A stretch of 64,000 bases of DNA from Neobacillus sp. FSL H8-0543. Lineage in GTDB: Bacteria > Bacillota > Bacilli > Bacillales > Cytobacillaceae. Under the pieces are notes generated by a model. That model did no database searches and had not been told where the DNA came from. It saw only the letters and a program-made list of their open reading frames with translations. The stretch is from positions 5,034,501 to 5,098,500 of the forward strand of contig NZ_CP151943.1 of NCBI RefSeq assembly GCF_038592905.1. The letters are read 5' to 3'. Positions 1 to 64,000 of the stretch are shown one piece after another; within the stretch, counting starts at the first letter, position 1, and every line of letters begins with the position of its first letter. The translations under genes were made by a program, and so were the position numbers.

Positions 1-44
1 TTACATTGGGTTTCTCTTTTTCGTAACTCAAGTTTGCTGTAATT

Positions 45-64
45 GGTTCTTTAAAGACAAAGCC
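45..64. repeat. possible remnant of a 52-bp hairpin repeat
   Basis: The sequence TTCTTTAAAGACAAAGCC resembles the right arm (TTAAAGAC followed by ACAAA) of the 52-bp repeat units found at 4.6, 21.8 and 62 kb. Only one arm is inside the window, so this may be the decayed end of another array lying to the left. Seen as similarity only. Confidence 0.35.
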
Positions 65-92
65 TTGTTTCAAGCGGAACGGTGGAAGACGA

Positions 93-560
93 ATGAGAAT
101 TGAATGGTGGATCTTGATATCTGTTTACGCATTGGCAACAGGCATTCTTTTGTTCATTCCGAAAAATAAAATTCGCCTTGCCGTTGTTGCTTTTTTGTTC
201 AAACAGGTAATCACCATTCTATTTGGTCTAGTAGTCGTAGAGTTAGGGTTGCTTGAATATCCTATTCGGCTTTTTGCATCGGTTAATCGGACGAGCTTCA
301 CGTATGAATATTTTGCTTTTCCGGTAGTTTGTGCTGCCTTTAATGTATGGTACCCTAATGGTCGAAATCCAGTTTTTCAAATTGGATATTATAGTGGAGT
401 TGTTTCTGTTTTAACTGCTGTTGAAGTCATCATTGAAAAACACACCGATCTCATCAATTTCATACACTGGGAATGGTATACAAGCTGGATTACAATCTGC
501 CTATCTTTTTATATAACGCGTTTATTTTGTGTCTGGTTTTTCGCAAAGGGGAGAGTGTAG
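93..560 (+). CDS. CBO0543-like small integral membrane protein
   Basis: This 155-residue, very hydrophobic protein has about four or five membrane segments (roughly residues 5-22, 27-52, 72-85, 95-112 and 127-150) and a Trp/Tyr-rich C-terminal half. The overall pattern resembles the CBO0543 family of Bacillaceae membrane proteins, whose function is unknown. The ATG follows a GGTGGAAG ribosome site. The gene stands alone and converges on the cysteine desulfurase gene, with a shared hairpin terminator between them. No catalytic motif is visible, and the family call rests on recognition only. Confidence 0.6.
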   Translation: MRIEWWILISVYALATGILLFIPKNKIRLAVVAFLFKQVITILFGLVVVELGLLEYPIRLFASVNRTSFTYEYFAFPVVCAAFNVWYPNGRNPVFQIGYYSGVVSVLTAVEVIIEKHTDLINFIHWEWYTSWITICLSFYITRLFCVWFFAKGRV

Positions 561-623
561 TCCTTGGTCCATTGGGAATAAAGTATTCAACACTATTAGA
601 AAATATGATTCCAATATAACGTA

Positions 624-661
624 ACAAGGTACCATTCACTGAGAATGGTACCTTATTTTTT
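624..661. terminator. bidirectional rho-independent terminator
   Basis: A perfect 12-bp inverted repeat (AAGGTACCATTC / GAATGGTACCTT) with a 5-nt loop is followed by a T run on the plus strand. It lies between two convergent genes. The stop codon of the minus-strand cysteine desulfurase gene falls inside the right arm. Confidence 0.85.
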
Positions 662-1813
662 AAAAAGCTCAACATTTTGTATACGACAATACTCAACAAG
701 GGATTGTAGAAGGGTATCAATATCACTTTTAGTATTATGGTAGGAGAAACTTACACGCAGTGCACTGTCAGCTAGAGCACGGTTAATTCCAAGTGATTCG
801 AGCACAGAAGGACCGCGGGAAATCGCTGATTTAGATTTACAAGCTGCTGCACTGGAAATAAATATATCCCTGGAATCAAGGAATTCTACCACTTTTATAT
901 TATGAAGACCGGGTAGCGAGAAATTTACAATATGTGGTGCTCCTTGCTTATTGGAATTTAACAAGGCTTTTGGTACTAGTTGGACTATCTCATCGATACA
1001 ATAATCCCGAAGCTCTTTCATATGCAAAATATCCTCTTGCATATTGGCAAAGGTAATTCGTACCGCTTCACCAAAAGCACTAATAAAAGCAGTGTTTTCT
1101 GTTCCCGAGCGCAAACCGTTTTCCTGTCCACCGCCTAGAACACTTGAAAACATTTTTGTACCCTTTTTCACGTACAGTGCACCAATCCCTTTGGGACCAT
1201 GTATTTTATGGGCACTTATACTAATTAGGTCGGCTCCAATGCTCGCTGCAGTGAAGGAGAGCTTTCCATAGCCCTGTACCGCATCACAATGTAATAGGGC
1301 GGGGGATTGTTTTTTTCTAATGATTTGTTTAATCTCGTTTATCTGGAAAATACAACCAATTTCATTATTAACCAACATCACACTTACAAGGACAGTCTTG
1401 TCATTAATCGCATGTTCCAATTCTTCCAAGTCTAGTACGCCATTAGGTGCGGAAATATAGCTCACAGTCCATCCCTGTTTTTTAAAATCCCTGATTGTTT
1501 TTGTAACAGCAGCGTGTTCAGCAACTGTGGTAACGATATGATTACCATATTTGGAATTAGCCAAGCATGCTCCCTTGATAGCAAGATTGTCAGACTCGGT
1601 ACCACCTGAAGTAAAATAGATTTCATCAAATTCTGCTTCAAGCGAATCTGCAATGATTTGACGTGCATGATTAAGCTCCAACTTACTTTCCTTGCCTAGA
1701 CGGTATAATGATGAAGGATTGCCGTATACCTCCGTAAGCATTTTCACCACTTTCTTCGTTACATCTGGGTATGGTTTAGTCGTTGCGCAATTATCTAAAT
1801 AAATTTCGGGCAT
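653..1813 (-). CDS. cysteine desulfurase (NifS/IscS family)
   Basis: This is a PLP-dependent class V aminotransferase-fold enzyme that removes sulfur from L-cysteine as a protein persulfide. An in-frame GTG lies 12 nt upstream (1825), but AGGAAGTGAG sits correctly only for the ATG at 1813, giving 386 residues. In numbering from the GTG, visible residues are the cofactor-stacking His104, the Schiff-base Lys207 in SAHK, and the catalytic Cys329 in SSAAACKS. It is a single-gene unit here; in Bacillus such paralogues often pair with thiI or mnmA, and neither is present on this side. The acceptor (Fe-S scaffold, tRNA thiolation or selenium delivery) cannot be read from the sequence. Confidence 0.93.
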   Translation of the reverse strand: MPEIYLDNCATTKPYPDVTKKVVKMLTEVYGNPSSLYRLGKESKLELNHARQIIADSLEAEFDEIYFTSGGTESDNLAIKGACLANSKYGNHIVTTVAEHAAVTKTIRDFKKQGWTVSYISAPNGVLDLEELEHAINDKTVLVSVMLVNNEIGCIFQINEIKQIIRKKQSPALLHCDAVQGYGKLSFTAASIGADLISISAHKIHGPKGIGALYVKKGTKMFSSVLGGGQENGLRSGTENTAFISAFGEAVRITFANMQEDILHMKELRDYCIDEIVQLVPKALLNSNKQGAPHIVNFSLPGLHNIKVVEFLDSRDIFISSAAACKSKSAISRGPSVLESLGINRALADSALRVSFSYHNTKSDIDTLLQSLVEYCRIQNVELFKK

Positions 1814-2067
1814 TTGGATTCTCACTTCCTAATGAATAGAAAACTCGTTCTTTTGATACTTAGTCTCTATTATTGTAACAATTAAAAACATAGTTAGTAA
1901 AATGACAAATTAACAATTTGTAGCTTTATAGCCCACGCAATATTTTTTAAAAAATATGTAGGAAAAAAATATATTTAACCGTAAAAAATCTCATATTCCA
2001 ATTTAGATGAATTATGGTTAAAATAGATTTCATATGATTTTTAGTAAAGGGTAAAGAAGGAGAAAAA

Positions 2068-3426
2068 TTGAATCTAGAAAACAATAAATACCAGGATCAA
2101 TCACTGTTTAGCATTACATGGCCGCTTTTCATCGAAATAACGCTTCATATGAGTTTGGGGATTTTTGCTACATTAATATTAAGTGGATATTCAGATAACG
2201 CGGTTGCAGGGGTTGGGGTAGCCAATCAAATTATAAATATATTTATTTTAATCTTTAACGTTACCGTAATCGGAACGACCATTCTGATCGGTCAAAATTT
2301 GGGAGCAAACCGCTTAGATCGAGCACGCAGGCTTACAAGATCTGCCTTTGGAGTGAACTTCTGGGTTGGAATCTTCATGACCATCGTTGTCATTCTGTTT
2401 GGCGGAGTGTTTTTAAAATTTTACGGGCTTAGCGGTGAAATTTATGAATTTGCTCATACTTTCCTTACTATCACAGGTTTCTCGCTTATCCTTGAAGCGA
2501 TCTCTTTAGCTCTTAGTGCCATCTTGCGCAGCTATGGACACACAAAGGAAACAATGGTTGTAACTGTCTTCATGAATATTATTAGTCTTATCGGATATTT
2601 TATTGCCATTAAAGGCTGGTTCGGCCTCCCAATAACAGGTGTTGCAGGGGTTTCCTATTCGATTATTGCTGCTAGGATCTTTTTAATTTTTGCTCTCTTT
2701 TATTTTGTGTATAAAGTACTAGATTTAAAGTTTTCTATAAAAGACTTATTTATTATTGATAAAACAGATGTTAAAGATATTCTTACCATCGGGATTCCTT
2801 CGGCTGGTGAAAATATTTCCTACCAACTTTCACAAGTAGTAATTACAAGTTTTGTGGCAGTAATCGGGGATGGAGCGTTAGCTGCTCGAGTCTATATTCT
2901 CAATATATCCATGGTTTGTTTCCTATTTACGTTCGCCATTGCCCAAGGGACTCAGCTTTTAATCGCTCGCTATATCGGAGCGAAGCATTATGACAGAGCT
3001 CTCAAAAGGGGAATTAAGACTTTGAAAATTTCGATGATTGTATCAACGGTTGTTTCTCTTGCTATTGCTTTAACTGGTGAGCCAGTATTAGCAGTGTTTA
3101 CTAACGATCCAATCATCATCGCTATCGGTCTTCCAGTTTTATGGGCGATTGTATTTATTGAACCAGGCCGTGCCATGAATATAGTCCTTATGGGTTCGTT
3201 AAAATCAGTTGGCGATGTTCGCTTCCCCGTTATCATCGGAATTATCTGTATGTGGGGAGTTGCCGTCGTATTTAGCTACTTTTTTGGGATTACACTTGGT
3301 TTAGGATTATTAGGAATTTGGTTAGCCCAAGGACTTGATGAATGGGTTAGAGGAATCTTTGCACTAAAACGCTGGGTTTCACAAGCATGGTTAAAGAAAA
3401 AGGGTGTAGAACCTAGATTAGGGTGA
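2068..3426 (+). CDS. MATE family efflux transporter
   Basis: This 452-residue polytopic membrane protein has about 12 hydrophobic segments arranged as two homologous halves. The half-start motifs typical of MATE carriers are visible (FIEITLHMSLGIFATLILSG near residue 15 and the GIPSAGENISYQ segment near residue 245). The family exports cationic drugs or metabolites in exchange for Na+ or H+. The start is a TTG placed 6 nt after AAGAAGGAG. The 240-bp gap upstream, shared with the divergent cysteine desulfurase gene, is AT-rich and probably holds both promoters. Substrate unknown. Confidence 0.92.
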   Translation: MNLENNKYQDQSLFSITWPLFIEITLHMSLGIFATLILSGYSDNAVAGVGVANQIINIFILIFNVTVIGTTILIGQNLGANRLDRARRLTRSAFGVNFWVGIFMTIVVILFGGVFLKFYGLSGEIYEFAHTFLTITGFSLILEAISLALSAILRSYGHTKETMVVTVFMNIISLIGYFIAIKGWFGLPITGVAGVSYSIIAARIFLIFALFYFVYKVLDLKFSIKDLFIIDKTDVKDILTIGIPSAGENISYQLSQVVITSFVAVIGDGALAARVYILNISMVCFLFTFAIAQGTQLLIARYIGAKHYDRALKRGIKTLKISMIVSTVVSLAIALTGEPVLAVFTNDPIIIAIGLPVLWAIVFIEPGRAMNIVLMGSLKSVGDVRFPVIIGIICMWGVAVVFSYFFGITLGLGLLGIWLAQGLDEWVRGIFALKRWVSQAWLKKKGVEPRLG

Positions 3427-3492
3427 GAGCCCCAGTAACCTAGAGCTTTTACACGCAAGGGGACTGACCGCATAGCTAGTAAGATGGTGCCT

Positions 3493-3518
3493 CCCACCTA
3501 GGAAGGTGCCATTTTTTT
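3493..3518 (+). terminator. weak terminator after the MATE gene
   Basis: A short hairpin, CACCT-agga-AGGTG, is followed by CCA and seven T residues about 70 bp after the MATE stop codon. The stem is only 5 bp, so this is a modest candidate. The rest of the 296-bp gap to the next gene holds AT-rich, promoter-like sequence and no convincing ORF. Confidence 0.4.
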
Positions 3519-3722
3519 AATACGTAGATGTAAATAGTATTTTGGGATAGTGTGATCCGTTATTAAAAACCGTTGTTATCATGTTTATGCCATATGAATT
3601 ATGAGTTATAATTATAATTAGTAGTAAAATGTAAAAAATGCGGGCATGATTTGGTTATATTTATCGAATAGAAAAAACGTGGTATTCTTAAGATATAAAT
3701 AAGCTATTGGGAGAGGGAAATA

Positions 3723-4307
3723 TTGTCTAAAGAATTGATAGCTAAACAAACAGCAGGTATTTTACGTGCAGTGATGAACCAGCCACATTGGCAAAAAGAT
3801 GAGCTTCAAAAAGGGTTTAGTAAAGCATTATTGCAAATCAGGCAAAGTGCGGGTTCAAAAGAAATCTATTTGGAGTCGCTGTTAAGAAACGTGACCTTTC
3901 TTTTTGAAAACACAAATCGTGCAAAAGCTTTTTTAAAGCAATGTATTGAGGAGGAAAAGTTTTCTTCCCAAGAAAGTTTTCATAAGGTCATGGTGGAAGT
4001 TCCTAGACAAGTCAAGGAATCTAATTTCTTAACTGAGAATATGCCTCGGTTTAAGGAACTTGTTTACAAAGGTTCAACTATTGAAGAACAAGTGGACCAT
4101 GCGGAAATGGTTTATTTCAATAGCAAACTAGTTAACGATCTTATGATTGATTTTATCGGAACATTCCTGCACCCTGATAACCAAAAACCTATGGAATCCT
4201 ATATGGAATATGCTTCGGATGTTGTTGTTGATGCAGTATTCCATTATTGCAAAGCCTTCTCGGGATTCATAATAGAGGAAATAACTTCATCGAATGTATC
4301 AAAATAA
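3723..4307 (+). CDS. hypothetical alpha-helical cytoplasmic protein
   Basis: I do not recognise this 194-residue protein. It has no signal peptide or membrane segment and is predicted largely helical, with a Lys/Glu/Gln-rich N-terminal third and a C-terminal part containing HPDNQKPMESYMEYASD. The start is a TTG 5-6 nt after GGGAGAGGG. It is followed after about 95 bp by a very small ORF and then a terminator, so the two may be one transcription unit. Coding status is supported by length, ribosome site and lack of overlap with better candidates. Confidence 0.6.
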   Translation: MSKELIAKQTAGILRAVMNQPHWQKDELQKGFSKALLQIRQSAGSKEIYLESLLRNVTFLFENTNRAKAFLKQCIEEEKFSSQESFHKVMVEVPRQVKESNFLTENMPRFKELVYKGSTIEEQVDHAEMVYFNSKLVNDLMIDFIGTFLHPDNQKPMESYMEYASDVVVDAVFHYCKAFSGFIIEEITSSNVSK

Positions 4308-4402
4308 ATATCAGATATCATGAAAAAATGATGCACATTTATTCACCTTCTTCATATATTAGTTTCTGTGAGTATTTTTATTGCGGAAGGAAGAATGAAA
4401 AG

Positions 4403-4537
4403 ATGAATATCAAACCAATCTTAACAACTAAAACTGAGCTTGCTTTTGGCGGAAATGGATATAAAATCATTGAGGTCAATGTAACGGACCCAACTCAAAA
4501 TTCATTTGCGGTGATCACACCTGTAAAAATGAAATAG
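4403..4537 (+). CDS. hypothetical small protein (44 residues)
   Basis: The ATG at 4403 is preceded by GGAAGGAAG and encodes 44 residues beginning MNIKPILTTKTELAFGGNGY. A longer in-frame reading from 4247 overlaps the upstream gene and lacks a ribosome site. The product is neutral, has no membrane segment and ends just before a strong terminator. No family recognised. The terminator and ribosome site support expression; function unknown. Confidence 0.5.
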   Translation: MNIKPILTTKTELAFGGNGYKIIEVNVTDPTQNSFAVITPVKMK

Positions 4538-4555
4538 TGATTGGTAATAAAACGT

Positions 4556-4590
4556 AAAAACGCCAAACTTATTAGTCTTGGCGTTTTTTT
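4556..4590 (+). terminator. rho-independent terminator
   Basis: Stem AACGCCAA / TTGGCGTT with a 10-nt loop followed by seven T residues, 19 bp after the small ORF stop codon. Confidence 0.85.
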
Positions 4591-4628
4591 GATGCTACTA
4601 TAATGCTCTAATGGACAAAACACGGGAA

Positions 4629-5345
4629 GAATCCCAGTGGAATGTCTTTAAGGAGCACTCTTAAAGACTAAACCAAACAAGGAAACCGATGGAATGTCTT
4701 TAATAAGCTCACTTGAAGACAAAAGCCAACAAGGAAACCGATGGAATGTCTTTAATAAGCTCTCTTAAAGACAAAAGCCAACAAGGAAACCGATGGAATG
4801 TCTTTAATAAGCTTTCTTAAAGACAAAAGCCAACAAGGAAACCGATGGAATGTCTTTAATAAGCTCTCTTAAAGACAAAAGCCAAAAAGGAAACCGATGG
4901 AATGTCTTTAATAAGCTCTCCTAAAGACAAAAGCCAACAAGGAAACCGATGGAATGTCTTTAATAAGCTCTCTTAAAGACAAAAGCCAAAAAGGAAACCG
5001 ATGGAATGTCTTTAATAAGCTCTCTTGAAGACAAAAGCCAACAAGGAAACCGATGGAATGTCTTTAATAAGCTCTCTTAAAGACAAAAGCCAAAAAGGAA
5101 TCCGATGGAATGTCTTTAATAAGCTCTCTTAAAGACAAAAGCCAAAAAGGAATCCGATGGAATGTCTTTAATAAGCTCTCTTAAAGACAAAAGCCAAATA
5201 GGAATCCGATGGAATGTCTTTAATAAGCTCTCTTAAAGACAAAAGCCAAAAAGGAAACCGATGGAATGTCTTTAATAAGTTCTCTTGAAGACAAAAGCCA
5301 ACAAGGAATCGGTGAAATGTCTTTAATAGCTCTTTTAATGGACAA
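4629..5345. repeat. tandem array of 52-bp hairpin repeats (array 1, 14 units)
   Basis: Fourteen tandem units repeat every 52 bp. The conserved GTC of the left arm falls at 4644, 4696, 4748 and so on every 52 bp to 5268, then 5319. Each unit contains GTCTTTAA, a roughly 9-nt loop TAAGCTCTC, the complementary arm TTAAAGAC, then ACAAAAGCCAA and AAGGAAACCGATGGAAT. Units are nearly identical in the middle and degenerate at both edges (a variant edge reads CTAATGGACAAAAC). The array lies between convergent genes and next to a bidirectional terminator. There are no unique spacers, so it is not CRISPR. No protein is encoded, since 52 is not a multiple of 3. Confidence 0.95.
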
Positions 5346-5367
5346 AACCCAGCAAGAGAACCTCGGG

Positions 5368-5407
5368 AAAAACCCCCGTCTAAACTGAAGCGGGGGTTTA
5401 TTTTTGA
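5368..5407. terminator. bidirectional terminator next to array 1
   Basis: Stem AAACCCCCG / CGGGGGTTT with a 12-nt loop and T-rich flanks on both strands. It serves the minus-strand LysR gene and shields array 1. Confidence 0.85.
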
Positions 5408-5421
5408 AAGGAAATGTTGGG

Positions 5422-6339
5422 CTAGGAGTGAGCCTTGCTTTGTTCATAAAATTCTGAGTGGAGCACTTCAAGTTCTTCAATAAATAAAGATAGCGTAGGA
5501 TTGTTGTTTATTTTCTTCCAAGAGGTGATTACATCAATACTAAGATTATCTCCTTCAATATCAATAAATCTTAGTGAAGGTGGAGCGAAAAACTGCAGAT
5601 ATTTCGGAAGGATAGCAATGCCGATATCTGAATCCACCATCATTAATACGGCTTCAATCCGTGCAGCTGTGCTAACGATATTAGGAGAAAAACCATGATT
5701 ACCACAGGCAGCCAGTAATAAATCAAAGCCTGGGGGTGCTTCTTGCCTGTCCACCATGACAAAAGGTTCATCTGCCAATTCCGCAATATTGATACTCGTT
5801 CTATTCGCAAGAGGATGGTCTTGATGCAGGATGATCGAATGGGGCTGGGACCATAATGTCTTAGATTCTATTCCCCCAATATTTTGCATTCCAGGTGAGA
5901 GTGTAAAAGCGATATCTAGCTCATCAGCTTTTAACTTTTCAATAATTCTTCCAAGGTGGTGATAGTTCAACCTAATATTCACTCTTGGATATTTTTGTCT
6001 AAATTTTCGAATCAAAAGGGGCAAAAAATCTCTCACTGGTATATTTAATATTCCGATATTAAGTGTACCAATAAACCCTTCCTCCGCTTGTTGCGCATTT
6101 ACAATCGACTCATCAATCTTCTCAATAATCTCCTTTGCATTTTTCAAAAAAACAGTCCCTGCATTGGTTAATCGTACGGAATGTTTATCCCGGTGGAAAA
6201 GTTTTACCCCTAGTTTTTTTTCTAACTGGGCAATCTGTTGGCTAACAGCGGGCTGTGCAACAAACAATTCCTTTGAAGCCTCCGTAAAATTTAAATGTTC
6301 TGCCACTGAAATAAAATACCGCAATGGTCGAATATCCAT
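5422..6339 (-). CDS. LysR family transcriptional regulator of the gentisate operon
   Basis: This 305-residue LysR-type regulator has an N-terminal winged helix-turn-helix (about residues 1-60, with the typical LNFTEASKELFVAQPAVSQQIAQLE stretch split between helices) and a periplasmic-binding-fold effector domain. A TTG lies 6 nt upstream of the chosen ATG; AAGGAGGTGG is better spaced for the ATG. It is divergent from the aromatic-catabolic genes starting at 6524, the classic arrangement for a LysR activator of a degradation operon, so its ligand is probably an aromatic intermediate such as gentisate or 3-hydroxybenzoate (inference). Candidate operators lie in the shared 184-bp gap. Confidence 0.93.
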   Translation of the reverse strand: MDIRPLRYFISVAEHLNFTEASKELFVAQPAVSQQIAQLEKKLGVKLFHRDKHSVRLTNAGTVFLKNAKEIIEKIDESIVNAQQAEEGFIGTLNIGILNIPVRDFLPLLIRKFRQKYPRVNIRLNYHHLGRIIEKLKADELDIAFTLSPGMQNIGGIESKTLWSQPHSIILHQDHPLANRTSINIAELADEPFVMVDRQEAPPGFDLLLAACGNHGFSPNIVSTAARIEAVLMMVDSDIGIAILPKYLQFFAPPSLRFIDIEGDNLSIDVITSWKKINNNPTLSLFIEELEVLHSEFYEQSKAHS

Positions 6340-6393
6340 TTCCAATCCACCTCCTTAAAATGTTTGAAAATTAGTAAGATTGTGAATCTATTA

Positions 6394-6407
6394 TAATAGC
6401 GTTTTCA
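6394..6407 (-). promoter_or_regulatory. candidate CcpA cre site
   Basis: The minus-strand reading TGAAAACGCTATTA matches the Bacillus cre consensus TGWAANCGNTNWCA at 13 of 14 positions. It lies between the LysR gene and the gentisate operon, where carbon catabolite repression would be expected. A similar site occurs at 19515. Confidence 0.45.
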
Positions 6408-6423
6408 ACAAATTACAAACGTT

Positions 6424-6439
6424 ATAAGTAAAAGCTTAT
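6424..6439. promoter_or_regulatory. candidate LysR operator
   Basis: ATAAG-TAAAAG-CTTAT is an interrupted palindrome that contains a T-N11-A pattern, the core of LysR-type sites. It lies about 85 bp upstream of the first gentisate-operon gene and upstream of a TATAAT-like -10 box near 6495. Confidence 0.45.
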
Positions 6440-6523
6440 TACCCTGATAGTTTTCTGATATTTCCAAATATAAAAAAATTTATATATGCTTATTCTATAA
6501 TCATTCTAAATTGAGGTGAAGAA

Positions 6524-6778
6524 ATGGGGAAATACTTGGTATTGATTGATAGAAAATCTTCTTTCACTGGAAATTTTCTGCAAGGCCATCGTGAATTTTT
6601 GCAAGGTTTGCGTGAAAATCAAACGTTACTCACTGCCGGCGGATTTGCAGATCAAACCGGAGGGGCCTATGTGCTGCAGGCTGATTCTTTAGAGGAAGCT
6701 AGAAATATTGCAAAAAACGACCCTATGAATCAAGAAAATGAATCCGTTTACACGATAAAAGAATGGAATGCTAACTGA
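6524..6778 (+). CDS. YciI family protein
   Basis: This 84-residue protein has the YciI/muconolactone-isomerase-like ferredoxin fold, recognisable from the start KYLVLIDRK, the HREFLQGLRENQTLLTAGG segment and the ADSLEEARNIAKNDP segment. Family members are small putative enzymes, often beside aromatic-degradation genes. The ATG follows TTGAGGTGAAG. It is the first gene of the gentisate operon, 30 bp before the FAH-family gene. A role in isomerising or hydrolysing a ring-cleavage intermediate is possible, but no reaction can be assigned from sequence. Confidence 0.85.
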   Translation: MGKYLVLIDRKSSFTGNFLQGHREFLQGLRENQTLLTAGGFADQTGGAYVLQADSLEEARNIAKNDPMNQENESVYTIKEWNAN

Positions 6779-6808
6779 CAAATTTTTATATAGAAAGGGA
6801 GTTTAACA

Positions 6809-7765
6809 ATGAAATTAATCACATTCCGCCACAATGGCATTTCACGTATTGGAGCTATCCATCAAAAAGAAGTAGTAGATCTGCATGCTGCCTATAAAGC
6901 ATTGCTTACATATGAAGGTAAAATTCGCGCCCGTGAAATTGCGGATGCTTTTGTTCCCGCTGACATGACTGGATTTCTACAAGGCGGGAAAGAGAGCCTA
7001 GAGTTAGCTAAAAAAGCTAGCGATTATGCATTGATTTATAGAGAAGATGCTGGTTATAAGCTCGTATATGCCCTTGATGAAGTAAAGGTAGAAGCGCCTG
7101 TACCTGCACCAGGAAAAATGATTTGTGTAGGGCATAATTACCGGGAACATATTTTGGAAATGAAGCGAGAACTTCCGCCATTTCCGGTTGTTTTTGCTAA
7201 ATTCGCTAATACCGTTATTGGACCGCAGGACGATATTCCTTTTTACCCCATTTCGGAGCAACTTGATTATGAAGCAGAGTTTGCTTTTGTGATTGGCAAA
7301 CGGGCAAGAAATGTTTCACAAACCGAAGCACTAGATTATGTTGCTGGCTATACCATCGTTAATGACGTAACATACCGTGATCTGCAGCGCCGCACACTCC
7401 AATGGCTACAGGGCAAAACAGTTGAAGGCAGTGCACCAATGGGACCTTGGCTAATCACTGCAGACGAACTTCAAAATCCATCCGGTTTAGAAGTGGTGTT
7501 GACGGTGAATGGAGAAGAACGCCAGCGCTCCAACACGGCTAATCTAGTATTCTCTGTACAATATTTAGTTGAATTTTTATCAAACCTTATGACACTTGAG
7601 CCGGGAGATGTAATTCTAACAGGAACACCTGGAGGAGTGGGTGTTGCCCGCGACCCTCAAGTATTCTTGAAGCATGGCGACGTAGTTAAAATCGAAATTG
7701 ACCAAATTGGTGCACTAGAAAACCAGGTATCGGCAGTCAAAGTAGAAGCTGAGGTGAAACGATAA
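6809..7765 (+). CDS. fumarylacetoacetate hydrolase family protein (probable fumarylpyruvate/maleylpyruvate hydrolase)
   Basis: This 318-residue FAH-family enzyme has an N-terminal cap of about 100 residues and the catalytic fold beginning at PAPGKMICVGHNYREHILEM. The metal-binding acidic residues are in the DYEAEFAFVIGKRARN segment, and the C-terminal LTGTPGGVGVARDP loop is typical. Next to gentisate dioxygenase the expected reaction is hydrolysis of fumarylpyruvate (or maleylpyruvate) to pyruvate plus fumarate (or malate). The ATG follows AAAGGGAG. The stop codon TAA overlaps the ATG of the next gene by one base, suggesting translational coupling. Confidence 0.9.
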   Translation: MKLITFRHNGISRIGAIHQKEVVDLHAAYKALLTYEGKIRAREIADAFVPADMTGFLQGGKESLELAKKASDYALIYREDAGYKLVYALDEVKVEAPVPAPGKMICVGHNYREHILEMKRELPPFPVVFAKFANTVIGPQDDIPFYPISEQLDYEAEFAFVIGKRARNVSQTEALDYVAGYTIVNDVTYRDLQRRTLQWLQGKTVEGSAPMGPWLITADELQNPSGLEVVLTVNGEERQRSNTANLVFSVQYLVEFLSNLMTLEPGDVILTGTPGGVGVARDPQVFLKHGDVVKIEIDQIGALENQVSAVKVEAEVKR

Positions 7766-8262
7766 TGACTAGTTTACTAGTAAGTGATTCGATTCAAACG
7801 ATTCAAAAATCGCTTGATCTAGTGATTCAAAAAGGAAGAGGACTATCCGACAACGTACTTCGCTGGAATCCTTCTGATGAAGAATGGTCGATTATGCAAA
7901 TTCTTTGCCATTTAGCGGAGGCTGTTCCATATTGGCTTGATGAAATAGAACTTCTTCTAGAAATTCCAGGCAAGGATTGGGGACGCGGTCTTCAGCAGGA
8001 AGCGCGCTTGGAGGCTGTAAAGAAGGAAAAGGTTGACAGCACTGCTCTATCCACTGTGTTAAGTGAATTAGAATATCTGAAAACAAAGGTAGAGCAGACT
8101 CTTAGTAAATTAGACGATGAGAAATTAGCGCTAGAAGCACCAAGCCGGAATCCGCGCTTTGGAACGAAGCCGATTTCCTTTATTGTCGATCACCTTCTCG
8201 TTGAGCATACAATGAAGCATTTGGGTCAAATTGAACGGAATTTATCTAAAATTAATAGCTAA
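7765..8262 (+). CDS. DinB family metalloprotein, candidate maleylpyruvate isomerase
   Basis: This 165-residue DinB-fold four-helix bundle shows a probable metal triad: His49 (LCHLAE) and His148/His152 (EHTMKHLGQ). The fold includes mycothiol-dependent maleylpyruvate isomerase and bacillithiol transferases. Its place between the FAH hydrolase and gentisate dioxygenase genes makes it a good candidate for the maleylpyruvate to fumarylpyruvate step, possibly with bacillithiol as thiol cofactor, because Bacillaceae lack mycothiol. That assignment is inference; the fold and triad are seen. Start overlaps the previous stop. Confidence 0.8.
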   Translation: MTSLLVSDSIQTIQKSLDLVIQKGRGLSDNVLRWNPSDEEWSIMQILCHLAEAVPYWLDEIELLLEIPGKDWGRGLQQEARLEAVKKEKVDSTALSTVLSELEYLKTKVEQTLSKLDDEKLALEAPSRNPRFGTKPISFIVDHLLVEHTMKHLGQIERNLSKINS

Positions 8263-8274
8263 GGAGGAACGAGA

Positions 8275-9387
8275 ATGGAAGAAAAAAAGGATTTTTTCAA
8301 AAGTAAACTAGTACAGGACTTTACCAAAGATATCCGGCAATACAATCTTGGACCACTTTGGGAAGCCATCCCGGAATTGATGCATCATCAGCCAGAGCCG
8401 CATGCACAAGCATACCTGTGGAAATGGGATCTTCTTGAAAAGAAATTAATGGAAGCGGCACAAATTTTCACACCGGAACGAGGTGGTGAACGCAGAGCCA
8501 TCTATCTTCAAAATCCGGGCTTGGATTATCGCCAGCCCTGGGGATGGGCTTCTACTTCCCAGACACTCTATGCAGCCGTCCAGCTGCTTCAGCCGGGTGA
8601 AGTGGCACCGTCCCATCGTCATACCCAAAATGCCCTTCGTTTTATCACACATGGTGAAGGAGCATATTCCATTGTAGAAGGCGAACGGATATTTATGCAG
8701 GAAGGCGATTTTGTCATTACACCTAAAAACCTTTGGCATGGTCACGGCCATTTAGGAACGGAACCAATGATTTGGATGGATGTACTCGATATTCCAACGG
8801 TTTATATGCTTGGCGGTACATTCTTTGAATCATATCCAGATAAAATTCAACTGCCGGAAGTACCTGATAACTATACAGCACAGCGCTATGAGGGCGGTAT
8901 GGTTCGTCCGATTTCTGATCGTCATCCAAAAACAGCGCCACTAGGTGCTTATAAATGGAATCAAACATTGAGAGCCATTGAGGGATTATCCCGTTTTGAG
9001 CCAGACCCATACGATGGCTATGCCGTTGAGTTTATCAATCCATCGACAGGCCAAACGGCAAATCCGAATATTGGCGCTTGGATACAAAAGCTGCCAGAAG
9101 GATACCATTCGAAGGCCCACCGCCATACACATTCAACGATTTATCAAGTATTTAAAGGATCTGGTTACAGCATTATAAACGGTGTTCGTTTTGATTGGTC
9201 AAAAGGCGATTACTTTATTATTCCGAACTGGGCCGTGCATGAGCATGTAGCGTTAGAGGAAACCTACTTTTTCTCTGTCAACGATCTTCCGATTATGGAA
9301 AAATTCGAGCTTGAACGCGAACAAGCATATGAAAGCAATAACGGTTATCAGGAAACGAAAAAGGAATTTAAACCAGTATTGGTTTAA
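8275..9387 (+). CDS. gentisate 1,2-dioxygenase
   Basis: This 370-residue bicupin Fe(II) dioxygenase opens the gentisate ring to maleylpyruvate. The first cupin carries the iron ligands His114, His116 (SHRHTQNALRF) and His155 (KNLWHGHGH), and the second repeats the fold with AHRHTHSTIYQVFKGSGYS near residue 285. Length and motif order match the bacterial gentisate dioxygenase family. The ATG follows AAGGAGGAACGAG, 12 bp after the DinB gene. This gene identifies the operon as a gentisate pathway. Confidence 0.94.
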   Translation: MEEKKDFFKSKLVQDFTKDIRQYNLGPLWEAIPELMHHQPEPHAQAYLWKWDLLEKKLMEAAQIFTPERGGERRAIYLQNPGLDYRQPWGWASTSQTLYAAVQLLQPGEVAPSHRHTQNALRFITHGEGAYSIVEGERIFMQEGDFVITPKNLWHGHGHLGTEPMIWMDVLDIPTVYMLGGTFFESYPDKIQLPEVPDNYTAQRYEGGMVRPISDRHPKTAPLGAYKWNQTLRAIEGLSRFEPDPYDGYAVEFINPSTGQTANPNIGAWIQKLPEGYHSKAHRHTHSTIYQVFKGSGYSIINGVRFDWSKGDYFIIPNWAVHEHVALEETYFFSVNDLPIMEKFELEREQAYESNNGYQETKKEFKPVLV

Positions 9388-9414
9388 GCATTTTTCACGA
9401 GGAGGGTGACTTAA

Positions 9415-10611
9415 TTGGGTAATCAAGAAAAGGAAATACTAGTTATTGGCGGCGGAATCGGGGGACTAGCAACTGCCCTTGGAGCAGCTGAGGTTGGTCA
9501 AAAAACCATGGTGCTTGAATCTGCGCCTCAATTTGGAGAAATTGGCGCAGGTATTCAGATGGGACCAAATGCAATGGCCGTGCTTGACCGGTTCGGACTT
9601 GCTGACGAAATTGAAAAATACGCTGTTTTTCCAAAACGGCTTGTATTAAAGGATGTTTATACCGCAAAGGAATTGTCTGTTTTAGATTTAGGCGATGAAT
9701 TTAAAGCAAAGTATGGTTATCCATACATTGTCTTGCATCGCTCGGATTTACATCGAGTCTTGTTAGAAGCATGTGAAAAAAATCCATCTATCACTCTAGT
9801 AAACAACCAGTTTGTCGAAACGGTAGTAGAGAGTGAGAACGGTGTGACGGTTACAAATAGTAATGGAGAACAATTTACGGGGAAAGCCGTTATCGGAGCA
9901 GATGGTCTTCGGTCAAAAACGCGTAAATATTTTTCTGATGATCAGCCAATCTGTTCTCACTATGTAGCATACCGCGGCACGATTCATATTTCTGAAATTA
10001 GTTCAGATGCAAATATGGATGACGTGATTATGTGGATTGGACCGAATCTTCATGTCGTTCAATATCCTGTCCGCCGGGGTGAATTGTATAACCAAGTCGT
10101 TGTCTTCAAAAGCAATAATTATAAGGAAGATTCTGATGACTGGGGAACTCCTGAAGAAATGGATCAAGTGTTTGAAGGTTGTCACCCGCTTGTTGAAACC
10201 GCCTTATCCTTCATTCAGCGCCAAATTCGCTGGCCAATGTATGATCGTGAACCGATTGCGAACTGGACAAAGGGAAATATTACGCTTCTAGGTGATGCCG
10301 CACATCCAATGCTTCAATACTTGGCCCAGGGTGGTTGTCAAGCATTAGAGGATGCTTCTTATCTAGCAGATATGCTTAAAGAACATGGGGAGAACTTTCA
10401 TCAGGCATTTCTAGCTTACCAAGAGGAAAGAATCCCGCGTACGGCAAGGGTTCAAAGAAGTGCCCGTACTTGGGGCGGAATTATTCACGCCACAGATCCA
10501 ATTTCCATTTTGCTCCGAAATACACTTCTAGAGAAAAAAGAAGCGAAGGAATTCGAAATGATCGACTGGCTCTATGGCTATAAAAAGCATCTGGAAAAAG
10601 TTAATAGTTAA
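9415..10611 (+). CDS. FAD-dependent 3-hydroxybenzoate 6-monooxygenase-like enzyme
   Basis: This 398-residue class A flavoprotein hydroxylase has the N-terminal FAD fold GGGIGG (residues 12-17), the DG motif VIGADGLRS and the GD motif TLLGDAAHPMLQYLAQGG. The LQYLAQGG continuation resembles 3-hydroxybenzoate 6-hydroxylases, which make gentisate using NADH and O2. Position directly after gentisate dioxygenase supports that role; salicylate 5-hydroxylation cannot be excluded. The start is TTG, 9-10 nt after GAGGAGGGTGA. It is the last gene before a dispersed repeat element. Confidence 0.87.
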   Translation: MGNQEKEILVIGGGIGGLATALGAAEVGQKTMVLESAPQFGEIGAGIQMGPNAMAVLDRFGLADEIEKYAVFPKRLVLKDVYTAKELSVLDLGDEFKAKYGYPYIVLHRSDLHRVLLEACEKNPSITLVNNQFVETVVESENGVTVTNSNGEQFTGKAVIGADGLRSKTRKYFSDDQPICSHYVAYRGTIHISEISSDANMDDVIMWIGPNLHVVQYPVRRGELYNQVVVFKSNNYKEDSDDWGTPEEMDQVFEGCHPLVETALSFIQRQIRWPMYDREPIANWTKGNITLLGDAAHPMLQYLAQGGCQALEDASYLADMLKEHGENFHQAFLAYQEERIPRTARVQRSARTWGGIIHATDPISILLRNTLLEKKEAKEFEMIDWLYGYKKHLEKVNS

Positions 10612-10637
10612 TTAAAAAGGTCAATGTGATAGTTATT

Positions 10638-10782
10638 GTTGATTTTATAACCAAGTTGATTGGAGCGTAGGGCACAAGACTCATGTGGGAGTACGGGGCT
10701 GGGGAGACCCCGCTTATCTCTAGCGCCGAGGAGGCTCCCCGGCACGCCCGCGGAAAGCGAAGTGCCTGGAGCGGAAATCAAC
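10638..10782 (+). repeat. dispersed Bacillaceae intergenic repeat, standard form
   Basis: The element begins GTTGATTTT, repeats GTTGATTGGAGCG at 10655 and ends GGAGCGGAAATCAAC, so its ends are inverted (GTTGATT / AATCAAC). The GC-rich interior can fold (GGGGCTGGGGAGACCCC; GCGCCGAGGAGGCTCCCCGG). Related copies lie at 32752-32799 (ends only) and 51355-51563 (extended). I recall very similar sequences scattered in many Bacillaceae genomes. It lies in the 295-bp gap between the gentisate operon and the next genes. A short plus-strand ORF across it is not a gene. Confidence 0.85.
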
Positions 10783-10906
10783 AGCCAGTTTTAAAACTTA
10801 GCGACGTCCGTCTTTGGTATAACAATATAACAATATCACATTCACAAACTCATAGTTTTCCACGCCTCTAAGGTGAGGAACGATCTAAAGGATAGGAGGT
10901 TTTACC

Positions 10907-11947
10907 ATGCTAGACAATTTACACAATAAAAATACCAGTGTTGCTCGTACGGTTCTTGGACTAGTGCCAGCAGATGAATTAGGTGTTGTACTTATTCATG
11001 AATCACTTCTTTCTGTCGTGCCTGGCGCGGAATATGCGCCTGAAATAAATATGGACAAAAGTGAGATTTTTGACATTTTAAAAAGAAAGCTAACGGAGTT
11101 TCGTCGAGTTGGCGGCAAGACGATAGTTGATCGCAGTGGAATGTTTCATGGCCGTGATGTAAAACTTTACGAAACACTTTCTAAAACAACAGGTGTCCAT
11201 ATCGTTGCATCAACTGGTTTAGGACCAGAGCCGATGTTAAGCGGGTACTTTATTACCCCGCAAAAAAACCCGCCTACACCTTGGTCTGCAGAACAATTTG
11301 CTAATTTGTTCGCAAAAGAGGTGACAGAAGGAATCGTTGTACCACGAATTGAACGTTCAGGTCTAGCTGGCATAGTGACGTCAATCGCAAGTCAAAGTGG
11401 AATTACCGAAAAAGAAACGAATCTTTACCGAGGTTCAGCACAAGCGGCTCTCGCAACTGGTGTCCCTGTATCAGTTCAATACGGCGAAGATGCTGTTAAT
11501 GATCTAGAAATTTTATTAGCTGAAGGCATTGAACCAAGCCGTGTCATCATCGGCGGCCTTGACCGTCTTGATGCGGCCCGCCGCGGGGAAGCATTTGCTG
11601 TTGCCCGTCGTGGTGCCATGGTGGCATTAGATCATGTTGGCTGGGCTACATCGGAAGGCTATGTGAACGATGAACAGCGTGTTCTATTAATTATCGAACT
11701 ATTAAATGAAGGTCTTGGCGATTCTCTACTCATTTCAACGAATGCGGTGGGTGTTGCCAAAGGTCATCAAGCAAAGGACATTAGCTATGATTATTTGCTG
11801 AAAACCTTCGTACCGCTTTTACAGAAAGCAGGCGTGACGGACGAACAAGTTCGCACTTTATTAGAAGTTAACCCGCAACGTGTACTAACTGTTGGAACAG
11901 CAGTAGGAGCGGAAAAAGAGTCCGTTGGGATAGCAAAGAAAAACTAA
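10907..11947 (+). CDS. phosphotriesterase-family protein lacking metal ligands (likely pseudoenzyme)
   Basis: This 346-residue protein has the phosphotriesterase/lactonase (amidohydrolase) TIM-barrel pattern and aligns along its length with the next gene. The binuclear-metal residues are replaced: His31-Glu-Ser33 in place of HxH, Thr158 for the carboxylated Lys, Gln191 and Gly217 for the two His, and Asn279 for the Asp. Only the first His remains. The frame is intact over 346 codons, with a good AGGAGG site, so it is expressed rather than decaying. It may be a structural or regulatory partner of the intact paralogue starting 21 bp downstream (inference). Confidence 0.85.
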   Translation: MLDNLHNKNTSVARTVLGLVPADELGVVLIHESLLSVVPGAEYAPEINMDKSEIFDILKRKLTEFRRVGGKTIVDRSGMFHGRDVKLYETLSKTTGVHIVASTGLGPEPMLSGYFITPQKNPPTPWSAEQFANLFAKEVTEGIVVPRIERSGLAGIVTSIASQSGITEKETNLYRGSAQAALATGVPVSVQYGEDAVNDLEILLAEGIEPSRVIIGGLDRLDAARRGEAFAVARRGAMVALDHVGWATSEGYVNDEQRVLLIIELLNEGLGDSLLISTNAVGVAKGHQAKDISYDYLLKTFVPLLQKAGVTDEQVRTLLEVNPQRVLTVGTAVGAEKESVGIAKKN

Positions 11948-11968
11948 ACGTAAGGAGTGAATAAATAA

Positions 11969-12970
11969 ATGGGTAAGGTAAATACGGTTTTAGGCCCAAT
12001 CCCGACAGAAGATTTAGGGATTATTGCAGTGCACGAGCATATTGGGTTCGGTCTACCGGGATGTGATCTTGATACACAATGGTGGAAAAAACCTGAAGAA
12101 GCATTTGAAGTGACAATAGAAAAGCTGCGTCGCTTCCGTGAGCACGGCGGTAAAACCTTCGTAGATTGTACAGGAATCGGAAACGGACGCGATGTTGAAT
12201 ATTTTCAGGTACTTTCACGCAGAACCGGTGTTCATATCATTGCTGTTACAGGATTTGTAGCAGGTGACTCAGCACTTCCGTATTTCCGTGACAAATCAGT
12301 CGAGTATCTGATGGATTTATTCATCCATGAAATTACGGTTGGTATTGACGGGACGGGCGCTAAAGCAGGTGCTATCAAAGTGGGTGTAAGCCGCGGTGGC
12401 AAGCTTAGCGAGTTGGATAAACGGATTTATCGTGCGGCAGCACGAGCAGCATTAAAAACAGGTGTTCCAATCATTACCCATTTATGCGTAGATGCCCAAA
12501 CAGCCATTGCCATTTTCGATGAAGAAGGCTTATCACTTGACCGCGTCCTTATGGGTCATGCGGATGATGGTGGGTATCTGGATGAAGAACGTGATAATTT
12601 GATTGCCAAACACGGTGGCTGGGTTGGCTTCGATACAATCGGCTATGACAGTGAGATGGAAGGCGCACCCTATTGGTCACGTCCTCGCCAAGATCGGGTG
12701 GATCATTTCCTCCGTTTCCTTGATAAAGGTTTTGTAGATACCGCACTTATTTCTGCAGATGCCAACTGCTGTGCACTTGGCTGGCCTGGATTAAAAGGAC
12801 ATTCAGTCAACTACTTATTCGAAGAATTCTTACCGGATCTGCGTAAAGCAGGAGTCAGTGAAGAAGTAATTGAGCAACTTTTAGTACACAATCCTACGAG
12901 ATTTTTAACCATGCAAGAACCGCAAGATCTCAAACCTTTGTTAGGAAGTACGATGCAAGAATCTCGTTAA
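11969..12970 (+). CDS. phosphotriesterase-family metallohydrolase (probable lactonase/esterase)
   Basis: This 333-residue amidohydrolase-superfamily enzyme retains all metal ligands: His22 and His24 (VHEHIG), Lys137 (AIKVGV), His171 (ITHLC), His197 (LMGHADD) and Asp264 (ISADAN). The family hydrolyses lactones, esters or phosphotriesters through a binuclear metal centre. AAGGAGTGA precedes the ATG. Tight linkage to its metal-less paralogue upstream and to the thiolase-like gene downstream suggests a specific catabolic substrate rather than detoxification. Substrate unknown. Confidence 0.9.
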   Translation: MGKVNTVLGPIPTEDLGIIAVHEHIGFGLPGCDLDTQWWKKPEEAFEVTIEKLRRFREHGGKTFVDCTGIGNGRDVEYFQVLSRRTGVHIIAVTGFVAGDSALPYFRDKSVEYLMDLFIHEITVGIDGTGAKAGAIKVGVSRGGKLSELDKRIYRAAARAALKTGVPIITHLCVDAQTAIAIFDEEGLSLDRVLMGHADDGGYLDEERDNLIAKHGGWVGFDTIGYDSEMEGAPYWSRPRQDRVDHFLRFLDKGFVDTALISADANCCALGWPGLKGHSVNYLFEEFLPDLRKAGVSEEVIEQLLVHNPTRFLTMQEPQDLKPLLGSTMQESR

Positions 12971-13012
12971 TAGGTAAAAACGAATAGCGTTTTCTACGGG
13001 AGGTTACTATTG

Positions 13013-14176
13013 ATGACGATAAAAGGAAGGGCCTTTATTGCAGGGGCGTTCGAGCATCCAACACGTAAAGCTCCAGATAAATCTGTTGCTGCTTTACATG
13101 CCGAATGTGCAAAAGGTGCATTAGAAGATGCAGGACTATCACTAGCAGATGTTGATGGTTATTTCTGTGCTGGGGATGCTCCTGGTGGTGTGCTGTCAAT
13201 GGTCGATTATTTAGGCATTAATGTACGGCATTTTGATGGGACAGACATTGGTGGTTCCTCGTACATTGCCCATGTTTCACATGCGGCACAGGCAATCGCA
13301 GCAGGTAAATGCAATGTTGCGTTAATAACAATGGCAGGCCGTCCGCGCTCAGAAGGCAGAAGTGGTGTGAAACAGAAGTTAGTTGGTGCAAATGTTCCGG
13401 ATACACCGTTTGAACTCCCATTTGGACCAACAGCTGTGAACGAATATGCCATGGCTACGATGCGACATATGCATGAATACGGCACGACTAGCGAGCAATT
13501 AGCGTGGGTCAAGGTGGCAGCAACGCATCATGCACAATACAATCCCAATGCCATGCTCCGCGATTTAGTAACTGTGGAAGACGTGCTTACTTCCCCGATG
13601 ATTGCTGATCCCTTACACCGATTGGATTGCTGTGTTGTAAGTGATGGCGGCGGTGCATTAGTAGTAGTTAGTCCTGAGATTGCCAAAAGTCTGAAACGTC
13701 CACTTGTCCGAGTGGTGGGCGCAGGCGAAGCGCCGAAAGGATTACTTGGCGGCAAAACCGACCTGACGTATTCAGGCGCTATTTGGTCAGGGCCAAGAGC
13801 CTTTAAGGAGGCTGGGGTTACACCTCAAGATATTAAATATGCGTCCATTTATGATAGCTTCACCATTACGGTGCTGATGCAGCTGGAAGATCTAGGATTT
13901 TGTAAAAAGGGTGAGGGCGGCAGGTTTGTCGCTGATGGGAACCTGATTTCAGGTATTGGCAAGCTACCGATTAATACAGACGGCGGCGGGTTGAATAACA
14001 ATCATCCAGCAAGTCGAGGCGGCATCGTAAAAGTAATCGAGGCTGTTCGCCAGCTACGCGGCGAGGCACACCCGCAAGTCCAGGTGGAAAATTGTGATCT
14101 CGCGTTAGCTCACGGTACGGGTGGTGGACTAGCAAGCCGTCACGGCAGTAGCACACTTATTATGGAGAGGGTGTAA
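13013..14176 (+). CDS. thiolase-fold protein of the lipid-transfer/SCP2-thiolase group, no N-terminal catalytic Cys
   Basis: This protein of about 387 residues has a thiolase fold. Where ordinary thiolases have the nucleophilic Cys it reads GGSS (about residues 80-83). The C-terminal part keeps NNNHPASRGG and HGTGGGLASRHG. Cys-less members paired with an OB-fold DUF35 protein include Ltp2-type retro-aldolases and the PhlC acyltransferase component. The next gene, 3 bp downstream, is exactly such a DUF35 partner. C-C bond cleavage of a CoA-activated side chain is therefore likely (inference). A TTG at 13010 is an alternative start; GGGAGG precedes both. Confidence 0.88.
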   Translation: MTIKGRAFIAGAFEHPTRKAPDKSVAALHAECAKGALEDAGLSLADVDGYFCAGDAPGGVLSMVDYLGINVRHFDGTDIGGSSYIAHVSHAAQAIAAGKCNVALITMAGRPRSEGRSGVKQKLVGANVPDTPFELPFGPTAVNEYAMATMRHMHEYGTTSEQLAWVKVAATHHAQYNPNAMLRDLVTVEDVLTSPMIADPLHRLDCCVVSDGGGALVVVSPEIAKSLKRPLVRVVGAGEAPKGLLGGKTDLTYSGAIWSGPRAFKEAGVTPQDIKYASIYDSFTITVLMQLEDLGFCKKGEGGRFVADGNLISGIGKLPINTDGGGLNNNHPASRGGIVKVIEAVRQLRGEAHPQVQVENCDLALAHGTGGGLASRHGSSTLIMERV

Positions 14177-14179
14177 AGA

Positions 14180-14596
14180 ATGGGAACTACCTATCAAGAT
14201 AGAATGATGACGGTCCCTGAGATTCATCCAGAACATAAAGAATATTGGGATGCTGCGGCAGAAGGAAGACTCCTTATCAAACAGTGTGATTCTTGTCGAG
14301 AGTATCACTATTACCCGCGGGTGTTATGCCCATTTTGTAGCAGTGACAAAACAAGTTGGGTAGAAGCCATCGGCACGGGCAGTATTTACACCTATAGTGT
14401 GATGCGGAGAGGCGTCCCATATGCCATCGCCTTCGTTGAACTCGATGAAGGTCCCAGAATGATGACCAATATCGTCGACTGTGATCTCGATACAGTGCAC
14501 ATTAATCAAAAGGTAAAAGTGGCCTTCAAGCAAAGCGGCGACCAAGATCATCCAGGTCCGTTTATACCATGCTTTACTCCTATTAAAGGTTATTAA
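14180..14596 (+). CDS. Zn-ribbon/OB-fold protein (DUF35), partner of the thiolase-like protein
   Basis: This 138-residue protein has an N-terminal rubredoxin-like zinc ribbon with Cys36, Cys39, Cys50 and Cys53 (CDSC and CPFC) followed by an OB-fold (GTGSIYTYSVMRR onward). These DUF35 proteins form complexes with Cys-less thiolase homologues, as in Ltp2 and PhlBC systems. It starts 3 bp after the thiolase-like gene, so the two are surely co-expressed. It has no catalytic residues of its own known in the family; it stabilises the complex and may help bind CoA. Confidence 0.9.
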   Translation: MGTTYQDRMMTVPEIHPEHKEYWDAAAEGRLLIKQCDSCREYHYYPRVLCPFCSSDKTSWVEAIGTGSIYTYSVMRRGVPYAIAFVELDEGPRMMTNIVDCDLDTVHINQKVKVAFKQSGDQDHPGPFIPCFTPIKGY

Positions 14597-14661
14597 GCAC
14601 AAATTAATAGTTTGATAAATTTTAACATACTTAGAATTACTCAAAGAGAGGAGCGAATAAT

Positions 14662-16362
14662 ATGAGAATCATTAAGAACGTACGCATTCCAATGCGTGAT
14701 GGCGTACATATCGCTGCGGATATCTACCTTCCAGACGGAGCAGAAAAAATCCCAGCGTTGCTTGCGATTAGTCCGTATGGGAAGGAACTGCAAGCACAAG
14801 CGCTAACACTGCCGCCGCAAGCGCGACCAAGCCATCTGTGGAATGGTGCGATTGAAGCTGGCGATATCCGTGCCGTTGTTGAACATGGCTATGCGCATAT
14901 TATCGCGGACGTACGCGGTACAGGTCACTCAGAAGGTGAAATGTGCGGTAACTACAATTCAGGCGGTCATGGCGACGGTAAAGATATCTACGACCTCGTT
15001 GAATGGATGGCTGAGCAGGATTGGTGCGATGGTAACATCGGGATGATCGGTATTTCATACTTTGCCTCGGTTCAAATTTTAGGTGCAGCGGAGCAGCCGC
15101 CCCACTTAAAAGCAATCTTCGCTAACGGAGGACACTTCGATCTTTATGAACTTTGCTATCATGGCGGGATTATGTGGTTAATGCCTCGTGCTTCTCGTGA
15201 AGGTCGCGGTGGCGACAGCGGTAACGCCTTTAATAACGTAGCTAGTAAGAGTTCGAAAGTTTTTTCGCCAGAGGAGCTCAAAGAAAAGACACTTGAGCGG
15301 TTAAATGACCCGGATATCGCCCATTGGTCAGATTTCGTTCACCTTTTACATTATCAGGATCGTCATGAATTATGGATGGATTACTTATTAAATCCACTTG
15401 ATGGACCATTCTGGCAAGAAAACAGTGCGATACAAGTGGCACATAAAGTACAAATCCCCACTTACTTCCAAGCAAAATGGGGCCGTGGTTGGAACATTGA
15501 AGGCACTATCGAATGCTTCCACAAAGTTTCAGGTATAAAAAAGCTTGATATCCAAGCGCTTCCGCCGATGTTAGAGCGTCCATTCCATGAAAATCATGAC
15601 GAAATGTTCCGTTGGTATGATTACTGGTTAAAAGGCATTGAAAATGGAATTATGGATGAGCCAACCGTTCAGTTCTCTGTAGAAGGTTCAAACAAATGGC
15701 GCAAGGAAGATCATTGGCCATTGCCATACGAGGAAAAGAAAGAGTTCTACTTGCGTCCTCGCCATAAAATTAGCGAAAAGTCCGAGCCGTTACCATCTAA
15801 ATATGCCCATCCAGATGGCTTCTACCAAGCACCATTAACCGTAACAACCACGTCAGAAAAGATTAAATGGACGAGTGATAAATTCCTCGAGCCAGTAGAA
15901 ATGACTGGGACAGGGGCATTAATTATTCATGCAGAAATCGATACAGAGGATACAAATTTCATTGCCAAGCTTTATGATGTTAATCCATTTGGCAAACGGA
16001 CGTTAATGACATCAGGTTATTTAAAAGCCTCCCATCGTGAATTAAATGAAGAAAAATCAACCAATGGAGAGCCTTGGCATCCTCATACCCGTGCGGTACC
16101 AGTAACACCTGGAGCAATTAACGAGTATGCGATTCGCTTATATCCATTCTCATTCTTAATTAAGCCAGGACATCAGATGGAATTAGAACTTGCATGTAAC
16201 GAACCACTCGATGGGGAGGATGCAAAATTATTGCCGCCTGATAGCTATCACCTGCCAAGCGGACGTGCCACAACACACAAAATCTATCGTGATAGTGAGC
16301 ATCGATCACGTTTGGTTTTGCCGGTAATTCCTAAACAATTTGATATTACACAAACGAAGTAA
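14662..16362 (+). CDS. CocE/NonD-type alpha/beta hydrolase
   Basis: This 566-residue hydrolase belongs to the CocE/X-Pro dipeptidyl-peptidase S15 group. The nucleophile is Ser132 in GISYFAS, preceded by the ADVRGTGHSEG motif, with a helical cap in the middle and a C-terminal jelly-roll domain (after about residue 400). Members cleave esters or amides such as cocaine or acylated antibiotics. It has no signal peptide, so it acts in the cytosol. GAGAGGAGCG precedes the ATG. In this operon it may release an acid that the CoA-transferase then activates (inference). Confidence 0.88.
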   Translation: MRIIKNVRIPMRDGVHIAADIYLPDGAEKIPALLAISPYGKELQAQALTLPPQARPSHLWNGAIEAGDIRAVVEHGYAHIIADVRGTGHSEGEMCGNYNSGGHGDGKDIYDLVEWMAEQDWCDGNIGMIGISYFASVQILGAAEQPPHLKAIFANGGHFDLYELCYHGGIMWLMPRASREGRGGDSGNAFNNVASKSSKVFSPEELKEKTLERLNDPDIAHWSDFVHLLHYQDRHELWMDYLLNPLDGPFWQENSAIQVAHKVQIPTYFQAKWGRGWNIEGTIECFHKVSGIKKLDIQALPPMLERPFHENHDEMFRWYDYWLKGIENGIMDEPTVQFSVEGSNKWRKEDHWPLPYEEKKEFYLRPRHKISEKSEPLPSKYAHPDGFYQAPLTVTTTSEKIKWTSDKFLEPVEMTGTGALIIHAEIDTEDTNFIAKLYDVNPFGKRTLMTSGYLKASHRELNEEKSTNGEPWHPHTRAVPVTPGAINEYAIRLYPFSFLIKPGHQMELELACNEPLDGEDAKLLPPDSYHLPSGRATTHKIYRDSEHRSRLVLPVIPKQFDITQTK

Positions 16363-16375
16363 GGGGGTGGAAAAC

Positions 16376-17326
16376 ATGACAAGTGCTGTTCGAGTGATAC
16401 CGATTGAATGTAAATTTGGTCCCATTTCTGCATTTGCCTATTATGTGGATGCTCCAGAACCAGCAATCATTGATACCGGTGTAAATGTCTCTGCAGCAAA
16501 AGACATTGAGCCAATTTTAGCTGAACATGGTATCCGTATAGAAGATATTCGTTGGATTTTATTGACGCACGGTCATGTGGATCATCTCGGTGGTGCATAT
16601 GCTGTTTGGGAAAAAACAGGGAGAAACGCTAAAGTGGTCATTCCAAAAAAAGAAGCTAGGCTATTGCGTGACAGGAATGAACATATTGCTGATTACAGAA
16701 TGCTGCAGGGGAAATACATCATCGATCCTGCAATCCAGGAAAAACATATCACCATGTTATCAACCGATATTGGCGGAAATATTGAACCAAATATGGAAGT
16801 TGTTGAAGGTGACTCTATCCATCTTGGAGGCGATATCACGTTCAAAGTAATTGAAACGCCAGGTCACTCCATTGGCTCCGTATCATTTGTATTGGATGGC
16901 TTAAATTGGGCATTCGCAGCAGATGCTGTACAAATGTACGGTGGTTTTAGCGGCTTACCAACCATTGAACAACCAACTTTATATCGTAAAAGTGTACGCC
17001 GTTTGTTAGAAGAAGTTCGTCCTAAACGATTATTTTTAGGCCATCCCTTCCGCAATCTCAATGGCGAAATGCAAAGTGCTCAAATTGAAGGTGAGCAAGT
17101 AGCAGCCCTATTACAAGCAAGTCTCGATAGGGATGCGAACTTGAGTGATGTGGTAAAGCGCCATTTAACGAATGGAATTCCTGCTGAAATGCATGAATTG
17201 TATGGACCGTTTGGATTAATTGCAACCGAAATTGGCTATACAGGTGACCCAAGGAATTTGCCTTGTGCGTTTTTTGTAACGATGAATGGGTACTATGAAG
17301 AACTTATCGGTTCACATATTAAATGA
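16376..17326 (+). CDS. metallo-beta-lactamase fold hydrolase
   Basis: This 316-residue protein has the metal motif LTHGHVDHLGG (His65, His67, Asp69, His70) and later ETPGHS and FLGHP histidines of the MBL fold. An in-frame ATG 36 nt upstream lies inside the preceding gene and lacks a ribosome site; GGGGGTGG precedes the chosen ATG. Family members hydrolyse thioesters, lactones or phosphodiesters. It sits between the CocE-type hydrolase and the CoA-transferase genes, so lactone or thioester hydrolysis in the same pathway is plausible. Substrate unknown. Confidence 0.87.
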   Translation: MTSAVRVIPIECKFGPISAFAYYVDAPEPAIIDTGVNVSAAKDIEPILAEHGIRIEDIRWILLTHGHVDHLGGAYAVWEKTGRNAKVVIPKKEARLLRDRNEHIADYRMLQGKYIIDPAIQEKHITMLSTDIGGNIEPNMEVVEGDSIHLGGDITFKVIETPGHSIGSVSFVLDGLNWAFAADAVQMYGGFSGLPTIEQPTLYRKSVRRLLEEVRPKRLFLGHPFRNLNGEMQSAQIEGEQVAALLQASLDRDANLSDVVKRHLTNGIPAEMHELYGPFGLIATEIGYTGDPRNLPCAFFVTMNGYYEELIGSHIK

Positions 17327-17342
17327 AAGGAGGAAAATCTAA

Positions 17343-18038
17343 ATGATCCAGAAGAGGTTTGAAAATACTGCCAAGGCCGTTGCCGATGTACACGATGGAG
17401 CTACGCTCCTTGTTGGAGGATTTGGGGGAAGCGGACTGCCATCCCAACTGATAGCTGCCTTAGTTGTACAGGGAGCAAAGAATCTGACTGTTGTATCAAA
17501 TAATATTGGTGCGGTTAGCGATGGTGTTGCCGCACTAATCAGCAATAATCAAGTAAAGAAAATCATTTGCTCTTTCCCTGTCGGTCCGCATGCTGACGAT
17601 TTGATTGCACGTCTTCAGAAAAACACGATTGAGCTAGAAATTGCTCCGCAAGGAACATTAGCAGAACGCATTCGAGCTGGCGGTGCAGGGATTCCAGCCT
17701 TTTACACACCGACGGCAGCGCACACAGAACTTGGAGAAGGCAAAGAGTCGCGTGTGTTCAATGGCCGTTTGCATATCTTAGAGCATGCCATCACTGGTGA
17801 CTTCGCTTTTATCAAGGGACATCAGGCCGATCGCTGGGGGAATCTTGTTTACAATAAGACACAGCGTAATTTTAACCCGGTCATGGCGACAGCAGCACGC
17901 ATTACCATTGCCGAGGTGGATGAAATTGTGGAAGTCGGAGGATTGGATCCAGAGAACATTGCGACACCGAGCGTCTTTGTCCATCGTTTAGTAAAATTGG
18001 AAGCCGTGAATGAAGGGCGGGTGGAAGTAAATGGGTAA
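17343..18038 (+). CDS. 3-oxoacid CoA-transferase subunit A
   Basis: This 231-residue family I CoA-transferase alpha subunit shows the glycine-rich VGGFGGSGLP motif near residue 25 and the IKGHQADRWGNLVY segment. With subunit B it moves CoA from succinyl-CoA or acetyl-CoA to an organic acid. AAAGGAGGAAA precedes the ATG. The stop overlaps the start of subunit B by 8 nt. The operon context suggests activation or thiolysis of a ring-cleavage or side-chain product rather than ketone-body use (inference). Confidence 0.92.
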   Translation: MIQKRFENTAKAVADVHDGATLLVGGFGGSGLPSQLIAALVVQGAKNLTVVSNNIGAVSDGVAALISNNQVKKIICSFPVGPHADDLIARLQKNTIELEIAPQGTLAERIRAGGAGIPAFYTPTAAHTELGEGKESRVFNGRLHILEHAITGDFAFIKGHQADRWGNLVYNKTQRNFNPVMATAARITIAEVDEIVEVGGLDPENIATPSVFVHRLVKLEAVNEGRVEVNG

Positions 18039-18723
18039 GGACAAACAGAAGGTTGGATGGTCAAAGATAGACTTAGCTTCTAGAGTAGCTCAAGACTTAG
18101 ATGATGGATGGTTCGTAAATCTTGGAATTGGAATACCGACACTTGTGGCTGATGTCATTCCTGAAGGCCGGGAAATTATTTTGCATAGTGAGAATGGTCT
18201 TCTTGGGCTCGGGCCAAAACCAGAACCGGGTGAAGAGGATATGGACCTTGTGAATGCTGGTAAGGAACCAATTACATTAAAACCAGGTGGCTGCTTCTTC
18301 TCACAATCAGACTCCTTTGCAATGATCCGCGGCGGTCACCTTGATGCAGCTGTACTTGGCGCCTTTCAAGTCTCGATGTACGGTGATCTTGCAAGTTGGA
18401 AGGTCCCGAACGATCCGCTTGGCCGTGTTGGAGGTGCGATGGATTTGACGGTTGGAGCAAAGCGTGTCTTCCTCTGTATGCAGCATTGCACGAGAACGGG
18501 AGAATCGAAAATCGTGGAAGAATGTACGTATCCACTGACAGCGCCACGCTGTGTAGACCGGATTTATACAGACCTTGCGGTGATTGATGTGACAGATGAG
18601 GGCCTTGTCGTCCAAGAACTAGCTCCAGGTGTTACCTTCGAATACCTGCAGGAACATACTGCTGCACCAATTAAGATTCATGCAGCTAGCTTGCAAAAGG
18701 AGACACTCCACAACAATGATTAG
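18031..18723 (+). CDS. 3-oxoacid CoA-transferase subunit B
   Basis: This 230-residue beta subunit carries the catalytic Glu54 in SENG, which forms the glutamyl-CoA intermediate, and the GIGIPTLVAD motif. It overlaps subunit A by 8 nt and ends overlapping the ATG of the GntR gene (ATGATTAG), so A, B and the regulator are translationally coupled. Length is typical of the beta chain of two-subunit enzymes (ScoB/AtoA/PcaJ-like). Substrate unknown. Confidence 0.92.
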   Translation: MGKDKQKVGWSKIDLASRVAQDLDDGWFVNLGIGIPTLVADVIPEGREIILHSENGLLGLGPKPEPGEEDMDLVNAGKEPITLKPGGCFFSQSDSFAMIRGGHLDAAVLGAFQVSMYGDLASWKVPNDPLGRVGGAMDLTVGAKRVFLCMQHCTRTGESKIVEECTYPLTAPRCVDRIYTDLAVIDVTDEGLVVQELAPGVTFEYLQEHTAAPIKIHAASLQKETLHNND

Positions 18724-19471
18724 GCATGCTAAAAAACCTAGCATCGACCGTAGCTCATCGGTGCCTCTATATAAACAAATCAAGGAAATATTGATTGAGG
18801 AGCTGCAGGCTGCTAACGGTGAATCTGGTCGCCCTTTTAGCACCGAGCAGGATCTCGTTCAGCGTTTCCACGTGAGTCGGGCACCTGTTCGTCAGGCACT
18901 GAAGGAGCTAACAGATGAAGGGTATGTTTACCGAGAGCGGGCGAAGGGCACCTTCCCTGTTCAGGATCTTCCCGTACGACCTCCAGGGTTAGAGTTAGGA
19001 GGACTAGTTGGTTTCCTTCGCGATCAAGGTTTAGATTGCACTTCGAAAATACTAGGTATAGATCGTGTCTTACCCACAGTGAATCTGTGCGCTAATCTTG
19101 GTCTTGATCCGACTGATAAGGTCTTGAGAATTTCTCGATTAATTTTGCTTAAAGAGAAACCACTTGTTTGGGCGCAGACAAATCTATTCGTATCGGAGGA
19201 TTTCCACCCTACTAAACGGGAGCTTGAGACGGTTGACAGCATCTTCGCACTCCTTCAGAGCGAACAAGGTATATTCATTTCTCGTGGTGATCATCAAATC
19301 TTTTCATCCTGTGCGAACCCTGAAGAGGTAGAGCTTTTGAATGTTCAAAATGGCGATCCTATTCTCGTCATAGAGACGAAGTTATATACGCGAAATGATC
19401 GACTCATAGGCTGGAGAAGGGCTATTCATCGATCCGATGATTATAAGTTCTCTTTCACGGTGAACCGGTGA
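18716..19471 (+). CDS. GntR family (HutC/UTRA type) transcriptional regulator
   Basis: This 251-residue regulator has an N-terminal winged helix (PLYKQIKEILIEEL; STEQDLVQRFHVSRAPVRQALKEL split over two helices) and a C-terminal UTRA ligand-binding domain. The start is placed at the ATG overlapping the CoA-transferase stop; a longer frame from 18629 lies inside that gene. Position as last gene of the catabolic operon suggests a local, substrate-responsive repressor. The effector is probably an acyl-CoA or acid from the pathway (inference). Confidence 0.9.
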   Translation: MIRHAKKPSIDRSSSVPLYKQIKEILIEELQAANGESGRPFSTEQDLVQRFHVSRAPVRQALKELTDEGYVYRERAKGTFPVQDLPVRPPGLELGGLVGFLRDQGLDCTSKILGIDRVLPTVNLCANLGLDPTDKVLRISRLILLKEKPLVWAQTNLFVSEDFHPTKRELETVDSIFALLQSEQGIFISRGDHQIFSSCANPEEVELLNVQNGDPILVIETKLYTRNDRLIGWRRAIHRSDDYKFSFTVNR

Positions 19472-19514
19472 CATTCTCAAAAGGTTTTGGAGTTTGTTGT
19501 TGTTATTCCATAAA

Positions 19515-19528
19515 TGAAAGCGATTTAA
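19515..19528 (+). promoter_or_regulatory. candidate CcpA cre site
   Basis: TGAAAGCGATTTAA matches the cre consensus at 13 of 14 positions. It lies 127 bp upstream of the second FAD monooxygenase gene, in a promoter-bearing 183-bp gap. Confidence 0.4.
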
Positions 19529-19654
19529 TTTAAACGTTTGTAACTGTATTAGTGTTTGCTACAGTAATGGGAAGTAGGACCAATATTTGGAGGCACCTAT
19601 TACACACTTTATTTTTATAAAATTTATTAGATAAAACTGGGGAGGGAAATATTT

Positions 19655-20761
19655 ATGAATTCAAAGTCAAATTTAAGAATTGCTATTCTTGGTGGGGGAA
19701 TTGGTGGGGCATCAGCGGCAGTAGCTTTACGGCATGCAGGATTCAATGTCAATGTTTATGAGCAAGCTCCAGCTATAACAGAGGTAGGTGCAGGTATCGG
19801 TTTGCGTCCGCCATCCATCAATTATTACAAGGAATGGGGGCTTTTGGAGGAAATCGAGAGAGTAACCCATAAAAGCGTCCAAATAGAGATCCTTTCAGAT
19901 CAAGCGGAAGTATTACTTAAGGAACAATGGCCAGCATTAACAGATGATACGAATGAAAAATGGGCGAGATTGATTCATCGTGCAGACTGTCTCGACACGT
20001 TGATTAATGCAATTCCATCGGAGTGCCTCCATTTGAATCACAAATGTAAAGACATCGTTCGCCATGATGATTATGCAGTAATTGAGTTTGAGAACGGTGT
20101 CAAAGTAGAAGCTGATTTGGTCATTGGTGCAGATGGGATTCGTTCCCTCACTCGTTCGCTATTTTTCAGCCAAGCTCAACCGGTTTTCCACCATTATCAT
20201 GCCTATCGGGCTCTTGTAAATGTGGATGAAACATATGGTTTGGCTACTGGAGACACACTGAGAATTGTCGCAAATGATAAAGTCAATATCTATTTGTTAC
20301 CGCTAAAATATCGGAATCAAGTATCCGTCGATATTACCGTACCACACGATGACCCTACTGGGAGACCGAAAGTACCCAAAGAAGACATGCTCAATCAATT
20401 AAAGAACTTCCATCCGGACCTCCAGAAGATTGCGGAAAATATAGATTATTGGGATGTTCGTGCACTATACGATATTGATCCAGTACATCAGTGGAGTAAT
20501 AGTTGTATCACTCTGCTTGGGGATGCTGCACATTCAATGCTTCATAACCAAGGTCAAGGGGCAAATATGGCTATTCAAGATGCAGGAGTATTGGCTGAAT
20601 GTTTACTAGAAGCCGATTCCGTTGCAGAAGCTTTACAAAAGTATGAGAGTCTAAGAAAACCAGTTTGTCATTTATTTCAAAATTTATCTCGCCAATTCCA
20701 TAATGACAAGGAAGAAACTTTTTTCCCAGAAAAAGAATTTTTTGAAAAGACTTCTGAATAA
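19655..20761 (+). CDS. FAD-dependent aromatic monooxygenase
   Basis: This 368-residue class A flavin hydroxylase has GGGIGG near residue 13, the DG motif VIGADGIRS and the GD motif TLLGDAAHSMLHNQGQGANMAIQD. The HNQGQGANMAIQD end resembles salicylate hydroxylase and 6-hydroxynicotinate monooxygenase relatives, so it differs from the gentisate-operon enzyme at 9415. GGGGAGGG precedes the ATG. It forms a unit with the frameshifted esterase and perhaps the MFS carrier. Substrate unknown, likely a hydroxylated or carboxylated aromatic. Confidence 0.88.
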   Translation: MNSKSNLRIAILGGGIGGASAAVALRHAGFNVNVYEQAPAITEVGAGIGLRPPSINYYKEWGLLEEIERVTHKSVQIEILSDQAEVLLKEQWPALTDDTNEKWARLIHRADCLDTLINAIPSECLHLNHKCKDIVRHDDYAVIEFENGVKVEADLVIGADGIRSLTRSLFFSQAQPVFHHYHAYRALVNVDETYGLATGDTLRIVANDKVNIYLLPLKYRNQVSVDITVPHDDPTGRPKVPKEDMLNQLKNFHPDLQKIAENIDYWDVRALYDIDPVHQWSNSCITLLGDAAHSMLHNQGQGANMAIQDAGVLAECLLEADSVAEALQKYESLRKPVCHLFQNLSRQFHNDKEETFFPEKEFFEKTSE

Positions 20762-20847
20762 GAATTTCAGAGTATTAAGTAGAATTGAAATATTCCGTCC
20801 CTTTTTGATCAAATAAGGGATGGATTGAAATACGGAGGTTATTGCAA

Positions 20848-21778
20848 ATGCCTGTACATCCCGAGATAAAAAAGATTTTGGATTTTATTCCCCAGTCCGA
20901 CTCAAAACCGAAAATCATTCCAGAAGAACATAGAAAAATGTTCAATGCACCAGTTTTACCTGTTGAAAAACGAGTTCAAGTCCATGCTGTTGAAGAAAGA
21001 ACTGTTCCGACTTCTGAAGCAGATATCCTAGTAAGAATTTATACGCCGAAGGAAGCCGATTCGTATCCACTTCTCATGTATTTTCATGGCGGCGCATTTT
21101 TCACCGGAAATTTAGAAAGTCATGATGAAGTTGTTCGCCCGATTTGCAAGGAATCCGGCTATAAAGTTATATCCATTGATTACCGACTTGCTCCTGAACA
21201 CCCATATCCTGCTGCATTAGTAGATTGCTATCATGTGACAAAATGGGCGACAGAACATAAAGACGAATTAAAATGGGATGGGAAAAATCTCGCCATTGCA
21301 GGGGATAGTTCGGGTGGAAACCTAGTAGCTGCCGTTTCTTTAATGGCCCGTGACAAAAAGGAGTTTACCATTACGAAACAGGTATTATATTATCCATCCC
21401 TTGACCTCGACTTCAGTGAATTTCGTTACCCATCACTAGTGGAGAATGGAAAGGGTTATTTCGTAGAAAGTGATCAATTAGCTGAACATAACTCATTCTA
21501 TTTGCTAGGAAATGTAGATACGGATCATCCGCTTGTTTCACCGATTCGAGAAGAAAATTTAGAACACCTTCCAGCGGCACTTGTCATTACAGCAGAGTAT
21601 GACCCATTTCGTGATGAAGGGGAACTCTTTGCAGAGAACTTAAAAAAATGTGGTGTCCAGGTTGAAACAAAACGATATGAAGGTGCTACATGGCTTCTTA
21701 GGAAAGTTTACCCATCTTGATGAATACAAAGACGTTTATAAACGTACAGCTGAATTTTTAAATTCTAAGCTCCTTTAA
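20848..21778 (+). pseudogene. HSL-type alpha/beta hydrolase (esterase) with a 3' frameshift
   Basis: The esterase has HGGAFF (oxyanion hole), GDSSGG (nucleophile Ser) and EYDPFRDEGE (catalytic Asp). In its own frame it stops at 21720 after an anomalous tail, ATWLLRKVYPS. The adjacent frame reads HGFLGKFTHLDEYKDVYKRT and on to LNSKLL with a stop at 21778, which restores the expected catalytic His and C-terminal helix. So about 2 bases are missing (or 1 extra) near 21688-21692. This may be a real mutation or a sequencing error. The ATG at 20848 is better spaced from GGAGG than the TTG at 20842. Confidence 0.85.
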
Positions 21779-21829
21779 TTTCTGTTGTTAATTCGGTAAG
21801 AAATTATACTTGGGGACAAATCTTGATAC

Positions 21830-22235
21830 AACAACTAAAGGTTTGTCCTTAATAAGGGTTCTTAAAGACAAAACACGGTAAGTAAATGGAGGATTTGTCT
21901 TTAATAAGGGTTCTTAAAGACAAAACACTTTAAGACAAATAAGGATTTGTCCTCAATAAGGGTTCTTAAAGACAAAACACTTTAAGACAAATAAGGATTT
22001 GTCCTCAATAAGGGTTCTTAAAGACAAAACACTTTAAGACAAATAAGGATTTGTCCTCAATAAGGGTTCTTAAAGACAAAACACTTTAAGACAAATAAGG
22101 ATTTGTCCTTAATAAGGGTTCTTAAAGACAAAACAAATAAGGATTTGTCCTCAATAAGGGTTCTTAAAGACAAAACACGGTAAGACAAGTAAAGATTTGT
22201 CTTTAATAAGGGTTTTTAAAGACAAATAGTATTAC
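21830..22235. repeat. tandem array of 52-bp hairpin repeats (array 2, 8 units)
   Basis: The GTC of the left arm falls at 21845, 21897, 21949, 22001, 22053, 22105, 22147 and 22199, that is every 52 bp except one 42-bp step caused by loss of 10 bp (CACTTTAAGA). The unit reads TTTGTCCTTAATAAGGGTTC then TTAAAGACAAAACAC. The core GTCNTTNATAAG and the trailing GACAAAAC are shared with the other arrays although the linker differs completely. The array fills most of the 554-bp gap before the MFS gene. Confidence 0.93.
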
Positions 22236-22332
22236 TGTATGTCAAAAAATCAGGGTGAAATAGGATAGAGTTACCAAAAATATTCTCAATATTCAGAACA
22301 TAAATCCAATTTTTAAAAGGGGTGTTTATCTA

Positions 22333-23589
22333 ATGAAAAATAAAAAGTTTTGGAGTTATGAAAATAAGTTAGTATTAATCTTTTTCTTCACAGTCGGATT
22401 TGTATTCTTTGACCGTCTAGCCATTAACTATCTATTTCCAATGATTTCTGTAGATTTAGGACTAAATTATACACAATTAGGATTATTAGGTGCAGGTCTT
22501 GCGTTAACCTGGTCAGTGTCTGGTCCGTTAGGCGGTTTTATCTCGGATAAAGTGAAAAGTAAGAAAGCCATGTTAGCCGTTTTAGTTTTATTATTTTCCT
22601 TCGTTTCATTAATGCATGGTTTGGCACAAACATTCATTATGTTATTCGTGCTACGTCTATTAATGGGTATAGTAGAAGGTCCGCTGATTCCTCAGACACA
22701 ATCCATTTTAGCAATGGAATCTTCAGAGCGTCGCCGCGGGTTCAACCTAGGCTTCACAATGAACACAAGTAATGCATTATTCGGAAGCATTTTGGCGCCT
22801 GTATTACTCGTTGGTTTAGCAACAAAATTCGACTGGCATATTGCGTTTTATTTAACGATTATTCCTGGGCTTATTTTAAGTTTCTTCATTTTAAAACAAG
22901 TGAAAAATCCAGACCCAGCGAAGTTCCATTTTATGCATGAAACAAAATCATCTGAAAAAGTGAAGATAAAAGATGTTCTTAAACACCGTAATATTTGGTT
23001 ATCCGTTATTGTTTTTAGCTTAGTGATGACAGTGCTTATGGCATTCCAAATTTTTGGCCCAACCTATTTAGTACAAGCAAAAGGTTTATCTGATACAACC
23101 ATGAGTTTCGTTATGGCATCATTCGGGGTTGGTTATGCCATCTTCGGTTTCTTGATTCCAACGCTTTCAGAGCGTACTGGCCGTAAACCAGCTTCTTCCC
23201 TTTCTGGATTGTTGTTAATTCTTGTACCGCTGTCAATCGTATTTGTAGATTCCATACCTTTAATGATGCTTCTTTTATTCATCGGTTCAGCTGGTTCAGG
23301 AGTAATTGGTATGTCTATGTCTGTTATTCCTGTTGAGTCTGCTCCATTGCAATACTCAGGTCTTGCAGTAGGGTTAACGATCGGTGTTGGTGAGTTCTTC
23401 GGTGGTTTCTTAAATCCAATGATTAACGGGCGCTTAGCAGACATTTATGGTATTCAAACACCACTATACGTAGCTGCTGCAGCAGGGGTAATTGCATTTC
23501 TATTAACATTCTTCTATAAAGAAACAGCACCAGCTAAAGTACAATTAACGCCAGAGCAAGAAGCCAACAAAAATGTTCCTGTAGTATAA
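22333..23589 (+). CDS. MFS transporter, probable aromatic acid or organic anion carrier
   Basis: This 418-residue protein has 12 predicted membrane segments. The loop 2-3 motif GGFISDKVKSKK and the later SERTGRKP loop are typical of the major facilitator superfamily. AAAAGGGGTG precedes the ATG. It follows catabolic genes and array 2 and ends in a strong terminator, so uptake of the substrate of the upstream enzymes is likely (inference). The sequence does not define the substrate. Confidence 0.88.
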   Translation: MKNKKFWSYENKLVLIFFFTVGFVFFDRLAINYLFPMISVDLGLNYTQLGLLGAGLALTWSVSGPLGGFISDKVKSKKAMLAVLVLLFSFVSLMHGLAQTFIMLFVLRLLMGIVEGPLIPQTQSILAMESSERRRGFNLGFTMNTSNALFGSILAPVLLVGLATKFDWHIAFYLTIIPGLILSFFILKQVKNPDPAKFHFMHETKSSEKVKIKDVLKHRNIWLSVIVFSLVMTVLMAFQIFGPTYLVQAKGLSDTTMSFVMASFGVGYAIFGFLIPTLSERTGRKPASSLSGLLLILVPLSIVFVDSIPLMMLLLFIGSAGSGVIGMSMSVIPVESAPLQYSGLAVGLTIGVGEFFGGFLNPMINGRLADIYGIQTPLYVAAAAGVIAFLLTFFYKETAPAKVQLTPEQEANKNVPVV

Positions 23590-23605
23590 GTTTAAAGCTT
23601 GAATT

Positions 23606-23642
23606 AGCCCGCCTCTTCTGAGAAGACGCGGGCTGATTTTTC
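23606..23642 (+). terminator. rho-independent terminator
   Basis: Stem AGCCCGC / GCGGGCT with an inner CTTCT-g-AGAAG extension, followed by a T-rich stretch, directly after the MFS gene. Confidence 0.85.
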
Positions 23643-23775
23643 ATAAAGCTGCTCTGGGATCCTGTCTACATAATCAAAGAAACTAGGTGTACTTGAGGCC
23701 ACGAATCAAATCGTGTGTAAAATACAAACTTATCCCCTATACTAAAGTAGAAAAACGAAATTGGAGGGAAAAATT

Positions 23776-24474
23776 ATGCATATTGAAATGTGGACTGATT
23801 TTGCTTGACCATTCTGCTATATTGGCAAAAGGCGTCTGGAGGACGCCATTAAACAGATTAACCATCCCATTGAAGTAACATATAGATGCTACGAGCTGGA
23901 TCCGACAGCAGAACGCGATATAAAAGAAAATATGTACCAAATGTTAGCCCGAAAATATGGAATGAGTATTGCTCAAGCAAAAGTAAATACGGGGAACGTG
24001 GTACAAATGGCAAAGGAAGTTGGATTAGAATATCAAATGGATACAATGATTCTAACGAACACCTTTGATGCTCACCGTTTGACGATGTTTGCAAAAACAC
24101 AAGGATTAATGAAAGAGATGACCGAACGAATTTTACATGCCTATTTTACTGAATCCAAACACATTGGAGATCATCAAACTTTAACAGAGTTGGCAGCTGA
24201 GGTTGGTTTGAATCGGGAAGCTGTAGAAAAAATGCTTGCAAGTGATGAGATGGCAGATGCTGTTCGTGCTGATGAACAAACAGCTAAACAGTACCGGATT
24301 ACTGGTGTCCCGTTTTTTCTTATTAATAAAAAATACGCCCTTACAGGTGCTCAGCCAACTGAGACATTTGTTCAGGCACTAGAAAAAATCATTTCAGAGG
24401 ATGAAATCACCATTTTAAATAATCAAGATGGTACAGTCTGTGATGATGATGGCTGCGAAATTCCTAATAAATAG
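23776..24474 (+). CDS. DsbA/FrnE-family oxidoreductase with in-frame TGA in the CxxC motif (candidate selenoprotein)
   Basis: From an ATG 7 nt after GGAGGG, the frame reads MHIEMWTDFA, then TGA (23806-23808), then PFCYIGKRRLE and runs open to 24474, 232 residues if TGA is decoded. FrnE-type proteins carry DFVCPFCYIGKRR here, so TGA replaces the first, nucleophilic Cys. The rest matches the family: the HRLTMFAKTQG segment, GVPFFLINKKYALTGAQP near the end with its cis-Pro, and a C-terminal Cys-containing CDDDGC tail. A GC-rich hairpin lies at SECIS distance downstream of TGA. Either the TGA is selenocysteine (UPFC motif) or the gene is a one-base nonsense mutant; without decoding, only a fragment from about 23932 could be made. 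No sel genes are in the window. Confidence 0.75.
23806..23850 (+). promoter_or_regulatory. candidate bacterial SECIS element
   Basis: Downstream of the TGA a perfect 6-bp stem GGCGTC (23831-23836) / GACGCC (23842-23847) encloses the 5-nt loop TGGAG. The loop begins 28 nt after the TGA, within the 16-37 nt spacing reported for bacterial SECIS, and has a G among its first two bases as that consensus requires. Two further A-T pairs follow below a mismatch. The hairpin lies within the coding sequence for KRRLEDAI. Function as SECIS is inferred. Confidence 0.55.
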
Positions 24475-24486
24475 TAATGCAACCAA

Positions 24487-24516
24487 AAAGGACTAACAAA
24501 TTTTGTTAGTCCTTTG
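24487..24516 (+). terminator. rho-independent terminator
   Basis: Stem AAGGACTAAC / GTTAGTCCTT with a short AT loop, just after the DsbA/FrnE-like gene. Confidence 0.75.
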
Positions 24517-24641
24517 TTATTGATATAACAAGCTTTTTAAACCTGACAGCCTTGTGCTTGGACTGATAACTTCGCATTCTTATTTTTGAACAATGACATT
24601 AAAAGAGTCTTTTTTTCATACTATATTTCTGGGGTGAAAAA

Positions 24642-25085
24642 ATGCCAAGAGTTAATTACCGAAATTCAGATGTTGATTTAATGGCAAGGATGATGAGAGC
24701 GGAAGCCGAAGGTGAAGGCAAACAAGGAATGTTAATGGTGGGAAATGTAATTGTTAATCGTGTGAAAGCAGATTGTATAGACTTTAAAGATGTAAGAACA
24801 GTCAATGATGTGATTTTCCAGGTACAAGGAGGAAATTTTTCTTTTGAAGCTGTCCAAAAAGGGAATGTATTTTATCAAAGAGCGAGAACTGCTGAAAAAA
24901 GATTAGCAAAACAAAATTTGGATTATTGGAGAGAACACCCATCAAAATATTCGCTTTGGTATTTTAATCCATATGGACCATGTCCTCCTACCTGGTACGA
25001 TCAACCTCAGTCTGGTCAATTTAAACAGCATTGTTATTATGAACCAAAACCAGGAACATGTGAAAGTGTTTATATCGGACCTTAG
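24642..25085 (+). CDS. cwlJ: spore cortex-lytic cell wall hydrolase CwlJ-like
   Basis: This 147-residue protein is a Hydrolase_2 (SleB catalytic) domain without signal peptide or peptidoglycan-binding repeats, as in CwlJ. The signature DVDLMARMMRAEAEGEGKQG with the catalytic Glu is near residue 17, and the C-terminal SLWYFNPYGPCPPTWYDQP and CYYEPKPGTCESVY segments match CwlJ. CwlJ degrades cortex muramic-lactam peptidoglycan during germination and is triggered by Ca-dipicolinate. GerQ, its usual partner in B. subtilis, is not adjacent. It is monocistronic, with terminators on both sides. Confidence 0.9.
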   Translation: MPRVNYRNSDVDLMARMMRAEAEGEGKQGMLMVGNVIVNRVKADCIDFKDVRTVNDVIFQVQGGNFSFEAVQKGNVFYQRARTAEKRLAKQNLDYWREHPSKYSLWYFNPYGPCPPTWYDQPQSGQFKQHCYYEPKPGTCESVYIGP

Positions 25086-25113
25086 GCTTACTCTTTTGAG
25101 TAAGCTTTTTTTT
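25085..25113 (+). terminator. rho-independent terminator
   Basis: Stem GCTTACTC / GAGTAAGC with a TTTT loop followed by eight T residues, overlapping the cwlJ stop codon region. Confidence 0.9.
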
Positions 25114-25156
25114 ACATTATGATGAAATTTAGTTAAAGGGGAAAACATGCAGTTAA

Positions 25157-25170
25157 TCATAGCGTTTTCA
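25157..25170 (-). promoter_or_regulatory. possible cre-like site
   Basis: The minus-strand reading TGAAAACGCTATGA matches the cre consensus at 13 of 14 positions, about 70 bp upstream of the DegV gene. Isolated match; low weight. Confidence 0.25.
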
Positions 25171-25241
25171 TGTATAGTAGAGTAGAACTTAATATACATA
25201 ATTAAAAGTAACGGCTTTTAATATAGAAGTGGGGGAGATTT

Positions 25242-26093
25242 ATGAGAAGAATTATTTTGACGACAGAGAGTGGTGCAGATTTACCGGTAGAATTAGCTAA
25301 CAAACACAATGTGAAAGTGGTTCCGATGCACGTGATCATGGATGGGGAGGATTATTTAGATGGTTCTTTACCTGTAACAGATATCTATGATTATTATGAG
25401 CGGACAAAAAAAATACCCTCGACCACGTCGACAAATTCACATGAATACCATGAATTTTTCACAAAGATAAAAAGTGATTATCCTGATTGCATCATTATAC
25501 ATATTGGTTATACATCAAAGGCCTCTTCTTCCTTTCAAAATGCCATCATTGCAACAGAAGAGCTGGAGGATATTTTTCTAATTGATGCTTTGAATGTAAC
25601 TGGCGGATTAATGACCATTGTGATGTATGCGGTTGCCATATTAGAGAATGAACCAACGATAGAACCTGTTCGATTAGTTGATTTGATTGAGTCAATGATA
25701 CCTAAAACAAGATTTGCATTCGTTCCAGGAAGCTTAGATTTTTTAAGAGCAGGAGGGCGTGTTAGTAATTTAGCATATCTCGGTGGGGCATTGTTAAAAA
25801 TAAAGCCCCGGATCGAGCTGATTGACGGAAATCTTGTTTCAACCAAAAAGTACCGCGGGAAAATGGATGTCGTTACAGAAAAACTGATGCAAGATTACTT
25901 AGATCAATATGATATTGATAGAGAACAACTTTACTTAATATACTCGATTGGACTTGATGAAGGGATCAAGCAGAGGATGGAAGGTAATGCAAAGGAAGCA
26001 GGCTTCAAAAATGTAAAGTGGGTTCAAGCAGGCGCGATGATTTCTACACACGCTGGACCTGGAGGCTTTGGAATCGCAGGCTTGGAAGTGTAG
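25242..26093 (+). CDS. DegV family fatty acid-binding protein
   Basis: This 283-residue protein shows the DegV features: TESGADLPVELANKHNVKVVP at the N-terminus, the STTSTNSHEY loop, HIGYTSKASSSFQNA and a C-terminal HAGPGGFGIAGL motif. DegV/FakB proteins bind fatty acids and present them to the FakA kinase for phosphorylation and entry into phospholipid synthesis. AAGTGGGGGAG precedes the ATG. Monocistronic. The 246 bp that follow, up to the riboswitch, contain only a 39-codon ATG frame at 26117 without a ribosome site. Confidence 0.9.
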   Translation: MRRIILTTESGADLPVELANKHNVKVVPMHVIMDGEDYLDGSLPVTDIYDYYERTKKIPSTTSTNSHEYHEFFTKIKSDYPDCIIIHIGYTSKASSSFQNAIIATEELEDIFLIDALNVTGGLMTIVMYAVAILENEPTIEPVRLVDLIESMIPKTRFAFVPGSLDFLRAGGRVSNLAYLGGALLKIKPRIELIDGNLVSTKKYRGKMDVVTEKLMQDYLDQYDIDREQLYLIYSIGLDEGIKQRMEGNAKEAGFKNVKWVQAGAMISTHAGPGGFGIAGLEV

Positions 26094-26339
26094 GAACGGA
26101 AAGTCTGTTCTTCGGAATGAGGAATAAAAAATTTGTTTTGGAAAGTATTCTAATTAGCCTTTTTGGCAGTAATAAATATAACCAAACCGTGAAAAATGCA
26201 ATTATATCTGAACTAGAACTTAATGACGATAAATGAGTCCTGAATAGTTATAATAAAATAATTTTCAGTCTATTTCATTTACAAACGAAAAAGGGTGTGC
26301 AATAATCTCTAGTAGAAAACAAAAAAATGAATATTAAAC

Positions 26340-26520
26340 AAATAGGTTTCTTACTGTTCCTAATGAATAGTAAGACTAAGAGGGAAGTTGGTGTAAAGTC
26401 CAACACGGTCCCGCCACTGTAAGCGAGTAGGAAGGTTATAAAAAATCCACTGTGTGTGTATTGCATGGGAAGGAATAACCAACCGTTGATTCGTAAGTCA
26501 GGAAACCTGCCTATTATGTT
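26340..26520 (+). ncRNA. cobalamin (AdoCbl) riboswitch
   Basis: The conserved B12-box elements appear in order: GAGGGAAGTTGGTGTAAAGTCC, the CCCGCCACTGTAAGCGAG core at about 26410, a variable peripheral domain, and AGTCAGGAAACCTGCC near 26497. It lies 190 bp upstream of the B12 operon. A terminator hairpin just before btuF is its probable expression platform, so cobalamin should shut off the whole operon. Boundaries are approximate. Confidence 0.95.
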
Positions 26521-26655
26521 GTTTAAGCTTCCTCGAGGAAAGGAATGTTTAAAGTGCAGGTAATCTCTTAATTGTAGGTATTTTATTATTTATATTAAAG
26601 ATTGCAAGTTTATACATACTATCTACTAGACAAGTATGATAACATGCCTTTACTC

Positions 26656-26686
26656 GACGCTTTCTACAGGAAAAGCGTTTTTTTTG
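26656..26686 (+). terminator. riboswitch-controlled terminator
   Basis: Stem ACGCTTT / AAAGCGT followed by eight T residues, 28 bp before the btuF start and downstream of the cobalamin riboswitch. Probably formed when the ligand is bound. Confidence 0.75.
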
Positions 26687-26713
26687 TGTTCAAAAAGAGA
26701 AGGAGGAAAAGTA

Positions 26714-27712
26714 ATGAAGGCGTTTTTTAAAAAATGGGGTTTATTAAGTGCTGTTTTTCTAGTAAGTATGGTGATCATTGTAGGTTGTGGTACACAAAAG
26801 CAAACCACTCAAAATGAAAAAAATGGAGAGAAAGAGGTTTCTCAACAAGAAATCGATAAGAAAAGCGCACAGTCCTTTCCAATTACCCTTACAGATGATG
26901 CAGGCAGAGAGGTGACAATTGAGGAAAAACCGGAAACCATTGTTTCCATTCAAACGAGTAGTACAGAGATTGCCTTTGCCCTTGGATTAGGTGATCAGAT
27001 TGTTGGTGTTTCAGATTACGATAATTACCCACCGGAAGCGCTGGAAAAAGAAAAGGTAGGGGCACAGGATATCAATGTAGAACTCGTTCTCACACTTCTT
27101 CCGGATATGGCTCTTGTGACAGACTATCATTACAAGACGCACCCAGAAACGCTACAACAGTTTGAAGATGCTGGTATTAACGTGATTGTGATTGGAAGTG
27201 CTACCTCATTTGAAAATGTATATAGAAATATTGACATGATTGGTACAGCTACCGGAAGTGAGACAGAAGCAAACGAAATCATCTCTGATATGAAGCAGCG
27301 TTTAAGTGCCATCAAAGAAAAAGCAGCAGAAGAGATTACCGATAAAAAGAAAGTCTGGGTGGAGGTTTCACCGGCACCAGATATTTTTACAACAGGAACA
27401 AACACATTTATGCATGAAATGCTCGAATCGATTCAAGCTACGAACGCTGCAGAGGAGCACGAGGGCTGGGTAAAACTGACGGAGGAAGAGATCGTCAAAT
27501 TAAATCCTGATGTCATCATTACTACTTATGGATACTATGTAGAAAATCCAAAAGATCAAGTATTAGCTCGTAAGGGATGGGCGGAAGTGCCCGCTCTAAA
27601 AAAACAACAGGTGTTTGATGTGGATAGCGATACCGTTACTAGACCAGGTCCTCGTTTAATTGAAGGAGTCGAGACACTTGCGGAACTTATCTACCCTGAA
27701 ATTTTTAAATAA
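26714..27712 (+). CDS. btuF: cobalamin ABC transporter substrate-binding lipoprotein
   Basis: This protein of about 332 residues has a lipoprotein signal (lipobox IIVGC, Cys25) and a class III periplasmic-binding fold: ETIVSIQTSSTEIAFALGLGDQIVGV, then the LVLTLLPDMALVT segment, as in BtuF and FhuD. It captures corrinoids at the outer face of the membrane for BtuC/D. AAGGAGG precedes the ATG at 26714; an in-frame ATG at 26636 lies upstream of the terminator and is not used. First gene of the riboswitch-controlled operon. Confidence 0.9.
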   Translation: MKAFFKKWGLLSAVFLVSMVIIVGCGTQKQTTQNEKNGEKEVSQQEIDKKSAQSFPITLTDDAGREVTIEEKPETIVSIQTSSTEIAFALGLGDQIVGVSDYDNYPPEALEKEKVGAQDINVELVLTLLPDMALVTDYHYKTHPETLQQFEDAGINVIVIGSATSFENVYRNIDMIGTATGSETEANEIISDMKQRLSAIKEKAAEEITDKKKVWVEVSPAPDIFTTGTNTFMHEMLESIQATNAAEEHEGWVKLTEEEIVKLNPDVIITTYGYYVENPKDQVLARKGWAEVPALKKQQVFDVDSDTVTRPGPRLIEGVETLAELIYPEIFK

Positions 27713-28742
27713 TAAAATAGCTTGGTTGTATCTTCTAAGTGGTGGGTTTGTACTTAGTACAGCCCTCCTTGGCTTATTAATAAGTAGTGTCCAAGTCCCA
27801 GTTTCTACTATATTACATATCATCATCGATAAATCCTTGAGCCTTGGCTGGCTTGAAGATATCGCGAGAAATGAAGAAATGATTATTTGGAATATCCGTC
27901 TGCCAAGAGTGCTTCTTGCATTTTGTGTTGGTGCATCCCTTGCTTTAGCGGGTTCCGCTTTTCAAGGGCTTTTACGCAACCCATTAGCAGACCCGTATAC
28001 GATTGGGGTGTCTTCTGGTGCTTCTCTAGGTGCCGTTTTCGTTTTGTTTTTTCAAGTTACCATTGTTGGTATTGGGAACTTTACGCTTCCGGTCGTTGCA
28101 ATTTTAAGTGGCTTTTTAACACTGCTTATTGTATTTGGCCTTGTTCGATTAAGCAGCAGGAGCTTAGCAATTGAAACCATCATCTTGGCGGGGATAATTG
28201 TAAGTGCCTTTATTGGAGCGATTGTGTCTTTGATTATTTCATTAAGTGATCAAGATTCGATGTCACAAATTATCTATTGGTTATATGGAAATGTGGGCAT
28301 GAGAGGATGGAGCCATGTCCAGCTGATTGTACCATTTATGCTCCTTGGTTCGATTATATTGTTCGTTCACTATCGGGAGTTAAATGCGCTTGCCCTGGGG
28401 GAGGATGCTGCAGATCATATCGGTGTGGATGTAAAAAAAGGGAAAACCTATATCTTAATTGGTGCCTCTTTACTTACGGGAGCAGCAGTAGCTGTATCAG
28501 GATCGATTGGCTTTGTTGGACTCGTTATTCCACATCTTGTCCGCCTAGTAACCGGCCCGAATCATCGCTATGTCCTTCCATTATCGATGTTCGTTGGCGG
28601 TGGTTTTCTAATTTTAGCTGATTTAGTTTCGAGAACAATTATTGCTCCAAAGGAATTACCGATTGGCGTTATTACCGCATTGATCGGTGCACCAGTCTTC
28701 GCACTATTATTGATTAGAGAAAGAGTGGGACGGAGGGGATAG
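27678..28742 (+). CDS. btuC: cobalamin ABC transporter permease (FecCD family)
   Basis: This FecCD-type permease of about 354 residues has around ten membrane segments and the typical RLPRVLLAFCVGASLALAG and GFVGLVIPHLVRLVTGPNHR motifs. The start is taken as the TTG at 27678, placed 9 nt after GAAGGAG inside the end of btuF, giving a 35-bp overlap; a TTG at 27660 lacks a site. It forms the membrane channel of the corrinoid importer. Its stop lies 3 bp before the ATPase gene. Confidence 0.9.
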   Translation: MRNLSTLKFLNNKIAWLYLLSGGFVLSTALLGLLISSVQVPVSTILHIIIDKSLSLGWLEDIARNEEMIIWNIRLPRVLLAFCVGASLALAGSAFQGLLRNPLADPYTIGVSSGASLGAVFVLFFQVTIVGIGNFTLPVVAILSGFLTLLIVFGLVRLSSRSLAIETIILAGIIVSAFIGAIVSLIISLSDQDSMSQIIYWLYGNVGMRGWSHVQLIVPFMLLGSIILFVHYRELNALALGEDAADHIGVDVKKGKTYILIGASLLTGAAVAVSGSIGFVGLVIPHLVRLVTGPNHRYVLPLSMFVGGGFLILADLVSRTIIAPKELPIGVITALIGAPVFALLLIRERVGRRG

Positions 28743-28745
28743 AAG

Positions 28746-30257
28746 ATGATTAATGTTCAAGGTTTGAAGGGTGGGCACACTTATCCTCCAATTATTAATG
28801 GTGTCGATGTTGAGATTGAACAAGGTGAATTCTTTGCCCTTCTTGGACCAAATGGCAGTGGAAAGACAACCCTTTTTAAGCTTATTACCGGTCAGTTACC
28901 GATTACTGAAGGGAAGATTTCTCTTTCTGGAAAAGAAATATCCACTCTGTCAAAGCTTGAGAAAGCAAAAAAAGTCGCTGTTCTCACACAGGAAGCTCAA
29001 GTTTCATTTGATTACACCGTGGAAGAAATCGTCAGTCTCGGTCGCTATCCCCATCAAAAGGGGCTGCTAAAGCAGCTTTCGAAAAAAGATTTGGATGTAA
29101 TGAGAGAGGTGATGGAACTTACAAATACCCATCACTTTAAGACCACTCCCTTCCGGATGCTTAGTGGTGGCGAAAAGCAACGGGTGTTGTTGGCGAAAGC
29201 ATTAGCGCAAGAGCCTGAAATATTACTATTAGATGAACCCACCAATCATCTTGATATCAAACATACCTTCCAAATGCTCGATTTACTTAAGGACCGACAG
29301 CAAAGTATGGGTTTAACCATCTTTGCTATCCTCCATGACTTAAATGTGGCATCGCTCTATGCCAATCGGATTGCCTTGCTTCATAATGGCAGCTTTTTAG
29401 AAGTTGGAAATGTAGACATATTAAGAAAAGCGGATCAATTAAGAAAGGTCTATGAGGTGGAGGTGACGCCTGGTTCACATCCAACGCTTCCAAAGCCACA
29501 GCTTCTTATGACACCAAGCTATACCAAATCTAGTTTTCCTTTAGATTTTGAAAATTCTTATCGGATTAAACAGACAAAGAACTATTTTCATATTCAATTT
29601 GAACAACCGTTACGAACCATATCCAATGGGGTAATCGGTGACGGAATTCAGTGGGTAAAGCATGTTTGTAATTTCCATGTGGATAGAAATTACAATGGAT
29701 CAGAGCCAAAAAAGGATTTGCAATCCTGGATGACTGATTACTCTATTCCTTATGTGCAAGCAGTTGGTATGATGACGGCTGTCATGCTTGAGGATGTCGT
29801 TATTGTAAAAAAGGAAGTAGAAGGAATCCAGATGGTAGCAATTGTAACAGCAGGGGTAGGAAATGCTGTTGATATAACAAAGAGGTCATTTATAGATGCT
29901 GTCCAAACAGTTGGGACGATTAACACGATGGTATTCATCGATGCTCATTTTACGGATGGTGCCCTTGTAAACGGGTATATGTCTGCTACCGAAGCAAAAG
30001 TAAAAGCCTTGCACGATCTAAAGATAGTAGATCCAGAATCCCATACATTGGCTACAGGAACATCCACAGATTCCCTCGTAGTTGGCCTAACACAGCAAGG
30101 TGAAAAAACACCATACGCTGGATCTGGAACCATTGTAGGAAGAGGAATTGGCCAAATAGTCTATCAAGCAACACAGGAAGCTCTCAAAAAATATTTAAAA
30201 AGGGTTCATGAAGAAGGGTATCGTACTACCTCTGAAAGGGTAGGTGTTACGAGGTAA
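28746..30257 (+). CDS. fusion of ABC transporter ATPase (BtuD) and adenosylcobinamide amidohydrolase (CbiZ)
   Basis: This 503-residue two-domain protein starts with an ABC ATPase (residues 1 to about 250): Walker A GPNGSGKTT at 34-42, the LSGGEKQR signature and the Walker B LLLDEPTNH. From about residue 285 it continues into a CbiZ domain (GVIGDGIQWVKHVCNFHV, GMMTAVMLEDVV, TDSLVVGLTQQG). CbiZ removes the aminopropanol side chain of cobinamide to give cobyric acid, so that CbiB can rebuild it. Fusing it to the importer ATPase couples uptake with salvage. Good in-frame junction; no sign of assembly error. Confidence 0.93.
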   Translation: MINVQGLKGGHTYPPIINGVDVEIEQGEFFALLGPNGSGKTTLFKLITGQLPITEGKISLSGKEISTLSKLEKAKKVAVLTQEAQVSFDYTVEEIVSLGRYPHQKGLLKQLSKKDLDVMREVMELTNTHHFKTTPFRMLSGGEKQRVLLAKALAQEPEILLLDEPTNHLDIKHTFQMLDLLKDRQQSMGLTIFAILHDLNVASLYANRIALLHNGSFLEVGNVDILRKADQLRKVYEVEVTPGSHPTLPKPQLLMTPSYTKSSFPLDFENSYRIKQTKNYFHIQFEQPLRTISNGVIGDGIQWVKHVCNFHVDRNYNGSEPKKDLQSWMTDYSIPYVQAVGMMTAVMLEDVVIVKKEVEGIQMVAIVTAGVGNAVDITKRSFIDAVQTVGTINTMVFIDAHFTDGALVNGYMSATEAKVKALHDLKIVDPESHTLATGTSTDSLVVGLTQQGEKTPYAGSGTIVGRGIGQIVYQATQEALKKYLKRVHEEGYRTTSERVGVTR

Positions 30258-30290
30258 GCTATTATTTTTATGAAAAAGGTGGAGATGAGT

Positions 30291-31679
30291 GTGACAGAAC
30301 GACGAATTGTAATCGCCGGCACGGGAAGCGGTGTCGGAAAGACAACCCTTACCATCGGATTAATGTCTGCCTTAAAAAAGTCGGGACTCACCGTCCAAGG
30401 ATTTAAATGCGGACCTGACTATATCGATCCTTCCTACCATACAGCGGTAACCAATCGAGCTTCTCGTAATTTAGATAGCTGGATGCTCACACATGACAGA
30501 GTTTTGGATATTTTCACTCATGGAAGTCATGGTGCTGATATTTCAATAATCGAAGGAGTGATGGGCTTTTTTGATGGAAAAAATCCAGAAACAAATGAGG
30601 GAAGTACGGCTGAGATAAGTATGCTCACCAAAAGCCCCGTTTTGCTGGTGGTTAATTGTGAAAGTATGGCTCGAAGTGCAGCTGCTATTGTTAAGGGTTT
30701 TCAACTGTTTGCAGAAGGACCCAATATTGTCGGGGTCATTGCAAATAAAGTAGGGAGCGAAGGTCACTTTCAACTCGTAAAAAAGGCGATTGAACAGGAA
30801 TGCCACGTTCCTGTTATCGGTTATTTGAAGAGGGAGCTAGAGATTGAGATCCCAGAAAGACATCTTGGTCTTATTCCTTCGATTGAAAGAGGAGAATTGG
30901 ATCCGTTTTTTGATCAATTAGGTGAATTGGTCCGTGAGACAATAAATATAGATAAACTCCTTGAGTTAGCAACGGCTGAACCATTACTGGTGAACAATGA
31001 ATCTTCAATTTTTCATACAAAGAAAGAAACTGTCGTCAAAATTGCCGTTGCAAAGGACCAAGCCTTTAATTTCTATTATCCTGAGAATCTAGAAATACTA
31101 GAAGCAAACGGTGCTGAAATCGTTTATTTTTCGCCACTGGAGGATGAAGAGTTACCTGAAGATGTAGATGGCCTTTATCTAGGCGGAGGCTTTCCGGAAG
31201 AATTCGCCCAGGTTCTGGAAGGGAATGTAATAGTAAAGCGTTCAGTGAAGAGGTTGATTGAAAGTGGAATTCCTACACTTGCAGAATGTGGAGGGTTCAT
31301 GTACTTAACGGAGTCGATTGAAACGACGAAAGAGAAAAAGTACAAAATGGTCGGTGTCATTCCTGGGAGCGTCCGCATGCAGTCCCATTTAGCAGCTTTA
31401 GGGTACAGAGAGATTACTAGTCAAAATGACAATTTTCTTCTCAACAGCCTAACCGCAAGAGGGCATGAATTTCATTACTCCTCCTTTCAGGCTGCTAATG
31501 AGGATGTCCCGTATGCCTATGAAACGAAAGGGATGCGAGGAGTTAGTAAAGAAGGCTATATAATTAACAATGTAGTTGCCGGGTATACTCATTTTCACTT
31601 TGGTTCATGTCCTGAAATGGTCGAGAATTGGATTGAAAAATGCGTAGAGTATAAATCAACGAGGGGGTTAACAAGATGA
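30291..31679 (+). CDS. cbiA: cobyrinate a,c-diamide synthase
   Basis: This protein of about 462 residues has a dethiobiotin-synthetase-like ATPase domain with P-loop GTGSGVGKTT and a C-terminal class I glutamine amidotransferase domain (ECGGFMYL with the catalytic Cys; GYTHFHFGS at the end). It amidates the a and c side chains of cobyrinic acid. AAGGTGGAG is best spaced for the GTG at 30291; ATG codons at 30270 and 30285 are alternatives. The stop overlaps the cobT start (ATGA). It would act in de novo synthesis, so corrin-ring genes may lie elsewhere. Confidence 0.92.
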   Translation: MTERRIVIAGTGSGVGKTTLTIGLMSALKKSGLTVQGFKCGPDYIDPSYHTAVTNRASRNLDSWMLTHDRVLDIFTHGSHGADISIIEGVMGFFDGKNPETNEGSTAEISMLTKSPVLLVVNCESMARSAAAIVKGFQLFAEGPNIVGVIANKVGSEGHFQLVKKAIEQECHVPVIGYLKRELEIEIPERHLGLIPSIERGELDPFFDQLGELVRETINIDKLLELATAEPLLVNNESSIFHTKKETVVKIAVAKDQAFNFYYPENLEILEANGAEIVYFSPLEDEELPEDVDGLYLGGGFPEEFAQVLEGNVIVKRSVKRLIESGIPTLAECGGFMYLTESIETTKEKKYKMVGVIPGSVRMQSHLAALGYREITSQNDNFLLNSLTARGHEFHYSSFQAANEDVPYAYETKGMRGVSKEGYIINNVVAGYTHFHFGSCPEMVENWIEKCVEYKSTRGLTR

Positions 31680-32719
31680 GTCAACAGGTCTATTCCGTTC
31701 CAAAAGTAAATAAGGAAATCGGGAAACAAGTCTCTGACTATATCAATACATTAACAAAACCAGTAGGAAGTCTAGGAAGATTAGAGGAAATCGCGATTGA
31801 ATTGGCTGAAATGAAAAATGAAGCCTTCCCAAGTATAGACCCTCCAGGTGTCCTTGTTTTTGCTGCTGATCATGGCATCACGGAAGAGGGGGTCTCCTCC
31901 TATCCGCAAGCCGTGACAGAGCAGATGGTACGTAACTTTTTAAGTGGCGGGGCAGGGATAAATGTTTTTAGTAGACAGATAGGTGCCTTCCTCAACATCA
32001 TAGACATTGGGGTTGCCCAAGTTATTGAACATCCTAGTTTAATCAATCAAAAGATTCGATATGGTACGGCCAATTTTTATCGGGAGGATGCTATGACCCG
32101 TGAAGAGGCAGAAAACGCCATCGCCGTAGGCTATGAGCAAGGATTGGACATGTTAAACAAAGGTTGCCAATGTCTGATTCTAGGTGAGATGGGGATCGGA
32201 AACACGTCATCAAGTAGTGCGATCTTGGCTGTTCTTAGTAATAGCGACGTTGCTTCATTGGTTGGTAATGGAACGGGTATTTCACAAGAAACCTTGTTAC
32301 ATAAGGTAGATGTTATCAAGCAGTCACTTCAAGTAAGAAACCCCAATCCAGAGGACCCTATCGATATTATTAGTAAGGTTGGGGGACTGGAGATTGCCGG
32401 GATGGCAGGGGCCATGCTTGCTGCGGCAAGCTATCGAGTACCGATCCTTTTGGATGGATTTATTTGTACAATCGCAGGATTACTTGCCAAAGAGATTTCT
32501 CCGAATAGCGCTGATTATATGATTGTGACGCACCAATCCGTTGAACCAGGACATCAATTGGCGATTTCATTATTAGGCAAGAAACCAATCCTTGATTTGG
32601 GACTCAGACTAGGAGAAGGTACGGGTGCCGCGATTGCCTATCCGATTATTCAATCAGCTACATTGATGCTAAAAGAAATGGCCACATTTGATTCAGCAGG
32701 AATTTCAAATAAAAGTTAA
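31676..32719 (+). CDS. cobT: nicotinate-nucleotide--dimethylbenzimidazole phosphoribosyltransferase
   Basis: This 347-residue CobT enzyme makes alpha-ribazole phosphate, the lower-ligand nucleotide of cobalamin. The signature KPVGSLGRLEEIA near residue 30, FAADHGITEEGVSSYPQAVT, and LGEMGIGNTSSSSAI are clear, as is the C-terminal LGLRLGEGTGAA with the catalytic Glu. The start overlaps the cbiA stop by 4 nt. It is followed by a short remnant repeat before the adenosyltransferase gene. Confidence 0.94.
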   Translation: MSQQVYSVPKVNKEIGKQVSDYINTLTKPVGSLGRLEEIAIELAEMKNEAFPSIDPPGVLVFAADHGITEEGVSSYPQAVTEQMVRNFLSGGAGINVFSRQIGAFLNIIDIGVAQVIEHPSLINQKIRYGTANFYREDAMTREEAENAIAVGYEQGLDMLNKGCQCLILGEMGIGNTSSSSAILAVLSNSDVASLVGNGTGISQETLLHKVDVIKQSLQVRNPNPEDPIDIISKVGGLEIAGMAGAMLAAASYRVPILLDGFICTIAGLLAKEISPNSADYMIVTHQSVEPGHQLAISLLGKKPILDLGLRLGEGTGAAIAYPIIQSATLMLKEMATFDSAGISNKS

Positions 32720-32751
32720 ACTACTTTCACAACTGCTTATTAAAGGACATT

Positions 32752-32799
32752 GTTGATTTAATAACTATGTTGATTGGAGCGCCTGGAGCGGAAATCAAC
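32752..32799 (+). repeat. minimal form of the dispersed intergenic repeat
   Basis: Only 48 bp: GTTGATTTA, then GTTGATTGGAGCG, then CCTGGAGCGGAAATCAAC. It contains both ends of the elements at 10638 and 51355 but none of the GC-rich interior, and can form a hairpin through GTTGATTT / AAATCAAC. It lies between cobT and the adenosyltransferase gene within the operon. Confidence 0.8.
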
Positions 32800-32844
32800 A
32801 GGCAAGTTTAACAGAACTTTCACAAAACAGAGGAGGTCCATAAT

Positions 32845-33396
32845 ATGGGACAAGAAAGTGAGAAGAAAAAAGGCTTAACACTTGTGTATACAGGTCATGG
32901 AAAAGGGAAAACAACATCTGCCTTAGGATTAGCACTAAGAAGTGTAGGCAGAGGGTTTAACGTGAGGATTTTTCAGTTTATTAAATCACCTCAGCGTTCC
33001 TATGGAGAACAAATTGCATTGAAAAAACTGGGTGTTGAGATGGTCCAGCTTGGCATCGGCTTTACTTGGACTAAGACGCCAGAGGAGCATAGAGAAGCGT
33101 TAAGGATTGGCTGGCCAAAGGCAAAGGATGCTGTGATGAGCGGAGAATACGATTTAGTCATTTTAGATGAACTTAACAATGCCTTAGCGATTGACACCTT
33201 TCCCATCGACGATGTTTTGCCTTTAAAAGAAGTCCTTGAATTAATTAAAAATAAACCTCCCCATGTCCATCTCTGTATTACGGGAAGGGATGCGAAGCAG
33301 GAAATAAAAGAAATCGCGGATCTCGTTTCTGTGATTGAAGCGGAAAAGCATTACTACGATGAGGGTATACCTGCTGTAAAAGGGATCGAATTTTAA
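32845..33396 (+). CDS. cobO: cob(I)yrinic acid a,c-diamide adenosyltransferase
   Basis: This 183-residue CobO/BtuR/CobA-type enzyme has P-loop GHGKGKTTSA at residues about 18-27 and the DLVILDELNNALAI Walker B region. It transfers the 5'-deoxyadenosyl group from ATP to cobalt(I) in corrinoids. GAGGAGGTCC precedes the ATG. It belongs to the riboswitch operon, 125 bp after cobT, with a short repeat in the gap. Confidence 0.93.
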   Translation: MGQESEKKKGLTLVYTGHGKGKTTSALGLALRSVGRGFNVRIFQFIKSPQRSYGEQIALKKLGVEMVQLGIGFTWTKTPEEHREALRIGWPKAKDAVMSGEYDLVILDELNNALAIDTFPIDDVLPLKEVLELIKNKPPHVHLCITGRDAKQEIKEIADLVSVIEAEKHYYDEGIPAVKGIEF

Positions 33397-33453
33397 GGAT
33401 GGTAGCAGTGTTGGTCTGCTAGCACCTGAGTGAAAAGTGAGGAGTTACTGTGT

Positions 33454-34965
33454 ATGGAAAAGGCTGTGCCGCTAATGATTCAAGGTACCCATTCAGATGC
33501 TGGAAAGAGTGCGATTGTGACTGCTTTATGCCGGATATTTGTTCAGGATGGTTTTAAAACCGCTCCATTTAAATCACAAAACATGGCTTTGAATTCCTAT
33601 ATTACCTTGGATGGCAAAGAAATCGGTCGGGCCCAAGGAGTTCAGGCGGAGGCTGCTGGTATTATTGCGACAACCGATATGAATCCCATTTTAATAAAGC
33701 CAAGTGGAAACTACGAATCACAAATCGTTGTTCACGGGGAGCCCTTTAAAAACATGAAGGCTGGGGAATATCGAGAGGATTTTTTTCAACAAGGCTTAAA
33801 GTTAATTAGAGAATCCTATGATAAATTGTCTACTAGCTATGAGCGTATTGTCATTGAAGGAGCAGGTAGTCCTGCTGAGATTAATTTAAATGATCGTGAG
33901 CTTGTAAATATGCAAGTAGCACAAATTGCTAACGCACCGGTGATTCTAGTTGGGGATATTGAAAAAGGAGGAGTTTTTGCTAGTTTAGTTGGAACCTTAC
34001 AGCTCCTAGAACCGGATGATCGACAAAGAGTCATCGGTGTCATCATTAATAAGTTCAGAGGGGATGTATCCCTATTACAGCCAGGATTAACTTGGTTTGA
34101 GGAATATACCGGGGTTCCGATTCTGGGAGTTGTCCCCTATATTGATGATCTATTTATTGAAGCAGAGGATTCCGTTGTTTTAGATAGCTATACGTCAAAA
34201 ATGGATACTTCAAAGGACATAGATATTGCTGTCATCCGTCATCCAAGGATATCTAATTTTACCGATATCGATCCATTGTTCGAGGAAAAGGATTGTCATG
34301 TTCGTTTTGTTCGAAAAGCAGAAGAGGTAGGGAATCCGGATTTACTTATTTTACCTGGAAGTAAAAATACAATTGAGGATATGATGTTTTTACATAGATC
34401 AGGTTTAGCCAATCGAATCCTTGATTTAGCACAAACGGATACGATGATCGTTGGTATTTGTGGTGGCTATCAAATGTTAGGGACGAGCATCGAGGATAAG
34501 GAAAAAATTGAATCCTCCTACTTGGTGGCAGAGGGATTAGGACTGATACCAATGAAAACCCTGATGACTCAAAATAAGACAACGACCCACTCTGAAGGAA
34601 TGGCTCGCTTTGGGGAGGAACAGATTCCAGTAACAGGATTTGAGATTCATATGGGTGAGTCATTTTATGAAGAAGAGTGTAGCCCTTTTATTCAGCTTTC
34701 AGATCGAAGCGAAGGAACAGTCACAGAGGACAAGCAACTAATTGGCACTTATTTTCACGGTATCTTTCATAATGATCAATTGCGAGAGGTTGTTCTTAAT
34801 GAAATCAGGTCAAAAAAAAGGTTAGAACCGATTTATCATCGCGCCTCGTTTGCCCAGAAAAGGGAAGACGGCTTTGATTTATTAGCCAAAGTGGTTCGAG
34901 AAAACATTCAGTTGGAACGAATATATCAATTAATGACAGATTTCCAGCAAGGACAGAACCAATGA
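33454..34965 (+). CDS. cbiP: cobyric acid synthase
   Basis: This protein of about 503 residues is related to CbiA: an ATPase domain with GTHSDAGKSAIVTALCR and FKSQNMALNS, followed by a glutamine amidotransferase domain (GICGGYQMLG with the catalytic Cys; TYFHGIFHN). It amidates side chains b, d, e and g of adenosylcobyrinate diamide. GAGGAG precedes the ATG at 33454; a GTG at 33430 is an alternative. The stop overlaps the cbiB start by 4 nt. Confidence 0.93.
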   Translation: MEKAVPLMIQGTHSDAGKSAIVTALCRIFVQDGFKTAPFKSQNMALNSYITLDGKEIGRAQGVQAEAAGIIATTDMNPILIKPSGNYESQIVVHGEPFKNMKAGEYREDFFQQGLKLIRESYDKLSTSYERIVIEGAGSPAEINLNDRELVNMQVAQIANAPVILVGDIEKGGVFASLVGTLQLLEPDDRQRVIGVIINKFRGDVSLLQPGLTWFEEYTGVPILGVVPYIDDLFIEAEDSVVLDSYTSKMDTSKDIDIAVIRHPRISNFTDIDPLFEEKDCHVRFVRKAEEVGNPDLLILPGSKNTIEDMMFLHRSGLANRILDLAQTDTMIVGICGGYQMLGTSIEDKEKIESSYLVAEGLGLIPMKTLMTQNKTTTHSEGMARFGEEQIPVTGFEIHMGESFYEEECSPFIQLSDRSEGTVTEDKQLIGTYFHGIFHNDQLREVVLNEIRSKKRLEPIYHRASFAQKREDGFDLLAKVVRENIQLERIYQLMTDFQQGQNQ

Positions 34966-35918
34966 GTTTTTTACAGGATCCAGTATTTATCATAGTTGCT
35001 GCTATTCTAGTAGACTTGTGGATTGGAGACCCCCGACTGTTTCCACACCCTGTCATCCTAATGGGGAAACTGATTACATATTTAGAGAAAAGCTGGAATA
35101 ACGGTGAAAATAGAAAAAGAAAAGGAATCGCTCTTACGATAACCGTCGTTTCCTTTGTTTTTGTTATCACCCAAGCTCTTCTCTTTCTCGTCTATCACTT
35201 GCATTGGGTTGTTGGTCTCTTGATCGAGATTTATCTAATTTCAACAACAATAGCGGCAAAAGGACTTTCGTCTGCCGCTAAAAGTGTCCTGCACCCTTTG
35301 GAAAAAGGGAATTTAGTCGAAGCCAGGAGCAAGCTAAGTATGATTGTCGGGCGTGATACGGAGAGCTTATCAGAGAGTGAAATGATAAGAGGAACAGTGG
35401 AGACGGTGGCCGAAAATACAGTCGATGGCATAACCGCACCATTATTCTGGGCAATCATTGGCGGAGCACCACTTGCGCTAGCTTACCGTGCCATTAATAC
35501 ATTAGATTCGATGGTGGGATATAAAAATGACAGATATATGGATTTTGGGTGGGCGTCAGCAAAACTTGACGATCTTGCTAATTGGCTACCTGCTAGAATC
35601 ACTGCCTATTCGATGTGGCTTGCGGCCTTTGTCATAAAAGGATCAAAAATGAGAAATGGCTGGAAAATCACTTGGAGGGATGCTAGGAAACACCCAAGTC
35701 CAAATAGCGGATGGTCAGAGGCGATGGTAGCCGGCTTAATCGGAATCCAGTTAGGTGGAATAAATTATTATCGCGGGAAAAAGTCAGTAAGGGCAACAAT
35801 GGGCGATCCATTAAGGGGGTTTTTGCTTTCTGATATCGAAAAAGCCATCGTATATATGCATGGAGGATGGATGGTATTTCTTGTTATCGGTATATGTTCC
35901 CTCCTATTGGTTAGATAG
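34962..35918 (+). CDS. cbiB: adenosylcobinamide-phosphate synthase
   Basis: This 318-residue membrane protein shows the CbiB pattern: DLWIGDPRLFPHPVILMGK near residue 20, then the SESEMIRGTVETVAENTVDG segment, GGAPLALAYRAINTLDSMVGYKNDRY, and the HPSPNSGWSEAMVAGL motif. It attaches aminopropanol phosphate (from CobD) to cobyric acid, remaking cobinamide phosphate after CbiZ cleavage. Start overlaps cbiP. Confidence 0.94.
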   Translation: MSFLQDPVFIIVAAILVDLWIGDPRLFPHPVILMGKLITYLEKSWNNGENRKRKGIALTITVVSFVFVITQALLFLVYHLHWVVGLLIEIYLISTTIAAKGLSSAAKSVLHPLEKGNLVEARSKLSMIVGRDTESLSESEMIRGTVETVAENTVDGITAPLFWAIIGGAPLALAYRAINTLDSMVGYKNDRYMDFGWASAKLDDLANWLPARITAYSMWLAAFVIKGSKMRNGWKITWRDARKHPSPNSGWSEAMVAGLIGIQLGGINYYRGKKSVRATMGDPLRGFLLSDIEKAIVYMHGGWMVFLVIGICSLLLVR

Positions 35919-35933
35919 TTAAAATGAGGTGAA

Positions 35934-37022
35934 ATGATGAAGTGGCCCAATCATGGTGGACAGTCAGAATCTATAAAACAACTTTTAGATATAAATTTAA
36001 ATGAGGAATTACTCGATTTTAGTGCGAATTTAAACCCATTAGGTCCACCTTCCTGGTTAAAGGAGACATTAACGAATGTTTATGAGACCGTTACCCGTTA
36101 TCCAGACCCGTCATATTCCAAAAGCAGCGCAGCAGTTGCGAATCATGAAGGGATCGAACAGGACAGCATCCTTTTAACAAATGGAGGAGCAGAGGCTATT
36201 TTCTTGGTCGCAAAATTTTTCGAAAAAGGAAAAGCCCTGATTGTTCAGCCAACTTTCGTGGAATATGAACGCGCGTGCAAGCACTACCATATCAAGGTGG
36301 AAGATGTTTTTTATGAGCAAACAAACGGATTTACCTTACCAATGCCCGTTATTCGAGAAAAGCTAAAGGAGAAGGATGTTATTTTCCTTTGTCGTCCCAA
36401 TAACCCGACAGGGACGGTTATCGCTGTAAAGGATTTGCAGCTGTTGGTAACGGAAGGTAAAAAAACAGGTACATATGTAGTGGTGGATGAAGCCTTTGTC
36501 GATTTTCTGCCAGCCTCCACTCCCAGCCTATCGACATGGTTAGCTTCTTACCCAAATTTAATATTATTACGTTCGTTAACAAAAATGTATACCATCCCTG
36601 GGCTAAGAATTGGCTATCTGATGGCACATCCAACCATCATACGCGTTTTGAAAAATGAACAAATTCCATGGAGTATAAACTCGCTAGTGGATGCTGTTGT
36701 TCCAAAACTACTAGAAGATCGACACTTTGTCGAGAATACAAAAGTGTGGCTTCGTGAACAATCCGAGTACTTATTTGAGGTGTTACAAACAATGGATTTT
36801 TATCTTTCCCCGACACAGGTAAACTTTTACCTTTTACAAGATAAGAAGGAACCAAACCGAACAGAGGAGCTTTTTTATTTTTTAGTAAAACACGGAATCT
36901 TACCACGACATTCGCAAAATTTTAAAGGTCTAAAGGGGGAGTTCCTACGGTTTGCGATCAGGTCAAAGGAAGAGAATCAACGATTGGTAGCTATTCTCCA
37001 AAAGTGGAGAGAGGAATCATGA
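35934..37022 (+). CDS. cobD: L-threonine-O-3-phosphate decarboxylase (CobD)
   Basis: This 362-residue class I/II PLP enzyme of the HisC type begins with the CobD-typical HGGQ and DFSANLNPLGPP motifs. The NNPTG motif (CRPNNPTGTVI) and the Schiff-base Lys in RSLTKMYTIPGLRIGY are visible. It supplies (R)-1-aminopropan-2-ol phosphate to CbiB. TGAGGTGA precedes two tandem ATGs (35934, 35937). The end overlaps the CobU start by 4 nt. Confidence 0.92.
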   Translation: MMKWPNHGGQSESIKQLLDINLNEELLDFSANLNPLGPPSWLKETLTNVYETVTRYPDPSYSKSSAAVANHEGIEQDSILLTNGGAEAIFLVAKFFEKGKALIVQPTFVEYERACKHYHIKVEDVFYEQTNGFTLPMPVIREKLKEKDVIFLCRPNNPTGTVIAVKDLQLLVTEGKKTGTYVVVDEAFVDFLPASTPSLSTWLASYPNLILLRSLTKMYTIPGLRIGYLMAHPTIIRVLKNEQIPWSINSLVDAVVPKLLEDRHFVENTKVWLREQSEYLFEVLQTMDFYLSPTQVNFYLLQDKKEPNRTEELFYFLVKHGILPRHSQNFKGLKGEFLRFAIRSKEENQRLVAILQKWREES

Positions 37023-37567
37023 TTATCTTTATATCTGGTGGTGCGCGGTCTGGTAAAAGTCATTTTTCCGAGCAAACGGCTCTTTCATTATATAACCAAG
37101 GCAACGAGGAGAATCAAAGAGGTTCTCTTTATTACATTGCTACTGCGAAAAAAAGTGATGAGGAGATGGTCGAACGCATTGAAATTCATCAGCAAGACAG
37201 AGGAAAGGTATGGAAAACGATTGAAGAGTCCTTTGATCTTGAACGGATTCTTTCAACCTGCAAAAAACAGGATGTTATTCTCATAGATTGTTTAACCATA
37301 TGGTTAAGTAATGTCTTGTTTGAGTGGGAATACAGTTTAGAAAAGGCGGAAATGGCCGTCAACGGCTGGTTAAGCCTGGCACGTGAAAGGGAATTTCACT
37401 TGTTAATTGTTTCCAATGATGTGAATGAAGGGATTCCCTTTTCGGATGAAGTGGTGCTTACCTATATCTATTCTTTACAGCGCCTGCATCAAACGATTGT
37501 CGAGCAATCAGAGCTAGTAGTGGAGGTTCAGGCAGGGATTTCAACTTATTGGAAGGGGGATAGGTGA
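37019..37567 (+). CDS. cobU: bifunctional adenosylcobinamide kinase / GTP guanylyltransferase
   Basis: This protein of about 182 residues has a canonical P-loop GGARSGKS near its N-terminus, RIEIHQQDRGKVW with the GMP-accepting His region, and the DCLTIWLSNVLFE motif of CobU/CobP. It phosphorylates cobinamide and adds GMP, giving adenosyl-GDP-cobinamide. The start overlaps cobD, and the stop overlaps cobS. Compare the second CobU-like gene at 38867, which has an altered P-loop. Confidence 0.92.
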   Translation: MIIFISGGARSGKSHFSEQTALSLYNQGNEENQRGSLYYIATAKKSDEEMVERIEIHQQDRGKVWKTIEESFDLERILSTCKKQDVILIDCLTIWLSNVLFEWEYSLEKAEMAVNGWLSLAREREFHLLIVSNDVNEGIPFSDEVVLTYIYSLQRLHQTIVEQSELVVEVQAGISTYWKGDR

Positions 37568-38325
37568 TGAAGCAAATAGGCTTTGGCTTTATACTTGCTA
37601 TCCAATTTCTGACACGGATCCCCATTCCCCTTCAAAGCCCTTGGAATAAAACGACAAGTAGATGGGCAATCAGAAGTTATCCGCTTGTCGGAGCGGTACT
37701 TGGCTCCATCCTCACTGCTATTGCATGGTCACTAGAATCCTATCTTCCTTTAGCTGTTATGACCTTTCTTATTCTTTCCTTATGGGTATGGTTAACAGGG
37801 GGACTCCACCTAGATGGCTGGATGGATGTCGCAGATTCAGTAGGCTCAAATGCTCCGCTTGAAAGAAAGTGGGAGATTATGAAAGATTCCCATGTAGGAA
37901 GCTTTGGAGTTATTGCCCTCCTGTTTTTACTAGCATGGAAGACGCTGATAATTTATTTTTTGTTACAATCAGTTATTCCTCTGTATTCGTTTATTTTCAT
38001 TCTCGCTTTTTCCCGGTTAGGAGCGGTTGTTTTAATGATTAATCTACCTACTGCAAAGCAACAGGGCTTGGCATGGGAATGGAAGAGGAATGTAAATCAA
38101 AAGGATTGTTTGTATGCCGTTATTTCAGTATTGGTCCCATTATGCTTCTTTCGTGACCTCCTCTTTTTACTGCCAGGTTACATTTTATTTATTGGAATAT
38201 TTGGAGCGTGGGTAAAACAACTATTTAAAGGATCAAATGGAGATTTAATAGGTACAGCAATTGAGGGAGGCGAATTATGGGGACTTGCGTTGACATGGAT
38301 TTATTTCTCGTTCGTCATGGGATAA
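37567..38325 (+). CDS. cobS: adenosylcobinamide-GDP ribazoletransferase (cobalamin synthase)
   Basis: This 252-residue membrane protein has about six hydrophobic segments and the CobS motifs FLTRIPIP, YPLVGAVLGS, GGLHLDGWMDVADSVG and MKDSHVGSFG. It joins alpha-ribazole (phosphate) to GDP-cobinamide, completing the nucleotide loop. An in-frame GTG lies 3 nt upstream. The end overlaps the next gene by 49 nt. Confidence 0.93.
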   Translation: MKQIGFGFILAIQFLTRIPIPLQSPWNKTTSRWAIRSYPLVGAVLGSILTAIAWSLESYLPLAVMTFLILSLWVWLTGGLHLDGWMDVADSVGSNAPLERKWEIMKDSHVGSFGVIALLFLLAWKTLIIYFLLQSVIPLYSFIFILAFSRLGAVVLMINLPTAKQQGLAWEWKRNVNQKDCLYAVISVLVPLCFFRDLLFLLPGYILFIGIFGAWVKQLFKGSNGDLIGTAIEGGELWGLALTWIYFSFVMG

Positions 38326-38912
38326 CCGATTGGAATCAGCAGAAAAGGTATTTAGGACATACGGATCGAAGCATAATAAATAGCGAACTCGATCAGCTTG
38401 AAAAGCTTCAAAAAGAGTTGACGGCACAACGTTTTGACCATGCCTTTACAAGTGATTTACGTCGTTGTCAGGAAACCTTAGCATATTTAAACATTCCCGC
38501 ACCCATTTCTGTCGATGCTAGATTACGAGAATTAAACTTTGGCGACTGGGAGGGAAAAACGTACAACGAGTTAAAAGACGAGAAAACGTATCAGGATTGG
38601 CTTGATAATTGGGAGCACGGCTCGATACCAAATGGAGAGTCATCTGATGCATTCAAAAACAGATTGGATTCCTTTTTGCAGGACTTATTTAAACAGAGTA
38701 TGGAAACCACTCCACATGGGAAAAAGCAATTTCTACTAATGACCCATGGTGGCGTTATCCGCTATCTTGTCTCGCGGTTTGTACCGTCGATGTCTTTTTG
38801 GGATCTATCCGTTTCCCATGGTCAGGGGATTCGACTCACCTTACTAAGGCAAAAGGAGGAATGGGTATGCAACTCGTTATTGGCGGTGCCTTCTCAGGAA
38901 AAAGGAAAATAG
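38277..38912 (+). CDS. cobC: alpha-ribazole phosphatase-like histidine phosphatase (CobC)
   Basis: This 211-residue phosphoglycerate-mutase-like phosphatase shows the catalytic LVRHGITDWN near its N-terminus, LRELNFGDWEG, and a later THGGVIRYLVS with the second His. In this operon it should remove the phosphate from alpha-ribazole phosphate or cobalamin phosphate. GAGGGAGG supports the ATG at 38277, although the family start is usually nearer the ATG at 38295. It overlaps cobS and the following CobU-like gene. Confidence 0.88.
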   Translation: MGTCVDMDLFLVRHGITDWNQQKRYLGHTDRSIINSELDQLEKLQKELTAQRFDHAFTSDLRRCQETLAYLNIPAPISVDARLRELNFGDWEGKTYNELKDEKTYQDWLDNWEHGSIPNGESSDAFKNRLDSFLQDLFKQSMETTPHGKKQFLLMTHGGVIRYLVSRFVPSMSFWDLSVSHGQGIRLTLLRQKEEWVCNSLLAVPSQEKGK

Positions 38913-39295
38913 TAAAGGAAACGAATGTATTATGTAGCTGGGTATCTGCCTATCAAGGAGATCGATTAGAGGATTGGGAAACCCACTGGCTTCATGGGAC
39001 AACATTAGTGATCGAGGGCTGGGAAAAATGGATTGCGGATGAGCTTACCACTAGTGAAAACAATGACGACATTCGAAGCGTATATAAAGTTCTATTTCAA
39101 ACACTGCTCGAAGAGGAGCAAAGAAGAAAAAGTAAAATTGTTTTAATTATTTTAGAAATGGGGAAGGGAATTGTCCCGCTTCAAAAGAAGGATAGAAGGC
39201 TTAGAGATATTGCAGGTTGGATTGCCCAGGATGCAGCACAGCTTTCAGATCAAGTAGTCTATGTCTGGAATGGATTATCGAGGAGTCTGAAATAA
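38867..39295 (+). CDS. CobU-like protein with degenerate P-loop
   Basis: This 142-residue protein starts MQLVIGGAFSGKRKIVKE, resembling the CobU N-terminus, but the P-loop ends GKR rather than GKS/T, and the DCLTIWL motif is reduced to VIEGWEKWI. The C-terminal IVPLQKKDRRLRDIAGWIAQDAAQLSD segment still resembles the last part of CobU. AAGGAGG precedes the ATG at 38867. It probably lacks kinase activity; a guanylyltransferase-only, chaperone or regulatory role is possible. It overlaps cobC by 46 nt, so it is a firm operon member. Confidence 0.75.
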   Translation: MQLVIGGAFSGKRKIVKETNVLCSWVSAYQGDRLEDWETHWLHGTTLVIEGWEKWIADELTTSENNDDIRSVYKVLFQTLLEEEQRRKSKIVLIILEMGKGIVPLQKKDRRLRDIAGWIAQDAAQLSDQVVYVWNGLSRSLK

Positions 39296-39332
39296 TTATT
39301 TATTTAGACGGCAAAATAGGGAGGTTTTATAG

Positions 39333-40157
39333 ATGAAATTAATTTCCATTTGTCCAAGTAATACGGAATTAGTCGCTTACTTAGGTTTAACCTCTTCGCT
39401 AAAAGGTGTGGATGACTTCTCCGATTGGCCAGAGGCTATTCAGAGATTACCAAGGCTCGGTCCGGATTTGAATATTGATATGGACAAAGTTGAACAGCTG
39501 CAGCCTGACTTAGTGTTAGCCTCTCTTTCTGTACCTGGAATGGAGCGAAATATCGAAGAGCTGAAGAAGAGAAATATACCCTATATCATCGTCCCAAATC
39601 CAAAGACATTAACAGAGGTTGGAGAGAGCCTTTTGGTTGTCGGAGAAGCGACGAATACCAATGAGAGAGCAAAACTTGTATACGAGAAATACAATCAACT
39701 ACTTGAAACCTACCAATCATTGTCCAAGCAAGTAGAAAAGCCGAAAACGATTTATTGGGAATGGTGGGCAAAACCAATTTTTACACCAGGTGCTACCAAT
39801 TGGTTAACAGAAATTAGTGAGCTTGCAGGAGGGAAGAATGTTTTCCAAGATAAGGCTCAAGCCAGTGTCCAAACAGATTGGGAGGAAGTTAAAAAAAGAA
39901 ATCCTGATGTTATGTGTATTATATGGGTTGGTGTACAAACGGAAAAAGTTAATCCAAAAGTCATCCTAAAACGTCCAGATTCTATGCAAATGGAGGCCAT
40001 TAAAAATAATCAGTTGTATATATTAGAGGAAGAATTATTTTGTAGACCATCACCTAGACTATTACTTGGTTTAAACAAGATAGCAAGTATCCTTCACCCC
40101 GCTATCTTTCCGCCGATTATTAAAAATCATGATCCTCTACTGGGAGAAGGCGGTTAA
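39333..40157 (+). CDS. cytoplasmic BtuF-like cobalamin-binding protein
   Basis: This 274-residue protein has the BtuF fold (MKLISICPSNTELVAYLGL, LQPDLVLASLS, WEWWAKPIFTPGATNW) but begins directly with the mature domain: there is no signal peptide and no lipobox. The ATG follows GGGAGG, and no upstream in-frame start would add a signal. It is the last gene of the B12 operon. A cytoplasmic corrinoid-binding or trafficking role is likely but unproven; loss of an export signal from a duplicated importer component is the simplest origin. Confidence 0.85.
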   Translation: MKLISICPSNTELVAYLGLTSSLKGVDDFSDWPEAIQRLPRLGPDLNIDMDKVEQLQPDLVLASLSVPGMERNIEELKKRNIPYIIVPNPKTLTEVGESLLVVGEATNTNERAKLVYEKYNQLLETYQSLSKQVEKPKTIYWEWWAKPIFTPGATNWLTEISELAGGKNVFQDKAQASVQTDWEEVKKRNPDVMCIIWVGVQTEKVNPKVILKRPDSMQMEAIKNNQLYILEEELFCRPSPRLLLGLNKIASILHPAIFPPIIKNHDPLLGEGG

Positions 40158-40279
40158 ATGGAAAGTGCAGTTCCGGTGCCAAGTCTTTTGTTTGGGTAAT
40201 TACTACCAATGCATTGAACAATATAGTAGAATAAATTGTGGGAATTGGGGTTATCCTCAGTAAACAAAAGTTATAGCAC

Positions 40280-40303
40280 ACCGGGGTAAGTGCCCCGATT
40301 TTT
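40280..40303 (+). terminator. terminator at the end of the B12 operon
   Basis: Stem CGGGG / CCCCG with a 6-nt loop and a short T run. It lies only 9 bp before the next gene's start, so it may also act as an attenuator for that gene. Confidence 0.55.
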
Positions 40304-40311
40304 CAGGAGGT

Positions 40312-41007
40312 ATGATGGGAAATATGTTAGTAAGCAAAAAAGCATTTCAATTCATTTTTGTAGCTTTATTAGCAGTATTGATGTTGGCTGGCTGTGGCAC
40401 AGACGCAGAAAAGGAACAGTCAACGGACAAAAAATCAGGGAATTCGGATGAAAAGCCAGCTGTGAATTCAGATTACCCGTCGAAGGTTGAAGAAAATCCA
40501 ACCGTCACGATTACAATGGATAATGATGAAGAAATCAAAATCGAATTATATCCTGAGATTGCACCCAATACTGTTGCTAACTTTGTATCGTTAATTGAAA
40601 AAGGTTTTTATGATGGGTTAATTTTCCACCGAGTGATTCCTGAGTTTATGATTCAAGGTGGTGACCCAGCAGGAAACGGAACGGGTGGACCAGATTATTC
40701 TATTCCAGGTGAATTTTCAGCCAATGGGTTTGATAATACCTTAAAACACGAGCGTGGAGTTCTCTCCATGGCACGATCCCAAGATCCGAATTCTGCTGGC
40801 TCCCAATTTTTTATCATGCACAAAGACTCAACGCATCTTGATGGAGAATATGCTGCTTTTGGTAAAGTAGTTGAGGGATTGGAAGTCGTTGATGCTATCG
40901 TTGCTACTGAACGTGGTGCTCAAGATTTGCCAGTCGAAGAACAGAAGATGAAAACCGTAAAAGTGGATACAAAAGGATTTGACTATCCTGAACCAGTAAA
41001 GCAATAA
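40312..41007 (+). CDS. cyclophilin-type peptidyl-prolyl isomerase lipoprotein
   Basis: This 231-residue protein has a lipoprotein signal with lipobox LAGC (Cys28), a charged linker, and a cyclophilin domain from about residue 65: PNTVANFVSLIEKGFYDGLIFHRVIPEFMIQGGDPAGNGTGG, and GSQFFIMHKDSTHLDGEYAAFGKV. It should catalyse prolyl isomerisation outside the membrane, assisting folding of exported proteins. CAGGAGG precedes tandem ATGs at 40312 and 40315. Monocistronic, with a strong terminator after it. Confidence 0.93.
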   Translation: MMGNMLVSKKAFQFIFVALLAVLMLAGCGTDAEKEQSTDKKSGNSDEKPAVNSDYPSKVEENPTVTITMDNDEEIKIELYPEIAPNTVANFVSLIEKGFYDGLIFHRVIPEFMIQGGDPAGNGTGGPDYSIPGEFSANGFDNTLKHERGVLSMARSQDPNSAGSQFFIMHKDSTHLDGEYAAFGKVVEGLEVVDAIVATERGAQDLPVEEQKMKTVKVDTKGFDYPEPVKQ

Positions 41008-41010
41008 TGA

Positions 41011-41061
41011 AAAAGACACCAGAAAACATCCATAAAATTGGATGATTCCTGGTGTTTTTTT
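41011..41061. terminator. bidirectional terminator
   Basis: AAAGACACCAG / CTGGTGTTTTTTT with an inner ATCC/GGAT pairing, between the convergent cyclophilin and YheC/D genes. Confidence 0.85.
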
Positions 41062-41064
41062 GCT

Positions 41065-41796
41065 TTAACCTTTTCGAAACCATCTCATCAGTTTATAAGC
41101 ACTTTTGTCCTCAAGCTTATTAAACATAGAAATGCCAGGAGTTAAATTCGCTTCAATAATCCACACTTTTCCATAAACATCTATTCCAATATCCAATCCG
41201 AATGTACGCTGAGAGGGATAATATTTCATAAGATGGTTTGCTGTTAATAATGAAACTTGATCAATTTCCTTTATTACTAAATCAGCATTTAGAAGTTTTA
41301 TCCTAGAACTATCGAGGGCTTCGATTACAGGCAAGACGGCCTGTGCAGTATTCGTAGTAAAATAACCTCTTGCTGCCACCTTGGCAAGCTTTCCAGTTAT
41401 CTTCCATTCATTCGATTTTCTTTTTCGCTGTACCATCACTCGGATATCAAAAGGGGAATTATTAATACTAGCTAACACTATCTTTTGTTGCACGATATAT
41501 TTTTTTTGCCGTGAAATTGTTTCCCTTAAAAAATCGTAGGCTTTCTGCTTACCTTCAAGAATGATTTTCTTGTTGCCTATGTGGGTGGAATATTTTTCAC
41601 TCCCTAAGGTAGAAACCAGTATAACTCCCTTTCCGTGAAAGCCACGGCTCGGTTTAAGGATTACTTCTCCATACTTATCTAGTAACTCATGAAAAGTACT
41701 TTTCCTTAGTAAGCGGGTTTCAGGCAGATTAGTAGCTAACTCGTTCTCTTTTAGCAGAAATTTATGTTTTGTCCATTTTCCTACAAAAGCACCCAT
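41065..41796 (-). CDS. YheC/YheD family ATP-grasp protein
   Basis: This 243-residue protein has an ATP-grasp fold in the YheC/D style: LPETRLLRKSTFHELLDKYGEVILKPSRGFHGKGV near the N-terminus, FDIRVMVQRK in the middle and the C-terminal DIGIDVYGKVWIIEANLTPG metal/ATP segment. Relatives are endospore coat-associated in Bacillus. It is shorter than many YheC/D proteins, retaining only the ATP-grasp core. GAGGAG lies 9 nt before the ATG. Substrate unknown. Confidence 0.88.
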   Translation of the reverse strand: MGAFVGKWTKHKFLLKENELATNLPETRLLRKSTFHELLDKYGEVILKPSRGFHGKGVILVSTLGSEKYSTHIGNKKIILEGKQKAYDFLRETISRQKKYIVQQKIVLASINNSPFDIRVMVQRKRKSNEWKITGKLAKVAARGYFTTNTAQAVLPVIEALDSSRIKLLNADLVIKEIDQVSLLTANHLMKYYPSQRTFGLDIGIDVYGKVWIIEANLTPGISMFNKLEDKSAYKLMRWFRKG

Positions 41797-41965
41797 ACAC
41801 TACTACTCCTCACTAGTTTCGGCATAATATTCATCATATGTGTGAACAAAAAAATCTCTTATAGCAATAGTTTGAGAGTTAGATAATCCTTAAAAAAAAT
41901 CCGTTTCGCTAGTGGGTACTCTTATAAAGAATATTTAAGTCTGGAAAATTATCAGTTTGTTATTC

Positions 41966-43090
41966 TTATAATACCGTTTCAGACGCAATCATGGCTGCTT
42001 CAGCATTGATTCTTCCAAATTGATATAATACTCCTGAACCAGGCACTTCATCTGTAGATGATTCTATTGCTTGTCTTATTATTTGATTACTTAATAACGG
42101 AAATGTGGCTCTTATCAAAGCGGCAAGACCTGCTACAAATGGAGAAGCCATTGATGTTCCATTTAACGGACCAAAATTCATGCACCCAATAGAATTTGTA
42201 TGATTCGGACATGTAGAGTAGATGCCAACACCTGGAGCAGCAACATCAACTCCATCTCCGAAATTTGAAAAGGAGGCTTTTTGGTCGTCCTCATCCGTTG
42301 CAGCGACACTTATCACATTTACATAAGCGGCAGGAAACTCTGGTACGTTCGTATTATCATTGCCTGCTGAAGCAACGATTACTACTCCATTATTCCATGC
42401 GAAGTTTACTGCGTCTTCTAGCATTATCGACCCATCTGCTCCACCAAGGCTCATATTGATGACATGTGCTCCCGCATTTGTTGCATCAACAATTCCAGCT
42501 GCAATCCAACTAAATAATCCAAAACCATCATCACCTAATACTTTCAAATTCCAGAGGTTTCCTGAATTAAAGCTTGTCCCAGCACCATTTACAAGATTAT
42601 TTGTAATGGCTCCAGCAATCCCAGCTACATGAGTACCATGACCAAAAAGATCATCAACCGTTGGTGAAGTGGTGAAATTGACATTTCTAGCAATTCTCGC
42701 AACTAAGTCTGGATGATCTTGGTCAATTCCTGTATCAAGAATTGCTATATTGATATTTGCTGGTGTAATTACTGCCCTGCACCATGCCTCAGGTGCATTT
42801 ATTTTTTCAAGACCCCATTGTAAATCGAAACTAGGATCATTAGGAATAATTCTACAAAGACCTGTTGCGTGAGCAATTCGATCTATTTCAACATAGCGAA
42901 TTTTTGCGTTGGTTGCATATTGGGCTAAATATTGATCAACATTTTCCAATGGTACACTTACAACATGGGCATTTAATTCTTTAATTTCTTGGACTAAAGT
43001 TGCTCCCATATTATAGTGGATTTCTTCACGTTCTTCCTTATTTACATTTGGGTAAAACCCGACGATTAAACGTTGTGTAGTTATTGCCAA
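41966..43090 (-). CDS. subtilisin-like serine protease (S8) without signal peptide
   Basis: This 374-residue S8 protease has the complete triad Asp119 (ILDTGID), His151 (GHGTHVAG), Ser313 (GTSMASP) and the oxyanion Asn244 (SAGND). Residues 1-75 look like an I9-type inhibitory propeptide (RLIVGFYPNVNKEEREEI onward), but no signal peptide precedes it. Four Cys are unusual for a Bacillus subtilase (Cys79, Cys104, Cys294, Cys303). The TTG start follows AAAGGAGATG. A 40-codon ORF ends 3 bp upstream and overlaps that ribosome site. It may act inside the cell or spore, or leave by another route (inference). Confidence 0.92.
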   Translation of the reverse strand: MAITTQRLIVGFYPNVNKEEREEIHYNMGATLVQEIKELNAHVVSVPLENVDQYLAQYATNAKIRYVEIDRIAHATGLCRIIPNDPSFDLQWGLEKINAPEAWCRAVITPANINIAILDTGIDQDHPDLVARIARNVNFTTSPTVDDLFGHGTHVAGIAGAITNNLVNGAGTSFNSGNLWNLKVLGDDGFGLFSWIAAGIVDATNAGAHVINMSLGGADGSIMLEDAVNFAWNNGVVIVASAGNDNTNVPEFPAAYVNVISVAATDEDDQKASFSNFGDGVDVAAPGVGIYSTCPNHTNSIGCMNFGPLNGTSMASPFVAGLAALIRATFPLLSNQIIRQAIESSTDEVPGSGVLYQFGRINAEAAMIASETVL

Positions 43091-43092
43091 AA

Positions 43093-43215
43093 CTACATCT
43101 CCTTTATAAGATTATTTTTTAAAGGAAGGGGATGAAAGAATTGAGTCTTCAGATACCTAGAAGCACCGATTGGAAAAAGCTGTCCATTCATTAAATAATT
43201 TAGAAATTGGTTCAT
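43093..43215 (-). CDS. small ORF (40 residues) just upstream of the subtilase
   Basis: On the minus strand, GGAAGGAGGG is followed 9 nt later by an ATG and 40 codons (start MNQFLNYLMNGQLFPIGASR), ending in TAG within the ribosome site of the subtilase gene. The peptide is moderately hydrophobic with a basic C-terminal half and no Cys. No family recognised. Its good ribosome site and tight coupling make it a real candidate: a leader peptide for translational coupling, a substrate, or an inhibitor of the protease. Confidence 0.55.
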   Translation of the reverse strand: MNQFLNYLMNGQLFPIGASRYLKTQFFHPLPLKNNLIKEM

Positions 43216-43330
43216 TTGTCAAATCCCTCCTTCCTGTCCCTATTTATAAAATTCAAACTGTAATACTTTCGTGTGGACAAACCATATAAATAGGTAAATT
43301 TTACTACCCTGAATTTGAACAGAAATAAAT

Positions 43331-43372
43331 ACAAAAAAGTGACAGGCACCGTTGGTGCCTATCACTTTTATA
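43331..43372 (-). terminator. terminator after the minus-strand MFS gene
   Basis: AAAAGTGA-ca-GGCACC / GGTGCC-ta-TCACTTTT with a 3-nt loop and a T run on the minus strand. Confidence 0.85.
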
Positions 43373-43381
43373 GGTTTGAAA

Positions 43382-44599
43382 TTAACTTTCATGTTTGACA
43401 TTCACATGGGAGATTTGTTGATCAAATGCTTTCTTTTTTCCATGCAAGAAATAATATAAAACGATACAAACCAGCACGATTATTCCCAGTATGATATACA
43501 TATTCCGGTATCCGGTGATTGGAAGGAGATAACCAAGTAAAAAGGGACCAATCCCCATGCCTCCTTCTACACAGATAAAAAAGGTGGAAGTTGCAAGTCC
43601 GACACGATGTGAAGGTGAATTTTTTATGACAATGGCTTGGGCAGCCGATTGTAAGTTTCCATACCCAAGTCCGATGAATGCTCCGGCTAATAATAATGTA
43701 ATTCCGTTCCCAGCTTGACTGATAATAAATAATCCCGCCGAAAAGAAGAGAATGGCTGGAAACATAACGATGTTGTCGCCTTTTAAGTCCAGTATTACAC
43801 CTGTAAATGGTCTGGAAATCAGTACAAAGAAAGAGTAGACAATGAAAAAGAAGCTTGCAGCAGACATTAATTGAATTTCGATTGAATAGGGAGCAAGAAA
43901 GGAAAGGATGCTTGAATACGAGAAACCAAAGATACCAGTTAATAAAGATATAGGCAATGCTTTTTTCTCAAAGAAATCTTTTATGTGAAAGCCGCGCAAA
44001 TCCTTAAGTTGTTCTTTTGTTAGCTTCACTTCAGGAATGGAAACAAATAGGGATAGAATCACACTAATGGCTGAAAAAACCGAACAAACAATAAAAATCG
44101 TACTCATATTTGAATATTGAGTGATGAAAACACCGAGAAAGGGGCCAATGGCTGTGGCAAGGATAAAACTTAAGGAATAATAACTGATTCCTTCTCCCCT
44201 TCGCGAAATAGGGATAAGGTTCATAACGGAAGTTTGTAATACGGTTAAGGTAATCCCTAAGACGGCGCCATGAAAAAATCGTACAATAATTAAAATATTC
44301 AAGTTGGATGCAGGAAAGTAAAGGAGGTTTGCGACAAAGGATAAAATGATGCCAATGTATAGTAGCTTTTTTCGTCCAACGATTTCAAGATACTTCCCGG
44401 TAAAGACACGTGCAAGTATACTGCCGATTATCAAAATACTAGCAGAAAGTCCTGCTTTGCTCTGGGATGCGTTGAACTCTTCAATCGCATATACAACTAA
44501 CGTTGACATGGTTAGGAAAAATATCAGACCAAGAAGGAAAGAGGCAAACGATATTATAATAAAATCTTTTGTCCACAATCGTGGTCTAGAAGTATGCAT
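43382..44599 (-). CDS. MFS transporter
   Basis: This 405-residue protein has 12 predicted membrane segments, with the loop 2-3 motif GKYLEIVGRKKLLY and SRRGEGISYYSLSF in the first half, resembling drug-export type MFS carriers. It is monocistronic, with its own terminator and an AT-rich promoter region upstream. No neighbour suggests a substrate. The upstream 420-bp gap holds a terminator-like hairpin and array 3. Confidence 0.88.
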   Translation of the reverse strand: MHTSRPRLWTKDFIIISFASFLLGLIFFLTMSTLVVYAIEEFNASQSKAGLSASILIIGSILARVFTGKYLEIVGRKKLLYIGIILSFVANLLYFPASNLNILIIVRFFHGAVLGITLTVLQTSVMNLIPISRRGEGISYYSLSFILATAIGPFLGVFITQYSNMSTIFIVCSVFSAISVILSLFVSIPEVKLTKEQLKDLRGFHIKDFFEKKALPISLLTGIFGFSYSSILSFLAPYSIEIQLMSAASFFFIVYSFFVLISRPFTGVILDLKGDNIVMFPAILFFSAGLFIISQAGNGITLLLAGAFIGLGYGNLQSAAQAIVIKNSPSHRVGLATSTFFICVEGGMGIGPFLLGYLLPITGYRNMYIILGIIVLVCIVLYYFLHGKKKAFDQQISHVNVKHES

Positions 44600-44764
44600 G
44601 TTAACTACCCCAATACGCTTTATTTATCAAAATGTTATGAAAATTATAATTATATAAATCCTAACATAAATTCTCCAATATAGAAACCAATCCATACTCG
44701 ATTGGATATGTGACTCAAATGAATACACCAGATCAAAAGATATTAGTTAATTAATGTTCTATCG

Positions 44765-44799
44765 AAACGCCAGATTCCTCGAGGGTATCTGGCGTTTTG
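44765..44799. terminator. hairpin terminator
   Basis: A perfect 11-bp inverted repeat AAACGCCAGAT / ATCTGGCGTTT with a short loop. It separates array 3 from the MFS promoter region; T-tracts are short on both strands. Confidence 0.6.
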
Positions 44800-44809
44800 A
44801 GGTGTTGTT

Positions 44810-45021
44810 GCTATTGGGATGAACGACAAAACCAAGTTCCGTATTTGTTGAAAAGTCGTTCATAAGGTCGATGAACGGTAAAACGTGCTCAGCCAGCAAT
44901 AGAAAAGTCATTCATAAGAGTGATGAACGACAAACCCCGGTAAGTCGGCAGTTGGAAAGTCGGTCATAAGCCGGATGAACGACAAAACGTGTTTAGCCAG
45001 CAATAGAAATGTCGTTCACTA
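44810..45021. repeat. tandem array of 52-bp hairpin repeats (array 3, about 4 units)
   Basis: The right-arm motif GATGAACG falls at 44818, 44870, 44922 and 44974, exactly 52 bp apart. The unit pairs GTCGTTCAT with ATGAACGAC and continues AAAACGTGCTCAGCCAGCAATAG. Compared with arrays 1 and 4, both arms changed together (GTCTTTAA/TTAAAGAC to GTCGTTCA/TGAACGAC), while the ATAAG loop start and trailing GACAAAAC are kept. The last half-unit runs into the 3' end of the isomerase gene at 45022. Confidence 0.85.
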
Positions 45022-45990
45022 TTAAGTCCACCACATATCCCCAACAGATTCTTTCACCATAACAGGCATAAGCGTTTGAATAGCTTTGGTAAATCCTTCA
45101 TCAATCGACATTAATCCGTCTTCATGCTCGATGCTGACTACATAATCATAGCCATAAAGGCGGAGGGTGCTAATGATATCCGCCCAAACCTTTGAGTCGT
45201 GTCCAAACCCAACTGTCCGGAAATACCAAGCTCGATTTTTCATATCATTGTACGGGGTCATATCTGTTAACCCGTTTCGATTCATATTTGGTTGATCGAT
45301 GATGGAGTCCTTCGCATGGAAATGGTGGATCGCATTTTCACGACCTAAAATTTTGATTGCTTCAACTGGATCAATACCTTGCCACCATAAATGGCTCGGG
45401 TCAAGGTTTGCACCAATTGCTTCCCCGCAGGCTTTTCTTAGGCGCAGTAACGTGCCTGGTGTATGTACGGAAAATCCGCCATGCAATTCAAGTCCAATTT
45501 TCACATTATGTTTTTCAGCAAATTTTGCTTTTTCCTTCCAATAAGGAATGATTTTTTCTTCCCACTGCCATTTCAAAATCTCTTGGTAATCATTGGGCCA
45601 TGTGGCTATTGGCCAGTTCGGGTATTTAGCATTTTCATGGTCACCTGGGCAACCAGAAAAGGTATTTACTACCGGAATTCCAAGTTTATTAGCTAGTTTT
45701 ACCGTTTTTTTGAAACATTCATCCGCATCCTCAGAAATCTGCCTTTGAGGATGAAGAGGGTTTGAATGGCAGCTTAATGCACTAACAGTCAAACCTCTGC
45801 TAGTAATCTTATTCAAAAAATCTACCTGTTTATTTTCATCCTCTAATAATTCATCTATCTTACAATGGGCATCTCCAGGATAACCGCCCGTACCCAATTC
45901 AACCGCTTCGATGCCTTTTGAGGCTACATGATCTAACATCCCATCTAGTGTTTTTTCTGAAAATAAAACCGTAAATACCCCTAACTTCAT
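45022..45990 (-). CDS. sugar phosphate isomerase/epimerase (xylose isomerase-like TIM barrel)
   Basis: This 322-residue AP-endonuclease-2/IolE-type TIM barrel has GIEAVELGTGGYPGDAHC near residue 30, ELHGGFSVHTPGTLLRLR and NLDPSHLWWQGIDPVEA with metal-binding Glu, His and Asp residues, and the FHAKDS motif. Members isomerise or epimerise sugars and inosose-like cyclitols. GGAGGTATTCTT precedes the ATG. It is divergent from the LacI gene, and a TGTAATCCATTACA operator lies 23 bp upstream of its start. Confidence 0.9.
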   Translation of the reverse strand: MKLGVFTVLFSEKTLDGMLDHVASKGIEAVELGTGGYPGDAHCKIDELLEDENKQVDFLNKITSRGLTVSALSCHSNPLHPQRQISEDADECFKKTVKLANKLGIPVVNTFSGCPGDHENAKYPNWPIATWPNDYQEILKWQWEEKIIPYWKEKAKFAEKHNVKIGLELHGGFSVHTPGTLLRLRKACGEAIGANLDPSHLWWQGIDPVEAIKILGRENAIHHFHAKDSIIDQPNMNRNGLTDMTPYNDMKNRAWYFRTVGFGHDSKVWADIISTLRLYGYDYVVSIEHEDGLMSIDEGFTKAIQTLMPVMVKESVGDMWWT

Positions 45991-46012
45991 AAGAATACCT
46001 CCCTAAAACATT

Positions 46013-46028
46013 ATGTAATCCATTACAT
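46013..46028. promoter_or_regulatory. LacI-family operator O1
   Basis: ATGTAATCCATTACAT, a near-perfect palindrome matching TGTAAN4TTACA, upstream of the minus-strand isomerase gene. Same class as sites at 46123, 48353 and 50290. Confidence 0.7.
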
Positions 46029-46122
46029 TATATGTTAACGAATAAAAACTCAGAATAAATAAACAAAGTTCGTAATATATTGGTTTTGTGGTGAATGGTA
46101 CGAAAGAATTACTCAAACATTC

Positions 46123-46138
46123 TTGTAATCGATTACAA
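46123..46138. promoter_or_regulatory. LacI-family operator O2 (perfect palindrome)
   Basis: TTGTAATCGATTACAA is a perfect 16-bp palindrome with the central CG typical of LacI/GalR sites, 38 bp upstream of the LacI-family gene. It suggests autoregulation. Confidence 0.8.
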
Positions 46139-46175
46139 TTTTTTTTAATAAACATACCTGAAAGTAGGAAGTAAC

Positions 46176-47165
46176 ATGGCAAATATTCAACAGGTGGCAC
46201 AAAAGGCGGGTGTTTCAGTTGCTACGGTTTCAAGGGTCATCAATCATGCTGAGTCAGTAGCTCCGAAAACCAGACTGAAGGTTGAAAATGCAATAAAAGT
46301 TTTGAACTATGAACCTAGTATGTTAGGTCGAAACCTTAGAAACTCTGAAAGCCGACTTCTAATCGTGTTAATTCCAAGTATATCCAATCCCTTTTACACA
46401 GAAGTTATTAATGGAATCCAAAATACGGCTATTGCAAACAATTATAATATTCTTCTTGGTGAAACAGACTCCAATCCACAGCGAGAAAATATTTATTTTA
46501 ATATGATAAAAAATAAACTGGCTGATGGGGTCATTTCGATGGACCCAGCGGTAAATATGAAAAAACTAAACGATTTGGCTGAGAAACATCCAGTTATTCT
46601 ATGCAGTGAATATGTAGAAGGCGGTAGTATACCTTACGTCACCATTGATAATGAACTAGCCGCGTACCATGCCGTTAAACATTTGATTAAATTAGGCAAC
46701 AAAAAAATAGCGTTGATCAATTCTGACGAAAAGTTTTTATATGCCCGCCAACGGAGAAGGGGATATGAAAGGGCATTGAGAGAGTTTGACCTTCCTATCC
46801 GGGAAGAAATGATTTATCACACAAAACAATTGGATTTTCAGGATGGCGTTCAAGCAATGAGAATGCTGCTGCAATTAAATCAAAAACCATCAGCAGTTTT
46901 TGCTGTTTCCGATACTTTAGCAATCGGAGCATTAAAAGAGATAAACGCAAGTGGTTTACATGTCCCAGATGATATGGCAATCGTAGGCTTTGATAAAATT
47001 AGCTTTTCAAACATGACAAATCCAACACTAACCACGGTATCACAGCCCATGTATAAAATGGGATGTACAGCAGCAAATATGTTGATTAATCGAATAAGCG
47101 GGAACAATGTGGAAAGTATTTTATTGGATCATGAATTAGTCATTCGTGAGTCAACAATGGGGTAG
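46176..47165 (+). CDS. LacI family transcriptional regulator
   Basis: This 329-residue LacI/GalR regulator has the N-terminal HTH (IQQVAQKAGVSVATVSRVIN) and hinge, followed by a type I periplasmic-binding domain (LIVLIPSISNPFYTEVINGIQ; AVFAVSDTLAIGALKE; IVGFDKISFSNMTNPTLTTV). Ribosome site AAGTAGGAAG precedes the ATG. It is divergent from one isomerase gene and precedes a dehydrogenase, isomerase and ABC importer, so it likely represses the surrounding sugar or polyol regulon through the TGTAAN4TTACA sites. Confidence 0.93.
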   Translation: MANIQQVAQKAGVSVATVSRVINHAESVAPKTRLKVENAIKVLNYEPSMLGRNLRNSESRLLIVLIPSISNPFYTEVINGIQNTAIANNYNILLGETDSNPQRENIYFNMIKNKLADGVISMDPAVNMKKLNDLAEKHPVILCSEYVEGGSIPYVTIDNELAAYHAVKHLIKLGNKKIALINSDEKFLYARQRRRGYERALREFDLPIREEMIYHTKQLDFQDGVQAMRMLLQLNQKPSAVFAVSDTLAIGALKEINASGLHVPDDMAIVGFDKISFSNMTNPTLTTVSQPMYKMGCTAANMLINRISGNNVESILLDHELVIRESTMG

Positions 47166-47197
47166 TATCCTGAAAATGTTAAAAGGAGGTATGTTCA

Positions 47198-48208
47198 ATG
47201 GGAATAAAGGTAGGAATTATCGGGTGTGGTTCAATCACGAAATTCCGCCATGCACCAGAGTATAAGGCAAATCCGAATGTAGATGAAATCGTTTTTTTTG
47301 ACCGGAATGCAGAAAGAGCTGAGGCACTTGCAAAGGAATTTGGCGGCCGTGCGGTGAAGACCGTGGAAGAACTATATAACGATCCTAGGATTGTGGCGAT
47401 CAGCGATTGTTCATCAAATGAAGCCCATCATATAAATACCTCTAATGCCTTGTTACACGGGAAGCATGTTTTATGTGAAAAGCCTTTAGCAATCAATGTA
47501 AAATATGCCGAGGAAATTCTTGTAGCCCAAGCCAAATCAGGAAAGAAATTGATGGTTGGCCATAACCAGCGATTCTCAAAAGCTCACCAAAAAGCAAAGG
47601 AACTGATTGATAAAAAAGAATTAGGCGAGGTGCTAACCTTCAAAACTTCTTTTGGACACCAAGGACCTGAAAGTTGGGGAGTAAACAAATCGAATACGAC
47701 TTGGTTTTTTAAAAAGGAACGCTCTCACTCTGGTGTTGCTGGTGATTTGGGGATTCATAAAATTGATCTCATTCATTATTTATTGGACGATGAAATTACA
47801 GATGTGCATGCTTACACTGGTGCATTGGATAAAGTGGATGAAAATGGACATCCAATTGAGGTTTGCGACAATGTTGTTTGTGCATTAAAGACAAAAAAAG
47901 GCCGATTAGGAACAGCATCATTTTCGTGGACCTATTACGGTTCAGAAGATAATTCAACGACCATTTATTGTCAAAAAGGGGTGATTAAAATCTACCATCA
48001 TCCTAAATATCAGCTCATTATCGAAAGGAATGATGGAGAAGTTACCAACTATCAACTAGAGCCAATCCAAACGAATGATAATCAAACAAATAGTGGCGTA
48101 ATAGATTCATTTATCTCATCCATTATTAATGATGAAGAACCAATGGTCACGGGCCAGCAAGCCCTTCTAACTCTTAGGGTAATAGAGAAAATACTCGCTG
48201 GTTCCTAA
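47198..48208 (+). CDS. Gfo/Idh/MocA family oxidoreductase
   Basis: This 336-residue NAD(P)-dependent dehydrogenase has an N-terminal Rossmann fold (GIIGCGSITKFRH), the EKPLAIN motif near residue 95 and a C-terminal alpha/beta domain with HKIDLIHYLLDD. Family members oxidise inositols or sugars. AAAAGGAGG precedes the ATG; it is 32 bp after the LacI gene and may be co-transcribed. Substrate not determined. Confidence 0.92.
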   Translation: MGIKVGIIGCGSITKFRHAPEYKANPNVDEIVFFDRNAERAEALAKEFGGRAVKTVEELYNDPRIVAISDCSSNEAHHINTSNALLHGKHVLCEKPLAINVKYAEEILVAQAKSGKKLMVGHNQRFSKAHQKAKELIDKKELGEVLTFKTSFGHQGPESWGVNKSNTTWFFKKERSHSGVAGDLGIHKIDLIHYLLDDEITDVHAYTGALDKVDENGHPIEVCDNVVCALKTKKGRLGTASFSWTYYGSEDNSTTIYCQKGVIKIYHHPKYQLIIERNDGEVTNYQLEPIQTNDNQTNSGVIDSFISSIINDEEPMVTGQQALLTLRVIEKILAGS

Positions 48209-48352
48209 AGGATAGGGAAAAGTCCCCTTTGCGTTCTATCAGCTATTAAGCTCTGAAAATATTTTTAATGGTCGCCCTGAATATAACTTTAGTAGTCTAA
48301 ATATAATGAACTATCCATGAGTATATTTTCGTGCTTTTCATTTCTAATTATT

Positions 48353-48366
48353 TGTAACGGATTACA
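48353..48366. promoter_or_regulatory. LacI-family operator O3
   Basis: TGTAACGGATTACA matches TGTAAN4TTACA, 20 bp upstream of the second isomerase gene, in a 178-bp gap that holds a promoter. Confidence 0.65.
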
Positions 48367-48386
48367 TATTTGACGGGAGGTTTGGT

Positions 48387-49196
48387 ATGTTACAACAGCT
48401 AACGATCAATTCGAATACGTACCATGGTTTTTCTTTAGAGGATGCAGTAAAAGGAGCAAGTAAAGCTGGATTCAAGCAGATTGAATTAGCCGCTGTCAAG
48501 GACCATACTGCACATGTTTTACCAGATATGTCGCCAGAACAGCTTAATGAAATAAAGACATTGCTTCGGGAGTACGGGATGAAATGTGTCGGGATTGGTG
48601 CACACAGTAATGTGATGAACGAGGAAGGAATTACTAATCTATTGAAAAGTATTGATTTGGCTATGGAATTTGATTGTAGGTTTGTTATTACCGCAACTGG
48701 TGATGCCCATAACGATACAGATGTGATTGAAGATGAAGCCATATTAGCAAGGAACTTAGAACCGATCATCGAAAAATGTGAGAAGTTAAATAAGGTACTT
48801 GTCCTTGAAACACACGGAAATAACTATGCAACAGGTTCATCTTTAAAAAAACTGGCGCAATCACTAAATAATCGAGTCAAAATAAATTATGACACAGCTA
48901 ATGTAATTTTCCACGGTAATACATTACCTTATGAGGATTTAGAAGCATCTGTTGATTGCGTTGAATTTATCCACTTGAAGGATAAGGCGGGTGCCTATAA
49001 TGAATGGAATTTTCCCGCAATCGGTGATGGAAATCTCGATTTTCCCAGACTATTTGAAACGCTTAAGAAAGCAGATTACAAGGGCCCAATTAGTGTAGAG
49101 ATTGAGTTTACATCAGCAGGACCAGCAAATCTTGAAGAAGTAAACAATAGTGTAGTAAAGTCTTACAACTATCTTTCAACAATAATTGGTTCATAG
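48387..49196 (+). CDS. sugar phosphate isomerase/epimerase (TIM barrel)
   Basis: This 269-residue AP-endonuclease-2-like TIM barrel shows KAGFKQIELAAVKDHTAH near residue 30, LVLETHGNNYATG, NYDTANVIFHGN and FIHLKDKAG with metal-ligand acidic and His residues, and GPISVEIEF near the end. Distinct from the longer isomerase at 45022. GGGAGG precedes the ATG. It is co-directional with the next dehydrogenase (18 bp to its ATG) and, with an operator upstream, starts the third unit of the regulon. Confidence 0.9.
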   Translation: MLQQLTINSNTYHGFSLEDAVKGASKAGFKQIELAAVKDHTAHVLPDMSPEQLNEIKTLLREYGMKCVGIGAHSNVMNEEGITNLLKSIDLAMEFDCRFVITATGDAHNDTDVIEDEAILARNLEPIIEKCEKLNKVLVLETHGNNYATGSSLKKLAQSLNNRVKINYDTANVIFHGNTLPYEDLEASVDCVEFIHLKDKAGAYNEWNFPAIGDGNLDFPRLFETLKKADYKGPISVEIEFTSAGPANLEEVNNSVVKSYNYLSTIIGS

Positions 49197-49214
49197 CGGT
49201 TGAATGGAGGATAT

Positions 49215-50213
49215 ATGCAGAATATTGGTCTAGTAGGTTTAGGGTTTATCGGTCTGACGCATTTAGAGGCGTATCATCCTATTAAAAATGGCCAGGTCAT
49301 TGCTATATGTACGAGAAGGGAAGAGAAAGATCGAGAAATAACAAGCCAATACAATGGCTCCTTTGTGACGGAATATGATGATCTATTAAGGAATGATGAA
49401 ATAGACATCATTGATATCTGCTTACCTACCTTTTTACATGAAGAATATATTATCAAGGCAGCAAACGCCGGAAAACATATCATTTGTGAAAAACCATTAT
49501 CTTTAACGGTGGAATCAGCCCATCGAATCATTCAGGCCGTGAATAAAAATAAAGTGAAGTTATTTGTTGGGAATGTCCTTAGATTTTGGCCGGAATATGA
49601 GGTAATAAAAGCCTATAGTTTAACGGATAAATTAAAAGATATTGAAATCGTTCATGCCAAACGATTAGGTCAGCCACCCACATGGAGCAGTTGGTTTCAA
49701 GACCCGGAAAAAAGTGGTGGCGCGTTATATGATCTCCACAATCATGATATTGATTTCGTCTATTATTTACTCGGTGAGGTTGATTCTGTTTATGCTGTTG
49801 GAAACAAAAACAGGTACGGCGCTTGGGATCATGTGATGACAACACTTTCATTTAAAAATAATAGTAAGGCCTTCGTAGAAGCTTCGCAAAGAATGCCGAT
49901 GGGGTATCCTTTTACTTTCGCCTTTAGGGCACAAACGGCCAAAAGTGCGCTTGAATTAACGGTTGCTGCTGGTGAAAATATTGAGAATATAGAAGAAAGC
50001 AATAATCAGTTTATCTATTATGCTAATCAGAAAAAGTCTTCGATTGAAATGGATAAAGGGAATGCCTTTCAAAATGAACTCTCCTATTTTGTGAATTGCA
50101 TCGAAAATAACACAGATAACCTCGTGATTCCGTTAGATGACGTAGTATATACCCTTAAGTTATTAAAAGCGATCGAGAATTCCTTAGAAACTGGAAAACA
50201 AATTCGAGTTTAG
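49215..50213 (+). CDS. Gfo/Idh/MocA family oxidoreductase
   Basis: This protein of about 332 residues has the Rossmann start NIGLVGLGFIGLTHLEAY, the CEKPLSLTVE motif and the NHDIDFVYYLLGE segment of Gfo/Idh/MocA dehydrogenases. GGAGG is well spaced for the ATG at 49215; a TTG at 49200 is an alternative. With the first dehydrogenase it may act on successive intermediates of one sugar or cyclitol pathway. Substrate unknown. Confidence 0.91.
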   Translation: MQNIGLVGLGFIGLTHLEAYHPIKNGQVIAICTRREEKDREITSQYNGSFVTEYDDLLRNDEIDIIDICLPTFLHEEYIIKAANAGKHIICEKPLSLTVESAHRIIQAVNKNKVKLFVGNVLRFWPEYEVIKAYSLTDKLKDIEIVHAKRLGQPPTWSSWFQDPEKSGGALYDLHNHDIDFVYYLLGEVDSVYAVGNKNRYGAWDHVMTTLSFKNNSKAFVEASQRMPMGYPFTFAFRAQTAKSALELTVAAGENIENIEESNNQFIYYANQKKSSIEMDKGNAFQNELSYFVNCIENNTDNLVIPLDDVVYTLKLLKAIENSLETGKQIRV

Positions 50214-50289
50214 AATATTGTTCAGAGAAATAGGGACGTAAAAATAAAAGCGTTTGTTACGTAATTTGGCTACGGTTTTAATTTTAATC

Positions 50290-50303
50290 TTTAATAGATT
50301 ACT
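50290..50303. promoter_or_regulatory. degenerate LacI-family operator O4
   Basis: TTTAATAGATTACT matches the perfect O2 core TGTAATCGATTACA at 11 of 14 positions, 28 bp upstream of the ABC substrate-binding gene. Lower confidence than O1-O3. Confidence 0.4.
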
Positions 50304-50330
50304 AGTTATATAAAAAGGGGGTCATTTTTA

Positions 50331-51311
50331 ATGAAAAAGGCTTTTAAACTGTTTTTGTTTCTCGTATTGATTATGGTACCAATACTTAGCGCGTGTGGTG
50401 CAGAGACAACTGGTGATTCTGATTCAGACAAAGGAAATGATAAGGATAAGGTTAAGAAAAAAATCGGTATTCTTGCACCGGCTGTTACACATGGCTGGGT
50501 TGCGGCAGTTGCCTACCATGCAGAAGCTCGTGCCAAAGAACTATCGAATGAGATTGATTACCAGATTCAAACAAGTACGAATGCTTCAGAAATGACGGCG
50601 CAATTAGATGATTTGATGACCTGGGGAGCAGATGCCATTGTAGCCTTTCCACAATGGGAAGGAATGGAAGTGCCAATTAAAAGAGCATTGGATGAAGGTA
50701 TCGAGGTAATAAACTTTGATATCGCTATCAACGCGGAGGGTGTTTACCGTGTATCTGGAGACAACGAGGACATGGGGATTCAAGGAGCCAACTATATTGT
50801 AGACAAAATCGGTAAAGAAGGGAATGTAGTGATCCTTGAGGTACCTACTGCTGGTTCCGTTTCAGAATTAAGAAAGAAAGGCTTTGTTGAGACAATAGAA
50901 AAAATTGCACCTAATATGAAGTTTCAGACTTATGCCACACAGTTTACACGTGAAGATGGCTTGAAGGACTTTGCAGATATCTTAACAAGTAATGCACAAA
51001 TTGATGCCGTATACTCCATGGACGACGAAACTTCCATCGGTGTATTACAAGCAATAAAAGAAGCTGGCAGAACAGATATTAAGGTAGTCACTGGCGGTGG
51101 TGGTATGCAGGAATATTTTAATATGATGCCAGAAAATCAGGATATCTGGATTCAATCTGCTCTATATAGCCCAGCTATGGTTAAAGACGCAGTTGACGTA
51201 GCACTTAAAGTATTAAAAGGGGAAAAAGTTGAAGAAGTAACCATCATACCGACAACAGTAGTAGACAGAGACAACTATAAAGAATTCATAGACGCTAACT
51301 CACCGTATTAG
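50331..51311 (+). CDS. sugar ABC transporter substrate-binding lipoprotein (RbsB/YtfQ type)
   Basis: This 326-residue protein has a lipoprotein signal (LIMVPILSAC lipobox, Cys near residue 22), an acidic Ser/Asp/Lys linker, and a type I periplasmic-binding fold (AVTHGWVAAVAYHAEARAKE; DAIVAFPQWEGMEVPIKRAL; DDETSIGVLQAIKEAG). It delivers the sugar to the RbsA/RbsC-like proteins encoded after the repeat. AAGGGGG precedes the ATG. The substrate is probably the sugar or polyol handled by the adjacent isomerases and dehydrogenases. Confidence 0.92.
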   Translation: MKKAFKLFLFLVLIMVPILSACGAETTGDSDSDKGNDKDKVKKKIGILAPAVTHGWVAAVAYHAEARAKELSNEIDYQIQTSTNASEMTAQLDDLMTWGADAIVAFPQWEGMEVPIKRALDEGIEVINFDIAINAEGVYRVSGDNEDMGIQGANYIVDKIGKEGNVVILEVPTAGSVSELRKKGFVETIEKIAPNMKFQTYATQFTREDGLKDFADILTSNAQIDAVYSMDDETSIGVLQAIKEAGRTDIKVVTGGGGMQEYFNMMPENQDIWIQSALYSPAMVKDAVDVALKVLKGEKVEEVTIIPTTVVDRDNYKEFIDANSPY

Positions 51312-51354
51312 GTTATATATTTTATAAAATAGAGGCTTTGTTTATAATGTCATA

Positions 51355-51563
51355 ATTGATTTAATAACAATGTTGATTGGAGCGGAAGGGGCGAAGGACT
51401 CCTCGAAAATGCTATCGCATTTCCTTCGTGCGGTGCAAAATCACGGAAGATTATACAATGTCCTGCGGGAGTAAGGGGCTGGGGAGACCCCACAGACGCT
51501 TAAGCGCCGAGGAGGCTCCCCGGCACGCCCGCGGAAAGCGAAGCCCCTGGAGCGGAAATCAAC
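51355..51563 (+). repeat. extended form of the dispersed intergenic repeat
   Basis: The ends match the copies at 10638 and 32752 (GTTGATTGGAGCG and GGAGCGGAAATCAAC). The interior carries the same GGGGCTGGGGAGACCCC and GCCGAGGAGGCTCCCCGG blocks, plus about 61 extra bp (51401-51461) between two CCT triplets, containing GAAAATGC-tatc-GCATTT. It lies between the ABC substrate-binding and ATPase genes, inside one transport operon. The long ORF beginning at 51377 across it is not coding. Confidence 0.85.
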
Positions 51564-51661
51564 ATACTTGTTTAATTGTGACAAATAAAAAAATAACAAT
51601 AAAAGAGGGGGTATGGCACAGCTATAGCCTCTCTTTCAATCAAAACTGTGGAAGTGATTAC

Positions 51662-53149
51662 ATGATAATCGAAATGAAAAATATCAGAAAGTCATTCGGA
51701 AGTAATGATGTTCTCAAAGACGTATCATTTATGATTAAAGGCGGAGAAATTTGTGCATTACTTGGTGAAAATGGTGCTGGTAAATCAACACTAATGAACA
51801 TCCTCGGCGGAGTTCAGCCAACAGACTCAGGTTCGATCAACATAGATGGGAAGCAAGTGGTTTTCCACGCCCCCTCACAATCACAGGAAGCGGGAATTGC
51901 CTTCATCCATCAGGAACTGAATTTAATTAATGATCTACCAATTTATGAAAATATGTTTTTAGGAAGAGAGCTTAAAACGAAAAGAGGGAGCCTCGATCTA
52001 GAAAGAATGCATCAAGAAACCATAAAGATGTTTAAGCAAATGGACGTAGATCTAAATCCAAAAACAATGGTCCGCGACCTTGATTCCTCCTATAAACAGA
52101 TCGTTGAAATCTGTCGCGCGATGATGACGAATGCTTCCATCATCATTATGGATGAGCCTACTACCTCCTTAACAGACCAGGAAACGGAACGCGTATTTAA
52201 AATGATGAAAACGTTGAAAGACCACAACGTGGGAATTATTTTTATCTCTCACAAATTAAATGAAGTTATGCAATTTTGCACTCGATACGTCGTGCTTCGA
52301 GATGGGAACCTAGTGGCACAAGGAAATGTCAGCGAAGTAACGAGTAAGGACCTCGCCCGTTTTATGGTCGGCTATGACGTAAGAACAGATCCGTTACTTA
52401 GGGAGAAAAAACTAGGTAAAGAGATTTTACGCGTAGAGGGATTTACATACTATCATGTGTTTCGGGATATTAGCTTCTCAATTAAGTCGGGAGAAATCGT
52501 TGGAGTTACGGGGCTTCTAGGTGATGGTCGAAGTGAGCTCTTTCAATCCATTTTCGGAGCTGAGAAGGTTTCATCTGGAAAAATATTCTTGAATGGAAAA
52601 GTAGTATCGATAAAAAGTACGACTCAGGCAATAAATGAAGGAATTGCGTACCTTCCCCGTAATCGGAAGGAAAATGCCATCATCAAGGATATGAATATCA
52701 TGGAAAATGCTTCGATTGTTACCTGGCCGAAATTTTCTAAGAAAGGGATTATTAATAAGCAAAAGCACGAGGAGACCTTTAGGGAACAAAGCAAAGTATT
52801 AAAATTAAAGATGGGGAAGCTTACCGACAGCATCACTAGTCTTTCCGGTGGAAACCAACAGAAGGTTGTTTTAGCCAAATGGTTAGCTACTAGTCCTAAA
52901 CTGCTCATCTTAGACAACCCTACCCAAGGTGTCGATGTCGGTGCGAAGGAAGATATCTATGATATCATTTTGAAGCTTGCAGATGAAAACATTGCCGTGG
53001 TTGTCCTATCTAGTGAAGCACAGGAAATTATCCGTGTATGTGACAGGGCGCTGGTTATGTATCATGGTGTCATTCAAGGCGAAGTTGCTTTAGAGGCAAT
53101 GAATGAGCATACGATCATGAGCCTTGCAACGGGAGGGCAACTATCGTAA
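51662..53149 (+). CDS. sugar ABC transporter ATPase (RbsA/MglA type)
   Basis: This 495-residue protein has two ABC cassettes. The first has Walker A GENGAGKST and Walker B IIIMDEPTT; the second, from about residue 255, has a GLLGDGRSE loop, SLSGGNQQKVVLAKWL and LILDNPTQGVD. This asymmetry is typical of RbsA/MglA. GGAAGTGA precedes the ATG at 51662; the reading frame extends upstream through the repeat but without a ribosome site. It powers the importer with the permease 21 bp downstream. Confidence 0.93.
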   Translation: MIIEMKNIRKSFGSNDVLKDVSFMIKGGEICALLGENGAGKSTLMNILGGVQPTDSGSINIDGKQVVFHAPSQSQEAGIAFIHQELNLINDLPIYENMFLGRELKTKRGSLDLERMHQETIKMFKQMDVDLNPKTMVRDLDSSYKQIVEICRAMMTNASIIIMDEPTTSLTDQETERVFKMMKTLKDHNVGIIFISHKLNEVMQFCTRYVVLRDGNLVAQGNVSEVTSKDLARFMVGYDVRTDPLLREKKLGKEILRVEGFTYYHVFRDISFSIKSGEIVGVTGLLGDGRSELFQSIFGAEKVSSGKIFLNGKVVSIKSTTQAINEGIAYLPRNRKENAIIKDMNIMENASIVTWPKFSKKGIINKQKHEETFREQSKVLKLKMGKLTDSITSLSGGNQQKVVLAKWLATSPKLLILDNPTQGVDVGAKEDIYDIILKLADENIAVVVLSSEAQEIIRVCDRALVMYHGVIQGEVALEAMNEHTIMSLATGGQLS

Positions 53150-53170
53150 GTAAGGGAGAGAAAACCAATT

Positions 53171-54217
53171 ATGGATAAGGCCACTTTGAAAAATAATAGA
53201 AGCTTTTTTGATTGGTTCAAATATAAATGGTCAAACGAACCTCTGTTTAGTACGGCGATTGCACTTATCATTATGATTATTTTACAAACATTGGTTTTGG
53301 GATTTGATTATGATTCAATTGGCAGCTGGTTTCAATCCTGGACAAACAACTGGTTTAACATTCTAAGGAATAACGCGGGTACTGGAATTGTTGCTTTGGG
53401 CATGACTTTTGTCATTATGACAGGAGGTATTGATTTAGCTGTTGGTTCCACATTGGTTGCTACAGGTGCTTTCTCGATGCTCCTTCTCGACACGGGTACC
53501 AAAGGACTCTTAGGCATGTGGGGATTGACAGGAATACCTGCCTTTATTGTCACGATTATATTCGTGATGCTGCTTGGTTATCTGCTAGGGTCATTAATAG
53601 GCGTCACCGTTACCAAAGGTAAGGTACCGCCATTTATTGCTACATTAGGTGCAATGATGATTTTTAGAAGTGTGACACAGCATTTTACACAGGGCTATAA
53701 CACGACTGTTCCGATGGAGTTTTTACAGATTGCTAGTTTTAAAATAGGAAATTTTATGATTATGCCAATTATTTATTGGGCTGTCATTGCCTATATTCTT
53801 TACTATGTATCCAAGCGAACGACCTTTGGACGTCAGATTATTGCTGTTGGATCGAATGAAAGGGCTGCGAAACTTTCTGGTGTTAATGTCGACAAAGTCA
53901 AGCTTCGTGTGTACGCACTGATGGGACTCCTTGTCTCGATTGCAGCGATTATTCAAGTTTCTCGTATTGGTTCGATGGACTTTTCTAATGCTGGTAGAGG
54001 AATGGAAATGGATGCAATTGCTGCAGCAGCGGTTGGCGGAACCAGCATGATGGGCGGGAGAGGTTTTATCCTTGGTACCGTCTATGGAATGTTAATCATC
54101 GCCGTCATGAACAATCTATTGAACCTATTCGGTGTTCCACCATTTTTAAGGGAAGCATTTAAAGGGGTTATTGTCATTGCAGCTGTGCTTTTGCAAAAAA
54201 AGGAGAAAACTTCTTAA
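53171..54217 (+). CDS. sugar ABC transporter permease (RbsC type)
   Basis: This 348-residue permease has about nine membrane segments, the TGGIDLAVGSTLVATGAF motif near residue 80, and the VGSNERAAKLSGVNVDKVK cytoplasmic loop plus AAAAVGGTSMMGGRG, all typical of RbsC/AraH-type permeases. Ribosome site AAGGGAGAG. Last gene of the importer operon, followed by a terminator hairpin. Confidence 0.93.
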   Translation: MDKATLKNNRSFFDWFKYKWSNEPLFSTAIALIIMIILQTLVLGFDYDSIGSWFQSWTNNWFNILRNNAGTGIVALGMTFVIMTGGIDLAVGSTLVATGAFSMLLLDTGTKGLLGMWGLTGIPAFIVTIIFVMLLGYLLGSLIGVTVTKGKVPPFIATLGAMMIFRSVTQHFTQGYNTTVPMEFLQIASFKIGNFMIMPIIYWAVIAYILYYVSKRTTFGRQIIAVGSNERAAKLSGVNVDKVKLRVYALMGLLVSIAAIIQVSRIGSMDFSNAGRGMEMDAIAAAAVGGTSMMGGRGFILGTVYGMLIIAVMNNLLNLFGVPPFLREAFKGVIVIAAVLLQKKEKTS

Positions 54218-54275
54218 TGGTGAAAGTCACCCGAGGATTTTCCGGTTACATTTTATCACTTGTATTTAAATCGAC

Positions 54276-54310
54276 GAAGGTGCCATTCCAAATGGGGATG
54301 GGGCCTTTTA
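54276..54310 (+). terminator. rho-independent terminator
   Basis: AAGGTGCCATTCC pairs with GGGATGGGGCCTT (two G-T pairs, one mismatch), followed by TTTT. It ends the sugar importer operon. Confidence 0.65.
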
Positions 54311-54387
54311 AATTTGGGAGTGAAGCAAAGCAGGAATTTTATATAAACTCGCGAATTATTAATTATAATCGTTATAGGAGGTAAAAT

Positions 54388-54918
54388 ATGGAGAGGGATC
54401 AGTTAATTGAAGAATTGAAACAAATTCTCATAAGGGAAATACCCAATGCGGTGAGGAATATCAGGTTAGATGAAGAAGACAAGGTTTGTTACCTATCATT
54501 GCTTGGAACTGACTATGAACCTGTGCTTGGACTGATTACAGTAGGAATTGAATCCTTTAGAAAAAAGATTATCGAAGAATATGGCATTGAAGATAAGTAC
54601 AGTATATGGAATTCAGGTGAGATGCCAGTTGAATATCAAACGGGTATAGATAACAATTCTTCATTTCTAAAAAAGCAAGAAGCACTAGTTGAATTATTTG
54701 GAGATGAAGAATGGGAAGAAAGCTGGGAAGCATGCCAAACACTTAGATTTGAAGTCGCTAAAGAATTAAATACATTTAATTGGAACGAGATTCTACCATT
54801 AACTGAGGACTTTGTCGTTTACTCAGATTGGGAGGCAATTGACGTTTCAAATGGAGACTTACTTCGAAGTGTCCCAAAAGAGAAGATTGAAATACTAATA
54901 AATAAAGGCTTGATTTAA
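54388..54918 (+). CDS. DUF4303-like hypothetical protein
   Basis: This 176-residue acidic, Trp-rich, soluble protein resembles DUF4303 members (the SLLGTDYEPVLGLITVG segment, YSIWNSGEMP and the WNEILPLTEDFVVYSDWEA ending). The family's function is unknown; relatives are sometimes immunity or SMI1-like proteins near polymorphic toxins, but no toxin gene is adjacent here. AGGAGG precedes the ATG. Monocistronic. Confidence 0.7.
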   Translation: MERDQLIEELKQILIREIPNAVRNIRLDEEDKVCYLSLLGTDYEPVLGLITVGIESFRKKIIEEYGIEDKYSIWNSGEMPVEYQTGIDNNSSFLKKQEALVELFGDEEWEESWEACQTLRFEVAKELNTFNWNEILPLTEDFVVYSDWEAIDVSNGDLLRSVPKEKIEILINKGLI

Positions 54919-55062
54919 TGGACCGATTACGCCGGTAGAATTTTGAAATTTCAGATAAATAGTTTGACGCGGCTCTTGGAAATATAGTAAATTTTAAGAT
55001 AAGTAGTTAATCTTATCATATTATTTTGCGCTTATGCGCATGAATGGAGGAACATACACGAC

Positions 55063-56025
55063 ATGGCAAAAATTCCGTCAATACTTAAAGATTTGCGAAT
55101 TCCTGTAATCGGCTCACCAATGTTCATCATTAGTAGTCCAAAGTTAGTGATTGAGCAATGTAAGGCTGGGATTGTTGGGTCAATGCCTGCACTTAATGCT
55201 AGGCCTGCATCAATGCTCGACGAATGGTTGGCAGAAATTACTGAGGCGCTCGCTTCTTACAACGCAAAGAATCCAGATCGGCCTGCCGCTCCATTCGCGA
55301 TTAACCAGATTGTGCACAGGTCCAATACAAGGTTAGAGCAGGATATGGAAATGTGTGTGAAGTACAAAGTTCCTATTATCATTACGTCCCTTGGGGCTCG
55401 GGAGGAAATAAACATCGCTGCACATAGCTATGGAGGAACAGTATTTCACGATGTGATAAACAACAAGTTCGCGCACAAGGCCATTGATAAAGGAGCAGAT
55501 GGTTTGATTGCCGTTGCCACAGGTGCTGGTGGTCATGCGGGTGTGAAGAGCCCGTTTGCATTAGTTCAAGAAATCCGTCAATGGTTTGACGGACCGCTTG
55601 CCTTGTCTGGATCTATTGCTACCGGAAGCGGCGTCCTCGCTGCCCAAGCGATGGGGGCGGATTTTGCTTATATCGGTTCGCCGTTCATTGCCACACATGA
55701 AGCGAATGCTGTTGACGAGTATAAGCAAGCAATTGTTGATTGTACTTCTGATGATATTGTTTATAGTAATCTATTCACAGGCGTGGAAGGGAACTATCTA
55801 GCTCCATCTATTCGAGCAGCAGGGTTGGATCCAAACGCACTTCCTCAAAGCGACCCATCAAAGATGGATTTTGGAACAGAGGCAAAGGCGTGGAAGGATA
55901 TCTGGGGATGCGGTCAGGGCATTGGTGCGATTAACGAAGTCACTACCGCAGCCGCATTCATAAACAAACTTCAGCAAGAGTACATAGCTGCTAGAGAGAA
56001 CCTTCTTGAAAAATCCTATTCATAA
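55063..56025 (+). CDS. nitronate monooxygenase / 2-nitropropane dioxygenase-like FMN enzyme
   Basis: This 320-residue TIM-barrel flavoprotein starts with PVIGSPMFIISSPKLVIEQCKAG and has the FMN-phosphate loops GADGLIAVATGAGGHAG and LSGSIATGSGVLAAQAMGADFAYIGSPF. Such enzymes oxidise nitronates or act as NAD(P)H:quinone reductases. ATGGAGGAA precedes the ATG. Monocistronic with terminator. No neighbour defines its substrate. Confidence 0.9.
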   Translation: MAKIPSILKDLRIPVIGSPMFIISSPKLVIEQCKAGIVGSMPALNARPASMLDEWLAEITEALASYNAKNPDRPAAPFAINQIVHRSNTRLEQDMEMCVKYKVPIIITSLGAREEINIAAHSYGGTVFHDVINNKFAHKAIDKGADGLIAVATGAGGHAGVKSPFALVQEIRQWFDGPLALSGSIATGSGVLAAQAMGADFAYIGSPFIATHEANAVDEYKQAIVDCTSDDIVYSNLFTGVEGNYLAPSIRAAGLDPNALPQSDPSKMDFGTEAKAWKDIWGCGQGIGAINEVTTAAAFINKLQQEYIAARENLLEKSYS

Positions 56026-56038
56026 TATTAGAAAATAG

Positions 56039-56074
56039 CAAAAAACGCTGTATACAAAATACGGCGTTTTTTTT
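56039..56074 (+). terminator. rho-independent terminator
   Basis: AAAAACGCTGTAT / ATACGGCGTTTTTTTT (one G-T pair) with a short loop, 14 bp after the nitronate monooxygenase gene. Confidence 0.88.
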
Positions 56075-56166
56075 ACAAAAATAAAACGTATAAACTAGAT
56101 CACAACCAGTTATCAAGAAATAACTTAGCAATATGAAATTAACTATCTAGGTAAAGGAAGTTTTTT

Positions 56167-57147
56167 ATGAATAAACCCGAGAAATCTAATTCAGACCAGT
56201 ACCCAAAGCTATTAAAGGTCACGGAGGACATCTATCAGCTCAAGGTTCGTTATCCATTCGGAATGTATGAAATGAACAGTTTTCTTTTCAAAGGGGATAA
56301 CGGCTTCACTGTTGTTGATACAGGTAGTGCGTCAGCGGAATCCCAAGCTTTATGGGAGCAAACCATAGCATCAGGAATCACAGTTGAAAAATTAGTGTTA
56401 TCACATGCCCATCCCGACCATATTGGACTTGCTAGATGGTTTCAGGAAAAGCATCAGGTACCTGTCTATATTTCTAGTTTAGGATATAAAGAAATTCAAA
56501 GAAAACGAAACAATACAAATCCAGACTGGATGAGAAACTTATTTCTGAAGCATGATGGACCTGAACTTCCTGTGAAGATGGAAAATCCTGAAGCAGATGC
56601 CTTTGAATTTGAACCAGATGGACTATTTGATAATCAGGAGCATATCAGGATAGGAAATGATACATACGAAACGATCTGGACACCAGGGCATTCATCGGAC
56701 CATTTCTGCTTTTACAGTCAAAGGGAGCAGGTGATGGTTACCGGTGACCATGTACTTGCGGGATTAGCTCCGATCATAGCCGTTTGGTCTGAACATGACG
56801 TGAATCCAATTAAAGATAATATTGCTTCCTTGGAACGTTTAAAAGCGTATTCTTCTAAAATTGCCCTGCCTGGTCACGGTGATCTGATTTACAACCTGAA
56901 TGATCGGATAGATGAAATGATCTCAGGACACCAACATCGCTTACAGCAGCTCGTTGCTTCTGTAAAAAACGCAGAAAAAACATCCTGGCAGGTTTGCCAA
57001 GAAATATACGGAACTCTAGATCCAAAAAAGTTTTTCGCCCCATTATTGGCAACAATCACAAGGTTTCTTTATCTTGAATCGATTGGAGAAGTAGCTAGTG
57101 AATTGAAAAATGGGAAAATATACTATTATCGTTCAAATGATATTTAA
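56167..57147 (+). CDS. metallo-beta-lactamase fold hydrolase
   Basis: This 326-residue MBL-fold protein has the metal motif SHAHPDHIGLARWF, the TIWTPGHSSDHFCFYS and VTGDHVLA segments and a C-terminal LPGHG His, then a helical extension (DEMISGHQHRLQQLVASVKN). The layout resembles MBL hydrolases with a C-terminal winged-helix/LACTB2-like tail. AGGTAAAGGAAG precedes the ATG. Substrate unknown. Confidence 0.88.
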   Translation: MNKPEKSNSDQYPKLLKVTEDIYQLKVRYPFGMYEMNSFLFKGDNGFTVVDTGSASAESQALWEQTIASGITVEKLVLSHAHPDHIGLARWFQEKHQVPVYISSLGYKEIQRKRNNTNPDWMRNLFLKHDGPELPVKMENPEADAFEFEPDGLFDNQEHIRIGNDTYETIWTPGHSSDHFCFYSQREQVMVTGDHVLAGLAPIIAVWSEHDVNPIKDNIASLERLKAYSSKIALPGHGDLIYNLNDRIDEMISGHQHRLQQLVASVKNAEKTSWQVCQEIYGTLDPKKFFAPLLATITRFLYLESIGEVASELKNGKIYYYRSNDI

Positions 57148-57223
57148 GGGTAAATTTTTTGTGACTAAAGCAGTGGATTTTCTTTAAAGGAAATCTCACT
57201 GCATAATCACATCTTCCAAATGT

Positions 57224-57250
57224 AAGCGCCAGTTCAGGCGTTTTTATTTT
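57224..57250 (+). terminator. terminator
   Basis: Short hairpin GCGCC-agttca-GGCG followed by a T-rich stretch, about 85 bp after the MBL gene. Confidence 0.55.
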
Positions 57251-57260
57251 TCATACATAT

Positions 57261-57274
57261 AGAACGTATGTTTG
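57261..57274. promoter_or_regulatory. candidate LexA (SOS) box
   Basis: AGAACGTATGTTTG matches the Bacillus LexA consensus CGAACRNRYGTTYC at 12 of 14 positions and sits 30 bp upstream of the yolD-like start. YolD-type genes are often LexA-controlled. Confidence 0.55.
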
Positions 57275-57303
57275 TATATAATGAAAAGGGAGGAGTGATG
57301 CAT

Positions 57304-57642
57304 ATGGGTATTCGTGATAGAGGGAAATTAAAATGGCGGCCAGCTTCATTTATGCCGCTAGGATTTGAGATGACTCGTGCCATGTTTAAGGATCAGGAAC
57401 GAAAAGCAAAACCATTAATTGATGAGTACGAAGCAGAGGAGTTCGATCGGCAAATCAACTACGCAAAGGAATATAAGCTTTTGGTAAGGGTTTCGGTATG
57501 GGAGGAAGGATTTACTACGGAGATGATTGGACGTATCCATTCCCTTGATCCAATTAAGCACCAGCTGCGTCTGGAGGTAAGGACAGGTGAATATGAAGTC
57601 ATTGCTTTTGAAAAAGTTATTGGAGTAATTGTTACAAATTGA
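57304..57642 (+). CDS. YolD-like family protein
   Basis: This 112-residue protein shows the YolD pattern (RGKLKWRPASFMPLGFEM at the N-terminus, small beta-rich C-terminal domain ending FEKVIGVIV). YolD proteins usually precede a Y-family DNA polymerase (UvrX type) in SOS-controlled pairs; here the polymerase gene is absent and an HxlR gene follows. GGGAGGAG precedes ATGs at 57298 and 57304. The LexA-like box supports SOS control; the molecular role is unknown. Confidence 0.85.
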   Translation: MGIRDRGKLKWRPASFMPLGFEMTRAMFKDQERKAKPLIDEYEAEEFDRQINYAKEYKLLVRVSVWEEGFTTEMIGRIHSLDPIKHQLRLEVRTGEYEVIAFEKVIGVIVTN

Positions 57643-57647
57643 AAATT

Positions 57648-57696
57648 GTATATATTTTATACTTGATATATTTTTTATACATGATATACTATGTAT
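57648..57696 (+). promoter_or_regulatory. promoter with operator-like inverted repeats for the HxlR gene
   Basis: TTGATA (57663) and TATACT (57685) with a 16-nt spacer make a sigma-A promoter. Two inverted repeats flank it: GTATA-tattt-TATAC at 57648 and ATACAT-N8-ATGTAT at 57677, the second covering the -10 box. This suggests autorepression by the HxlR product (inference). Confidence 0.5.
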
Positions 57697-57715
57697 ATAA
57701 GGATGGTGGTAAGGA

Positions 57716-58057
57716 ATGAAGATATGTCCCTATATTGAAGCTGCTTTTCAAATCCTCGGTAAAAAGTGGAATGGTCAACTCATCCATTACTTGTCGTTAT
57801 GCGAGAACCATACCGCACGTTTTTCAGATTTAAAGCGTGATATAACGGGAATTACTTCTAGAGCACTATCACTGAAGCTTTCCGAGCTTGCAGAAGATGG
57901 ATTGGTCAAAAAGTGGGTAGAATCTGGTTCACCCGTAACCATTTCTTACAAACTAACAGAAAAAGGGATATCACTAGCGAATAGTCTAAAACCCATTCAA
58001 GAATGGGCACTAAGCTATTTGGATGTATCAATTTCAAAAGAAAGTGAGGAGAATTAA
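57716..58057 (+). CDS. HxlR (DUF24) family redox-sensing-type regulator, YodB-like
   Basis: This 113-residue winged-helix protein resembles B. subtilis YodB/CatR: the N-terminal CPYIEAAFQILGKKWNGQLI matches their MCPKMESAFSLLGKRWNG start, so Cys4 corresponds to YodB Cys6, which reacts with quinones and diamide. A second Cys at 30 may also react. It is the first gene of a unit with an SpxH-like DsbA-family protein and RidA. A thiol or electrophile sensing role is inferred from the conserved Cys. Confidence 0.87.
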   Translation: MKICPYIEAAFQILGKKWNGQLIHYLSLCENHTARFSDLKRDITGITSRALSLKLSELAEDGLVKKWVESGSPVTISYKLTEKGISLANSLKPIQEWALSYLDVSISKESEEN

Positions 58058-58061
58058 ATTG

Positions 58062-58979
58062 ATGAAAAATAATATGATTTGTGACGTAGAAACTGGAGTA
58101 TGTGGGGTAGCCGGAGAGGATGAAATGGAGGTCATCGATTTTAATAAACCAAAGAAAACAATTGACCTTTATTATGTAACAGACCCAATCTGTTCTCATT
58201 GTTGGGCACTGGAGCCAGTGCTTCGCCGGTTTGTGGAGCAATATGGTGAATATTTTACCTTTAGAACTGTTATGGGGGGGTTGTTAGAAAAATGGAGTGG
58301 CGGTCCGGTCGATCCGGCAAACGGAATTAACCAACCATCGGATGTTGCTGGACACTGGAGAGAAGTGGGAGAACAAACACGCATGCCGATTGATGGGACT
58401 CTTTGGTTTGACAATCCTGTCCACTCTTCGTATCCACCTTCTCGTGTATTTAAGGTTATTCAAAAACAAAATGATGCTTTAGCAAGTGTATTTTTACGCC
58501 GTGCACGTGAAGCTGTTTTCGCATTTAACCAAAATATTGCTGATGATTCTGTTTTAATTGAAATGGTGAATACCCTTGGGTTGGATGGGGAAGCAATTGT
58601 AAGGGAAGCTAACCTGCCAAGCGGGCAGCAATTATTAAATGAAGATTTTTCACTTGCCGCAAGCTTAGGTGTAAGGGGATTTCCAACGATTATCATGGTT
58701 AACGAGGAAAACAAAGGGGTAAAAATTGTCGGTGCTCGCCCAATGGTGAACTATGTTGCTGGGTTAAAACAGGTTCTGAATATAGAGGAGCTTCAACCGA
58801 AACAACAACCCTCACTTTCTATCCTGCTTGAGAAAGAAAAGCTATTATTTTCAAAAGAGATTGAAGTAATGTATGATATTGAGCAAACGGATATTAACGC
58901 TCTATTTGAAAAAGAGCTATCACCTAGTTGTTATGAAGGTAAGGAAATTCTGGGTGAAAGATATTTTGTAAAGAAATAA
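58062..58979 (+). CDS. DsbA-family/SpxH (YjbH)-like protein
   Basis: This protein of about 305 residues has a Cys-rich N-terminal tail (CDVETGVCGV), then a thioredoxin-fold domain with DPICSHCWALEPVLRRF (CxxC) and the GVRGFPTIIMV cis-Pro segment around residue 205. The DP-C-x-x-C-WALEPV motif is typical of YjbH/SpxH, the adaptor that targets Spx to ClpXP, and of FrnE relatives. GTGAGGAG precedes a TTG at 58059 and the ATG at 58062. Unlike the gene at 23776, its first active-site Cys is a normal Cys codon. Confidence 0.83.
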   Translation: MKNNMICDVETGVCGVAGEDEMEVIDFNKPKKTIDLYYVTDPICSHCWALEPVLRRFVEQYGEYFTFRTVMGGLLEKWSGGPVDPANGINQPSDVAGHWREVGEQTRMPIDGTLWFDNPVHSSYPPSRVFKVIQKQNDALASVFLRRAREAVFAFNQNIADDSVLIEMVNTLGLDGEAIVREANLPSGQQLLNEDFSLAASLGVRGFPTIIMVNEENKGVKIVGARPMVNYVAGLKQVLNIEELQPKQQPSLSILLEKEKLLFSKEIEVMYDIEQTDINALFEKELSPSCYEGKEILGERYFVKK

Positions 58980-59003
58980 TAATGAGAACTGCGGGGGATT
59001 AAC

Positions 59004-59384
59004 ATGGCAAGAAAAGCTTACAATGCAAAAGGAACGAAATCAGCAGGACCATACTCACATGCTGTAGATGCAGGCGAACTAGTTTATTTATCAGGTCAAA
59101 CACCGATGAACTCAGCATCAGATGAAATCAAAACTGGTGACATCGGAGCACAAACGCAGCAATGCTTTGATAACTTATTTGCGGTTTTGAAGGAAGCGAA
59201 CCTTACCCCTGATGATGTGGTAAAGGTAAATGTATATTTAACAGATATGGGGAATTTTAGCGCGATGAATGCGGTATATGAAAAGCAATTTTCGCAGCCT
59301 TTCCCTGCACGGACATGTGTTGCTGTTCTAGCACTGCCGCTTGGTGCAGAAGTTGAAATTGAAATGATTGCTAAAAGACCGTAG
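59004..59384 (+). CDS. RidA family reactive intermediate/imine deaminase
   Basis: This 126-residue RidA (YjgF/YER057c) protein has the GPYSHAVDAGELVYLSGQTP start and the PARTCVAVLALPLGAEVEIEMIA ending with the conserved Arg that binds the substrate carboxylate. It hydrolyses reactive enamines and imines from PLP enzymes. GCGGGGG precedes the ATG. It lies 24 bp after the SpxH-like gene and is followed by a terminator. Confidence 0.93.
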   Translation: MARKAYNAKGTKSAGPYSHAVDAGELVYLSGQTPMNSASDEIKTGDIGAQTQQCFDNLFAVLKEANLTPDDVVKVNVYLTDMGNFSAMNAVYEKQFSQPFPARTCVAVLALPLGAEVEIEMIAKRP

Positions 59385-59422
59385 GAGTAATCCAAATTAG
59401 ATTACAACTACATCTCTTTTAA

Positions 59423-59451
59423 GGCTATACTTCTGGTATAGTCTTTTTTTT
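59423..59451 (+). terminator. rho-independent terminator
   Basis: GGCTATAC / GTATAGTC (one G-T pair) with a 5-nt loop and eight T residues, directly before the next annotated ATG. Confidence 0.8.
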
Positions 59452-60468
59452 ATGAAAGAAGGGTTTTATGGATTTTATTACTATCGGTCGATTGCTAGTA
59501 AATGGATCATCCTAGCTGTTGCTTTATTGGTAAGTTACATCCTTTTAAAAATACAAAAAAATACTTCTGTTTTGTTAGACGTAATATCTAATAGTCTACT
59601 TATGGGATTTATTACGTTAAAGCTAAGCCTGATTCTTCTTCAGCCTAATCTTGTCATCAACAGTCCATTGTCACTCTTGTATTTTACAGGGGGAAAAATC
59701 GGCTTTTGGCTTGCTGTAATTATTGCAAGCGCGGTGTACTTCTGGGGGACACGAAAGCTGGAGATACTCTTTCAGACCAAAGTCCAAACATACGGTTTAT
59801 ATGTGCTTTATTCTTTTTCCGTCTACCATTTACTATTTCTAATAATGAATCAAGAATGGCATCATTTCTTCTATTTACTGATTCCAATCTTCGTGTTAAT
59901 TTGGTGGCTTTTAAAAAATAAAAGCATTCAAGTGTTGAAGAATGTTACGATCATGGCAGTCCTATCCGGGCTTCTTGGTTGGGCCGTATATGAGCACCAA
60001 ACTAAAACACAATCTGCCGAAGCTAATGCAAATGTCCAAACGGGTATTCAAAAAGGAAAAAAAGCGGTTGATTTTACTCTTGAGACAATCAATGGAGAAG
60101 CTAAGCTTTCTGATTACAAAGGAAAAAAGGTTATTTTAAACTTTTGGGCAACATGGTGCCCGCCATGTAAGGCCGAGATGCCTCATATGGAGAAATTTTA
60201 TAAAGAAAATAAAACTAACAATGTAGTTATTTTGGCTGTCAATTTAACATCAAGTGAATCAGATGAGAGTAATGTTCGTGCTTTTATGAAGAATTATGGG
60301 TTATCCTTTCCTGTTTTAATGGATGCTGATGGAAGTGTAGGGGATACGTATCAGGCGATTACCATTCCGACAACTTATTTCATTGATTCGGAAGGGATTA
60401 TTCAGCAAAAACTTGTGGGACCAATGAGTAAAGACACAATGGAAGACATGATCGAAAAAATTAATTAA
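59452..60468 (+). CDS. membrane-anchored thioredoxin-like (TlpA/ResA) thiol-disulfide protein
   Basis: This 338-residue protein has about five N-terminal membrane segments (residues 17-180) followed by an extracytoplasmic redoxin domain: KAVDFTLETINGEAKLSDYKGKK, FWATWCPPCKAEM with the active CxxC, and TIPTTYFID with cis-Pro. It likely reduces disulfides or haem-delivery proteins outside the membrane. The multi-spanning N-terminus is longer than in ResA, which has one anchor. The ATG at 59452 has no clear ribosome site because a terminator abuts it, so the true start may be further inside. Confidence 0.85.
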   Translation: MKEGFYGFYYYRSIASKWIILAVALLVSYILLKIQKNTSVLLDVISNSLLMGFITLKLSLILLQPNLVINSPLSLLYFTGGKIGFWLAVIIASAVYFWGTRKLEILFQTKVQTYGLYVLYSFSVYHLLFLIMNQEWHHFFYLLIPIFVLIWWLLKNKSIQVLKNVTIMAVLSGLLGWAVYEHQTKTQSAEANANVQTGIQKGKKAVDFTLETINGEAKLSDYKGKKVILNFWATWCPPCKAEMPHMEKFYKENKTNNVVILAVNLTSSESDESNVRAFMKNYGLSFPVLMDADGSVGDTYQAITIPTTYFIDSEGIIQQKLVGPMSKDTMEDMIEKIN

Positions 60469-60526
60469 TTATTAGTTTTCGTTAGTGATAAAATGGGATT
60501 ATTTAAAGAGAAAAGGGGCATTCTTC

Positions 60527-61204
60527 GTGAATAAAAGTAATAAAACGGCACTTATTCTAGGTGCGAGCGGGTTGGTTGGAACGGACTTAGTTAACGTCCT
60601 TCTTCAAGAAGAGAACTATGCCAAAATCCATTTACTAGTTAGGAAACCATTAACAATTAAGGATAAGCTATGTGAACAGCATGTGGTAAATTTTGATAAA
60701 CTAGATAAATACGAAGATTTATTTCAAGTTACCGATATATTCTGTTGTTTAGGAACTACGATAAAAAAAGCGAAGACGAAAGAGGCGTTTCGTAAAGTCG
60801 ATTATCAATATCCCATTGAGGCAGCAAAATTGGCAAAAAAGTTTGGTGTTCAAAACTACCTCATCATTACAGCCATGGGAGCAAGTTCGAAATCGCTATT
60901 CTTTTATAGTCAAGTCAAAGGCGAGTTGGAAGAGGCGCTTAGAAAGTTAGAATTGACCTCTGTACATATCTTCCGCCCATCTTTACTAGTAGGAGAAAGG
61001 AAAGAGCACCGACTCGGAGAAAAAATTGCAGAGAAAGTTAGTGTATTATTTAATCCTATCATGGTAGGACCTTTGCGCCCGTATCGGTCCATTCAAGCAA
61101 AAAGGATAGCTGAGGCAATGGCTACAATTGCTTTGTCAAGTAAGACTGGTTTTCATGTCTATCATTCTCATGAAATCGAACGGATGGTTGGGCGTTCTAG
61201 ATGA
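60527..61204 (+). CDS. NAD(P)-binding SDR-type protein (TIP30/YwnB-like)
   Basis: This protein of about 225 residues is an atypical short-chain dehydrogenase with LILGASGLVGTDLVNVLL, a VDYQYPIEAAKLAKKFGVQNYLIITAMGA segment and a YSQVKGELEEAL active-site Tyr/Lys. The fold resembles TIP30-type NAD(P)H-binding proteins. AAAGGGG is well spaced for the GTG at 60527; a GTG at 60485 is an alternative. Substrate unknown. Confidence 0.83.
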   Translation: MNKSNKTALILGASGLVGTDLVNVLLQEENYAKIHLLVRKPLTIKDKLCEQHVVNFDKLDKYEDLFQVTDIFCCLGTTIKKAKTKEAFRKVDYQYPIEAAKLAKKFGVQNYLIITAMGASSKSLFFYSQVKGELEEALRKLELTSVHIFRPSLLVGERKEHRLGEKIAEKVSVLFNPIMVGPLRPYRSIQAKRIAEAMATIALSSKTGFHVYHSHEIERMVGRSR

Positions 61205-61286
61205 GGATTATCCGAATAGAAGGTGATTTCAGTAGGCCCAGGAAGAAAAAGAGGAAAGGTTGTCCGAATGTACAAAGTGTCTATTG

Positions 61287-61315
61287 TTGACAATTAATTT
61301 CGCTTGTACTATTAT
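61287..61315 (+). promoter_or_regulatory. sigma-A promoter of the mhqD-like gene
   Basis: TTGACA, a 17-nt spacer and TATTAT, 129 bp upstream of the hydrolase start. The MhqR-like operator begins directly after the -10 box. Confidence 0.75.
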
Positions 61316-61333
61316 TATCTTGAATTCGAGATA
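61316..61333. promoter_or_regulatory. candidate MhqR operator
   Basis: TATCTTGAATTCGAGATA is an 18-bp imperfect palindrome matching the MhqR operator described in B. subtilis (tATCTcgaAtTCgAgATa). It covers the expected transcription start of the mhqD-like gene, a position suited to repression that is relieved by quinones. Confidence 0.75.
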
Positions 61334-61443
61334 TCTTTATGAAAGACTGTACACACTGTAAAATAAATTTCGTCTATTATTGCAATCATAAAGAAATAAG
61401 TCTCATTCATTAAATAGAAACCCACAAAGGAAGGAGAAATAAA

Positions 61444-62049
61444 ATGAAACATATTTTTCAAAAAGGAAAAGACCTAGCCAGACCAACATTACTATTGCTG
61501 CATGGAACAGGTGGTACAGAACAAGATTTATTACCGCTTGCAGGGGAAATTGACCAAGATGCGTCCATCCTAAGTGTTCGCGGCAATGTTTTAGAAAATG
61601 GAATGCCACGATTTTTTCGAAGGTTAGCAGAAGGTGTTTTTGACGAAGAGGACTTAGTATTCCGCACGAAAGAATTATCTGATTTTCTTGACGAAGCTTC
61701 TCAAAAATATGAGTTTGATCGAAATAATATCGTTGCCGTTGGCTATTCAAACGGAGCCAACATTGCTGCAAGCTTGCTGTTCCATTACCAAGATGCCCTA
61801 AAAGGAGCAATTTTGCACCATCCAATGGTTCCAAGAAGAGGAATTGATTTACCGGACTTAACTGGAAAGGCTGTGTTTATTGCTGCAGGAACGAATGATC
61901 CGATTTGTCCGGCTTCAGAGTCTGAGGAATTAAAAACACTTTTGTCTAGTGCGAATGCAAATGTAGAATTACACTGGGAAAACAATGGTCATCAACTGAC
62001 GTTTCAAGAGGTAAAAGCAGCTGCAGCCTGGTACCGTAAACAATTCTAA
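61444..62049 (+). CDS. mhqD: carboxylesterase/phospholipase-type hydrolase MhqD
   Basis: This 201-residue alpha/beta hydrolase has LLLLHGTGGTEQDLLPLAGEI, the nucleophile in GYSNGANIAASLL (Ser near residue 101), Asp in AAGTNDPICPASESEEL and the terminal His in NNGHQLTFQE. Sequence and the MhqR-type operator upstream match MhqD (YodD), induced by catechol and 2-methylhydroquinone in B. subtilis. AAGGAAGGAG precedes the ATG. It may process quinone- or gentisate-related esters (inference). Confidence 0.87.
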   Translation: MKHIFQKGKDLARPTLLLLHGTGGTEQDLLPLAGEIDQDASILSVRGNVLENGMPRFFRRLAEGVFDEEDLVFRTKELSDFLDEASQKYEFDRNNIVAVGYSNGANIAASLLFHYQDALKGAILHHPMVPRRGIDLPDLTGKAVFIAAGTNDPICPASESEELKTLLSSANANVELHWENNGHQLTFQEVKAAAAWYRKQF

Positions 62050-62063
62050 ATCGGAAAAATTAA

Positions 62064-62119
62064 CTTCTCTATTGGACAAAGCCCTTCGAGGACACTCAAG
62101 GAAATGTCCAATAGAGAAG
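62064..62119. repeat. inverted repeat at the edge of array 4
   Basis: CTTCTCTATTGGACA and TGTCCAATAGAGAAG form a perfect 15-bp inverted repeat separated by about 26 bp. It carries the variant arm GTCCAATAG also seen at the far end (62522), and it probably terminates transcription of mhqD. Confidence 0.75.
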
Positions 62120-62535
62120 CTTTTAAAAACAAAGCCCAACAAGGAAGTTGTTGAAATGTCTTTAATAAGTCCTCTTAAAGACAAAACCCACCAAGGAAAC
62201 GAATGAAATGTCTTTAATAAGCCCTCTTAAAGACAAAACCCACCAAGGAAACGAATGAAATGTCTTTAATAAGCTCTCTTAAAGACAAAACCCACCAAGG
62301 AAACGAATGAAATGTCTTTAATAAGCCCTCTTAAAGACAAAACCCACCAAGGAAACGAATGAAATGTCTTTAATAAGCCCTCTTAAAGACAAAACCCACC
62401 AAGGAAACGGATGTAATGTCTTTAATAAACCCCCTTAAAGACAAAAACCCAACAAGGAATTCAGAGAATGTCTTTATGAAAGAAGCTAATAGACAATACC
62501 CCAGAGGACACACAAAGAATTGTCCAATAGGAATC
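62100..62535. repeat. tandem array of 52-bp hairpin repeats (array 4, about 9 units)
   Basis: GTC falls at 62106, 62158, 62210, 62262, 62314, 62366, 62418, 62470 and 62522, exactly 52 bp apart throughout, including degenerate edge units. The central unit pairs GTCTTTAA with TTAAAGAC and continues ACAAAACCCACCAAGGAAACGAATGAAAT. The core equals that of array 1, with a different linker. The rest of the gap to 62966 is AT-rich, contains no convincing gene and presumably carries the promoter of the next gene. Confidence 0.93.
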
Positions 62536-62966
62536 CTCAGACAGCAGATTTTAATAGTACTATTTCAAATTAATCATCCCCCTTAAAGAAACCCCCTTAA
62601 TAAGGTACAAATCCCCCCTATTCGTCAACTTTTTTTCTAATGTCGAAAAAAACCATGTTAGATTATCCCTCCATTTTACAAAATATTCTGTTTCATTGTG
62701 GTAAGTTTGAAAAAGACTCAAAAAATTGTACAAGATCCACATATTCTTAATAACTCACCCAAGAAGGATTATATGTTACATAGTGGGCAGTTCATCGCCT
62801 GCATTATTTTACAGATTGTATAATGCTATGAATTTTTCTCGCCTGTAAAATAGAAATAAGATGCAGAATTATCTGCTATTTTAAAGTAGTTAAGGAGGTA
62901 GGGTACATAGTTAACTTTTACTAGTAATGAAAAATGGATTTGTATTTTGGAAAAGGGGGGTTCTTT

Positions 62967-64000
62967 TTGGAAAAAATCCAACGCATTTCATTTACCGATA
63001 TTATGAAGAATTTTCAAGAGGTTGAACCAGCACTTACCAATCAAGAGGCCTTGGAGGAATCCAATCGATGCCTATATTGTTACGACGCCCCATGTATTCA
63101 AGCCTGTCCAACGGGAATAGATATCCCCACCTTTATTAAAAAAATTGCCTCAGGAAATTTATTAGGCTCTGCGAAAACAATTATGTCTTCGAACCCAGTT
63201 GGTGCCAGTTGCGCCCGCGTATGCCCGACAGAAGAACTTTGTGAGGGAGCCTGTGTCTTAAACCATTCAACCAAACCAATCCCAATTGGTAATCTCCAAA
63301 GATATGCAACAGATTGGGCGATAAAAAATGAACAGACACTTTTTCAACCGGGAACCCCTAACGGGAAGAAAGTTGCGGTAATTGGCGGAGGTCCTGCTGG
63401 ATTATCAGCAGCAAGAGAATTAGCCAGATTTGGCTATGAGGTAACGATCTATGAGGCGGCCGAGAAGGCTGGTGGCCTAAATACCTATGGAATAGTTTCC
63501 TTTCGTCTGCCGCAGTATATTTCCTACTGGGAAGTGGCACAGGTTGAAAAGCTTAATGTCACGATTAAAACAAACACATTGGTTGGAAGAGATGTTTCTA
63601 TTGAATACTTAACAGAGCACTTTGATCGGATTGTACTTGCCGTTGGCATGTCAGAGGTTCCAAACTTAGGGATTGAGGGAGAGGAACTGGCGGGTGTTTA
63701 CGATGCGATTGAATTTGTAAAAGAAACAAAAAGCGGTCAATTTTCGAACGATTTTATCGGGAAGCGTGCAGTTGTAATCGGTGCTGGAAATACCGCAATT
63801 GATGGTGCAACCTGTTCTGTTCGTTTAGGGGCAGAAAATGTAAAAATTTTATACCGGAGAACAGAAGAAGAAATGACGGCGTATGACTTTGAGTATGAAT
63901 TTGCAAAACAAGATGGCGTTGAGTTTCGGTGGTTAACTTCTCCAAAGAGAATTATCGGAGATAAAAACGGTAAGGTAACGGGGATTGAATGTCTCAAAAT
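62967..64000 (+). CDS. PreT-like NAD-dependent dihydropyrimidine dehydrogenase subunit / glutamate synthase small-chain homologue (partial)
   Basis: An open frame from a TTG at 62967 (8 nt after GGGGGG) runs off the window end, giving at least 344 residues. An N-terminal domain holds Cys clusters for Fe-S centres (CLYCYDAPCIQACPTGIDIP; GASCARVCPTEELCEGAC), followed by an FAD Rossmann fold VAVIGGGPAGLSAAREL and a second nucleotide fold VVIGAGNTAIDGA. This layout matches PreT and the GltD-like half of dihydropyrimidine dehydrogenase, so a PreA partner is expected just beyond the window. Confidence 0.88.
   Translation, partial: MEKIQRISFTDIMKNFQEVEPALTNQEALEESNRCLYCYDAPCIQACPTGIDIPTFIKKIASGNLLGSAKTIMSSNPVGASCARVCPTEELCEGACVLNHSTKPIPIGNLQRYATDWAIKNEQTLFQPGTPNGKKVAVIGGGPAGLSAARELARFGYEVTIYEAAEKAGGLNTYGIVSFRLPQYISYWEVAQVEKLNVTIKTNTLVGRDVSIEYLTEHFDRIVLAVGMSEVPNLGIEGEELAGVYDAIEFVKETKSGQFSNDFIGKRAVVIGAGNTAIDGATCSVRLGAENVKILYRRTEEEMTAYDFEYEFAKQDGVEFRWLTSPKRIIGDKNGKVTGIECLK

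Follow-up and report, generated by a model that had tools for sequence, protein, structure and literature searches.

The gene at positions 23776 to 24474 of a 64,000-nucleotide stretch of the Neobacillus sp. FSL H8-0543 genome (hereafter the window, meaning the whole stretch analyzed) very probably encodes a genuine selenoprotein, a FrnE-type disulfide oxidoreductase of the DsbA family in which UGA codon 11 is predicted by computation to be read as selenocysteine (Sec). An earlier note on this DNA had proposed the gene as a candidate selenoprotein, and this reading is supported by the computed Sec machinery of the source genome, conservation of the TGA across species, and a SECIS stem-loop, together with the existence of Cys counterparts and the predicted fold of the Cys version of the protein.

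Anatomy of the predicted seleno-FrnE gene

The features of the gene are as follows.

23763..23768, + strand: ribosome binding site GGAGGG (sequence)
23776..24474, + strand: predicted seleno-FrnE gene, 232 residues counting TGA as Sec11 (reading frame; PF01323)
23806..23808, + strand: TGA, predicted Sec11, opening the UPFC active site (sequence; opposite the first Cys of Deinococcus radiodurans FrnE)
23812..23830, + strand: possible accessory hairpin (hairpin A) in the stretch from UGA to SECIS (folds, codon counts)
23815..23817, + strand: Cys14 codon TGC (codon counts in Sec and Cys segments)
23821..24474, + strand: 217-residue gene call (P0002) starting at ATT codon 16, without Sec11-Cys14 (database gene model)
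23831..23847, + strand: predicted SECIS stem-loop GGCGUC-UGGAG-GACGCC (folds, codon counts, published model limits)
23836-23838, + strand: Leu21 codon CTG, extending into the SECIS loop (codon counts)
23837..23841, + strand: SECIS apical loop UGGAN (segment alignment)
23887..23889, + strand: Cys38 codon (counts in Sec and Cys proteins)
24439..24456, + strand: C-terminal CX4C, Cys222 and Cys227 (alignment; available text of PMC8945050)
24487..24515, + strand: intrinsic terminator-like hairpin 3' of the gene (sequence)

The gene starts with ATG at 23776 and reads MHIEMWTDFA (ten codons), TGA, and PFCYIGKRRLEDAI..., ending with TAG at 24472-24474. The earlier description of a strong ribosome site, ATG, ten codons, and TGA, followed by PFCYIGKRR in a frame open for 221 codons, was confirmed. 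The product contains the Pfam DSBA domain PF01323 (E 2.3e-44), which together with the FrnE fold predicted for its Cys version assigns it to the FrnE subfamily; the N-terminal CXXC of this subfamily is present as UPFC (UXXC by letter), with Sec as the first Cys, and the C-terminal CX4C of many FrnE members is found as well. Alignment with D. radiodurans FrnE runs along its length (E 1e-50) and places TGA opposite the first Cys of CPWC, which, with the reading of the frame, bears out the claim that the codon stands where a FrnE-type CPFC motif begins with Cys.

An NCBIfam scan returned four matches, each under its cut-off, and no name for seleno-FrnE. The source genome contains a single match to the window protein at E <= 0.001, which is the window gene itself, and among the window TGAs with a UxxC or CxxU motif no other has a similarly long open frame downstream, the runner-up having 101 codons. 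Given the terminator-like hairpin 3' of it, frnE may be transcribed as a single gene; no promoter-like site was found 5' of it. Its product is probably cytosolic. Across the neighborhoods of 62 related loci (up to ~2.5 kb per side), the genes flanking frnE in the window recur in at most two other loci, so that genomic context gives no clue to function.

Selenocysteine machinery of the source genome

The source Neobacillus genome (one contig, 5.30 Mb, 99.8% complete) carries the four genes expected of a selenoprotein-producing bacterium, namely selA (561 bits), selB (339 bits), and selD (405 bits), all exceeding curated cut-offs, and selC in the form of two almost identical tRNA-Sec genes with anticodon TCA, both above the tRNA-Sec cut-off. 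The search for these genes that the earlier note had proposed thus found every one of them. The two tRNA-Sec copies lie about half a megabase apart, and more than one tRNA-Sec gene occurs in six of the 61 genomes of the genus. Loci outside the window relevant to Sec use are listed below.

C1:4291423-4291515 and C1:4786641-4786733, source genome: tRNA-Sec copies (L001, L002)
C1:392160-394181 and C1:2370663-2371415, source genome: two formate-dehydrogenase-like genes with TGA (L185, L188)
L017:664-903: SelW/Rdx-like gene, 79 residues, CMQU, located between selD and selA and divergent from selD

At least four other genes of the source genome have an in-frame TGA, all in families with known selenoproteins: selD itself (L018), which reads KAG-TGA-GCKIGP; a formate dehydrogenase alpha gene (795 bits); a second formate-dehydrogenase-like gene, whose 198 bits fall under the cut-off of that model; and the SelW/Rdx-like CMQU gene beside selD, which is a candidate for a further selenoprotein. 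Taken with the machinery, these four genes support Sec use by the organism independently of frnE. The SelD, FdhA, and SelW-like selenoproteins share the decoding machinery and the genome with seleno-FrnE and have folds and functions other than those of FrnE.

Conservation of the TGA codon

In 178 loci, codon 11 is TGA in 140, TGT in 30, and TGC in 8, with no other codon found; some genes were fetched twice, and the distinct 140-base stretches number 121 with TGA, 28 with TGT, and 8 with TGC. An in-frame UGA is therefore present where homologs have Cys, as expected for a selenoprotein. Comparison with relatives, which the earlier note had suggested, showed that the TGA is conserved and not confined to a single strain, while Cys forms of FrnE coexist with it as other branches of the family. 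A sequencing error was also considered and rejected, as the same codon is found in many genomes.

Within the genus, 59 of the 61 genomes have some FrnE match, and 25 have a homolog of 63-100% identity with TGA at codon 11 (in one case the match spans just residues 1-212); one further genome has a frnE fragment with a TGA. Nearly all genomes of the genus carry selB (59/61) and tRNA-Sec (60/61). G009, which has neither, has solely Cys FrnE among matches of more than 40% identity, and G046 (94% complete, 720 contigs) has TGA-FrnE and tRNA-Sec, with selB not detected. Five of the 25 genomes (G017, G019, G050, G051, G058) additionally encode a Cys FrnE of 48-52% identity, which indicates that a Sec FrnE can have a Cys FrnE beside it. 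At the level of the family (193 genomes), 98 of 99 homologs at E <= 1e-90 have exactly one TGA, its position being verified for those homologs fetched as loci only, and in a named genome collection 62 of 63 loci, found by similarity to the window protein, have TGA at codon 11.

In the order, TGA at codon 11 was found in at least 54 of 397 sampled genomes, belonging to 14 families, the codon being verified in all 54, and their proteins are ~58% or more identical; the match list reaches to about E 6e-70, which makes 54 a lower bound. Five genomes (G128, G084, G248, G258, G297) have one TGA each, but their codon 11 encodes Cys, and the first stop is the end of the gene at residue 225-237. selB was detected in 53 of the 54 order genomes with TGA-FrnE vs. 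126 of the 343 others (Fisher p 1e-19, kinship ignored), the exception being G262, a 96% complete draft in 480 contigs. With selB in 179 of the 397 genomes of the order and in almost the whole genus, the statement in the earlier note that Sec is rare in Bacillales does not stand. In 126 of the 397 genomes selB is present and TGA-FrnE absent among the matches listed; other selenoproteins presumably maintain the Sec trait there. In a wider sample of the phylum (398 genomes drawn), 16 genomes have a match at E <= 1e-40, with TGA in two, both from the family of the source genome, and Cys codons in the rest.

These data bear on the alternative that the window gene is a pseudogene, in which, after a nonsense mutation, the product would be no more than a short start peptide or a remnant of 217 or 180 residues made by re-initiation and devoid of the active site. 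Remnants of this kind are indeed predicted by gene callers (P0002, 217 aa; P0044, 180 aa). However, the identical TGA recurs in at least 54 order genomes of 14 families at the protein identities given above, 90 codons are conserved in amino acid while synonymous codons mostly varied, no second lesion besides the TGA was found in the window copy, and neither TAA nor TAG occurs at codon 11 in any of the 178 loci. Given the conservation of the TGA in particular, we consider a pseudogene very unlikely and retain the selenoprotein reading.

SECIS stem-loop and associated codon signals

The window stem-loop has a stem of 6 bp (7 with U-G), the loop UGGAG, a distance of 28 nt from UGA to the loop, and a folding energy of -14.6 kcal/mol for 47 nt. 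It conforms to the limits for bacterial SECIS elements in a 2026 review, i.e., a stem of 4-16 bp, a loop of 3-9 nt with a G at its first or second position, a distance of 16-37 nt from UGA, and an energy <= -7.5 (PMC13188914). A test in one fixed register used a shorter segment and took in 16 additional loci. Of its 104 distinct Sec segments, 96 satisfy the limits on stem, loop G, and energy, compared with none of its 36 Cys segments; the other 8 Sec segments fall short on one limit.

Pairing and codon usage were counted in 162 loci (L023-L184), 140 of them yielding Sec segments and 22 yielding Cys segments; dropping identical ones left 107 and 21, respectively. The six stem pairs are formed in 96, 104, 107, 105, 107, and 107 of the 107 distinct Sec segments, compared with 8, 0, 18, 3, 9, and 18 of the 21 distinct Cys segments, and the loop is UGGAG, UGGAA, or UGGAU in every Sec segment (107/107). 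Three codons distinguish the two groups: Leu21 is CTG in 107/107 Sec segments vs. 0/21 Cys segments, Cys14 is TGC in 107/107 vs. 1/21, and Gly17 is GGC in 102/107 vs. 2/21. In 71 diverse Sec genes, 90 codons encode a conserved amino acid for which synonymous codons exist; of these, Cys14 TGC and Leu21 CTG were the only invariant ones. The fixed TGC at position 14 and the usual GGC at position 17 suggest, at the level of sequence, that hairpin A (23812-23830) may also matter for the Sec signal.

Stem pairing holds in 97.4% of cells and drops to 19-62% after the 3' side is slid by 1-3 bases (kinship not removed), and the mean fold energy of the 28-nt stretch is -9.6 in Sec genes vs. -3.7 in Cys genes. 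Replacements that preserve pairing were also seen: the pair at offsets 28/38 changes from G-C to A-U, with an Arg-to-His change meeting a silent Asp change, and in L109 (Ammoniphilus) a U-A pair of the stem becomes G-C. On independent (starred) branches, covariation amounts to 2 pairs for each of two base pairs, which is too sparse to decide.

Descent of the Sec form and a probable return to cysteine

The FrnE of L204 (G460, an 88% complete draft) is 81% identical to that of the window, is nested in the Sec group, and has TGT at codon 11. Of the six SECIS stem pairs, three are lost, and codons 14, 17, and 21 read TGT, GGA, and TTG. The simplest reading of this sequence is that Sec reverted to Cys, the RNA signal decayed, and the protein was kept.

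A quick, unrooted likelihood tree was built from 177 proteins thinned by identity to 105 (71 Sec, 34 Cys), several of the Cys rows being long-branched. It requires two state changes for the Sec rows and unites 70 of the 71 with L204 in one group (SH-aLRT 100), which fits one Sec gain and one loss. The remaining Sec row, L109, adjoins this group (SH-aLRT 87, branch not starred) and is closest by identity to a Cys row, L177 (58%). Its placement is unsure, and Ammoniphilus may represent a second, independent origin of Sec.

A broader scenario, which we advance only tentatively and hold to be somewhat less probable than its opposite, is that the Bacillales seleno-FrnE forms a separately arisen and long-kept selenoprotein clade in spore-formers, most of them oxygen-tolerant. 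It would have passed through one Cys-to-Sec change near its base, followed by the acquisition of a third redox Cys (Cys38) and of an mRNA signal made up of two hairpins, would use a selenol-thiol relay unlike that of Cys FrnE, and would have undergone at least one return to Cys erasing the signal.

Predicted structure and proposed redox mechanism

AlphaFold2 modeled the Cys version, using 14 sequences, with a mean pLDDT of 86 and pTM of 0.80, the last 22 residues being of low confidence. The top Foldseek matches of the model are 5co3 and 5xwh (TM 0.89). D. radiodurans FrnE (DR_0659; 5cnw, 5co3) is 42-43% identical to the window protein in the structural match, with TM 0.87-0.89. The two proteins share the C-terminal CX4C, where Cys222 and Cys227 of the window protein correspond to Cys239-Cys244 of D. 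radiodurans FrnE. They differ in the active site, CPWC in D. radiodurans FrnE vs. UPFC in the window protein, and in the presence of Ser in D. radiodurans FrnE opposite Cys38.

Cys38, where the second strand of the predicted structure ends, is associated with the Sec form. When the 178 loci were reduced to 158 distinct proteins (121 Sec and 37 Cys), this residue was found in 99 of the 121 Sec proteins vs. one of the 37 Cys proteins, that one being L204. The C-terminal Cys pair is missing from 19 of the 121 Sec proteins (18 have no tail Cys and one has no CX4C-type pair), which means that the tail is not essential throughout and that these 19 must have another donor route. Sec-FrnE proteins ending before CX4C (L094, L096-L098, L100-L105, L107, L111, L113) come from Aquibacillus, Planomicrobium, Salinibacillus, and a few others.

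Based on the anatomy of the SECIS and on known bacterial Sec decoding, SelB carrying Sec-tRNA-Sec would bind the stem-loop 28 nt past UGA and deliver Sec at codon 11. D. radiodurans FrnE is described in the available text as a disulfide reductase of the cytoplasm, and its C-terminal CX4C as playing a part in regeneration of the active site (PMC8945050). By analogy with this Cys enzyme, Sec11 would attack the disulfide of a partner, and Cys14 would resolve the mixed selenide-sulfide. The active site would then be re-reduced by Cys222/Cys227, possibly aided by Cys38, with electrons supplied by thioredoxin reductase or a similar donor. We give the cycle as proposed, from Sec11 through Cys14 to Cys222/Cys227, an even chance of being correct.

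Database gene models

The best 120 of 7,388 database proteins divide into 100 without the active site, 15 with W at the site, and 5 with C there; those NCBI entries that carry a name are called 'DsbA family oxidoreductase', apart from one 'DsbA family protein'. The same best 120 include 74 proteins of 216-222 residues, 73 of which begin with MGKR or MGKK, directly past the motif, and P0012 and other public relatives start at the same place as the 217-residue call. The 100 of 120 entries listed without the active site imply that gene models of seleno-FrnE need correction. The five proteins of this set with Cys at the site (P0010, P0011, P0013, P0084, P0085) are 70-78% identical to the window protein and are possible further returns to Cys, although the letter may also be U written as C.

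The W entries raise the question of whether UGA is read as Trp or Cys, by suppression or a code change, and not as Sec, since, among the 20 listed database proteins that extend over the site, 15 have W there. We infer that these letters reflect the code chosen by gene callers. Moreover, the other relatives compared have a redox Cys here, tRNA-Sec, SelA, SelB, and SelD are present, and the stem-loop fits the SECIS model while being broken in the Cys-bearing L204. We therefore give readthrough as Trp or Cys next to no credence. Somewhat less remote, yet still quite unlikely, is that UGA serves mainly as a selenium-dependent switch, acting without selenium as a stop or leading to downstream re-initiation, with the short form having its own task. 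Potential starts exist at the start-like ATT of codon 16 and at ATG codon 53 (23932). Such a remnant, however, would be devoid of the active site and of the first strand, which starts at residue 2 in the predicted structure of the Cys version, and the codon 16 start is known from the gene caller alone. Decoding of UGA as Sec is thus our preferred reading.

Relation to known DsbA-like selenoproteins

COG2761 is, we presume, the FrnE COG. According to the portions of the sources available, a 2005 listing from the Sargasso Sea contains DsbA-like selenoproteins with UxxC, assigned to COG2761 (PMC1088965), and so does a listing from the GOS metagenomes (COG2761 / pfam01323) (PMC2398784); four proteins were counted among sequenced genomes (PMC1794560) and, by 2016, 45 proteins in 41 organisms (PMC5029168), and the group also appears in 2022 and 2026 reviews (PMC9312934, PMC13188914). 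As these texts describe them, the Sargasso and GOS proteins share with the window protein the DsbA family, Sec as the first residue of UxxC, and a SECIS after UGA, whereas the proteins of the genome counts share the family label, and some of them may be Bacillales genes (PMC5029168, PMC1794560).

The DsbA-like selenoprotein as such is thus already known from the available texts. The earlier suggestion that a real case would be new for the lineage is weakened by the 2005 listing (PMC1088965) and by the 2006 count of three selenoproteins in three families, given without names, for Firmicutes/Bacillales (PMC1794560), as far as the accessible parts of these sources go. The word FrnE is absent from the available text of PMC9312934, PMC2398784, PMC13188914, PMC1088965, and PMC1914089. 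Judged by title, none of the open-licence papers found to mention both FrnE and selenoproteins deals with bacterial selenoproteins, and open-licence searches found no paper joining Bacillaceae with selB or spore-forming with UGA. As far as the literature searched is concerned, the order-wide clade, its SECIS, the revertant, Cys38, and the gene models without the active site are new, although the clade itself may be listed already.

According to the available text of the 2026 review, selenoproteins are rarely retained by aerobic bacteria (PMC13188914). In contrast, the predictions made here describe one disulfide reductase whose Sec form persists across no fewer than 14 families in an order of Bacillus relatives. 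With its natural Cys counterparts and one revertant, seleno-FrnE offers a system for asking what benefit selenium brings to a disulfide reductase.

Elsewhere in the window

A cobalamin riboswitch (RF00174, 119 bits) was found at window positions 26327-26528, ahead of binding-protein and ABC transporter genes that probably serve vitamin B12 uptake.
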